Below, piece after piece: positions 1 through 40,384 of a stretch of DNA of 40,384 nt (position 1 is its first letter; the number at the start of each line of letters is the position of its first letter). Origin of the DNA: Sedimenticola sp. (GTDB lineage Bacteria > Pseudomonadota > Gammaproteobacteria > Chromatiales > Chromatiaceae); the NCBI GenBank assembly GCA_011051655.1, contig DRKS01000096.1:1-40384 (forward strand), written 5' to 3'. A program made the translations under genes and the position numbers. The notes under the pieces are model-generated. The model searched no databases and was not told the DNA's origin. It was given only the letters and a program-made list of their open reading frames with translations.

Positions 1-319
1 AAACCGTAATGCAGGAACTCATGTATATAGCGGCCCGTATCATTCATACATCACGCACGATCAAGCTCTCTTTCGGCAGAGGCTGCCGATCGCTGTGCGC
101 ATTTAAGGTCGTGTATGAAAAGCTGGCCTACGGATAACATTGCACCCTGTCTTTCCCGGCAGGCCGATTGGGTTGATGTCAGCGAAAAAAGTGTGAATGC
201 ATCTTATTCGCGTTTGTCATGCGCGAATACTTGAGATGAGCACACAATACACCGCCAAACACATTCGCATCCATTGTTTCCAGAAGAAAATGTCGGCAAA
301 AAATGGATTGTACTCATGA
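1..319. other. Non-coding or degraded stretch at the left edge
   Basis: I see no convincing gene here. All frames are short, and no tRNA or rRNA fold is evident. Base composition falls toward the right end, where the AT-rich accessory segment begins. It may be the decayed tail of a gene lying to the left of the window. Confidence 0.4.
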
Positions 320-592
320 AGCTACGGATTCAGGATAAAAAAATTAGCCTGCCTGGATACACCTCATAGATACTGGGTTATCAATTGGTATACTTATGCA
401 GTCCTTTCATTACTGTGCATTCTGTTGGCCATAATATTTTATTCTAAAGTAAGTGTGCCGCTATCATTAATTAGCCTTGCGGTTGTTGTTTATTCTATTA
501 AATACAACTTAAATATGGTTTTAGGGCTTGTTTATGGTAATAGCGCTTACATTGCTAATGAAAGTTTTTGGAGAAAAATATTAGAAGTATAA
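320..592 (+). pseudogene. Headless open frame for a small membrane protein
   Basis: An open frame follows a TGA at 317-319 and ends with TAA at 590-592, giving up to 90 residues. It has no ATG, GTG or TTG in its first part; the first usable starts are internal. The product would have two hydrophobic stretches (roughly residues 25-45 and 47-62, e.g. YAVLSLLCILLAIIF) and a polar tail ending FWRKILEV. The AT-rich codon use matches the WD40 gene at 1098, not the GC-rich core genes. This looks like the 3' part of a small membrane-protein gene whose 5' end is lost, but it could be chance. I recognise no family. Confidence 0.3.
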
Positions 593-694
593 GGCAGCTT
601 AACGCAGACTACCCTAACTTCCACGATGTAAGCCACCGGCTTTGCCGGTGCGATGCGAAAAGGCTCTGCCGTTCCGGGGTTAAGGAATGAGGTA

Positions 695-732
695 GATTCT
701 CCTCTGAACCCGCCAAGGTAAAGAGGAGAATC
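695..732 (+). promoter_or_regulatory. Leader hairpin ahead of the IS200-type transposase start
   Basis: Arms gattctcctct (695-705) and agaggagaatc (722-732) are perfectly complementary around a 16-base loop. The right arm contains the AGAGGAG Shine-Dalgarno sequence for the ATG at 736, so the folded form would hide the ribosome site. This matches the translational silencing known for IS200-type transposases. Confidence 0.6.
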
Positions 733-735
733 CAA

Positions 736-894
736 ATGAGAGAATGGCAAAGCCAAACTCACGTGCGGTGGTATTGCAGATACCACGTAGTAATCGTACC
801 GAAGTACCGGTACCGGGATAGCAGGCACATGCCGGGCAAGAGTCAGGAATTGGAAAAAGCTGAAGGTACTCATCGGGTAAGGACCGCAAAATGA
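736..894 (+). pseudogene. IS200-type Y1 transposase (TnpA), truncated remnant
   Basis: The frame encodes 52 residues. Its first 28 (MREWQSQTHVRWYCRYHVVI then VPKYRYRD) match the conserved N-terminus of IS200/IS605 Y1 transposases, which usually read SHxxWxCxYHVVxxPKYR. Residues 29-52 no longer resemble the family. The HUH metal-binding motif and the catalytic tyrosine helix, expected about 60-130 residues in, are absent. An intact family member is about 130-150 residues. It is a clear pseudogene, preceded by a good AGAGGAG ribosome site inside the leader hairpin. Confidence 0.7.
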
Positions 895-975
895 AACAAG
901 GCGCACAGATCAAGGCTGCTTGCGGGTGGGGCATCCAGGCCCGGTGCCAACTATCAATCCAAGTCATAACCATCA

Positions 976-1038
976 GCTCAACCAGACGCCATAAATCTTT
1001 GCGGCTTTATTCTGGCATCCGTGGTGGCGCTGGTTAGC
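976..1038 (+). repeat. attC-like imperfect hairpin
   Basis: The arms gctcaaccagacgcca (976-991) and tggcgctggttagc (1025-1038) pair over 14 bases with two unpaired bases on the left arm. The outer left end GCTCAAC fits the integron inverse-core consensus RYYYAAC. The outer right end GTTAGCA is close to the core GTTRRRY but has C and A where R and Y are expected. The 63-base length and one-sided bulges resemble integron attC sites. No integrase gene or second attC site is visible, so the call is tentative. Confidence 0.35.
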
Positions 1039-1097
1039 AAGCCGTTAGCGCAAATGAGCATAGGCTATTAATATGAAGTCGTGTTTGCAGGGAGATC

Positions 1098-2774
1098 ATG
1101 ACCATTAAAAATAAATTGGTAAATATTGCACTTGTTGTATCTTTAACTCCTACGACTATCTTCTATATTTACCTTAGTCCTCTTCTGCTTGCCTCTGCTG
1201 TATTTATTCTGCCATACACAATTATTCTGCCATACACAATAATATTTCTCTTTGGTGGTGGATATGGCCTGCTCTCTAGTTGGATATTAGTAATAAAACA
1301 CATTAGGAGTAAATTTCAAAATAAACCATTATCAAAAGTTTGGTTAATAGGGAATGTAGTTACACTATTAGTTGCAATTTTCTATTATTCACAGCTTGTA
1401 GCTCGTCTTTCACCATCAGGAATTGCATATGCCCAATCATATCCATGGTCATCCTATGCACCCCATTTAGTCATTTCAATACTTCCAATAATAGCTTCAA
1501 TTATCTTGGCTTCTCTTGTCACTAAATATAATTATGTAGAAAGTAATGAGAGCTATTTTAAGTCTAGTAAATTGATGTCATTGTCGTATTATAATATTTC
1601 ATTATTAATATTAATTATATTGATGTCTTATGTATGTGTATCTCACTACATTCAATTTAAAAGGCTGAAAGATATACATGATAAACAGCAACAAGCTGAC
1701 TACAGCTATTTTAGTCTAAATAGTTTATCAAACATTATGAGTGCTGAGTTTATAAATAATGATACTGTTGCCACCATATCAAATAAAAATCAGGTTCATT
1801 TATGGAGTGTGTCTAACAATAATTTCTTAGAAATTAGCAGCAAAAGTTGCGCGAGCGAAATTATGTCAATAAGTCTGGATGGTATGAAAGTGGCTTCAAG
1901 GAGTGGAGATAAAAAATCTGTGATTATCTGTGATATTTTGTCCGGTGAAATTATTGCTACTTTACGTGCACATTGCGAAAAGAAACATCAATGCAATATT
2001 GAATCAGCTGTGCTTAGTCCAAATGGGACTAAAGTGGGAGTTATATCTGGTAGAAAAGATGTTAGGTTGTGGGTGATTGAAAGTGCAACCTATAAATTGC
2101 TAGATGGACATTGTCGTAACAAGGATGTTCTTTGCCGAGTAACAAGTATAAGCTTTAGCCCTGATAATGAATTATTAGCAACAACATCAAGGGATGGTAC
2201 GGCAAAAATATGGATTGTTGATTCTGGTGAACTTAAGGCAAATTTGGTAGGTCATTGTATAAACAATGAGCATTGTAGTGTTTTACGCTCAAGATTTAGT
2301 ATCGATTCAACAATGCTAGTTACTTCATCAACAGATCGGACAGCAAGAGTATGGGACACTGAGACTGGTGAGCCTTTAGTCACATTAAAGGGTCATAAAG
2401 ACCATGTGTGGAATGCAATGTTTAGTCATAATGGGCTACAAGTTGTAACTGCTAGCTGGGACAATACTGCAAGGGTATGGGATTTGAAACTAGGCACAGA
2501 GCTGCTGCTTATAGAAGGGGGAGCATGTGATATAGCTTTACAAAGCTCTTGCGATATAATGGATGCCTATTTCAACAAAGATGGTATCAAAATTCTTACT
2601 GTTTCTCGTTCAAACCCTCCACGAATATGGGATGCTGGTAGTGGGAATCTTTTAGGAATACTCGGTGGGCATGAATCAAGACCATTATCCGCAAAATTTA
2701 GTCCAATTGGAGATCATGTATTGACTGTATCTAGAAACTCTGTGCGAATATGGGATATTTCAAAGAGGGATTAG
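1098..2774 (+). CDS. Membrane-anchored WD40 beta-propeller protein
   Basis: The protein has 558 residues. The first 185 contain about five hydrophobic segments (roughly 12-34, 36-66, 81-101, 122-142, 160-184). The rest is a WD40 region with eight repeat endings (W236, C278, W325, W372, W419, W461, W511, W552) and typical motifs such as SRDGTAKIW and STDRTARVWD. WD40 propellers are protein-interaction platforms; no catalytic domain is present. The linkers between blades carry cysteine pairs (C293/C299, C339/C346, C387/C393, C477/C485), which suggests disulfides and a periplasmic propeller. An odd number of membrane segments with an inside N-terminus would also place it there. The ATG follows a GGGAGA ribosome site. 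The gene is strongly AT-rich against GC-rich neighbours and lies beside IS debris, so it was probably acquired horizontally. Function unknown. Confidence 0.8.
   Translation: MTIKNKLVNIALVVSLTPTTIFYIYLSPLLLASAVFILPYTIILPYTIIFLFGGGYGLLSSWILVIKHIRSKFQNKPLSKVWLIGNVVTLLVAIFYYSQLVARLSPSGIAYAQSYPWSSYAPHLVISILPIIASIILASLVTKYNYVESNESYFKSSKLMSLSYYNISLLILIILMSYVCVSHYIQFKRLKDIHDKQQQADYSYFSLNSLSNIMSAEFINNDTVATISNKNQVHLWSVSNNNFLEISSKSCASEIMSISLDGMKVASRSGDKKSVIICDILSGEIIATLRAHCEKKHQCNIESAVLSPNGTKVGVISGRKDVRLWVIESATYKLLDGHCRNKDVLCRVTSISFSPDNELLATTSRDGTAKIWIVDSGELKANLVGHCINNEHCSVLRSRFSIDSTMLVTSSTDRTARVWDTETGEPLVTLKGHKDHVWNAMFSHNGLQVVTASWDNTARVWDLKLGTELLLIEGGACDIALQSSCDIMDAYFNKDGIKILTVSRSNPPRIWDAGSGNLLGILGGHESRPLSAKFSPIGDHVLTVSRNSVRIWDISKRD
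1206..1241 (+). repeat. Tandem 18-bp duplication inside the WD40 gene
   Basis: Two 18-base copies (1206-1223 and 1224-1241) starting attctgccatacacaat differ only at the last base. They encode the doubled hexapeptide ILPYTI-ILPYTI in the second hydrophobic segment. The reading frame is kept, so it looks like an in-frame slippage duplication. Confidence 0.85.
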
Positions 2775-3061
2775 TCGAAATTATGCTAACTTTAATCTAA
2801 ATGGATATTTTTCTGGCTCTATGAAAGCAATAAGGGCGAGGGGTTTGTATCAAAACGTTTCCCCTATGCTCATTATTGGAATTAGCTTTCTGCAAGGCTG
2901 GGCTTGGGAGGGCAATATGCAGCCGCAGGTATACGGCTTCGTCCAACAATCGGCTGCAAGGGACGGCAAACAACGTGGCGGTTTTTCAAAGGCCGGAAAC
3001 TCTACTTTAGAACTGTCTACTTGACGGGGAAGCTTACGCGTACACTGCGTTCCTGCCGGAC
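2775..3061. other. Convergent intergenic region
   Basis: This 287-base gap lies between the end of the WD40 gene and the end of the second exporter permease. I see no gene. A weak agggg/cccct stem near 2835-2865 is too short to call a terminator. Composition changes from AT-rich to GC-rich across the gap, so it probably contains the right boundary of the accessory segment. Confidence 0.4.
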
Positions 3062-4261
3062 TTACTCGGTCCGGAGCGCATCCACGGGGTCCATGGATGC
3101 CGCCCTTTGGGCGGGTGCAATGCCGGCCACCAGGCCGATGGCGGTGGCGATCAGCTCGGCCAGTAAAACATAGTTCCAGGTGGTGTGGGTGGGCAGTTCC
3201 GGGACCAGGGTCCCCAGCAGCCAGGCGCCGCCGGCGCCGAGGACCAGGCCCGCCAGGCCGCCGATGGCGGCCAGTACCACCGCTTCCCCGAGAAAGAGCG
3301 CCAGAATCTGCTTTCGGCCCGCCCCGATGGCGCGCAGCAGTCCGATCTCGGCGGTGCGTTCCCTGACCGCAATGGTCATGATGGTCAGGATGCCGACCCC
3401 GCCGACAAGGAGGGAGATGCCGCCCAGCGCGCCGACCGCCAGGGTGAGGATATCCAGCACCGAGCCCAGTACTTCCAGCATCTGGTCCTGGGTGATAATG
3501 GTGAAGTCCTCGCTGCCGTGGCGCGCGATCAGCAGCTTGCGCACCTGTTGGGCGACCTCTTCGCTCTCGGCGCCGGTGCTGTAGAGCAGGTCCACCTCCA
3601 TGAGGCTTTCGCGGTCGAACATGGCCATGGCCCTGACGATGGGGATGTAGACGGCGTCGTCGAGGTCGAAGCCCAGCATCTGGCCCTTGCTTTCCATCAC
3701 CCCGATGACCCGGTAGCTTTCGCCGCCGATGCGGATGCGCTGCCCCAGGGGATTGGCGGTGCCGAACAGCTCGCGGCGCACCTTGCTGCCCAATACCGCG
3801 AAGGGGCGGGCGTAGCGGGGGTTGTCGGGGGGCAGGAAGCGGCCCAGGGAGGGGTTCATCTGCCACACCTCGGGTACGCCGGGCCCCACGCCGAAGATCA
3901 TGGAGCGGCGGCTGCGGCGCTTGTATTCGATGGCGGCGTTGCCTTGAATCAGGGGCGCGAAGGCCTGAATCCGGGGCAGGCGGCCAAGGGCCTGGGCATC
4001 CTCCAGGCTGAGGGGGCGAACGTTGCTGATGACGGCGCCCGACATCCCCAGGGTGCTGGATTTGCCGGGGGTGACGGCCAGCAGGTTGGTGCCGAACTGG
4101 GTGAATTCCGCCAGCACATAGCGGTGGATGCCCTCGCCGATGGAGGTCAGCAGTACCACGGAGGCGATGCCCACCGTGATGCCCAAGGCGGTCAGAAAGC
4201 TGCGCATTCGGTGGTAGAAGACCGAACCGAGGGCCAGCTTTGTAAAGTCGCCAAGAAGCAT
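3062..4261 (-). CDS. MacB-like ABC exporter permease (distal copy)
   Basis: This 399-residue inner-membrane permease has the MacB plan. An N-terminal helix (about 20-42, with FLTALGITVGIASVVLL) is followed by a large periplasmic domain (about 45-270). Three C-terminal helices in an FtsX domain (about 275-395) follow, including VRERTAEIGLLRAIGAGRKQ. Such proteins do not form a channel; they transmit ATP-driven motion to the periplasm and partner an adaptor and an outer-membrane protein. It is the last gene of the adaptor-ATPase-permease-permease set and is paralogous to the permease just upstream. The two copies may form a heterodimer. The ATG gives the canonical N-terminus. Substrate unknown. 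Confidence 0.88.
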   Translation of the reverse strand: MLLGDFTKLALGSVFYHRMRSFLTALGITVGIASVVLLTSIGEGIHRYVLAEFTQFGTNLLAVTPGKSSTLGMSGAVISNVRPLSLEDAQALGRLPRIQAFAPLIQGNAAIEYKRRSRRSMIFGVGPGVPEVWQMNPSLGRFLPPDNPRYARPFAVLGSKVRRELFGTANPLGQRIRIGGESYRVIGVMESKGQMLGFDLDDAVYIPIVRAMAMFDRESLMEVDLLYSTGAESEEVAQQVRKLLIARHGSEDFTIITQDQMLEVLGSVLDILTLAVGALGGISLLVGGVGILTIMTIAVRERTAEIGLLRAIGAGRKQILALFLGEAVVLAAIGGLAGLVLGAGGAWLLGTLVPELPTHTTWNYVLLAELIATAIGLVAGIAPAQRAASMDPVDALRTE

Positions 4262-4269
4262 GTTTTTAT

Positions 4270-4352
4270 CGGTTTACAGTTTACGGTTAAAGGCGGCAGG
4301 CGAATAGATGAACCGATAGATCATTGAGGATTGTCTACCGTAAACCGTTAAC
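4270..4352. repeat. Inverted heptad-like repeat between the two permease genes
   Basis: The gap carries a left arm built from units such as ggtttac and agtttac, and a right arm of accgtaa, accgtta, accgcca. The core gtttacggt (about 4279-4287) and accgtaaac (about 4337-4345) are fully complementary. The right arm overlaps the last codons and stop of the upstream permease gene. The design resembles the repeat at 5561-5667 but the unit differs. Confidence 0.65.
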
Positions 4353-5559
4353 CGCCAACCGAATTTAACGCCTGCACCGGGTCCATGCGGGCGGCGCGCC
4401 TTGCCGGCAGTACCCCGAACAGCAGGCCGGTGGCCAGGGCCACGGCCACCGCGGCGCCCAGGGACCAGGGGGGAATCTGCAGCGGAAAATCCGGGAAGGC
4501 GCGGTCCAGGGCCCAGACGCCGGCGAAGGCGATGGCGATGCCGCAGGCGGCGCCGGCGACCGAGAGCAGGGCGGATTCCAACAGGAACAGGCGCAGGATC
4601 TGTTTCTGCGGCGCCCCCAGGGCCTTGAGCAGGCCGATCTCGGTGGTGCGTTGTGAGACCGCCACCAGCATGACGTTCATGATCAGGATGCCCGCCACCA
4701 CCAGGCTGATGGTGGCGATGCCGGTTGCCGCCATGGTCAGGGCGCGGAAGATGCCGTCGAAGGTGGCGAGCACGGCATCCTGCGTAATCACGGTGATATC
4801 GTCTTCTCCGTCGTGGCGTTCCCGGATGATATCCAGCACGGCCTGCTTGGCGCGGGGGATGGACTCCCGGCTCCTGGCCTGCACCAGGATGCGGAACAGG
4901 GACGCCCGGTTGAACAGGGACTGGGCGGTGGCGACCGGGATGATGGCGAGGTCGCTGATGTCCGTTCCCAGCGACTGTCCCTTGGCCGTGAGTACGCCGA
5001 TGACCCGAAAGCGCCGCTCCCCTATGCGCACCCACCGCCCCAGGGCCCGGCGATTGCCGAAGAGTTCGGATTTCAGCTTGGCGCCGAGAACGGTCACGGC
5101 CGATCCCCGCTGGGGATCGCCGGGGGGGAGGAATTTGCCCTGGCTCATCTCCAGATGGCGAATGCCGTAGAGCTCCGCCGTGGTGCCGAGGATGTTCACC
5201 TCCCGCTCCCGCTGGCGGCTGGACACCGGCGCCGAGCCGACGATGATGGGGGCCACCTGCTTGATGAAGGGGCTGCGCCGCAGGGCCAGGGCGTCGTCCA
5301 GGGTCAGATCCCGCGGCGTCTCGCCCATGATGGGCGGGTGTCCGCCGGTGGTTTCGCTGCGTCCCGGCAGGACCACCAGCAGGTGGGTGCCCAACTGGGC
5401 GAACTCATTGATAACATAGCGCCGGGCGCCGTCCCCCAGGGCGGTTAGCACCACCACGGAACCGACCCCGATGGCCATGGCCAGCAGCATCAGCCAGGTC
5501 CGGCCGCCAAAGCCGGAGAGGGCGCGGATGCTGAATTGCAAGGTGTCCTTTACTTTCAT
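4348..5559 (-). CDS. MacB-like ABC exporter permease (proximal copy)
   Basis: The protein has 403 residues and the same plan as its downstream neighbour. One N-terminal helix (about 21-42, WLMLLAMAIGVGSVVVL) precedes a periplasmic MacB-type domain. A C-terminal FtsX domain follows, with three helices and the coupling segment VSQRTTEIGLLKALGAPQKQ, which should contact the ATPase. It lies between the ATPase gene and the second permease, and both junctions are occupied by heptanucleotide repeats. The ATG at 5559 begins MKVKDTLQFSIRAL, typical for the family. Its cargo cannot be read from sequence; relatives export peptides, lipoproteins, macrolides or siderophores. Confidence 0.88.
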   Translation of the reverse strand: MKVKDTLQFSIRALSGFGGRTWLMLLAMAIGVGSVVVLTALGDGARRYVINEFAQLGTHLLVVLPGRSETTGGHPPIMGETPRDLTLDDALALRRSPFIKQVAPIIVGSAPVSSRQREREVNILGTTAELYGIRHLEMSQGKFLPPGDPQRGSAVTVLGAKLKSELFGNRRALGRWVRIGERRFRVIGVLTAKGQSLGTDISDLAIIPVATAQSLFNRASLFRILVQARSRESIPRAKQAVLDIIRERHDGEDDITVITQDAVLATFDGIFRALTMAATGIATISLVVAGILIMNVMLVAVSQRTTEIGLLKALGAPQKQILRLFLLESALLSVAGAACGIAIAFAGVWALDRAFPDFPLQIPPWSLGAAVAVALATGLLFGVLPARRAARMDPVQALNSVGG

Positions 5560-5560
5560 G

Positions 5561-5667
5561 GTTGTGGGTTGTCAGTTATCAGTTATCAGTTGTCAGTTAT
5601 CAGTTGTCAGTTAACAGCAGGTTCACCCCGCAAACTGATAACTGACAACTAACAACTAACAACTAAT
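5561..5667. repeat. Inverted array of heptanucleotide repeats
   Basis: The left arm holds six successive 7-base units of form gttRtca/gttaaca (5568-5609, then 5610-5616), after a gttgtgg. After a 16-base spacer the right arm holds five units aactgat, aactgac, aactaac, aactaac, aactaat (5633-5667). The right arm is the near-complement of the left, so the transcript can fold into a long stem. The right arm reaches the stop codon of the ATPase gene. Similar short heptad arrays (STRRs) are known from cyanobacteria. Confidence 0.85.
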
Positions 5668-6328
5668 CGTCAACTATCGTTCCATCCACCATCTGCAGCC
5701 GCCGCCGGGCCCGGCGGCTTATTTCCGGGTCGTGGGTCACTATGACCAGGGTGATGCCCTCCAGATTCAGCGCCTCCAGGGTCTCGATGACATCGTTGCC
5801 CGAGTGGTGGTCCAGGTTGCCGGTGGGCTCGTCCGCCAGCAGCAGGGTGGGGCGCATAATGGTTGCGCGGGCTATGGCGACACGCTGACGCTGGCCGCCG
5901 GAGAGCTGATCCGGGCGGTGATGGGCGCGATCGGTCAGTTTGACGTGCTCCAGCGCCTGCTCGACCCGGGGCTTGCGCCGTTGTGGCGCCATGCCGGCCA
6001 GGACGAGGGGCAGTTCCACATTCTCGGCGGCGGTGAGCCGCGGCACCAGGTGAAAGGATTGGAAGACAAAGCCGATCTTGTGGCGGCGCAGGTCCGCCCG
6101 CTGTTCCTCGGAAAGGTTTGTGGTGTCGACCTCATCCAGCCAGTATGTGCCCCGGTCGGGGCGGTCCAGCAGGCCGAGGATATTCAGCAGCGTGGATTTG
6201 CCGGAGCCGGAAGGCCCCATGATGGCGGCGTATTCGCCGGCGTCCAGTTGCAGGTTTATAGCGCGCAGGGCATGCACGGTCTCCGATCCGACCTGAAACA
6301 TGCGTTCAACCCCCCGGAGCCGGATCAT
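5663..6328 (-). CDS. MacB/LolD-type ABC transporter ATPase
   Basis: This 221-residue stand-alone nucleotide-binding subunit energises the two permeases encoded downstream. It has Walker A GPSGSGKST (38-46), Q-loop Q90, signature LSGGQ (142-146), Walker B LLLADEP (162-168) and switch H199, all intact. The segment VFQSFHLVPRLTAAENVELP is typical of the MacB/LolD/FtsE branch. Its ATG shares the ATGA tetranucleotide with the stop of the adaptor gene, so the two are translationally coupled. The genes for adaptor, ATPase and two permeases form one operon. Function as an exporter ATPase is near certain; the substrate is not. Confidence 0.93.
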   Translation of the reverse strand: MIRLRGVERMFQVGSETVHALRAINLQLDAGEYAAIMGPSGSGKSTLLNILGLLDRPDRGTYWLDEVDTTNLSEEQRADLRRHKIGFVFQSFHLVPRLTAAENVELPLVLAGMAPQRRKPRVEQALEHVKLTDRAHHRPDQLSGGQRQRVAIARATIMRPTLLLADEPTGNLDHHSGNDVIETLEALNLEGITLVIVTHDPEISRRARRRLQMVDGTIVDD

Positions 6329-7482
6329 CTGGGGGCTTCGGGATCCAGCCGGGCATAGGCGCCGTCCTCCACGCCTTTGCGGTCGAGGGATATCACCACC
6401 AGGTCATCCGGTTTGAGCCCGGAGCGTACTTCGGTGTAGTCCCAGTTGGACATGCCGGTCTTGATGCCGCGTTCCTCGAGCAGCTCCTCATCCGGCAGAA
6501 ATACCAGCACCCGGTTGTCTTCGAGCACGGCCTCGGTGGGGATGCGCAGGGTATCCCGGCGGGCATCCAGAATCACCTCCACATCGGCGCTGTAGCCGGC
6601 GAGCAGCCGCCGGATGTCCTCCGGGCGGGTGAACTCCACCTCCACCTCCACGGTGCGGGCCTGTTTTTCGATATCCAGAACATAGGGGGCGATGCGCCGG
6701 ACCCTGCCCGGGAAACGCTGGTCCCCGAAGGCGTCCAGGCTGATGCGGGCGGGCTTGCCCACTTCGATGCGCGGCGCATCCACCTCGTCGATGGGGGCGG
6801 CCACATAAAAACAGGTGTTGTCGATGAGATCCACCGCCGGCGGCGTCGGGATGCCGGGAGGAGAGGGGGTGACGTACTCGTTCAGCTCGCCATTGATCTC
6901 GGCCACCACGCCGTCGAACGGGGCGACCAGGCGGGTGCGCTCCAACTGGGCACGGGCGACGCCGACGCGCGCCCTGCTGACATTGGTGGACGCCCTGGCC
7001 GATTCGCAGTCGGCCTGGCTGGACTCGGCGCTGGTGACGGCCTTGTCCACGGATTCTATGGATATGGCGCCCGTCTTGCTCAGGCGCACCAGGCGGTCGG
7101 CCTCCCTTCTGGCCACCTCGGCCCGGAGGCAGGTGGCCTCCGCATGTGATTTGGCGGCGTTGGCCTCGCTTTCGTTGAGCGCGACCTGGGCCTTGAGATC
7201 CTTGTTCCAGAGCTCCAGCAGCAGGGCGCCGGCCTTCACCCTGTCGCCTTCCTTGACGGCCAGTATCGCGATCTGCCCCCCCAGGCTGGGAGAGAGCTTG
7301 GCCCGCCGGCAGGCCTTTACCGTCCCGGCCCTGGTATTGGCTATGGTCTGCTCCACTATGCCGCGCTCGACCTGTTTGACCAGCACCTTCACCGGCTTCG
7401 GGCGGGTGGAATACCAGACCAGCCCCATGCCCCCGGCAATGACAACAGCCAGGATAAGCAGATTCAAACGGTGTCGGGGCAT
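6325..7482 (-). CDS. MacA/HlyD-type periplasmic adaptor protein
   Basis: This 385-residue membrane-fusion protein should bridge the inner-membrane ABC exporter to an outer-membrane channel. It has one N-terminal membrane helix (about 8-24), a lipoyl-like half (around 65-92, with VKEGDRVKAGALLLEL), an alpha-helical hairpin (about 95-182), the second lipoyl half (LVAPFDGVVAEI, 185-196) and beta-barrel/membrane-proximal domains to the end. This is the order seen in MacA. A 15-residue proline-rich insert (about 203-217) interrupts the region after the lipoyl domain. It is the first gene of the exporter operon, and AAGGA precedes its ATG. No TolC-like gene lies in the window, so the outer-membrane partner must be encoded elsewhere. 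Confidence 0.9.
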   Translation of the reverse strand: MPRHRLNLLILAVVIAGGMGLVWYSTRPKPVKVLVKQVERGIVEQTIANTRAGTVKACRRAKLSPSLGGQIAILAVKEGDRVKAGALLLELWNKDLKAQVALNESEANAAKSHAEATCLRAEVARREADRLVRLSKTGAISIESVDKAVTSAESSQADCESARASTNVSRARVGVARAQLERTRLVAPFDGVVAEINGELNEYVTPSPPGIPTPPAVDLIDNTCFYVAAPIDEVDAPRIEVGKPARISLDAFGDQRFPGRVRRIAPYVLDIEKQARTVEVEVEFTRPEDIRRLLAGYSADVEVILDARRDTLRIPTEAVLEDNRVLVFLPDEELLEERGIKTGMSNWDYTEVRSGLKPDDLVVISLDRKGVEDGAYARLDPEAPR

Positions 7483-7596
7483 GAGGCATTCCTTTTCTGT
7501 CGGGGGAGTTTTTATTGTATTCTAGCCTTGGGTGCCAGGATATAAAAAACAGGCTCAGGGAACGATTGAAAGGCTATTTCCAAAGAGGGGGGCATT
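7483..7596. promoter_or_regulatory. Divergent promoter region between the exporter operon and the PilJ-domain gene
   Basis: The 114-base gap serves both directions. For the rightward gene a candidate sigma-70 promoter is TTGTAT (7515-7520) and GATATA (7539-7544) with an 18-base spacer. On the other strand TAGAAT and TACAAT, near 7515-7525, are possible -10 boxes for the adaptor gene. The two promoters would overlap, so their expression may be linked. Confidence 0.4.
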
Positions 7597-8496
7597 GTGA
7601 CCAGAAAAAACAGTATTTCCGCCTTGTCGGTATTTTTGATCTTTCTCATCGCCGGGTATCCTGTTCAGGCGTTCAGCACCGAAAAATACAGCGCCAAAGA
7701 ATGGGGCGTCATCATCAATCTGTCGGGCAGGCAGAGAATGTTGACCCAGAAGATGAGCAAGGAATTGCTGTTGATGGCGGCCGGAGAACATATCCGCGCC
7801 ATAGACGTCCAGGATAACTATCGCGAATTATTGAAAAGCTCCGCCCTGTTCGATCACATCCTGGACGGCCTTCTGCAAGGAGATGCGGAACTGGGGCTGC
7901 GCCCGGCAAAGGGCGCGGATGTAAGAGCGAGACTGAAAGCCATCAAGGACATGTGGATACAGTTCAGGCCCAGCATCGATATCGCGCTTACATCCGAAGG
8001 CAACGTGGACTACTTCAAGGTGGCGTCCCAATCCCTGCCGTTGCTGAATGAAGTCAACAAGGCCGTGAAGCTGTTCGAGAAAAAGGCCATGCGGGAGTCC
8101 GGCAAGAAAGTGAGCACGGTAATCAACTATGCCGGCAGGCAGAGGATGTTGATACAGAAAATGGCAAAGGAGATGCTGCTGGTCTATCTGAAACACGAAA
8201 ACCGCGAGAACCTTTTTCGTTCCATGTGGATGTTCGAGGAAACCATGAGGGCGCTGATGGATGGAGACAGCATAACCACCATCGACGGCAAAAAGGTAAG
8301 GCTTCCCCAAACCCGGGACAAGGCCATTCTGGCCCAGTTGGCCAAGGTCAGGGATATGTGGCAATCGTTCAGGTCGCTTCTTAACGATGAAATCAATGAA
8401 GAGAATATCATCAAGATGTCGGCCATGAACATGAAGCTGTTGAGAGAGATGGATATCGTTGTGAAGATGTACGAAGTCAACCAGGATTCGCTCTGA
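7597..8496 (+). CDS. Secreted protein with two PilJ-type sensory domains
   Basis: The 299-residue protein starts at GTG, five bases after a run of purines (GAGGGGGG). A signal peptide covers about residues 1-25 (ending VQA). The rest is two repeats of the type IV pili methyl-accepting chemotaxis transducer N-terminal (PilJ/NarX-like) domain. They are centred on NLSGRQRMLTQKM (41-53) and NYAGRQRMLIQKM (177-189) and span about 38-165 and 174-296. In NarX and PilJ this helical module is the periplasmic ligand-sensing part of a membrane receptor. Here there is no membrane anchor and no signalling domain, so it may be a periplasmic binding or accessory protein. It is divergent from the MacAB-like exporter and overlaps the next gene tail to tail by 20 bases. 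Confidence 0.82.
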   Translation: MTRKNSISALSVFLIFLIAGYPVQAFSTEKYSAKEWGVIINLSGRQRMLTQKMSKELLLMAAGEHIRAIDVQDNYRELLKSSALFDHILDGLLQGDAELGLRPAKGADVRARLKAIKDMWIQFRPSIDIALTSEGNVDYFKVASQSLPLLNEVNKAVKLFEKKAMRESGKKVSTVINYAGRQRMLIQKMAKEMLLVYLKHENRENLFRSMWMFEETMRALMDGDSITTIDGKKVRLPQTRDKAILAQLAKVRDMWQSFRSLLNDEINEENIIKMSAMNMKLLREMDIVVKMYEVNQDSL

Positions 8497-10093
8497 GGAC
8501 AAGGCGCTGTTTGATTTCCCCCACATCCGGTATGTGATCGGGCGTGATGGCGAGGGCGACTTTCCGTTCTGATCCGGTCAACGCCTCCTGACTGGCGAGC
8601 TGGGCCGCCAGCACCTCCGGATTGGCCTCCGACGGATCCGCGCCTTCGGCCAGGCGCCGGTCTATGCGTGCGCGCAGCAGTTCCTCCGGGGCCTGAAAAT
8701 CGAGAATGAGAAAGGGGACGCCCAGCCGCCCGGCGAGATCCCGGAACGCCCGGCGCCGGGCCTGCTTCAGGAAGGTGGCGTCTACTATGGCGGTATGGCC
8801 CGCCTCGATGATCGTTTCCGCCAGTTGTTTCAAGCGCTCGTAGGTTTCATCCGAGGCCCGTGGACTGTACAGGCCCCGGCAGAGCCCCGAGCGGGTGCGG
8901 GCCCTGGCGGGCAGGCCGGCCAGGCGCTTGCGCTCCACGTCGGAGCGTATCTGGACGGCGGACAGGCCGCCGAGCAGTGGGGCCGTGACGGTGCTCTTGC
9001 CGGAACCGGAGAGGCCGTGGTTGATGATGAGCGCCGGTCGCGGCGTCCGGGTATAGCCTTCCGCCTGGGTGACGTAGGCCCGGTAGTCGGCGAGCACCGC
9101 CTCTTTTTGCGCCGGTGTCAGGGCCGGCTGTCCCAGGCGGATGATGCTCACCTTGGCCCGCACCATGGCCCGGTAGGCCTGGTAGAAACGCAGTAGCGCA
9201 AGCCCCTCATAGTCGCCGGTGCAGTCGAGGTAGCGGCTCAGAAACAGCCAGGCCAGGTCGGGCCGTCCCTTCTCCTCCAGGTCCATGGTCAGAAAGGCGA
9301 TCTCGCTGACGGTATCGATCCAGCGCAGGCCGGGGGCGAACTCGATGCCGTCGAAAATCAGGATCTTGCCGTCCACCAGGGCGATGTTGCCCAGGTGCAT
9401 GTCGCCATGGCATTCCCGGATAAAGCCACCGCCGAGGCGTTTGGCAAGGGCGTCTTGCAGCGCCTTGTGGCGGTCCCGGGTCCAGGCCTCCAGCCGGGCG
9501 AGCCGCGCCAGTTCCTCCGCATCATCGAGCAGACTGTCGATTTGCCTGAAATTCTCCAACATGGGGGCAAGGACGGCGGTGGGGGTGCCATAGCCCTCAG
9601 CGGGGCCGGCCACCGCAATGCGCTGGTGAAAATCCGCCACTATCCGTGCGATCTCCTCCATCCTCTCTGGCGACAACAGCCCGGGGTGACGGGAAAGCAG
9701 GGCGTCCGGCGGGAACCTGCGCATCTTCACGGCGTAATCGATGACGGGACCCTCGCCGTCCATGTGCGGCTGCTTTGCCGTGCCGGTGACGGGCGTCACG
9801 CCCAGATAGATATGGGGTGCGAGACGGCCATTGAGGCGGATCTCTTCCTCGCAGAAGTGCTTGCGCCGCTCCAGGGTGGAGAAGTCCAGAAAGCCAAGAT
9901 CGAGGGGTTTTTTGATCTTGTAGGCGAAGTCCCCGGCCAGCAGAACCGTGGAGATGTGGGTCTCGATGGGCTGGATTTCCCCCACCGGCTCAGGCCAGGC
10001 CTCCGGCCGCAGCAGGCCGTGAATCAATTCGGCATGGAAATCGGTGTCATCGGCCATTTGTTCGGACTGAAAGGGGACATGTTCCGGCGTCAT
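8477..10093 (-). CDS. APH-like kinase / AAA ATPase fusion protein
   Basis: The protein has 538 residues when started at the ATG at 10093. The N-terminal half is an aminoglycoside phosphotransferase-like kinase domain (COG2187-like), with the catalytic loop HGDMHLGN (229-236) and metal site FDGIE (247-251). The C-terminal half is a zeta-toxin/Cmk-like P-loop kinase domain (COG0645-like) with Walker A GLSGSGKST (360-368) and RSDVERKR (383-390). Such bifunctional proteins are widespread but their substrates are unknown; nothing here points to drug resistance. Longer in-frame starts exist upstream (to 10276), but they overlap the cytochrome b gene region and extend beyond the family's usual length; ATG 10057 is also possible. 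The last 20 bases overlap the convergent PilJ-domain gene. Confidence 0.85.
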   Translation of the reverse strand: MTPEHVPFQSEQMADDTDFHAELIHGLLRPEAWPEPVGEIQPIETHISTVLLAGDFAYKIKKPLDLGFLDFSTLERRKHFCEEEIRLNGRLAPHIYLGVTPVTGTAKQPHMDGEGPVIDYAVKMRRFPPDALLSRHPGLLSPERMEEIARIVADFHQRIAVAGPAEGYGTPTAVLAPMLENFRQIDSLLDDAEELARLARLEAWTRDRHKALQDALAKRLGGGFIRECHGDMHLGNIALVDGKILIFDGIEFAPGLRWIDTVSEIAFLTMDLEEKGRPDLAWLFLSRYLDCTGDYEGLALLRFYQAYRAMVRAKVSIIRLGQPALTPAQKEAVLADYRAYVTQAEGYTRTPRPALIINHGLSGSGKSTVTAPLLGGLSAVQIRSDVERKRLAGLPARARTRSGLCRGLYSPRASDETYERLKQLAETIIEAGHTAIVDATFLKQARRRAFRDLAGRLGVPFLILDFQAPEELLRARIDRRLAEGADPSEANPEVLAAQLASQEALTGSERKVALAITPDHIPDVGEIKQRLVLRANPG

Positions 10094-10196
10094 CTTACCC
10101 GACGGCGGCCCCATGCCGGTAGCGGCCGTTTTCAGCTTTGTTTCAGGTTGGCTGATTAGACTGACCTTCATGCACGGCAACCATGAGGATGAAATC

Positions 10197-10760
10197 GTGA
10201 ACGATTCAACACAGGTAAAGGTTTGGGACCCCCTGGTCCGGATATTCCACTGGAGTCTGGTGACGGCGTTCGCCATCGCCTATGCCACCGAGGACGACCT
10301 GATGACGATCCACGTCTATGCGGGCTATACCGTCATGGGACTGTTGGCGTTCCGGCTGATATGGGGGTTCGTCGGGCCCCGCTACGCCCGGTTCTCGGAT
10401 TTCGTGCGTTCTCCGCGGGAGGCCATCTCCTATCTCAAGGACATGGCCGCACTGCGGCCGAAGCGCTACCTGGGGCACAACCCGGCGGGCGGAGCCATGA
10501 TCGTGGCCCTGCTGGTGAGCCTGCTCCTGACCACCCTCACCGGCCTGGCCGCCTATGGCATCGAAGGCAGCGGGCCCCTGGCCGCCTGGCTGTCCGGCAC
10601 CGGGGAATCCGCCGAGGATCTGCTGGAGGAGGTGCACGAATTCTTCGCCAATTTCACCCTGTTGTTGGTGTTCTTCCACGTGAGCGGCGTCATCCTGGGC
10701 GGAATCATGCATGGTGAAAACCTGGTGCGCGCCATGTTCACCGGCACCAAGCAGGCCTGA
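10197..10760 (+). CDS. Cytochrome b561-like di-haem membrane protein
   Basis: The 187-residue protein belongs to the b-type cytochrome family of Ni/Fe-hydrogenases and b561-like proteins. It has four membrane helices. The candidate haem ligands are H18 (RIFHWS), H39 (MTIHVYAGY), H147 (EEVHEFF) and H161 (FFHVSG). It should carry electrons between the quinone pool and periplasmic cytochromes. I chose the GTG at 10197 because GAGG sits 8 bases upstream and VKVWDPLVRIFHW is the usual N-terminus; an in-frame ATG at 10170 would add nine polar residues. It opens the SHP/DHC-type cytochrome cluster, and the next gene repeats this domain. Confidence 0.88.
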   Translation: MNDSTQVKVWDPLVRIFHWSLVTAFAIAYATEDDLMTIHVYAGYTVMGLLAFRLIWGFVGPRYARFSDFVRSPREAISYLKDMAALRPKRYLGHNPAGGAMIVALLVSLLLTTLTGLAAYGIEGSGPLAAWLSGTGESAEDLLEEVHEFFANFTLLLVFFHVSGVILGGIMHGENLVRAMFTGTKQA

Positions 10761-10774
10761 GGAGGCCGTTGGTC

Positions 10775-12007
10775 ATGCCGATCCGGACGGAAGAAACCGG
10801 CGCACGGGGCGAGGTGCGGCTAAGGGTGTGGAATCTCCCCCTGAGGCTGTTCCACTGGGGCCTTGCCGCCAGCTTCGTCACCGCATGGCTGACCCTCGAC
10901 GACCGCTACAGGGATATCCATGTCTTTGCGGGTTATGTGATGGCCGGGCTGCTGTTGTTCCGTCTGCTGTGGGGTGTCATCGGGGGTCCCTATGCCCGTT
11001 TCCGTGATTTCGCCTTCGGCTGGCGCGAGGCCCGGGATTACCTGAAGCTGGTGCTGCAGCGGTGCCCGCCCCGCTTCCTCGGACACAACCCCGCCGGCAG
11101 TTGGGCCATTTATCTCCTGCTGGGCCTGGGGTTGCTGATAGCAATCACCGGCCTGCTCACCCTGGGCGGCGAGGAGAGGCATGGTCCCCTGGCCGGATGG
11201 CTGAGCTTTGCCCAAGGAGAGATGGCCCACAACCTGCACGAGCTGCTGGCCTGGTCCATGTTGGGGCTGGTGGCCGTTCATATCGCCGGCGTGGTGGTGG
11301 AGAGCCTGCTGCATCGGGAGAACCTGGTCGCCGCCATGCTGACCGGACGCAAGCCATCGAAGCCGGGTATGGTCTCCGCCAGGGCGGGCCGGCCGACCGG
11401 CATCCTCATGTCGGTGGCGATCGCCGCTTTCGGACTCAGTTGGTTCCATGGCTATCTGGTGGAAACGCCGGAGCGGCCCTATCGGCCGTTCAGCGGCATC
11501 GAGCTGCCGGACCAGGCCCTGTGGCGCGAGGAATGCGGGGCCTGCCATCTGGCCTTCCACCCAAGCCTCCTTCCCGCCCGGTCCTGGAGGACCATGATGG
11601 CGGGCCAGTCGTCCCATTTCGGGGAGGATCTTTTCCTGGAGCGCGACAGCGCGGATGAAATCGAAAGGTTCCTTCTGGAGAACGCCGCTGAACAGGCGTT
11701 GACCGAGGCGGCCTGGAAGATAAACCGAAGCATCGCGGCAACGGAGACCCCCCTGCGCATTACCGAAACCCCCTACTGGGTGGACAAGCACAAGGAGATC
11801 CCCGGCCGGGTATGGGAAGACCCGAGAGTCAACGGCAAGGTCAACTGCGCCTCCTGTCACCTGGATGCCGATGCCGGCACCTTCGAGGATGCGGCCATGC
11901 GGATCCCGGTGGACACGGGGGGCGCACTCAAGGGGCTTTGGGAAGCAATGACCTCCCGTTTCAGGCTGGATTCATCTCACGCCGGTATATTTAACCCCAA
12001 GGGCTGA
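10775..12007 (+). CDS. Fusion of cytochrome b561 and diheme cytochrome c
   Basis: The 410-residue protein joins two parts. Residues 1-195 repeat the preceding cytochrome b, with haem ligand candidates H27, H49, H155 and H169. After a further membrane helix (about 209-229) comes a periplasmic DHC-type diheme cytochrome c domain, with c-haem motifs CGACH (254-258) and CASCH (358-362). The C-terminal part aligns with the separate DHC encoded two genes downstream (shared LLPARSW and RIP motifs). A GAGGAGG ribosome site at 10759-10765 fits the ATG at 10775 better than the TTG at 10769. The fusion would pass electrons from membrane b-haems directly to periplasmic c-haems. It needs the Ccm system encoded nearby. 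Confidence 0.88.
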   Translation: MPIRTEETGARGEVRLRVWNLPLRLFHWGLAASFVTAWLTLDDRYRDIHVFAGYVMAGLLLFRLLWGVIGGPYARFRDFAFGWREARDYLKLVLQRCPPRFLGHNPAGSWAIYLLLGLGLLIAITGLLTLGGEERHGPLAGWLSFAQGEMAHNLHELLAWSMLGLVAVHIAGVVVESLLHRENLVAAMLTGRKPSKPGMVSARAGRPTGILMSVAIAAFGLSWFHGYLVETPERPYRPFSGIELPDQALWREECGACHLAFHPSLLPARSWRTMMAGQSSHFGEDLFLERDSADEIERFLLENAAEQALTEAAWKINRSIAATETPLRITETPYWVDKHKEIPGRVWEDPRVNGKVNCASCHLDADAGTFEDAAMRIPVDTGGALKGLWEAMTSRFRLDSSHAGIFNPKG

Positions 12008-12039
12008 GGCCTTCTTTAACGGATAAAAGCGAGGTGAGT

Positions 12040-12441
12040 ATGAATACAAAACCGATTGGCATTGCCGCACTGTTGTTTGCACTACCGTTTTACGCCCAGG
12101 CGGATGCGGTGTCGGAGCTGGAGGCGCAATACCGGGCCAAGGGCGCCGGACCCTTCAGCGCGGCCGCCGGCGAGGCGTTGTGGAACAAGGGCTTTATAGA
12201 CGCCAAGAGCGGCAAAGAGCGCAAGTGCACCCTCTGTCATACCACTGATCTGACCAGGCCCGGCAAGCATGTGCGCACCGGCAAGGTCATCGAGCCCATG
12301 GCGCCGTCGGTGAACCCAAAACGGTTTACCACGGTGAAAAAGATCAAGAAGTGGTTCGTCCGCAATTGCAAGTGGACGCTGGGACGCGAATGCACGGCCC
12401 AGGAAAAAGGTGATGTGCTCGCCTTTCTCAAGAATCTTTAA
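12040..12441 (+). CDS. SHP-like monoheme cytochrome c (DUF1924)
   Basis: The 133-residue protein has a signal peptide (about 1-22, ending AQA) and one c-haem site CTLCH (63-67). Length, position and the C-terminal pattern fit the DUF1924 / sphaeroides haem protein (SHP) group, whose high-spin haem binds oxygen or nitric oxide when reduced. In SHP an asparagine is the sixth ligand; N109, just before C110, and N92 are candidates here. C110 and C118 could form a disulfide. The start is the ATG at 12040, preceded by GAGGTGA; a GTG at 12034 lies within that ribosome site. It sits between the b-DHC fusion and DHC genes, the known SHP neighbourhood. Confidence 0.82.
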   Translation: MNTKPIGIAALLFALPFYAQADAVSELEAQYRAKGAGPFSAAAGEALWNKGFIDAKSGKERKCTLCHTTDLTRPGKHVRTGKVIEPMAPSVNPKRFTTVKKIKKWFVRNCKWTLGRECTAQEKGDVLAFLKNL

Positions 12442-12468
12442 GCGAACGAATCATTAGAGGTGGATATT

Positions 12469-13047
12469 ATGAAACACAAGACATTAGCCGTATCCCTGTT
12501 GTTACCGGCGCTCATGCTGGCCGCAAGCGGTACAGCCTTCAGCGACGACGATGAGGATGAAAAGGGCGGCTTCCCGGGGCGCTGGTCCGGCGGAGGCAAG
12601 CCCGGCGTGGCGCCGGTGGAAAACCCGCAATACCTGGAAGAGTGCGGCGGCTGCCATTTTCCTTATCAACCCGGCCTCCTGCCCGCGCGGTCATGGACGA
12701 AGCTGATGGCCGGGCTTGAGGATCACTTTGGAGAGAATGCGGAGCTGCCTGCTGACGATGCCAAGGCCATCGAGGGCTACCTGGTGAAAAACGCGGCCGA
12801 CCGCTCCACCTACAAGCGTTCGCAAAAAATCATGAAGTACATGCGGCCCGGTGATGTGCCGCTGCGCATCAGTGAAACCGCTTACTTCCTCAAGGAACAT
12901 GATGAATTGTCCCGCCGGATGGTGCAGGATAACCCGGAGGTGGGATCTTTCAGCAAGTGCGGCGCCTGTCATACCCAGGCGGCCAGGGGTTCTTTCGAAG
13001 AGCGCTCGATCCGGATACCGGGCTTCGGCCGCTGGGAAGACGATTGA
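12469..13047 (+). CDS. Diheme cytochrome c (DHC family)
   Basis: The 192-residue periplasmic cytochrome has a signal peptide (about 1-25) followed by an acidic stretch DDDEDE. Two c-haem sites follow: CGGCH (59-63) and CGACH (164-168). It matches the DHC family, whose members occur next to SHP and can reduce it. It is a paralogue of the C-terminal half of the b-DHC fusion two genes upstream, sharing LLPARSW after haem one and SIRIP after haem two. The ATG at 12469 follows AGAGGTGGA, favouring it over an in-frame GTG at 12460. Likely electron path: quinol, b-haems, DHC, SHP. Confidence 0.88.
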   Translation: MKHKTLAVSLLLPALMLAASGTAFSDDDEDEKGGFPGRWSGGGKPGVAPVENPQYLEECGGCHFPYQPGLLPARSWTKLMAGLEDHFGENAELPADDAKAIEGYLVKNAADRSTYKRSQKIMKYMRPGDVPLRISETAYFLKEHDELSRRMVQDNPEVGSFSKCGACHTQAARGSFEERSIRIPGFGRWEDD

Positions 13048-13074
13048 GGGCAGGCTACAGGGGGCGGCCCCGTC

Positions 13075-13377
13075 ATGCGCAAGACAGCCAAGATCATTAC
13101 GCTTTTTCTAATGCTGTGCGGGGCCGGCCCGGCGCCTGCCGACGAGGACCATCTGCAGGCGCGGGCGCTGGTCGAGGCCGGCGTCATCCTTCCGCTGGAG
13201 CGCATCCTGGATCAGGTGGCGGCGGAGCACCCGGGGCGCGTACTGGAGGTGGAATTCGAACGGGAACAGGGCCGTTATGTCTACGAGATCGAGCTGGTGG
13301 ATGACAGGGGGCGGGTATGGGAGCTGGAGTACGATGCCGAAAATGCTAAGCTCCTGGAAAAAGAAAGGGAGGATTGA
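13075..13377 (+). CDS. Secreted PepSY-domain protein
   Basis: The 100-residue protein has a signal peptide (about 1-22, ending APA). A single PepSY-like domain follows (about 25-95), with the typical ending ...VYEIELVDDRGRVWELEYDA (in part). PepSY proteins are small periplasmic modulators often encoded beside two-component systems and membrane cytochromes. The stop is only three bases before the response regulator start, so the three genes form one transcript. It may act as the periplasmic signal partner of the kinase; that is inference from position. Confidence 0.82.
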   Translation: MRKTAKIITLFLMLCGAGPAPADEDHLQARALVEAGVILPLERILDQVAAEHPGRVLEVEFEREQGRYVYEIELVDDRGRVWELEYDAENAKLLEKERED

Positions 13378-13380
13378 AGC

Positions 13381-14049
13381 ATGCGCCTGCTGTTGGTGGA
13401 GGATGATGCGGCGCTGGCCGGGCACCTGGATGCGGAACTGACCCGCCGGGGCTTCGCCGTGGATCGCGCGGACAATGGCGTCGATGCGGAGTTCATGGGG
13501 GATCTGGAGCCCTATGACGTGGTGATCCTGGATCTGGGCCTGCCCCGGCGGCCGGGGCTGGAGGTGCTGAGAAACTGGCGCCAGAGGGAAAACCGGGTGC
13601 CGGTCATCATTCTGACCGCCCGGGACGCCTGGCACGAGCGGGTGGACGGCTTCAAGGCCGGCGCTGATGACTACCTGGGCAAGCCTTTTCATATTGAGGA
13701 GCTGGTGGTCCGTGTACAGGCCCTTATCCGCCGCAGTCATGACAAGACGGGGCAGGCGTTGCACAGCGCCGGCCTGACCCTGGACGAGGAGCGGCAGCAG
13801 GTGACGCTGCCCGACGGCCGGTCGCTGGATCTGACCGGCACCGAATTCCGGCTGCTGCGCTGCTTCATGCTGCATCCGGGGCGGATTCTCTCCAAGACCC
13901 GGCTCACCGAGCACGTCTACGACCAGGACTTCGACCGGGACAGCAACCTGATCGAGGTCTATGTGCGCCGTCTGCGGGACAAGCTGGGAAGCGGCTACAT
14001 CACCACCAAGCGGGGACAGGGCTACATCTTCGGGGAAGACAAGGCATGA
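13381..14049 (+). CDS. OmpR/PhoB-family response regulator
   Basis: The 222-residue protein has a receiver domain (1-115) and a winged-helix DNA-binding domain (about 125-220). The receiver has the acidic pocket D8/D9, phospho-acceptor D51 (VVILDLGLP), T79 and K101, all intact. The C-terminal domain has the family hallmark [14 protein letters not shown] and ends GQGYIFGE. It should be phosphorylated by the kinase encoded next, whose start codon overlaps its stop (ATGA). The cytochrome genes just upstream are the most likely targets, alone or together with the ccm operon. No direct-repeat binding site was confirmed. Confidence 0.93.
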
Positions 14050-15422
14050 ACTCCCTGCAGCGGAGGCTGCAACTGGGCCTGACCCTCAGCCTGATGCTGC
14101 TCATGGCCCTGCTCTGGTGGGGGGGAAGCCTGGCGGTGCGGAAGCTGGGGGAAGACCTGATCGGCTCCCGCCTGGAGCATGATGCGGAAAGCCTGCTGGC
14201 GGCGCTGGAATTCGGCGGCGCGGCGCCGGCCCGGATCCCCGGCAAGCAGGTCAACCCCATCTACAACCGGCCCTTTTCCGGGCACTATTTCGTCATCCGG
14301 TTCGCGGACGGCTCTGCCGAATACTCGCGCTCGCTGTGGGATCAAACCCTGGATGTCCGGCCCCTGCAGCCGGGCGGCGGCGCCCACTGGTATGCCGCCG
14401 GGCCCTCCGGTCAGAAGCTGCTGGTATGGGCCAGGCATTACCGCAAGCAGGGGCACGCCTTTACCCTGGCGGTGGCGGAGGATCTCACCCCGCTGGAGCG
14501 CCACCTGTCCCTGTTCCAGTGGACCTTCGCCGGCATAGCCCTGGCGGTGCTGTTCGTGCTGCTGCTGGTCCAGCAGCGCGTGATCCACGGCTCCTTCCGG
14601 CGCCTGGAATCCGTGCGCGCCGATATCCGGCGCCTGGAGCGGGGCGAAACCGGGACACTGTCGGAAGACGTCCCGGACGAGATCCTGCCTTTGGTGCGGG
14701 AGTTGAACCGGCTGCTGGAGCTGCTGGCCCGGCGCCTGGAGCGCTCGCGCAACGCCCTGGGCAACCTGGCCCATGCCCTCAAGGGCCCCCTCAATCTCCT
14801 GGTGCAATACCTGGACGGCGAGGAGCTGGAGAGCCACCCGGAATTACGCGCCCGGACCCGGACCCAGACGGAGCGCATCCGCCAACTGGTGGAGCGGGAG
14901 CTGAAGCGCGCCCGCCTGGCGGGGGGCGGCAGCCCCGGTCGGCGCTTCGATGCGAGACAGGAGCTGCCCGACCTGGTGGAGGTGCTCAGGCAGGTCCACC
15001 GCAGGGACCGGCTGGACATCCGTTGGGACGTGGCCGACGAGACCCCGGCCTTCGGCGACCGGGAAGATATGCTGGAACTGCTGGGGAATCTGCTGGACAA
15101 CGCCTGCAAGTGGGCGGACGCCAGGGTGCGATGCCGCATCTCCGGCGCCGATACCATCAGGATCACGGTGGAAGACGACGGCCCGGGCCGAACCGAGCAA
15201 GAAATGAACCAGCTTGCCCGGCGCGGCGTCCGCCTGGACGAGACGGTGGAGGGGCACGGGCTTGGCCTGGCCATCGCCAAGGACATCGTGAAACTCTACA
15301 ACGGCGGGATACGCTTCGACCGGTCCGGAGATCTGGGCGGATTGCGGGTCAGCGTGGAGCTGCGCCAAACCTTAGAGCATGGTGCTCTTCTCTTCGCGCC
15401 TGAAGCCGGTCCTGCAAAATAA
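14046..15422 (+). CDS. Sensor histidine kinase of the adjacent two-component system
   Basis: The 458-residue inner-membrane kinase has two membrane helices (about 9-30 and 158-178) flanking a 125-residue periplasmic sensor region. A HAMP-like segment follows. The dimerisation box [10 protein letters not shown] has the phospho-accepting H243. The ATPase domain has N-box [10 protein letters not shown] (348-357), G1 EDDGPG (376-381) and G2 GHGLGLAI (403-410). The arrangement resembles PhoQ-like kinases, where the H-box reads HALKTPL. The ATG overlaps the response regulator stop by ATGA. The stimulus is unknown; redox, nitric oxide or haem status would suit the cytochrome context but cannot be read from sequence. 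Confidence 0.92.
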
Positions 15423-15437
15423 GCTGTAAATTCAGTT

Positions 15438-15464
15438 GGTTGCAGGAGCGGCTTCAGCCGCGAA
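15438..15464. repeat. REP-like palindrome (GGAGCGGCTTCAGCCGCGA type)
   Basis: A perfect palindrome gcggct-tc-agccgc (15448-15461) sits in the motif gttgcaggagcggcttc, between the convergent kinase and ccmI genes. This matches the common gammaproteobacterial REP sequence (GTAGGAGCGGCTTCAGCCGCGAA). Such elements often occupy convergent gaps and may stabilise or end transcripts. I saw only one copy in the window. Confidence 0.65.
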
Positions 15465-15510
15465 TGAATCTCGCACAGGGTTTTTGGCCGCCAGCCTGCT
15501 GTGGCCGCTT

Positions 15511-16782
15511 CTATGGATGCACGCTGTTGATGACCAGCCGCACCGGCTCTTTCCGGCCGGGCTTGACCGGTCCGAACTGGCCTTCGAGATCACCGCTTTT
15601 AGGGACGGGATCGCCCGATTTGGACACCCGGGCCTCTATCATCACCTCGGAAAAGTTGGACAGGACCAGTTGGGCGGTCATGGCCATGCTGTCATCCAGG
15701 GACAGGGTCAGCGGCAGTTCCCCGGCCTCCCGCCGCACCGCCGCCAGGGGCATGCGCGGCCCCTGCACGGCGCGGGCGAAAACGAACAGCTTGTCGCTGT
15801 CTTGGACCTTGTTCCGCAGGGCGGGGTCCAGGCTTACCTCCACGCGGATGGCCCCGGAGCCTGCGGCGGCCTTGGCGGAGGCCGGGGACGCCCGCGGCGG
15901 TGTGGCCGGCTGGGCCGCTGCGCCCTGGGGCAGCTTGGAGCGGGCGTCGTTGAGGTATTCGGAAACCGTGATGCCCTCCGCGCTGTTGGGGTCCAGGGAG
16001 GCCAGGACCTTTTCCCACAGGGCGACGGCCTGGGCGTACTCTCCCGCCTGATAGTGGACGTTGCCTTTCAGCCAGTGGATGTTGGTGTTGTCCGGCTCCA
16101 GGTTGTAGGCCATCTCGATAAGCCGGGCGGGCAGGCCGGCAAAGGTGTTGTTGTTTTTGCGGGCGAGGGTGGTGGCGTAGCCCAGCAGCAGGTCCACGTC
16201 CTTGGGATCCAGTTGATAGGCCTTTTCATAGGCCTTGATGGCGTCGTCCAGGCGGTCCATGGCCAGATAGCTGCGGCCGAGCATTTTCCAGCCCTGGGGG
16301 TTGTCGGGCTCCTTTTCCAGGCGCTGGGCCAGCTTTTCGACCAGTTCTTCCATGGAGGCGATCTGGTCCTGGCCGCCGTGGCCGGCGCCTTGGACGGATG
16401 AGGGCTCGCCGATGCGGGGAATGATTTCCGGGCTGCCGAGCTGGAGATAGAAGGCCAGCGCCAGCACGGGAATGGCGACCGGCAATGCAATCATGGCCCA
16501 GCGGCCGGATTTGGGCTCTCCCGCCGCGGTGATGTCCTCGCCGCTGCCCGTATCGGCCAGCAGCTCCTTTTCCAGGTCGTGACGGGCGGCGTCGTACTGG
16601 TCCTGGTCCAGCTCGCCGGCCTCCAGGTCGGCCTTCAGTTCCGCCAGTTGCTGCTTGATGACCGCCAGGTTGAGCTCGTCCAGGCTGGCCTCTTCCGTTG
16701 GCTTGAAGCGCAGGAGGGGCGGCACGACAAAGAGTATGGCCAGGACGATGAGCCCGGCCGCGGTTATCCAGAAGAGAGTCAT
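15511..16782 (-). CDS. ccmI: Cytochrome c maturation protein CcmI
   Basis: The 423-residue protein holds apocytochrome c for haem attachment by CcmF/CcmH. It has two N-terminal membrane helices (about 4-22 and 117-136) joined by a cytoplasmic segment rich in charged residues. A periplasmic TPR domain follows (about 150-285, e.g. GWKMLGRSYLAMDRLDDAIK), then a C-terminal beta-rich domain. This is the fused H-I layout of gammaproteobacteria. It is the last gene of the ccm operon, and its ATG overlaps the ccmH stop (ATGA). Downstream it faces the histidine kinase gene across 88 bases holding a REP-like palindrome. Confidence 0.92.
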   Translation of the reverse strand: MTLFWITAAGLIVLAILFVVPPLLRFKPTEEASLDELNLAVIKQQLAELKADLEAGELDQDQYDAARHDLEKELLADTGSGEDITAAGEPKSGRWAMIALPVAIPVLALAFYLQLGSPEIIPRIGEPSSVQGAGHGGQDQIASMEELVEKLAQRLEKEPDNPQGWKMLGRSYLAMDRLDDAIKAYEKAYQLDPKDVDLLLGYATTLARKNNNTFAGLPARLIEMAYNLEPDNTNIHWLKGNVHYQAGEYAQAVALWEKVLASLDPNSAEGITVSEYLNDARSKLPQGAAAQPATPPRASPASAKAAAGSGAIRVEVSLDPALRNKVQDSDKLFVFARAVQGPRMPLAAVRREAGELPLTLSLDDSMAMTAQLVLSNFSEVMIEARVSKSGDPVPKSGDLEGQFGPVKPGRKEPVRLVINSVHP

Positions 16783-17264
16783 ATCTTGGAGTCCTGGTTT
16801 TCGTTGGCGTCTTGCAGCAGTTCGCTCAGGCGCTGTTTGTCTTCCTCGGTCAGCTCCACTTCCCGGTCCTCATTCTTGCGCTTGAGGGTGCGCATGAGCA
16901 CCACGACGCCGGCCACGAACAACAGGAAAGGGCCAAACCACAGGATATAGGTGGAGGGCTTGAGCGGCGGATCGTAAAGCACGAAATCCCCGTAGCGCGA
17001 TACCAGGAAATCGATAATCTCCTCCTGAGGCCTGCCTTGCCGCCACATGGTATAGACCTCCCGGCGCAAGTCGTCGGCGAGATCCGCATCGGATTCGGCC
17101 AGGGACTGATTCTGGCAGACCAGGCAGCGCAGCTCGGCGGTGAAGTCCCGGAAGGCCTGTTCCTCTTCCTTGCTGTCGAAGGTATAGGAGGAGAGGGCGG
17201 TGGCCCCCGCCATGCCGGTGGCGAGGAGCATGCCAAGAAAAACAAGGGTCTTGAGGATTTTCAT
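16779..17264 (-). CDS. ccmH: Cytochrome c maturation protein CcmH
   Basis: The 161-residue thiol-redox protein reduces the apocytochrome CxxCH cysteines. It has a signal peptide/anchor (about 1-22), the hallmark LRCLVCQNQ with C47 and C50, and a second membrane helix (about 106-125) followed by a charged tail. Length and motif fit the short CcmH, with the TPR part encoded separately as ccmI downstream. Its start overlaps the ccmG stop (ATGA), and its stop overlaps the ccmI start. Confidence 0.95.
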   Translation of the reverse strand: MKILKTLVFLGMLLATGMAGATALSSYTFDSKEEEQAFRDFTAELRCLVCQNQSLAESDADLADDLRREVYTMWRQGRPQEEIIDFLVSRYGDFVLYDPPLKPSTYILWFGPFLLFVAGVVVLMRTLKRKNEDREVELTEEDKQRLSELLQDANENQDSKI

Positions 17265-17803
17265 TTGGTTGCGCCTTTCAACTCATTCAGGACAGGCAGG
17301 ATCTTCGCCTGGATGTCTTCGTAGTTGACCGGCCCGGTGTGCTTGTAGCGGATGACGCCTTCGGCGTCGATGATGAAGCTCTCCGGGACGCCGTAAACGC
17401 CAAAATCGATACCCGTGCGGCCGCTGCTGTCGACAATGGTTGCGACATAGGGATTGCCCAGGTTTCTCAACCAGTTCAGGGCGTCTCCCCGCTTGTCCTT
17501 GTAATTGAGGCCGTAGATGTCCACCACGTTCATGCGGGCCAGCTTGTTCAATACCTGGTGTTCCGCCCGGCAGGCGACGCACCAGGAGGCCCAGACGTTG
17601 AGCATCCAGACCTTGCCTTTCAGGTCTGCCTTGGCGAGGGTCTGGTCCGGCTTGTCCAGCAGGGGCAGGTCGAATTCCGGGGCCGGCTTGTCAATCAGCA
17701 CGGAGGGGATGAACTTGGGGTCCATGAACAGCCCCTTGAGCAGAAAGCCGGCCATGATGAGAAAGACGAAAAGGGGTATCAGGTAACGCGTGCGACTGGA
17801 CAT
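17261..17803 (-). CDS. ccmG: Thiol:disulfide oxidoreductase CcmG (DsbE)
   Basis: The 180-residue membrane-anchored thioredoxin has one N-terminal helix (about 8-24) and a periplasmic thioredoxin fold. Its active site WASWCVACRAEH has C75 and C78; the usual CcmG site is WCxxC. The later segment YGVPESFIID contains the cis-proline loop. It supplies reducing power to CcmH and the apocytochrome. Its ATG overlaps the ccmF stop by one base (TGATG). Confidence 0.95.
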   Translation of the reverse strand: MSSRTRYLIPLFVFLIMAGFLLKGLFMDPKFIPSVLIDKPAPEFDLPLLDKPDQTLAKADLKGKVWMLNVWASWCVACRAEHQVLNKLARMNVVDIYGLNYKDKRGDALNWLRNLGNPYVATIVDSSGRTGIDFGVYGVPESFIIDAEGVIRYKHTGPVNYEDIQAKILPVLNELKGATK

Positions 17804-19812
17804 CAGTTGTTCTCCGTGGCCAGGGATGCGGGCGCGGCGGCCCCGGCCGGCGCCTCTTGTTTTTTCTTGCGTTTCAGGGAGCGGTAGCGGGGGTCGGTAA
17901 CCGCCAGGATGCCGCCGAAGGCCATGAACAGGCCGCCCAGCCAGATCCAGCGCACGAAGGGCTTGTAATAGAGCCGCATGCTCCAGTCGCCGCCGCCCAG
18001 GTCCTCGCCCAGGGAGACATAGAGATCACGGGTCAGGCCCCAGTCGATGGCCGCCTCGGTCATGGGCATTTGCTGAACCAGGTAGGTGCGTTTTTCCGGC
18101 TCCAGGATGGTGATCTCATCGTCCCCCCGGAATACCCGGAATTTGCCCCGGTTGGCGATGAAATTGGGGCCGGGGGTGCGGGTCACGCCGTCGAAGACAA
18201 AACGGTAGCCGCTGATCTCGGCGCTTTCGCCGGGCGCCATGCGCACATCCTTTTCGATGCCGTGGTTGGAGACCATGGTGGCGCCCAGGATGAACATGGC
18301 CACCCCCAGGTGGCCGAGGACCATGCCGTAGTAGCTGCGGCCGCCGCTGCTGCCGAAATCCGACAGGAAACCGCCCAGCCCGCGCTTGTGCTTGAGACGG
18401 TCCCTGATCGAAACGACCAGGGAGGTGACCAGCCAGGCCGCCAGGAAAAGCCCCAGGGGAACCAGCAGCGAGCCGTTGGAGATGGCCGGCCAAAAGCCGA
18501 TCAGGCCAATGACGATGCTGACGATGGCGGCGATCCGGAGCTTGCGCATGAGCGCGGCGCCGTCGGTGCGCTTCCAGTGCATCAGCGGTCCGAAGCCCAG
18601 CAGTATGGCCAGGAAGGGGGTCACCATCAGGAACATGCGGTTGAACCAGGGAAATCCCACCGAGATCTTGCCCCAGTTCATGGCGTCGTAGATCAGCGGC
18701 GCCAGGGTGCCGAACAGGATCAGGAAGGTCAGCACCGTCAGCAACAGGTTGTTGCCCAGCAGAAAGGATTCCCGGGAGATCAGGTCGAAGCGGCCGCCGC
18801 CGAAGATGGTGGGCGCCCGCCAGGCGTAGAGCGCCAGGGAGCCGCCGACGACCACCAGCAGGAAGATCAGGATGAAGAGGCCGCGGGCCGGATCGGCGGC
18901 GAAGGCATGCACCGAGGTCAGCACGCCGGAGCGCACCAGGAAGGTGCCCAGCAGGCTCAGGGAGAAGGCCAGCAGGGCCAGCATCACCGTCCAGCTTCTG
19001 AAGGCGCCCCGTTTCTCCGTCACCGCCAGGGAGTGCATCAGGGCGGTGCCCGCCAGCCAGGGCATGAAGGAGGCGTTCTCCACCGGATCCCAGAACCACC
19101 AGCCGCCCCAGCCCAGCTCATAGTAGGCCCACCAGCTGCCGATGGTGATGCCCAGGGTGAGCCAGACCCAGGCCACGGTGGTCCAGGGGCGGGACCAGCG
19201 GGCCCAGGAGGCGTCCAGCCGGCCCCCGATCAGTGCGGCGATGGCGAAGCCGAAGGCCACCGAGAAGCCCACGTAGCCGAGGTAGAGGGTGGGCGGATGC
19301 AGGGCCAGGCCCGGATCCTGGAGCAGGGGATTGAGATCCCGCCCCTCCGCCGGTATGGGGAACATGCGCTCGAAGGGGTTGGAGGTGATCAGCATGAACA
19401 GCAAAAAGCCGATGTTGATCATCCCCATCACCGCGAGCACCCGCCCCACCACCTCCCGGGCCAGGTGCCTGCTGAAGATGGCGATGGCCGCCCCCCAGGC
19501 GCCCAGAAAGAAGGCCCACAGCAGGAGCGAGCCCTCGTGCGCCCCCCAGACCGCCGAGATCTTGTACACGATGGGCAGGCGGGTGTTGGAGTTGTATGCC
19601 ACGTAGGACACCGAAAAGTCGTTGACGAGAAAGGAATAGGTGAGGGCGCCGATGGCGATGCCGAGGAACAGGGCCTGCCCCCAGGCCAGGGGGCGCGCCA
19701 GGGCCACCCAGGAGGGGGTGTTGTTCAGGCTGCCGGCAAGGGGGAAAACGGCCTGTGCAATGGCGAGGCACAGGGCCAGGATGAGGGCGAAGTGGCCGAT
19801 TTCTGGGATCAC
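17803..19812 (-). CDS. ccmF: Haem lyase subunit CcmF
   Basis: This 669-residue polytopic membrane protein is the core of the holocytochrome c synthase. The WWD haem-handling domain is conserved: WGAHEGSLLLWAF (about 93-105) and GWGGWWFWDPVENASFMPW (about 231-249). About fifteen membrane helices are evident, with a large periplasmic region near the C-terminus. It starts at GTG (IPEIGHFALIL follows, the family's usual N-terminus), overlapping the ccmE stop as GTGA. Length is as expected (about 650). Confidence 0.95.
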   Translation of the reverse strand: MIPEIGHFALILALCLAIAQAVFPLAGSLNNTPSWVALARPLAWGQALFLGIAIGALTYSFLVNDFSVSYVAYNSNTRLPIVYKISAVWGAHEGSLLLWAFFLGAWGAAIAIFSRHLAREVVGRVLAVMGMINIGFLLFMLITSNPFERMFPIPAEGRDLNPLLQDPGLALHPPTLYLGYVGFSVAFGFAIAALIGGRLDASWARWSRPWTTVAWVWLTLGITIGSWWAYYELGWGGWWFWDPVENASFMPWLAGTALMHSLAVTEKRGAFRSWTVMLALLAFSLSLLGTFLVRSGVLTSVHAFAADPARGLFILIFLLVVVGGSLALYAWRAPTIFGGGRFDLISRESFLLGNNLLLTVLTFLILFGTLAPLIYDAMNWGKISVGFPWFNRMFLMVTPFLAILLGFGPLMHWKRTDGAALMRKLRIAAIVSIVIGLIGFWPAISNGSLLVPLGLFLAAWLVTSLVVSIRDRLKHKRGLGGFLSDFGSSGGRSYYGMVLGHLGVAMFILGATMVSNHGIEKDVRMAPGESAEISGYRFVFDGVTRTPGPNFIANRGKFRVFRGDDEITILEPEKRTYLVQQMPMTEAAIDWGLTRDLYVSLGEDLGGGDWSMRLYYKPFVRWIWLGGLFMAFGGILAVTDPRYRSLKRKKKQEAPAGAAAPASLATENN

Positions 19813-20267
19813 TGGAGATTCTCCTGCTGTTTGTTCTTCTTGGCCTCTGCGGCCTCGTCGAGGGCGGCCTGCGCCTCCGGCGGCATGTATTTTTCATCAT
19901 GCTTGGCCAGGACCTCTTCGGCCTGGAAGATGCCGTCTTCGCCGATACGGCCCTTGGCGACGACCCCCTGGCCCTCCTGGAACAGATCGGGGAGTATGCC
20001 GGTGTATTGGGTGGTGACATCGGCCGCATTGTCCGTGACGATGAACTGAACCGTCAGGCTCTTGCCGATGCGCTTCAGGGAACCCTCCTTCACCAGCCCG
20101 CCGATGCGGAATACGGCGTCTTTCGGATGCTTTCCGGCCAGGACCTCAGTGGGGCTGAAAAAGTAGGAGACGTTGCTTCTGAGCCCGGTGATGATCAGGG
20201 TGGCGGCGACGCCCAGGGCGACGACGGCGACGGCAACGAATATAAGGCGTTTGTGTCTGGGTTTCAT
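19809..20267 (-). CDS. ccmE: Haem chaperone CcmE
   Basis: The 152-residue periplasmic haem chaperone is anchored by one N-terminal helix (about 8-28). It has an OB-fold barrel and the haem-binding motif LAKHDEKYMPPE, in which H123 forms the covalent haem bond and Y127 is the supporting ligand. The flexible C-terminal tail is lysine- and glutamine-rich. Its ATG overlaps the ccmD stop (ATGA). Confidence 0.95.
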   Translation of the reverse strand: MKPRHKRLIFVAVAVVALGVAATLIITGLRSNVSYFFSPTEVLAGKHPKDAVFRIGGLVKEGSLKRIGKSLTVQFIVTDNAADVTTQYTGILPDLFQEGQGVVAKGRIGEDGIFQAEEVLAKHDEKYMPPEAQAALDEAAEAKKNKQQENLQ

Positions 20268-20440
20268 TCATCGACCTCGGCGGCGTTCAATCGCATCATT
20301 CGACGCAGGCGTTTAAGGATAGTTCGGCGCTGATTTTTGACCGCGATGACTTCCCCCGCCATGAGCAGAAGGGTCATGCCGAAGGAGCCCCAGAGATAGA
20401 ACCCGTAGCCCCCCGCATGGAAAAATTCCGAAACAGTCAT
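20264..20440 (-). CDS. ccmD: Haem exporter accessory protein CcmD
   Basis: This 58-residue protein begins MTVSEFFHAGGYGFYLWGSF. It has one membrane helix (about 12-34) and a basic cytoplasmic segment KNQRRTILKRLRRMMR, the pattern of CcmD. CcmD is needed to release holo-CcmE from the CcmABC complex. It was located from its operon slot: the ATG overlaps the ccmC stop and its own stop overlaps the ccmE start (both ATGA). Confidence 0.92.
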   Translation of the reverse strand: MTVSEFFHAGGYGFYLWGSFGMTLLLMAGEVIAVKNQRRTILKRLRRMMRLNAAEVDE

Positions 20441-21180
20441 TTTTCAGTCTCCAGCAGTTCGTTCACCCAGGTGGCGTGGCGTTCACGCTCCAGGATGATG
20501 TTGCGCACCCGCATCAGGATGACGGCGAAGGCGTACATCCAGAACGCGAACACCATGACCAGCATGGCGATGAGGATATTGCTTTCCATTTTTCCCGTGC
20601 CGGAGCGCTGATGCAGGGCGGCGCACTGGGTGGGATCGGGACAATTGACGGACCAGAAGATCACCGGGACGCAGACCAGTCCCACGATGGCCAGCAGGGC
20701 GGAGGCCCGGTCGGCCCGGCGGGGATCGTCGATGGCGGATTGCAGCGCCATGTAGCCCACATAGAGAAACAGCAGGATGAGCTCCGAGGTCATGCGGGGG
20801 TCCCAGTCCCACCAGGTACCCCAGCTGGTCTTGCCCCAGAAGGCGCCGGTCCAGAGGGCGATGAAGGTCGCTATGGCGCCGGTGGGGGCGATGGCGGCCG
20901 CCATCATATAGGAGAGGCGGGTGTTGAAGACCAGCCCGGCCAGGGCCCAGCAGACCAGGACGAAATACAGCCACATGGACATCCAGGCCGCCGGCACATG
21001 GATGAAGATGATGCGGTAATACTCTTTCTGCTCGCTGAGGACGTCGGGGGTCTGGAAAAAGCCCCAGTAGAGACCGGCCAGGGTCAGGATGGCGGTGAGC
21101 CAGGCGAACCAGGGGACCAGCTTTCCGGCGAGGGGGTAGAAGGTCGCCGGCGACGAATACTTGAACCAGTTGATGCTCAC
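20437..21180 (-). CDS. ccmC: Haem transporter subunit CcmC
   Basis: The 247-residue six-helix membrane protein loads haem onto CcmE. The WWD motif is intact as GTWWDWDPRMTSELILLFLY, and two conserved histidines flank it (IIFIHVPAAW before; AALHQRSG after). It starts at GTG (SINWFKYSSP follows) with AAGG upstream. Its stop overlaps the ccmD start (ATGA). Length matches the family. Confidence 0.95.
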   Translation of the reverse strand: MSINWFKYSSPATFYPLAGKLVPWFAWLTAILTLAGLYWGFFQTPDVLSEQKEYYRIIFIHVPAAWMSMWLYFVLVCWALAGLVFNTRLSYMMAAAIAPTGAIATFIALWTGAFWGKTSWGTWWDWDPRMTSELILLFLYVGYMALQSAIDDPRRADRASALLAIVGLVCVPVIFWSVNCPDPTQCAALHQRSGTGKMESNILIAMLVMVFAFWMYAFAVILMRVRNIILERERHATWVNELLETEK

Positions 21181-21194
21181 GAATAATTACCTTG

Positions 21195-21866
21195 TCATTC
21201 CACCGAAATACGCAAAGCCGCGGCCGCCGCCCAGGGGGAGAACACCAGGGCAACCACCAGGAAGGCCGCCAGTATCGAGAAATAGGCCTGCAAGTCAGAG
21301 CCCTCGATTGCGCTGGCGGACACCACGCCGGCGCCGTAGATCATCACCGGGATATACAAAGGGAGCACCAGCAGGGACAGCAATATGCCACCGCCGCGCA
21401 ACCCCAGGGTAAGCCCCGCGCCAATGGCGCCGATGAGGCTCAATATGGGGGTCCCCACCAGCAGCGCCAGCATCATTACGCCTATCGAGGTGTCTGACAA
21501 GTGGTATTGCAACCCCACCAGGGGGGCGATCAACACCAGCGGCAGCCCGGTCAGCAGCCAGTGGGCGAATACCTTGCCCAGCACCAGGACGGACATGGGC
21601 TGGGGCGTGAGCAGCATCTGTTCCAGGGTGCCGTCCGCATGGTCGCTGGCGAACAGCCGCTCCAGCGCCAGCATGGAGGCCAGCAGGGCGGCCACCCAGG
21701 CCACCCCCGGCGCAATGTGGCGCAGGGTCTCCTTGTCGGTGCCCACCCCCAGTGGGAACAGGCTGACCACGATGATGAAGAAAAACAGCGTGGTCAACAC
21801 GTCCGTGCGCCGGCGCATGGCCAGGGTCAGATCCCTCATGACGATGCAGCGGAAGGTCCTGAACAC
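21195..21866 (-). CDS. ccmB: Haem exporter permease CcmB
   Basis: The 223-residue permease of the CcmAB ABC complex has six membrane helices. The family N-terminus is FRTFRCIVMRDLTLAMRRRT, and the segment FASDHADGTLEQMLLTPQP is conserved in CcmB. I place the start at the GTG at 21866, two codons after the ccmA stop, which gives the standard length; a frame extending further upstream reads over ccmA and is spurious. An internal ATG (about 21840) is an alternative. With CcmA it drives release of haem-loaded CcmE. Confidence 0.92.
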   Translation of the reverse strand: MFRTFRCIVMRDLTLAMRRRTDVLTTLFFFIIVVSLFPLGVGTDKETLRHIAPGVAWVAALLASMLALERLFASDHADGTLEQMLLTPQPMSVLVLGKVFAHWLLTGLPLVLIAPLVGLQYHLSDTSIGVMMLALLVGTPILSLIGAIGAGLTLGLRGGGILLSLLVLPLYIPVMIYGAGVVSASAIEGSDLQAYFSILAAFLVVALVFSPWAAAAALRISVE

Positions 21867-21868
21867 GG

Positions 21869-22489
21869 CTAATGCCTGCCCAGCCGCAGCCGCTGCACCT
21901 GGCCGGAGGTGAGCGCCACCTCCTGGTGAGTGGTCAGGATCACCAGGCCGCCTTTTTCGATATGCTCTGCAATCACCGACTGCAGCAGGTCCACCGCCGC
22001 CGTATCCAGGGCGGTGAAGGGCTCGTCCAGGACCCACAGCCGGGAGTCGTTCAACAGCAGCCGCGCCAGCGCCACCCGCCGCTTCTGCCCCTGGGAGAGA
22101 ACCTTGGTGGGCAAGTCCTCGAATCCGGCCAGTCCCATCTTTTTCAGTGCGCTCCAGATTTGTTCTTCATCGACCTCGTCGCCGTCGAGAACGGTGGAGA
22201 TGCGCAGGTTCTCCAGCCCCGTAAGGTCGTTCTTGATCCCGTTGTGGTGCCCGAGATAGACCACCTCCCTGGTGTATTCTTCCGCCAGGGAGCGGGTGTC
22301 TTCGCCGTTCCAGCGGATCTCGCCCTCGTCGGCCAGAAACAGCCCGCAAATGGTGCGCAGCAGCGTGGTCTTGCCGGTGCCGTTACGCCCTTCGACATAG
22401 AGGAGTGATCCCGCTTCGAGCGAGAAGTTCAATCCGGCAAACAGTTGGCGATCCCCCCGTGAGCAGGCGAGGTTGGCGATTTCCAGCAT
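21869..22489 (-). CDS. ccmA: Haem exporter ATPase CcmA
   Basis: The 206-residue ABC ATPase has Walker A EGRNGTGKTT (33-42), signature LSQGQKRRVALARLLL, Walker B LWVLDEP and switch histidine in LTTHQE. The glutamine in LSQGQ instead of LSGGQ is usual for CcmA. It is the first gene of the ccm operon and is divergent from moaA. ATP hydrolysis powers release of haem-loaded CcmE from CcmC/D. Confidence 0.94.
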   Translation of the reverse strand: MLEIANLACSRGDRQLFAGLNFSLEAGSLLYVEGRNGTGKTTLLRTICGLFLADEGEIRWNGEDTRSLAEEYTREVVYLGHHNGIKNDLTGLENLRISTVLDGDEVDEEQIWSALKKMGLAGFEDLPTKVLSQGQKRRVALARLLLNDSRLWVLDEPFTALDTAAVDLLQSVIAEHIEKGGLVILTTHQEVALTSGQVQRLRLGRH

Positions 22490-22643
22490 TCTGATCGTTG
22501 TGACCCTGGCGGCAAAAATGCCAAATTATACATGAGGAAGTTGGCTTGTGTGCGCAAAATTCCAGGCCGGCGCCACCGCATTATGTGCGAACGGCAAGAG
22601 ATTGCGGTAGCATAGCCGGATTACCTTATTCCGGTGTGGTTTG
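22490..22643. promoter_or_regulatory. Divergent upstream region of ccmA and moaA
   Basis: This 154-base gap must hold promoters for both directions. I see no strong sigma-70 pair. An FNR/Anr-type box (TTGAT-N4-ATCAA) is not evident, so the regulator cannot be named. Confidence 0.35.
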
Positions 22644-23624
22644 ATGCCCGAGTTGACAGACCCTTTTGGCAGGAAAATCGAATATCTGAGGCTTTCGGTC
22701 ACCGATCGCTGTGATTTCCGTTGTTTCTACTGCATTCCCAAGGGATACAAGAATTTCACTCCCCCCGAGTCCTGGCTGACCCTGGACGAGACCGAACGGC
22801 TGGTGCGGCTGTTTTCGGAACTGGGGGTCGCCAAGGTGCGGCTGACGGGCGGCGAGCCCCTGGTGCGGCAGGATCTGCCGGAGATGATCGGGCGCCTTGG
22901 GGCCCTGCCCGGGATCGAGGATCTCTCTCTCAGCACCAACGCCTCCAGGCTGGCGCAGCATGCCGGCGTGCTCAGGGAGGCAGGGGTGAGGCGCATCAAT
23001 GTGAGCCTGGATTCCCTGGATCCCGCTGTTTTTCACGAGATCACCCAGGGCGACCTGGATAAGGTCATCGAGGGGCTGATGGCGGCCAAGGAGGCGGATC
23101 TGAGGCCCATCAAGATCAATATGGTGGTCATGAAGGGATTGAACGATCACGAGATTACCGACATGGTGGAATTCTGTCTCCTGCATGATTTCACCCTTCG
23201 CTTCATCGAGACCATGCCGGTGGGCGCCGCCGGGAAAGACGCGACGGATTATTTCATCGACCTCCAGGAGGTGAGGGATGACCTGGAAAGGCGCTATGAT
23301 CTGGAGCCCGCGGTGATGCCCGGCGCCGGTCCCGCCAGCTACGTCCGGGTCCGCGGCACCAGGCTGCGCATCGGCTTCATTACCCCCATGTCCCAGCACT
23401 TCTGCGATACCTGCAACCGTGTCCGCCTGTCGGCGGAGGGCACCCTTTATCTCTGCCTGGGGCAGCAGGACAGGGTCGAACTGCGCCCCTTGCTGCGCAG
23501 CGGGATGGATGACGAACAGCTCAAGCAGGCGCTGCGCGACGCCATCGGCCGCAAGCCGAAGCGGCATGAGTTTCTGTCCCAACCCCAGAATGTCGTACGC
23601 ATCATGTCCATCACCGGCGGCTGA
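22644..23624 (+). CDS. moaA: GTP 3',8-cyclase MoaA (molybdenum cofactor synthesis)
   Basis: The 326-residue radical SAM enzyme makes the first committed intermediate of molybdenum cofactor from GTP, together with MoaC. The N-terminal cluster motif CDFRCFYC has C23, C27 and C30. The second cluster uses C254, C257 and C271 (CDTCNRVRLSAEGTLYLC). The C-terminal GG tail (SITGG), needed for activity, is present. SAM-binding TGGEPLVRQD is intact. The ATG at 22644 is chosen over the TTG one codon upstream. It stands alone here; no other moa or mob gene lies in the window. Confidence 0.95.
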   Translation: MPELTDPFGRKIEYLRLSVTDRCDFRCFYCIPKGYKNFTPPESWLTLDETERLVRLFSELGVAKVRLTGGEPLVRQDLPEMIGRLGALPGIEDLSLSTNASRLAQHAGVLREAGVRRINVSLDSLDPAVFHEITQGDLDKVIEGLMAAKEADLRPIKINMVVMKGLNDHEITDMVEFCLLHDFTLRFIETMPVGAAGKDATDYFIDLQEVRDDLERRYDLEPAVMPGAGPASYVRVRGTRLRIGFITPMSQHFCDTCNRVRLSAEGTLYLCLGQQDRVELRPLLRSGMDDEQLKQALRDAIGRKPKRHEFLSQPQNVVRIMSITGG

Positions 23625-23749
23625 TTCGCCATCCATACCCTGCGCGGCACGCGTTGGGGCCATTGCCCGGGGCTCCATCTGGCGCATTATTTCCAGCCTG
23701 GGTATGCTTGGCCGAAGTCCGGTTCCCTGTGCTTCCCCCGTTCCGTTTT

Positions 23750-24463
23750 ATGACCGATGGCAAGAAAAAACTCCCTGAGCGATCCGGCAGTGCCGGGGTG
23801 GCGGATTTCCTGCGCAAGGTGGCGAAGACGCCGGTGGTAAAGGCCGCCACGGACCGTGGCCGCCTGATCTTCGCCATGGACGCCACCGCCAGCCGGGAGC
23901 CCACCTGGGAGAGCGCCTGCCAAATCCAGGCCCGGATGTTTGAACAGACCACGGCCCTCGGCGGCCTGGATATCCAGCTCTGTTACTACCACGGCCAGGC
24001 CGGGTTCTCGGCCAGCCCCTGGCTTGCCCGCCCGGGGGATCTGAAGGATCGCATGAGCGCCGTCCGCTGTGTCGGCGGTATGACCCAGATCGGCCGGGTG
24101 CTGCGCCATGCCCTGGGGGAGACGGCCCGGCGCAAGGTGAATGCCGTCGTCTTTGTCGGCGACTGCATGGAAGAGCCCGTCGACAGTCTCTGCCGGCAGG
24201 CCGCCGAACTGGGCATGCGCGGTGTGCCGGTTTTCGTTTTCCAGGAGGGCCATGACCCTGTCGCCGAAAAGGCGTTTCGCCGCATCGCCGGTCTCAGCGG
24301 AGGCGCCTATTGCCCCTTCGACGCGGGCAGCGCGCGCCAGCTGGCGGACCTGCTGAGCGCCGTCGCCGTCTATGCGGCGGGCGGCCAGCGGGCCCTGGAG
24401 GACCTGGGGCGGCGCCAGGGCGGCATTGCGCCGAAACTGCTCCGGCAGTTGCGCAAGGATTGA
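23750..24463 (+). CDS. VWA-domain protein
   Basis: The 237-residue soluble protein has a von Willebrand A domain. The metal (MIDAS) motif is DATAS (44-48, the DxT/SxS form) after the strand RLIFAM. The later strand AVVFVGDCMEE and the helix AFRRIAGLSGGAYCPFD fit the fold. No signal peptide or membrane helix is seen, so it is probably cytoplasmic. It is followed after four bases by a J-domain membrane protein and may work with it. I use the ATG at 23750, which lacks a clear ribosome site; longer frames from TTG 23654 have an unlikely N-terminus. Function unknown. Confidence 0.8.
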   Translation: MTDGKKKLPERSGSAGVADFLRKVAKTPVVKAATDRGRLIFAMDATASREPTWESACQIQARMFEQTTALGGLDIQLCYYHGQAGFSASPWLARPGDLKDRMSAVRCVGGMTQIGRVLRHALGETARRKVNAVVFVGDCMEEPVDSLCRQAAELGMRGVPVFVFQEGHDPVAEKAFRRIAGLSGGAYCPFDAGSARQLADLLSAVAVYAAGGQRALEDLGRRQGGIAPKLLRQLRKD

Positions 24464-24467
24464 GCCG

Positions 24468-25229
24468 GTGGGCATTGGCAAGCTCCTGGTCGTCGTCGGC
24501 ATCGGCCTGGGCCTGTGGCTGGCGTACCGCTGGTTCATCGGCACCCCTCCGGAGAAGGTGGCGAAGTCCCTGACGCGGGCCGCCATCGTGGCGGCCGTCG
24601 CCCTGCTTGTCGTCCTGGCCGCGACGGGCCGCCTGCACCCCCTGTTCGCCGCCATCGGGGCCGGGGCCGGCGCCCTGTTCACCCTGGCCCAGCGCCTGTT
24701 GCGCATGCCCTGGGCCATTGCCCTGGCGCAGCGTCTTTTCCACGCCTACCGGGCCGGCAAAAACGCGGACGGCCCTTCGGCCGGACAGCGCTCCCAGGTG
24801 CAGACCCGCTTCATTCGCATGTTCCTCGATCATGACAGCGGCGAGATGGGGGGGGAGGTGATCGCGGGCAGGATGGCCGGGCGCCGCCTGAGCGAACTCG
24901 ACCTGTCCCAACTGACGGCCCTGTGGCGGGAATACAATGCCGAGGACCCCGAATCCGCCGACCTCCTCGAGGCCTATCTCAACCGTATCCATGGGGAGGC
25001 CTGGCGCGATCACTGCGAGGCCGGCGCCGGCCGGGCGGAGACGCCGGCCGATACCCGGATGAGCCCGGAGGAGGCGCGCAAGATCCTGGGAGTCCAGGAG
25101 GGGGCCGGCGCGGAGGAGATCATCAGCGCTCACCGGCGCCTGGCCCAGAAGCTCCACCCGGACAGGGGCGGCTCGACCTACCTGGCGGCCAAGATCAACC
25201 GGGCGAAAGATGTATTGCTGGGGAAATGA
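24468..25229 (+). CDS. Membrane-anchored J-domain (DnaJ-like) protein
   Basis: The 253-residue protein has two or three N-terminal membrane helices (about 5-22, 36-54 and possibly 57-75). A linker and a C-terminal short J domain follow (about 198-253), with the HPD motif at 230-232 (QKLHPDRGGS). The layout resembles TIM14/DjlA-like membrane co-chaperones that recruit and stimulate DnaK at the membrane. It has a GTG start with AAGGA upstream, just four bases after the VWA gene stop, so the two genes are co-transcribed. Partner or substrate is unknown; pairing with a VWA protein suggests an assembly function, which is inference. Confidence 0.82.
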   Translation: MGIGKLLVVVGIGLGLWLAYRWFIGTPPEKVAKSLTRAAIVAAVALLVVLAATGRLHPLFAAIGAGAGALFTLAQRLLRMPWAIALAQRLFHAYRAGKNADGPSAGQRSQVQTRFIRMFLDHDSGEMGGEVIAGRMAGRRLSELDLSQLTALWREYNAEDPESADLLEAYLNRIHGEAWRDHCEAGAGRAETPADTRMSPEEARKILGVQEGAGAEEIISAHRRLAQKLHPDRGGSTYLAAKINRAKDVLLGK

Positions 25230-25280
25230 AACCCCTGCGGAAACGGCCGCTTCGGCAACTTTGCTAAACTTTCGATTAGT

Positions 25281-27545
25281 ATGACTATTCAAAACAAGCT
25301 GAGGATGGCCCTTGGCGCCATTACCGTGCTGGTTGTGGTTATCGGCGCCTCCATTGTTAATTCCGAGGCGAGTGCAGTCACGATTATCATCAATGTTTCG
25401 GCAATCATCCTCGCGCTTATAACCGCCATTATTCTGGGGCTGCCCCAGGATATTACCGAGCTCCGCCAGGTGGAACTGGCGCTGAAGGAGACCGAGGAAC
25501 GCAAGCACGCCATCCTGGACGCCGCGCTGGACGGCATCATCACCATCGACGTGGAAGGCAACGTGGTGGAATTCAATCCGGCGGCTGAAAGGATGTTCGG
25601 ATATACAAGTGATGAAGTACGCGGAAAGAATCTGGCGGAGTTCATTATTCCGCCTCACTTGCGGGAGCGGCATTATCTCGGCCTGAAAAGGTTTCAGCAG
25701 ACCGGGGTGGCCACCATCCTGGGCAAGAGAATCGAGCTTTCCGCCATCCGGGCAAATGGGGACGAATTCCCCATCGAACTCACCATTACCCTGATTGACC
25801 TCGAAAACCGCCGTTTTTTTACCGGCTTCATCCGTGATATCAGCGAGCGGAAACTTGCAGAGGACAGATTGCGCACCCTGTCCCAGGCGGTTGACCAGAG
25901 TCCCGCCTCGGTCGTCATCACGGACCCCGAGGGCGTCATCGAATACGTCAATCCCAAGTTTACCCAGATCACGGGCTACACCAGCGAAGAAGTCATTGGT
26001 AAAAAGCCCAGTATTCTCAAATCCGGAAAAACCACGGAGGAAGAATATGCGCAACTGTGGAAAACGATAACCGCCGGCAATGAATGGCGGGGTAAATTCT
26101 GCAACAGGAAAAAGAACGGTGAATTGGTCTGGGAGCAGCAGGCCATTTCCCCCATCAAGGGGCTGGATGGCAGGATAACCCATTTTCTCGCGGTCAAGGA
26201 GGATATTACGGATCAGATGGCGTATGAGGAGCGCCTCCTGCATCAGGCCAATTTCGACGGCCTGACGGATCTGCCCAATCGCGTGCTGGTGCTGGACCGG
26301 CTGTCCCAGGCGATACTGGGCGCCCAGCGTGATGGCGGCATCGTCGCCCTGTTGTATCTCGATCTGGACCGTTTCAAATATATCAACGATACCCTGGGCC
26401 ATGATTTCGGCGACCGGGTCCTGATAGAAACCGCCAGACGCATCAGAAAATGCGTGCGCGGCATCGATACCGTGGGGCGCCTTGGAGGGGATGAGTTTCT
26501 GGTGATCCTGCATGATCTCCACAACGCCATGAAGGCCGGGTCCATAGCGGGGAAGATCCTGGCGGCCCTGGATGCCCCCATCATGCTGGAGGGAAAAGAA
26601 CTCACCGTGACGGCAAGCATCGGAATCGCCGTTTATCCCGATGGGGGCGAGTCGCCGGACGCCCTGTTGAGCAATGCGGATACCGCCATGTACGAAGCCA
26701 AGCAACAGGGCCGCAACGCCTACCGTTTCTTCACCCGGCAGATGAACAAGCTGCTGGTCAAAAGGCTCAGGCAGGAGCAGCAGCTCCATCATGCCATGGA
26801 AAACCAGGAATTCGAGGTCTATTATCAGCCCTTCATCGACCTGAATACGGGTACAGTAGTGGGCGCCGAGGCTCTGTTGCGCTGGAACAATCCCGTGGAG
26901 GGGAAGGTGCCGCCGGATGAATTCATTCCCGTGGCGGAGGACATCGGCGTCATAGAATCCATCGGCGAATGGGTGTTGGCAATGGCCTGCCAGGAGGCCA
27001 AGGCGTTGTGCCAGCGCGATCCCGCATTCTTCATATCGGTCAACCTCTCCCCGCGCCAGTTCGCGGGCGGCAAAACCATGGACGCCGTCATTCATGCGCT
27101 CGAAAACACGGGGCTCGCGCCCGAGTGCCTGGAACTCGAAATCAAGGAGAGCCTGCTCATGAAGAATGTGGATGAAGCCACGCGCACCCTGGAGGCGCTC
27201 AGTAAAATCGGCATCCAACTGGCCATGGATGATTTCGGCGCCGGATGCTCGTCTTTGAGCAACCTCAGGCATTTCCCCTTCAATGTTCTGAAAATCGACC
27301 GCACCTTCATGACCGATGTTCCCGGCGACCCGGAAAACACGGCGCTGGTCCGGGCGATTATCTGCATGGCGAAAAGCCTGGACATGACGGTGATCGCTGA
27401 GGGAATCGAGACGGCGGAGCAACTGGAGCTGGTCACCGGGCTTGGCGCCGACATCGGCCAGGGCTATTTTCTCGGGCGCCCCATGCCGGCCGGTGAATTC
27501 AAGGATTTCTCCTTGTCCGGCGGGGCCAGACATTTCTCGGCATGA
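25281..27545 (+). CDS. PAS-PAS-GGDEF-EAL cyclic-di-GMP enzyme
   Basis: The 754-residue protein has two N-terminal hydrophobic segments (about 10-27, 33-54). Two PAS domains follow (about 73-190 and 198-315), then GGDEF (about 325-485) and EAL (about 495-745). The cyclase motif GGDEF (402-406) is intact, with an inhibitory RxxD site (R393-D396) five residues upstream. The EAL domain keeps E530-A-L, the DDFG motif (650-653), K671 and the EGIET segment, so both activities are possible. It may switch activity with redox or ligand binding at the PAS domains. Its stop overlaps the start of the next ABC ATPase gene (ATGA). Confidence 0.93.
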   Translation: MTIQNKLRMALGAITVLVVVIGASIVNSEASAVTIIINVSAIILALITAIILGLPQDITELRQVELALKETEERKHAILDAALDGIITIDVEGNVVEFNPAAERMFGYTSDEVRGKNLAEFIIPPHLRERHYLGLKRFQQTGVATILGKRIELSAIRANGDEFPIELTITLIDLENRRFFTGFIRDISERKLAEDRLRTLSQAVDQSPASVVITDPEGVIEYVNPKFTQITGYTSEEVIGKKPSILKSGKTTEEEYAQLWKTITAGNEWRGKFCNRKKNGELVWEQQAISPIKGLDGRITHFLAVKEDITDQMAYEERLLHQANFDGLTDLPNRVLVLDRLSQAILGAQRDGGIVALLYLDLDRFKYINDTLGHDFGDRVLIETARRIRKCVRGIDTVGRLGGDEFLVILHDLHNAMKAGSIAGKILAALDAPIMLEGKELTVTASIGIAVYPDGGESPDALLSNADTAMYEAKQQGRNAYRFFTRQMNKLLVKRLRQEQQLHHAMENQEFEVYYQPFIDLNTGTVVGAEALLRWNNPVEGKVPPDEFIPVAEDIGVIESIGEWVLAMACQEAKALCQRDPAFFISVNLSPRQFAGGKTMDAVIHALENTGLAPECLELEIKESLLMKNVDEATRTLEALSKIGIQLAMDDFGAGCSSLSNLRHFPFNVLKIDRTFMTDVPGDPENTALVRAIICMAKSLDMTVIAEGIETAEQLELVTGLGADIGQGYFLGRPMPAGEFKDFSLSGGARHFSA

Positions 27546-28252
27546 ACGGCGCCGGCGCCGGGCCCTTTGTCCGGTTTGAAAACCTGACCCGCACCTACCG
27601 GCAGGGCGCATGCCGGCGGCCGGTGCTGGATAAACTCCATGGCGAGATCCGCCGGGGCGAGAGCGTGGCCCTGCTGGGCCGCAGCGGCTGCGGCAAATCC
27701 ACCCTGTTGAACCTTGCCGGCGGCATCGATGAGCCCGACAGCGGCTCGATTTTCATCGATGGCGTCTGCATCACCGGAATGGACGAGCATGCCCGGACCC
27801 TGTTCCGGCGCCGCAACATCGGCTTCATCTACCAGTTCTTCAACTTGGTGCCCACCCTGACCGTGGAGGAAAACCTGCTGCTGCCGCTGGAGCTGAATGG
27901 CTGGTCCCCGGCCAAGGGCCGCCGGCGCTGCCGGGAACTGCTGGCGGCGGTGGATTTGTCCGACCGGGCCGGCGCCTTCCCGGATCAACTCTCCGGCGGC
28001 GAGCAGCAGCGGGTGGCCGTGGCGCGCGCCCTGGTGCACGGTCCCGCGCTGGTGCTGGCGGATGAACCCACGGGCAACCTGGATGCCGACAACGGCCGGC
28101 AGGTGCTGGAGCTGCTCGACCGGCTGGTGCGCGACGGGCAATGCACCCTGCTCCTGGTAACCCACAGCCGGGCCGTGGCGTCCCGGGCCGATCGTATCCT
28201 CACGCTGACCAGGGGGCGGCTGAGCGGCGTGGAGGAGGGGGCGCTCTGGTGA
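27542..28252 (+). CDS. LolD-like ABC exporter ATPase
   Basis: The 236-residue ATPase is of the LolD/MacB/FtsE branch. It has Walker [10 protein letters not shown] (46-54), Q-loop Q98 ([20 protein letters not shown]), signature LSGGE (150-154), Walker B LVLADEP (170-176) and switch H208. It pairs with the large FtsX-like permease encoded next, whose GTG overlaps its stop. Its own ATG overlaps the stop of the c-di-GMP enzyme gene. The set ATPase, 800-residue permease and secreted CrtC/AttH-like protein is a recurrent gene trio of unknown cargo. Confidence 0.92.
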
Positions 28253-30786
28253 AGACCCTGCTTTGGCGTGCCAGTCTGAGATACCTCGGGCGGCATCCTT
28301 GGCAGACGGGGCTCTCCATGCTGGGCATCGCCCTCGGCGTGGCCGTGGTGGTGGCGGTGGAGCTCGCCAACGAGAGCGCCCGGCGGGCCTTCGATCTCTC
28401 CATGCAGGCGGTCACCGGCCGGGCCAGCCACCAGATCATCGGCGGGCCGGCCGGGCTGGAGGAATCCCTGTACGCGCGGTTGCGGCGGCAAGGCGCCGCC
28501 CCCCTCAGCGCGCCGGTGGTTTCGGGCCATGTGACCCATGGGGACTACAGCTTGCGGCTGCTCGGTATCGATCCGTTCGCCGAACGGCGGTTCCGCAATT
28601 TCCTCGGTTATGCGCCGGACGGGCAGGGAGAGGGCCTGCTGCGCCAGTTGCTGACCCGTCCCGGCGCCGTCCTGATGAGCCGCACTCTGGCGTCGAGGCT
28701 TGGGTTGCGGGTGGGCGGCTCCCTGGAACTGCTGGTCTCCGGCCGCAAGCGCCAGGCCGTGCTGGCGGGGGTCCTCCATCCGCCGCCCCAAAAGGCGGCC
28801 GCCATGACCGACCTGCTGGTGGCCGATATCGCCACCGCCCAGGAGCTGCTGGGCAGACTGGGGCGGCTCAGCCGGATCGATCTCATCCTGCCGGAGGGGG
28901 ACAGGGCGGCGGCCGGGGCCGTGGAGGCCCTGCTGCCGGCGGGGGCGAGGCTGACCCCGGCCGCCGCCCGCGCCAGGGCCATGCAAGAGATGACCCGCGC
29001 CTTCGCCGTCAACCTCAGCGCCATGAGCCTGCTGGCGCTGCTGGTGGGGATGTTCCTCATCTACAACACCATGTCCTTTTCGGTCCTGCAGCGGCGGGAG
29101 CTGCTGGGGACCCTGCGGGTGCTGGGGGCGGGGCGGCGGGATATCCTTGCCCTGGTGCTGGGCGAAGGCCTGCTGATCGGCGCGGCGGGCACGGCGCTGG
29201 GCCTGCTGCTGGGCGTCCTGCTGGCCCAGGAGCTGGTGCAACTGGTGACCCGCACCATCAATGATCTCTATTTCACCCTCGGCGTCAGCGGCCTTTTTCC
29301 GACGCCGGCCGGGCTGGCCAGGGGCGCGCTGCTCGGCGTCGGCGGAACCCTGCTGGCGGTGCTGGCGCCGGCCTCCGAGGCGGCCTGCTCGCCCCCGCGC
29401 GCGGTGCTGGACCGTTCCCGCATAGAGGGACGGGCGGGACGCCTGATTCCGTCCCTCGCCGGGGCGGGGGCCGGCTGCATCCTGGTGGCCCTGCTGTTGC
29501 TGCTGCCCGGCCGCAGCCTGGTGCTGGGTTTCGTGGCGCTGTTTGGCCTGATCCTCGGCTTCAGCCTGCTGACCCCGGCGGCGGTGGCGCTGGCGAGCCG
29601 CCTTGCCGCCCCCCTGTTGGGAAGCCTGCTCGGCGTCTTTGGCCGCATGGCGGTGCGCGGGGTGCGGGCCTCCCTGAGCCGCACCGGCGTGGCCATCGCC
29701 GCCCTGAGCATCGCCCTGTCGGCCACCGTGGGGGTCGGCGTCATGGTGGGCAGCTTCCGGCTGTCGGTGCAGCAGTGGCTGGAGGCCACCCTGCGGGCGG
29801 ATATCTATGTCTCCCCGGTCACCCCCTCCAATACCGGCAACGAGGCCTCGCTGGACCCGGCGCTGATCGCGGCAATCCGGTCGGTTCCCGGCATTGCCGG
29901 CATCAGCCAGGGGCGGCCGGCCAACGTGCAGTCGGGGGAGGGCATCACCCACCTGTACGCCATCCGGATGGCCAGGGGCAGCTATGCCGGGGTCGAGCTG
30001 CTGGAGGGCAGGCCCGGGACGGTGTGGCCCCTGTTCGACCGGGAACAGGCGGTGCTCGTCTCCGAGCCCTACGCCTATCGCCACGGCCTGCATGCCGGCG
30101 ACAGCCTGACCCTGGATACGGACCGGGGGCGGCGGGAATTCCGGGTGGCCGGGGTGTTCCGGGACTATGGCGCGGACCATGGGGTGGTGAACATGCGCAT
30201 GTCCCTCTACCGGCAATACTGGGACGACGACAGCGTCTACTCCCTGGGGCTCTACCTGGAGCCCGGGGTGGATGCCGACACCATGGTGGAGCAATTGTAT
30301 GCCCTGGCCGGCGACAGGCAGGCCCTGCGCATCCGCTCCAACCGGACCCTGCGCGAATCCTCCATGGAGACCTTCGACCGCACCTTCGCCATCACCAATG
30401 TGCTGCGCCTGCTGGTCATCGCCGTCGCCTTCGTGGGCATCCTGAGCGCGCTCATGGCCCTGCAACTGGAGAAGGCGCGGGAACTGGCGGTGCTGCGGGC
30501 CACCGGCTTCACCCCGGGACAGATCTGGGGGCTGGTGACCACCCAGACCGGCTTCATGGGCCTGCTCGCGGGCCTGCTGGCGATACCATTGGGCCTGATG
30601 CTGGCGATGCTGCTGATCCATGTCATCAACTGGCGCGCCTTCGGCTGGAGCATGGATGTGATCCTGCCCGGCGGCGTGTTGGCGGAGGCCCTGCTGCTGG
30701 CCCTGGCCGCCGCCTTGCTGGCCGGCCTCTACCCGGCCTGGCGCATGGCGCGCACGCCGCCCGCCCTGGCCCTGCGGCAGGAGTGA
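28249..30786 (+). CDS. Large FtsX-type ABC exporter permease
   Basis: The 845-residue membrane protein has two FtsX domains, the duplicated ten-helix layout of large LolCE-like permeases (COG0577 group). An N-terminal helix (about 18-38) precedes the first periplasmic region. A four-helix block lies around residues 255-460, and a second module begins near residue 463. The C-terminal FtsX domain includes [20 protein letters not shown], the ATPase coupling segment. It starts at GTG 28249 after GGAGGAGGGGG; frames extending further left overlap the ATPase gene and are spurious. The stop overlaps the next ATG (TGATG). Confidence 0.9.
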
Positions 30787-31910
30787 TGCGCCCGCTCGCC
30801 CTGGCTGTCCTGTTGGCCGCCGGCCTGCTGGCCTGGTGGCTGTTCTCCCCGCGGACCCCGCCGCCATCGGACGCCCCCGGGATCGGCGACATATTGGGCG
30901 GCGCGCCCGAAGAGGGCTTCGAGCGGGCCCTGGCCCCGCGGCCCTTCCGCTTTCCCGCGGATCACGGCGCCCACCCGGGATTTCGCAACGAGTGGTGGTA
31001 TTTCACCGGCAACCTGCAAACGGACCGGGGGCGGCGCTTCGGGTTCCAGCTGGTGTTCTTCCGCAACGCCCTGGCGCCGGGGAAGGCGGATGGCCAATCG
31101 CCCTGGCGCACCCATCAGACCTGGATGGCCCACTTCGCCCTGACCGACCCCGGGGCCGGCCGGTTTCACGCCTTCGAGCGCCTGAGCCGCGGGGCCGCCG
31201 GCCTGGCCGGGGCGCGGCCCGATCCCCTTGAAATCTGGCTGGACGACTGGTTCCTGAAGGAAAAAGACGGCCGCTGGCGGCTGTATGCAAAGGAAAAGGG
31301 ATTCTCGTTGAGCCTTTCCCTCAGCCCCCGGCGGCGGCCCGTGCCCCAGGGGGAGGCGGGCCTGAGCCGCAAGAGCGCGGCCCCCGGAAACGCCTCTTAC
31401 TACTACTCCGTCCCGCGCCTGCGGGCCCAGGGGCGAATCACCCTGGACGGCCGCGCCCACCGGGTGAGCGGCCTGGCCTGGCTGGACCGGGAATGGGGCA
31501 CCAGCGCCCTGGCCGACGACCAGGCCGGCTGGGACTGGTTCGCCCTGCAGCTCGACAACGGCGCGGATCTCATGTTCTACCGCCTGCGGCGCAAGGACGG
31601 CGGCCCGGACCCCCACAGCGCGGGCAGCTGGATGACGGCGGACGGGCGAGTGACCCGGCTCGGGGCAAATGACGTAAGGCTGAAGGTCCTGGAATATTGG
31701 TCCAGCCCCAGGGGCGGCCGCTACCCGGTGCGCTGGCGGCTGCGGATCCCGTCACTGGATGTGGATCTGAAAGTGGCGCCGGTGATGGACAATCAGGAGC
31801 TGGATCTGCTGGTGCGCTACTGGGAGGGGGCGGTGGATGTCGCAGGCGTTCAGGCCGGCAAGCCGGTAAGAGGCCGGGGTTACCTGGAGTTGGCGGGGTA
31901 TGGCGATTAG
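30786..31910 (+). CDS. Secreted CrtC/AttH lipocalin-like protein (COG5621)
   Basis: The 374-residue protein has an N-terminal signal/anchor (about 3-22, [17 protein letters not shown]). The rest is the double lipocalin-like fold of the carotenoid 1,2-hydratase/AttH family. Family motifs seen are [27 protein letters not shown] and [15 protein letters not shown]. Relatives are annotated as predicted secreted hydrolases and attachment proteins; true carotenoid hydratase activity is unproven for this group, and no carotenoid genes are nearby. It is translationally coupled to the upstream permease gene (TGATG), so it probably works with the exporter, perhaps as a periplasmic lipid-binding partner. 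Confidence 0.88.
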
Positions 31911-31998
31911 CTCGGGGGAAGGTTTTCGCTGCGCTCCGCTTATCTATAAGTAACCTGTTTCGGCCGATAGGGCGTCTCGCAAACAAGTCCCGGACTGC

Positions 31999-32040
31999 TA
32001 TCAATGATTGCATTTTCATGGCAAGGCGCTATCATTGATA
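31999..32040 (+). promoter_or_regulatory. FitAB-type operator with embedded promoter
   Basis: The arms TATCAATGAT (31999-32008) and ATCATTGATA (32031-32040) are perfect inverted repeats, 32 bases apart centre to centre, about three helical turns. Each arm is itself nearly palindromic, as expected for ribbon-helix-helix dimers. A sigma-70 promoter is embedded: TTGCAT (32008-32013), a 16-base spacer, and TATCAT (32030-32035). Binding of the antitoxin would cover both boxes and repress the operon. Confidence 0.65.
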
Positions 32041-32077
32041 TCACGTATTAACAGGCCCTAAAGAGGCAGGTGGCGCC

Positions 32078-32314
32078 ATGGCAAATCTCATCGTCAGAAA
32101 TCTCGATCCACGTATCGTCGATGCCCTCAAGCAGCGGGCTGCCCTGCATGGCCGGAGTGCGGAGGCCGAACACCGTGCCCTGTTGGAGGAGTCGCTGCTG
32201 CGCCCAAAACGCAAAAGCTTTGCGGAAGTCCTCAGGTCCATGCCCAATGTGGGAGAGGACGAGGATTTCGAGCGGGTAGAGGATGAAACCGGAAACGATC
32301 ATGCATTTGATTGA
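32078..32314 (+). CDS. FitA-like ribbon-helix-helix antitoxin
   Basis: The 78-residue protein begins with the RHH DNA-binding motif MANLIVRNLDPRIVDALKQR (residues 1-20), followed by the helix ...AEAEHRALLEESL typical of FitA/StbC antitoxins. The acidic C-terminus (about 45-78) should wrap the toxin. The DNA-binding end would bind the inverted repeats at 31999-32040. It precedes and overlaps a PIN-domain toxin gene. GAGG lies upstream of the ATG. Confidence 0.9.
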   Translation: MANLIVRNLDPRIVDALKQRAALHGRSAEAEHRALLEESLLRPKRKSFAEVLRSMPNVGEDEDFERVEDETGNDHAFD

Positions 32315-32720
32315 TACCAATGTTATCAGCGAGGCGCGGAAGTGCTCGAAGGCGGACAAGGGGGTGCGGGATTTCTTCGAGCAGGTTGCCAGGGAGGAGG
32401 CGCAGACTTTTATCTCTGTCATCACCCTGGGTGAGCTGCGCCGCGGGGTCGAGTTGATCCGCCACAGGGGCGATGTGTCCCAGGCCAACCGGCTGGAGAC
32501 CTGGTTGGATATGCTGCTTACCGAATATCGGGATAACATTCTTGGCATCGATCAGGATATCGCCCAGCTCTGGGGACGGCTTCGTGCCCCGCATCCGGAA
32601 AATGCCTTGGACAAACTGATCGCCGCCACGGCACTCGTCTATGACCTGACGGTGGTGACCCGCAATCACAAGGATTTTATCCGTACCGGGGTGCGTGTAT
32701 TAAACCCGTTCAAAGATTAA
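32301..32720 (+). CDS. FitB/VapC-type PIN-domain toxin
   Basis: The 139-residue PIN-domain ribonuclease should cleave RNA, probably tRNA, unless bound by the antitoxin. The metal-binding acids are in place: D5 (LIDTNVISE), E45 (LGELRRG), D104 (NALDKLIAAT) and D125 (TRNHKDF). MHLIDTNVISE is the standard FitB N-terminus, so I start at ATG 32301; an in-frame ATG at 32283 would add six residues. The gene overlaps the antitoxin gene by 14 bases, and a strong terminator follows. Confidence 0.9.
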   Translation: MHLIDTNVISEARKCSKADKGVRDFFEQVAREEAQTFISVITLGELRRGVELIRHRGDVSQANRLETWLDMLLTEYRDNILGIDQDIAQLWGRLRAPHPENALDKLIAATALVYDLTVVTRNHKDFIRTGVRVLNPFKD

Positions 32721-32734
32721 AGAATTCAAGGACA

Positions 32735-32766
32735 GGTCACACATTAGAAATGTGTGACCGCTTTTT
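32735..32766 (+). terminator. Rho-independent terminator after the toxin-antitoxin operon
   Basis: An 11-bp perfect stem (ggtcacacatt / aatgtgtgacc) with a three-base loop is followed by gc and then five T residues (32762-32766). The 5' side lacks an A-run, so it mainly serves the plus strand. It also separates the operon from the convergent RND pump gene. Confidence 0.8.
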
Positions 32767-32850
32767 GATGATTTGGAAGCCGGGGATATAGAGGGTTTCA
32801 CAGGCGTTGCCATCGCGGCAGGGCACTGCTCCTATGCAGCAGGATGTTGA

Positions 32851-36039
<3,189 letters not shown>

Positions 36040-36043
36040 GACC

Positions 36044-37111
36044 TCAGCCCCTGGGTATCGCCACCGGCTTTACCTCTTTACCATCCCGCAGACCGAGAAA
36101 ACCCCGGGTAATGACCTGCTGGCCGGGCTCCAGGCCCTCCAGAATCTCCACCCGGTCACCGCTGCGGATGCCGCTGCGCACGGGGGTTTTCTGGGCCCTG
36201 CCCTCCCCGTCCAGAAGATAGACGAATTCCCCCCCGCGGTCCCGGCGCAGGGCGGAGAAGGGGATCAACAGGCGCCCGGCGGCCGGCAGACGCAGCCTGA
36301 CCCGGGCGAACTGCCCGGCCCGGGCCCCGGCGGGCAGGGGATCGAGGGTTACCTCGACGACGCCCTGGCGGGTGCGCGGATCCAGCTCCGGATGGATCCT
36401 GAGAATACGCCCGGGAAAGGTTTTCGGCCCCAGGGCGTCGATGCGCACCTCGACGGCGTCACCCACCTGCAGGCGGGGCAGCAGCAGCTCCGACAGGGAC
36501 AGCTCGATGATAAGGGAGGCAGGGTCCGCCAGGGTGAGAATGTGGCTGTAGCGGGGCGCCACATCCCCAGGCTCTTTGAGGCGTTCGGTGACGACGCCGT
36601 CAAAGGGCGCTTTGATACGGGTGTGGGCGAGGCGGGTCCGGAGCAGCTTCAGCTCGGCGGCGGCCACATCCACGGCGGTGGCGGCGCGGGCCCGTTCATC
36701 CTGGGAGGCGGCGTGCTTTTTCACCAGGCCGTCGATGCGTTTCAGATCCAGCCTGGCCTGGCGCAGGGTGGCCTCGGCCTTGTCCAGCCCGGCCTGGAGG
36801 ATGTCGTCCTCCAGGCTCAGCAGCAGGGCGCCCCTTCCGACCCTGTCGCCTTCGAAAAAGGGCAGATGGGCAATGCGTCCCTCTTCCTGGTTATAGATGC
36901 GCACCAGGCGCCGCGTGCGCAGGCTGCCCGTCCGCTCGAGCCGGGTGGTGGCGTTTTCGCGTTTCAGGGTGATCGTCTCTACCAGGTGCTCACGGGGAGG
37001 AGTCCTTGCTTTGGGTGCCTTGGCCGGCGGCTTGTCACAAGCGCCCAGCAGCAACGCCAGCATGCAGCCGGCCAGGCCGGCGGGCAATCGGTGGTGGGGC
37101 TTGATGGACAT
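36044..37111 (-). CDS. RND periplasmic adaptor lipoprotein
   Basis: The 355-residue membrane-fusion protein starts MSIKPHHRLPAGLAG and carries a lipobox LLLGAC ending at C25, so it should be a lipoprotein. It has a biotinyl-lipoyl-like half (about 70-95, FFEGDRVGRGALLLSL), a helical hairpin (about 95-150, NATTRLERTGSLRTRRLV lies before), the second half (IKAPFDGVVTERL) and a beta-barrel region to the end. It is translated first and the pump gene begins four bases after its stop. It would connect the pump to an outer-membrane channel, which is not encoded here. A longer frame to the left is spurious, because it overlaps cca. Confidence 0.9.
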   Translation of the reverse strand: MSIKPHHRLPAGLAGCMLALLLGACDKPPAKAPKARTPPREHLVETITLKRENATTRLERTGSLRTRRLVRIYNQEEGRIAHLPFFEGDRVGRGALLLSLEDDILQAGLDKAEATLRQARLDLKRIDGLVKKHAASQDERARAATAVDVAAAELKLLRTRLAHTRIKAPFDGVVTERLKEPGDVAPRYSHILTLADPASLIIELSLSELLLPRLQVGDAVEVRIDALGPKTFPGRILRIHPELDPRTRQGVVEVTLDPLPAGARAGQFARVRLRLPAAGRLLIPFSALRRDRGGEFVYLLDGEGRAQKTPVRSGIRSGDRVEILEGLEPGQQVITRGFLGLRDGKEVKPVAIPRG

Positions 37112-37249
37112 GACGGAAGCAGGGCCAGCGCTTTGGTTGTTTTCCGGTCTCTTTTCACGGATGCTATCGGGCCAGATCTTATAGCGGGAGTTCAGCGTGG
37201 CCAAGTGTGACACCCATCTTACACCGATTCTGACCGGGGGACGCCTGGC
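37112..37249. promoter_or_regulatory. Divergent region between the RND operon and cca
   Basis: This 138-base gap must contain promoters for the RND operon (left) and cca (right). I can see no clear sigma-70 boxes and no operator palindrome. Confidence 0.3.
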
Positions 37250-38377
37250 GTGAAGATCTATCTCGTCGGCGGCGCCGTGCGCGACCGGCTGCTGGGGCTG
37301 ACGGTGCGGGAGCGTGACTGGGTGGTGGTGGGGGCGACGGAGCATGAGATGCTGGCCGCCGGTTTCCGCCGCGCCGATGCGGATTTCCCCGTCTTCATCC
37401 ATCCGGATTCCGGCGAGGAGTACGCCCTGGCGCGCATCGAGCGCAAGACGGGCCCCGGCTACAAGGGGTTTGCGGTGGAGGCGGGTCCGGATATCACCCT
37501 GGAGCAGGACCTGGCCCGCCGCGATCTGACCATCAATGCGCTGGCCCAGGACGAGAGCGGGCGGCTGATCGATTTCTTCCACGGCCGGGAGGACCTGGAG
37601 GCGCGGGTCCTGCGTCATGTCACCCCCGCCTTCGAGGAAGACCCCGTGCGCGTGCTGCGGGTGGCGCGCTTTGCCGCCCGGCTCGGACCGCTGGGCTTCG
37701 AGGTGGCCCCCGAGACCCTGGCGCTGATGCGCCGCATGGCCGGGTCCGGCGATCTGAAGGCGCTCAGGCCGGAGCGGGTCTGGCGGGAGATGCGCAGGGC
37801 CCTGGCGGAGCCGCACCCCTGGCGTTTTTTCCAGGTGCTGCATGACTGCGCCGCCCTGGCGGTGCTCATCCCCCCGCTGGAGGCGGCCCTCGAAAAGGCC
37901 GCCCCTGACCCCCTGGCCGCCCTGCGCAACGCCGCCGGGCTGACCCATGACCTGGCGGTCCGCTTCACGGCGGTCATGTATGCGGCGGCGGAAGATGCCA
38001 ACGCGGACGGATTCTGCGCCGGCCTGCGGGCGCAGCGGGACTGTTGTGACATGCTGGAGCTGGTGCTGCGGTGGGGCCCGGCCTTTGCGGGTGCGGACAG
38101 GGCCGGCGCCGCTGCATTGCTGGAGCTGCTGCAGCAGACCCGGGCGTTTCAGCAGCGGGAGCGTTTCCGGCGCTTCATGCTGGCCTGCGCCGCGCTGTGG
38201 CCCGGGCCGGCCGAAGTTGCAACCAAGCGCCTGGGGCAGGCCCTGGAGGCGGCGGAGAGCATCGGGGCCAAGGCGTTGCTGGCGGAGGGATTTGGCGGCC
38301 CGGCCCTGGGCGAGGAACTGGCCCGGCGGCGTATCCGGGCCATCCGGCGAAGCATTGGCGCTGCCCCTGCGCCTTGA
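37250..38377 (+). CDS. cca: CCA tRNA nucleotidyltransferase, HD-less form
   Basis: The 375-residue enzyme adds or repairs the 3' CCA end of tRNAs. Class II hallmarks are clear: GGAVRDRLLG (7-16), ERDWVVVG (21-28), the RRDLTINALAQD flexible loop motif and EDPVRVLRVARFAAR. The usual first metal-binding aspartate (D21 in E. coli Cca) is glutamate here; D23 is kept. The C-terminal HD phosphohydrolase domain of E. coli Cca is not recognisable: where VRFATLCHDLGKG is expected the sequence reads VRFTAVMYAAAED. It is also shorter (375 against about 410). Start is GTG (KIYLVGGAVRD follows, the standard N-terminus). Confidence 0.92.
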   Translation: MKIYLVGGAVRDRLLGLTVRERDWVVVGATEHEMLAAGFRRADADFPVFIHPDSGEEYALARIERKTGPGYKGFAVEAGPDITLEQDLARRDLTINALAQDESGRLIDFFHGREDLEARVLRHVTPAFEEDPVRVLRVARFAARLGPLGFEVAPETLALMRRMAGSGDLKALRPERVWREMRRALAEPHPWRFFQVLHDCAALAVLIPPLEAALEKAAPDPLAALRNAAGLTHDLAVRFTAVMYAAAEDANADGFCAGLRAQRDCCDMLELVLRWGPAFAGADRAGAAALLELLQQTRAFQQRERFRRFMLACAALWPGPAEVATKRLGQALEAAESIGAKALLAEGFGGPALGEELARRRIRAIRRSIGAAPAP

Positions 38378-38403
38378 AGATACGAGTTGGAAGAGACGGT
38401 TTT

Positions 38404-38640
38404 ATGATTGAATTCGATGAAGAGCTGGACCTGTGCGGTCTGAGCTGCCCCTTGCCGACCCTGCGGGCGGGCAAGGCGCTGGCCCGCATGGAGCCGGGCC
38501 GGGTGCTGCGTGTCATCGCCACCGATCCCAGCACCGCAAAGGACATACCGGCCTTTGTGAGAAACAGCGGCAATGAGCTGCTGGAATTCCGGGAGGACGG
38601 GGGGAAATACTACTATCTGCTTCGGAAGGCTGAAGGCTAG
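38404..38640 (+). CDS. tusA: TusA-family sulfurtransferase
   Basis: The 78-residue protein matches TusA/SirA proteins, which relay sulfur as a cysteine persulfide for tRNA thio-modification or, in sulfur oxidisers, for sulfur trafficking. The CPxP motif is present (LCGLSCPLPTLRAGKALARM) with catalytic C15; C11 is an additional nearby cysteine. The fold-typical ATDPSTAKDIPAF segment follows. It lies 26 bases after cca, so the two may be co-transcribed. The TAG stop shares the palindrome CTAG with the convergent porin gene stop. In-frame sequence further left overlaps cca and is not used. I cannot tell whether this copy is the tRNA-type or a dissimilatory type. Confidence 0.9.
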   Translation: MIEFDEELDLCGLSCPLPTLRAGKALARMEPGRVLRVIATDPSTAKDIPAFVRNSGNELLEFREDGGKYYYLLRKAEG

Positions 38641-39980
38641 AACGCCCAATTCAACTGGGCGCTGATGATGTCAACGCTGAGGTCGTAGTTGCCCCGGAGC
38701 GCCCCCCGGAGGGCGTCCTCTCCCACCGCGGTTTTGCGGATCTTCGCATCGTCCATGAACAGGTGGGCATAGCTGAAATCAAGGCTCAGTTGATCTGAAT
38801 ATTTGTAGCCGATGCCGAAGGCCAGCCAGGCGCGGTCTTCGCCGGGGATCCTGGGGGTGCGGTACCGCGGGCCCGGGATGGGGCTTTCGTCATAGGCGAT
38901 GCCGCTCCTGTAGGTCCAGCGGCGGTCGGGCCTGTAGGTGGCGCCGATGGAATAGCGGTATGAGTCTTCCCATTTGAGCGTGGTGACGCCATCCGGCTGG
39001 AGGGGATTGCTGAAGTCGAACCTAAGCTCTTTGAGCCGGCTCCAGTTCGTCCAGGACAGGTCCGCCATGACGGCCCAGCGGGCGTTTATGGCATGGAAGA
39101 CGCTGGCCGAGGCCATTGCCGGAAGCGTCACCCTGGACTTTACGTTGGTGTCCGCGAACAGTCCCCCGACGCCCGTGAGGGGGCCCGAGAAATCCGCGTC
39201 TCCCTTGATGTCATGCCGGATCCCGGAGCGGTAATGCAGGCCCAGGCGGGTCTGTTCGCCGAGGTCGAACAGGACCCCGATGTTGTAGCCCATGCTCCAG
39301 TCGTCGCCTTTCAGCTTCACGAAGCCGTCATCCGCGCCGGGGGTCAGGCCGAATGCGTTGCCGAAGGTGATGACATCTATGGCTCCCATGTCGATGGCGT
39401 TGGTGAGTTCCGCGTCGATATACTGGGCGTTGATGCCGATGCCGATGCTGATCTGGTCGCCGGCCCTGAAGGCGATCGCCGGGTTGATGTTGATGGTGAG
39501 AAGTTCGGACTTCACCGCATGGTAGCGCCCGATCCAGTCCTTGCCGTATTCGGTGCCAAGTCCGAAGGGGGCATTGATGCCGAGGCCGAAATAGATGTCG
39601 TTGGAGACCTTGCCTGAGTAATAGAGATTCGGGATTATGCCGGTCATGCCCGCATCGCCTCCCTCGCTGCTTCCGAGCCCCGCCCCCAGCAGATGGGTCG
39701 AGCCCTTGTCGCGGAACTCGGCCCGGGGGACCACCACATGGACGGCGGCCATGGCCTGCCGTCCCTCGAGATGGGTCATTCCCGCCGGGTTGAAATAGAT
39801 GGTGGTTGCATCCTGGGCCTGGGCGGCTCCCCCCGCATAGGCGGTCCCCATGCCGGAGACGCTCTGCTCTATGAGTTGAAAACCGGCCGCTTGGGCCTGG
39901 GAACAATATATTGTGAAAATGCTGCTGCAGGCGATTGCTGCAAAATGAAGCCAAGGTGGTGAAAGGCGGCCTTTGCCCAT
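38637..39980 (-). CDS. FadL/OmpP1/TodX-family outer membrane transport protein
   Basis: The 447-residue outer-membrane protein has a signal peptide (about 1-31, ending AQA) and mature start AGFQL. The plug motif NPAG (64-67, TIYFNPAGMTH) is the signature of FadL-type porins. The rest alternates polar and hydrophobic residues as in a beta-barrel, ending in the outer-membrane phenylalanine (AQLNWAF). It should take up long-chain fatty acids or other hydrophobic compounds. The ATG follows CGGAG. Its stop shares CTAG with tusA on the other strand. Confidence 0.92.
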   Translation of the reverse strand: MGKGRLSPPWLHFAAIACSSIFTIYCSQAQAAGFQLIEQSVSGMGTAYAGGAAQAQDATTIYFNPAGMTHLEGRQAMAAVHVVVPRAEFRDKGSTHLLGAGLGSSEGGDAGMTGIIPNLYYSGKVSNDIYFGLGINAPFGLGTEYGKDWIGRYHAVKSELLTININPAIAFRAGDQISIGIGINAQYIDAELTNAIDMGAIDVITFGNAFGLTPGADDGFVKLKGDDWSMGYNIGVLFDLGEQTRLGLHYRSGIRHDIKGDADFSGPLTGVGGLFADTNVKSRVTLPAMASASVFHAINARWAVMADLSWTNWSRLKELRFDFSNPLQPDGVTTLKWEDSYRYSIGATYRPDRRWTYRSGIAYDESPIPGPRYRTPRIPGEDRAWLAFGIGYKYSDQLSLDFSYAHLFMDDAKIRKTAVGEDALRGALRGNYDLSVDIISAQLNWAF

Positions 39981-40028
39981 GGGTTTTTCTCCGGTGTTTT
40001 TTATCAGGGCCTGTTAATAGGTTCTGCC

Positions 40029-40121
40029 GGGGCTGTTTTTGCACCCGGCAAGGCAGAATGAGTGCGGTGTCGTGACGCTGCATAAGCGAATGATAACGCA
40101 GCCGGGTGCAAAAACAGCCCC
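40029..40121. repeat. Perfect 21-bp inverted repeat pair around a 51-base loop
   Basis: The left arm (40029-40049) begins ggggctgtttttgcaccc, and the right arm (40101-40121) is its exact reverse complement, ending gggtgcaaaaacagcccc. The 93-base unit lies directly upstream of the porin gene and next to the MITE-like element. It could be a small non-autonomous element or a structured leader. The loop is too long for a simple terminator. Confidence 0.85.
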
Positions 40122-40126
40122 TAGTA

Positions 40127-40384
40127 CTCCGTCAAGGTGATAGCTTGGGATGCAGAGCTTCCCAGGCCGGCCAAGACAAGGCGCAGCCCGCAGGGAATGG
40201 CATGCCCTTTCCAAGGACTGCAACGCGGCATTGGCCGGTCTGGGGCGCTCCCTTCGGGCCAGCCGGAAAGCGGTCATCTGCGTTGTTGCGCTCCCTTGAA
40301 TTAGCGCTGCTAGTCCTGCGGTCGCGCGCCTAGCAGCTAACCGCTTTCCGGCTGGCTGCATCCCAAGTTATCACCTTGACGGAG
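40127..40384. mobile_element. MITE-like element with 29-bp terminal inverted repeats
   Basis: The left terminus (40127-40155, starting ctccgtcaaggtgatag) and right terminus (40356-40384, ending atcaccttgacggag) are inverted repeats matching at 28 of 29 bases. Inside is a 16-bp perfect inverted pair ccagccggaaagcggt (40259-40274) with accgctttccggctgg (40340-40355). A second pair is gctgctag (40306-40313) with ctagcagc (40330-40337). There is no transposase. The right end meets the window edge, so a target duplication cannot be seen. Non-autonomous elements of this kind depend on a transposase elsewhere. Confidence 0.75.

Follow-up and report, generated by a model that had tools for sequence, protein, structure and literature searches.

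The window, a 40,384-nt stretch of Sedimenticola sp. contig DRKS01000096.1 to which all coordinates refer, contains four cytochrome genes on one strand: b1, b2/mDHC, SHP and sDHC (Table 1). PF01292 matches both of the first two ORFs, which confirms the two cytochromes b of the original prediction, and the association of SHP, DHC and cytochrome b that it described stands, with the domains assigned by Pfam and the same association reported earlier (PMC2909971). Its outline of the cluster was correct for the four cytochrome genes and too short beyond them, as it omitted three genes that continue in the same direction past sDHC to position 15422: Orf1, the response regulator and the SK1-like kinase. 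For the start of the fusion gene, we judge the ATG at 10775 likelier than the TTG at 10769.

Table 1. Genes of the SHP operon in the window, with the matches that identify them.
Feature	Coordinates	Strand	Evidence
b1, free-standing four-helix dihaem cytochrome b	10197..10760	+	PF01292 E 3.5e-27 (Pfam); GTG start
b2/mDHC, CytB/mDHC chimera (cytochrome b joined through an extra helix to a diheme cytochrome c)	10775..12007	+	PF01292 + PF09626, one open frame
SHP (DUF1924), periplasmic monohaem cytochrome	12034..12441	+	PF09086 E 1.4e-38
sDHC, free periplasmic diheme cytochrome c	12460..13047	+	PF09626 E 3.1e-36; 3u99 E 1.1e-41; 2fw5 E 9.6e-29
Orf1, small PepSY-domain protein (SK1 accessory)	13075..13377	+	PF03413 E 5.9e-13; gene order as in Meyer 2010
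OmpR-type response regulator	13381..14049	+	Domain match
SK1-like sensor histidine kinase	14046..15422	+	YSRSLWD and SGHYFV motifs

With a PepSY-type Orf1, a response regulator and a histidine kinase present together, the operon is an SK1-type SHP operon. The first kinase motif agrees with the RSRSLWD of Meyer in 6 of 7 positions and the second with SGVYWQ in only 3 of 6, and "variations" of the SK1 motifs are allowed in the published definition (Meyer 2010, PMC2909971). Besides its DUF1924 domain, SHP has a single CXXCH motif (CTLCH at 65–69), and its Trp107, Asn111 and Cys112/Cys120 match the W84, N88 and C89–C97 pattern of the Rb. sphaeroides protein. Among 40 SHPs from fusion loci, 39 have the Asn ligand and one has a gap at this position; at other loci, 32 of 40 have it.

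The b2/mDHC protein is a CytB/mDHC chimera, as its PF01292 match (residues 18–191, E 4.1e-27) and its PF09626 DHC match (residues 250–370, E 2.7e-37) lie in one frame with a membrane helix between them, and SHP and a separate sDHC are adjacent. The 52-residue linker between the two domain matches contains a hydrophobic stretch, and the AlphaFold2 model of the whole fusion (pLDDT 83, pTM 0.79) places helices at residues 206–228, after the four-helix cytochrome b and before the DHC domain, in agreement with the predicted joining of the two through a membrane helix. In structure comparisons the b domain resembles E. coli FdnI (1kqf_C; Z 13.5, 2.8 Å over 172 residues) and the mDHC domain resembles Rb. 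sphaeroides DHC (2fw5; Z 14.8); among the Foldseek matches listed, no solved chain covers both halves. The b-haem histidines are kept in 46–47 of 47 distinct fused ORFs, one of which (L056) is truncated at its start, and both CXXCH motifs plus two further histidines are kept in all 47. Judged from these alignments, such conservation of predicted ligands is far beyond chance. The fold similarity of the model does not demonstrate quinol oxidation, and the conserved GHNPAG loop and the b-haem histidines only suggest it. Scores against the Ni/Fe-hydrogenase cytochrome b model TIGR02125 (43.2 bits for b1, 52.3 for the fusion) are below its curated cut-off of 121.5.

The same fusion is found in dozens of other genomes, including close relatives, with b1 directly upstream of it in at least five. 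This recurrence rules out the assembly error that the original prediction had named as its possible undoing, to be shown by reads or by unfused genes in close relatives, and answers its call for a search in other genomes. Both domains lie in one frame at 24 of 80 genome-contig loci (two of them on the same contigs as L033 and L034), in 18 of 20 long-ORF candidates from a 398-genome sample and at all five fetched Rhodobacteraceae loci, and the fusion is annotated as a single CDS in Ruegeria. That an artefact of assembly or frame has joined two genes is thus hardly conceivable. Two relatives (G004 and G027) do have a cytochrome b gene followed in frame by a DHC gene with one stop between them, but the cytochromes b of these adjacent pairs are of the unfused b1 type. 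No relative of the fusion was confirmed in viral contigs. SHP is not a constant neighbor: 9 of the 46 distinct fused cytochromes b have no SHP match within 5 kb in the fetched stretch, and some fusions may therefore serve acceptors other than SHP. Comparison of 13 loci revealed no widely shared neighbor gene that would reveal a substrate. Downstream genes are common to L047–L049, two upstream genes to L033 and L051, and an ABC ATPase to the window locus (L046) and L051.

The two cytochromes b of the window lie next to each other and share 47% identity over 187 positions, as could be expected if one copy of a tandem duplicate had become fused. In the cytochrome b tree, b2 belongs to the fused clade, and b1 is one of seven rows that form a clade (100/98) within the unfused cytochromes b. 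Constraining b1 and b2 together lowers the log-likelihood by 231 (p-AU 2.6e-43), which makes a tandem origin extremely improbable under the model used. The original prediction also regarded the fused DHC as a paralog of the free one. This holds in a deep sense only, as a local duplication of mDHC and sDHC is rejected (p-AU 4e-7). In the published view, mDHC arose by local duplication of sDHC within Rhodobacteraceae and the fusion arose more than once (PMC2909971). A tree constrained to such a duplication in the family of the Gemmobacter caeruleus genome (5 + 5 rows) is rejected as well (p-AU 0.0013). Because a single 49-row clade contains every one of the 46 fused cytochromes b sampled, in a sample that the Campylobacterota and Rhodoferax fusions lie outside, the trees favor a single old fusion over repeated ones. 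A strict fused clade without later loss is borderline (p-AU 0.052), the best tree has an unfused cytochrome b, that of L069, nested within the fused clade, and the branch joining the fused mDHCs in the DHC tree is weak (84/15).

The fusion itself has been known since 2010 and is not novel: Meyer, Kyndt and Cusanovich described the CytB/mDHC chimera in the Rb. sphaeroides SHP operon together with a chain from quinol through CytB and the DHCs to SHP (PMC2909971). The window has the same order of fusion, SHP and sDHC and the same proposed electron chain. In the Rb. sphaeroides operon the fusion is the only cytochrome b and regulators are absent; in the window, b1 precedes the fusion and Orf1, the response regulator and SK1 follow. 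In these respects the window is like the six-gene SHP operons, for example that of Shewanella oneidensis (Meyer 2010), which consist of cytochrome b, SHP, sDHC, Orf1, response regulator and SK1, and b1 groups with their cytochromes b. The six-gene operons examined have one cytochrome b and no fusion. What sets the window apart is that the operon with the fusion also contains another cytochrome b, only distantly related to the fused one; several relatives have the same arrangement. Such a two-cytochrome-b SHP operon is absent from the text of PMC2909971 and from the other open-licence literature searched, which is a weak negative.

The operon has the appearance of two operons merged into one, an ordinary b1/SK1 operon and a fusion/SHP/sDHC operon. 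In the trees, the SHP and sDHC of the window cluster with those of fusion operons, and its kinase belongs to a 16-row clade (95/94) that also contains kinases of b1-only SK1 operons. In a genome of the same family (G010), the two operons are found on separate contigs (L042 and L033). Fusion–SHP–sDHC operons lacking b1 also exist (L033, L051 and L055), which means that SHP can be served by the fusion alone. A joint arrival of kinase and b1 fits the kinase tree but is not proved by it. The regulators occur without b1 at L047, b1 is present at L053 on a contig that ends before any regulator, and L058 combines the fusion with divergent regulators and a second sDHC and has no b1; b1 and the regulators are therefore not strictly linked. 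L034 is another two-b operon, and its sDHC is not part of the 12-row clade to which the sDHC of the window belongs.

Two other readings of the operon bear on the role of b1 and on the output of the pathway. b1 could act like a superoxide oxidase and recover superoxide that leaks from SHP–O2, the fusion alone feeding SHP. The four histidines of b1 (His18/39/147/161) are invariant in 15 of 15 aligned sequences, and its AlphaFold2 model (pLDDT 91.6) is as close to superoxide oxidase 5oc0 (Z 13.8, 3.0 Å, 152 aligned) as to its other closest solved fold, FdnI 1kqf_C (Z 14.1, 2.8 Å, 166 aligned). Superoxide oxidase, according to PMC11869295, gathers superoxide through a cationic periplasmic cluster including R30, R35, R38 and R108. 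Judged from loop charges and a weak alignment, neither b1 nor the fusion has such a cluster by the outer haem: the R30–R38 loop is mostly gap in this weak alignment of the b1 family, the b1 loops on the corresponding side have net charges of –3 and –6, and the periplasmic-side loops of the fusion have net charges of 0 and –3. In addition, many ordinary SHP operons (L076, L078–L080, L083, L088 and L089) have a b1-type protein as their sole cytochrome b, and there these b1-type proteins most likely feed SHP. We regard a superoxide oxidase role as improbable.

The operon might instead carry electrons in response to metal or copper stress and not for O2 or NO chemistry. SHP operons lie near a copper oxidase, CopC, CopD and a P-type ATPase on a Caballeronia zhejiangensis plasmid, near a copper ATPase and a heavy-metal regulator on two near-identical Ruegeria plasmids, and near CDF and P-type ATPase genes on a C. 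grimmiae plasmid; a Pseudomonas plasmid has no metal genes listed. In G010, 30 bases separate the end of a CDF gene from the ordinary-b1 ORF that follows (L042:5103–6272). Another L042 ORF encodes an amino-acid-kinase/acetyltransferase protein. The Allochromatium vinosum cluster Alvin_0013–0026, as presented in PMC11267869, resembles the window in having cytochrome b561, two DHCs, DUF1924 and response regulator/kinase genes in one induced cluster, and differs in its separate cytochrome b and DHC genes and its metal-efflux genes. There the cluster, including czcA and fieF, is up on pyrite versus sulfide (DUF1924 log2FC 7.10), whereas Alvin_0020, 0022 and 0023 are cited as down on elemental sulfur versus sulfide. 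Counted without RND pumps, a P-type ATPase, CDF or copper gene is present at 10 of 42 unfused SHP loci versus 2 of 32 control loci (Fisher p 0.057), a count that includes eight plasmid loci, some of them added after metal genes had already been seen there; it falls to 7 of 34 (p 0.15) when these are removed. RND pumps occur at 4 of 42 unfused SHP loci and 1 of 32 control loci, at 1 of 5 loci with DHC only and at none of the 53 fused loci. Fusion loci have no excess of metal genes (4/53 versus 2/32, p 1.0; 3/48 after removing near-duplicates), and the first 20 kb of the window contain none. A metal link is thus not supported for the fusion lineage, and a metal-stress pathway is unlikely, if less so than a superoxide oxidase role for b1; O2/NO chemistry is favored for the putative acceptor.

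We consider it probable that the fusion works as a self-contained quinol:DHC reductase and that b1 provides a second, accessory quinol entry, brought into this SK1-type SHP operon by operon merger. The operon would then most likely be a dual-entry quinol:SHP reductase. Quinol would be oxidised at the four-helix domain of the fusion, and electrons would traverse the membrane via its two b haems. The extra helix would return the chain to the periplasm, where the attached mDHC would accept the electrons and hand them to SHP, directly or through sDHC. The chain from quinol through b haems and DHC to SHP, as originally predicted and as already proposed in PMC2909971, thus stands as an inference. 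At 13 selected loci, the SHP domain is positively charged in 13 of 13 (+3 to +13) and the fused mDHC negatively charged in 10 of 10 (–5 to –15), with mixed charges for sDHC (–10 to +3). That DHC reduces SHP has been shown by experiment in Rb. sphaeroides, according to a citation in Meyer 2010 (PMC2909971). Upon reduction, the Asn ligand of SHP would depart and leave the iron free to bind a small ligand, O2 or NO. The four-helix, two-haem-b fold of the fusion is shared with FdnI, the gamma subunit of E. coli formate dehydrogenase-N, which has no DHC domain. Electrons in FdnI flow toward quinone; in the fusion they would flow from quinol. b1, from a different lineage, may have arrived with the Orf1, response regulator and SK1 genes when an ordinary b1–SHP–sDHC–Orf1–RR–SK1 operon and a fusion–SHP–sDHC operon merged in this family.

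The role of SHP is unsettled in the literature, and the fusion, which tethers an electron-donor domain to a quinol-reactive cytochrome, forms together with SHP a minimal unit for testing the quinol-to-SHP chain. The phylogeny questions the published claim that the fusion arose more than once. Tentatively, the fusion may have been made once and then have reached the sampled Alphaproteobacteria, Magnetococcales and Gammaproteobacteria by inheritance or transfer. In the Sedimenticola-like family it may later have merged with an ordinary SK1-regulated SHP operon, so that one SHP would be fed by two cytochromes b of distant relationship within a dual-entry quinol:SHP reductase.

The original prediction of an SHP-type cytochrome cluster held, with all four of its genes present in the window as described.

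Cytochrome genes of the SHP operon (window positions)
Feature	Position
b1, free-standing cytochrome b	10197-10760
b2/mDHC, cytochrome b/diheme cytochrome c (DHC) fusion	10775-12007
SHP, sphaeroides heme protein	12034-12441
sDHC, free periplasmic DHC	12460-13047

A PepSY protein (Orf1), a response regulator and a histidine kinase continue on the same strand to 15422. Meyer et al. 2010 (PMC2909971) describe an SK1-type SHP operon with a similar gene set; the window kinase motif YSRSLWD matches their RSRSLWD at 6/7 positions, and the second SK1 motif is poor (3/6). The operon is real, with all expected ligands, and its core is ordinary. Near it but outside it, 7597-8496 encode a stand-alone protein with two PilJ N-terminal-type matches. 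The stretch 1-2774, which carries a WD40-repeat protein, is low in GC (39% in 1-2000 vs >60% in most of the window) and was perhaps acquired. All SHP and DHC matches of the source genome (3.1 Mb, 103 contigs, 95.8% complete) lie inside this operon, one for SHP and two for DHC. The genome also encodes the cbb3 oxidase CcoN, scoring over the NCBIfam cut-off, and has five cytochrome d1 domain matches, three being long ORFs. Two of these three were searched against NCBIfam (E 1e-30) and neither was named, so the genome gives only a hint of denitrification.

The fusion itself is not new: the CytB/mDHC chimera is already published from Rb. sphaeroides and relatives, with five further species named, and the chain proposed for it is the same as ours (Meyer 2010, PMC2909971). 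Looking for it in other genomes, as the original prediction had suggested, we found it widely. A scan of genome contigs gave the fusion at 24 of 80 loci, these being the 80 kept of 112 confirmed loci. In a sample of 398 Pseudomonadota genomes, 118 with a DHC match, it accounts for 18 of 20 long-ORF candidates (frames of at least 350 aa among the matches listed), from 17 genomes. In the family of the Gemmobacter caeruleus genome, where 7/149 genomes bear DHC, all five fetched loci have it, and on Ruegeria plasmids it is a single annotated CDS. Six fusions from six genomes of one family (f66; L139-L144) lie on a long branch. The 6.5-11 kb of sequence retrieved for each of them gives no SHP match, so this form may serve an acceptor other than SHP; in G232, a member of this set, SHP is encoded at another locus (L146).

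Across 47 distinct fused ORFs, one of them (L056) truncated at its start, the b-haem histidines H27 and H49 are kept in 46, and H155 and H169 in 47. Both CXXCH motifs are kept in 47/47, as are H281 and H339, taken as the distal haem ligands. The domains are joined by 41-62 residues that include a hydrophobic segment. An AF2 model built from 22 of the 47 sequences (pLDDT 83, pTM 0.79) has four long helices and an extra one at 206-223, followed by a short helix that reaches 228 and by the DHC fold. Its b part matches FdnI (Z 13.5, 2.8 Å, 172 residues) and superoxide oxidase (Z 13.4, 2.7 Å, 150 residues), and its C part Rb. sphaeroides DHC 2fw5 (Z 14.8, 2.4 Å, 124 residues); middling Z scores come easily to helical folds, but the sequence families concur with these matches.

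From the families and the published reduction of SHP by DHC (as cited in Meyer 2010, PMC2909971), we infer that electrons would pass from quinol through the b haems and mDHC to SHP, and that sDHC would be a mobile partner. Charges calculated from sequence are +12 for SHP, -11 for mDHC (residues 229-385) and -6 for mature sDHC in the window; the domains in 13 chosen loci span +3 to +13, -5 to -15 (n=10) and -10 to +3 (n=13), respectively. The likewise Asn-ligated SHP of Rb. sphaeroides binds O2 and has reported NO dioxygenase activity (both cited in Meyer 2010, PMC2909971). Support is mixed for the idea that SHP operons act in a metal- or copper-related pathway. Genes for copper or heavy-metal resistance lie near SHP operons on some plasmids (L158, L154, L159, L161), but a Pseudomonas plasmid with SHP has none among the genes listed. 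The A. vinosum SHP cluster is reported as induced on pyrite (PMC11267869). Metal or copper genes occur at 10/42 unfused SHP loci vs 2/32 controls (p 0.057); however, the figure without plasmids is 7/34 (p 0.15), and at fusion loci it is 4/53 (p 1.0).

The trees favour one old fusion event over the repeated fusions of the published view. In the cytochrome b tree (116 rows, 181 columns), all 46 fused rows fall within one 49-row clade (94/93). Its other rows are L068, cut by a contig end, L072, whose DHC half lies in another frame and has a fused-type linker, and a second cytochrome b of L069, which is truly unfused; a strict fused clade without that row is borderline (p-AU 0.052). The DHC tree, with few columns for its row number (123 rows, 137 columns), groups 47 fused mDHCs with that of L072 on a weak branch (84/15). 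Grouping mDHC with sDHC is rejected for the window type (p-AU 4e-7) and the Rhodobacteraceae type (p-AU 0.0013). These single-origin trees cover groups other than Campylobacterota and Rhodoferax, their rows were retrieved with a fused query, and fused loci were chosen partly for long frames.

The two cytochromes b belong to different lineages: b1 lies outside the fused clade, in a 7-row clade (100/98) of a 33-row unfused set (99/91), and a constrained tree uniting b1 with b2 is rejected (p-AU 2.6e-43). The two-b arrangement recurs: b1 stands immediately 5' of the fusion in the window and at L048, L049, L050, L053 and L034 (same contig as L057), as well as at L068, where the contig stops within b2. 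Other fusion operons lack b1, among them L033 (also L054), L047, L051, L055 and L058. The first 450 bases of L052 hold no credible trace of b1 (best match E 1.1, 10 residues), and L056 begins within the fusion. The alphaproteobacterial L069 carries its unfused cytochrome b, of fused-clade type, downstream. Neighbouring genes vary. In L050, three extra genes (9778-12457), two with PKD-like matches, one below the Pfam cut-off, stand between the fusion and SHP; another gene (13699-14418), with no Pfam match, separates sDHC and Orf1. L051 and L033 have related genes 5' of the fusion and in its orientation (L051:6046-7521 and L033:6075-7529); the L051 product resembles a ferric reductase (PF01794 plus FAD and NAD domains). 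A second cytochrome b/DHC locus in Sedimenticola selenatireducens (L153, L081 contig) has a short, weak SHP match (8295-8468, 22 bits), possibly a degenerate SHP.

The window SHP clusters with those of fusion operons (14 rows, 98/83), as does sDHC (12 rows, 100/95; that of L034 falls outside), and b1 groups with cytochromes b of ordinary SHP operons. The kinase falls in a 16-row clade (95/94) with kinases of ordinary SHP operons among its members. A genome of the same family (G010, matching Sedimenticola sp. BM503 in contig and sequence) carries b1-SHP-sDHC-Orf1-regulator-kinase and fusion-SHP-sDHC operons on separate contigs; a cation-efflux-type gene (L042:5103-6272) directly precedes the former. 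L047 has regulators but lacks b1, either through loss or as an exception. The simplest reading of these sequence relationships is that the window operon would be a merger of an ordinary b1 operon with a fusion operon, a single SHP and sDHC having been retained. We found no two-cytochrome-b SHP operon in Meyer 2010 (PMC2909971) or in the open-licence literature searched; the new parts are this composite operon and the single-origin signal of the fusion.
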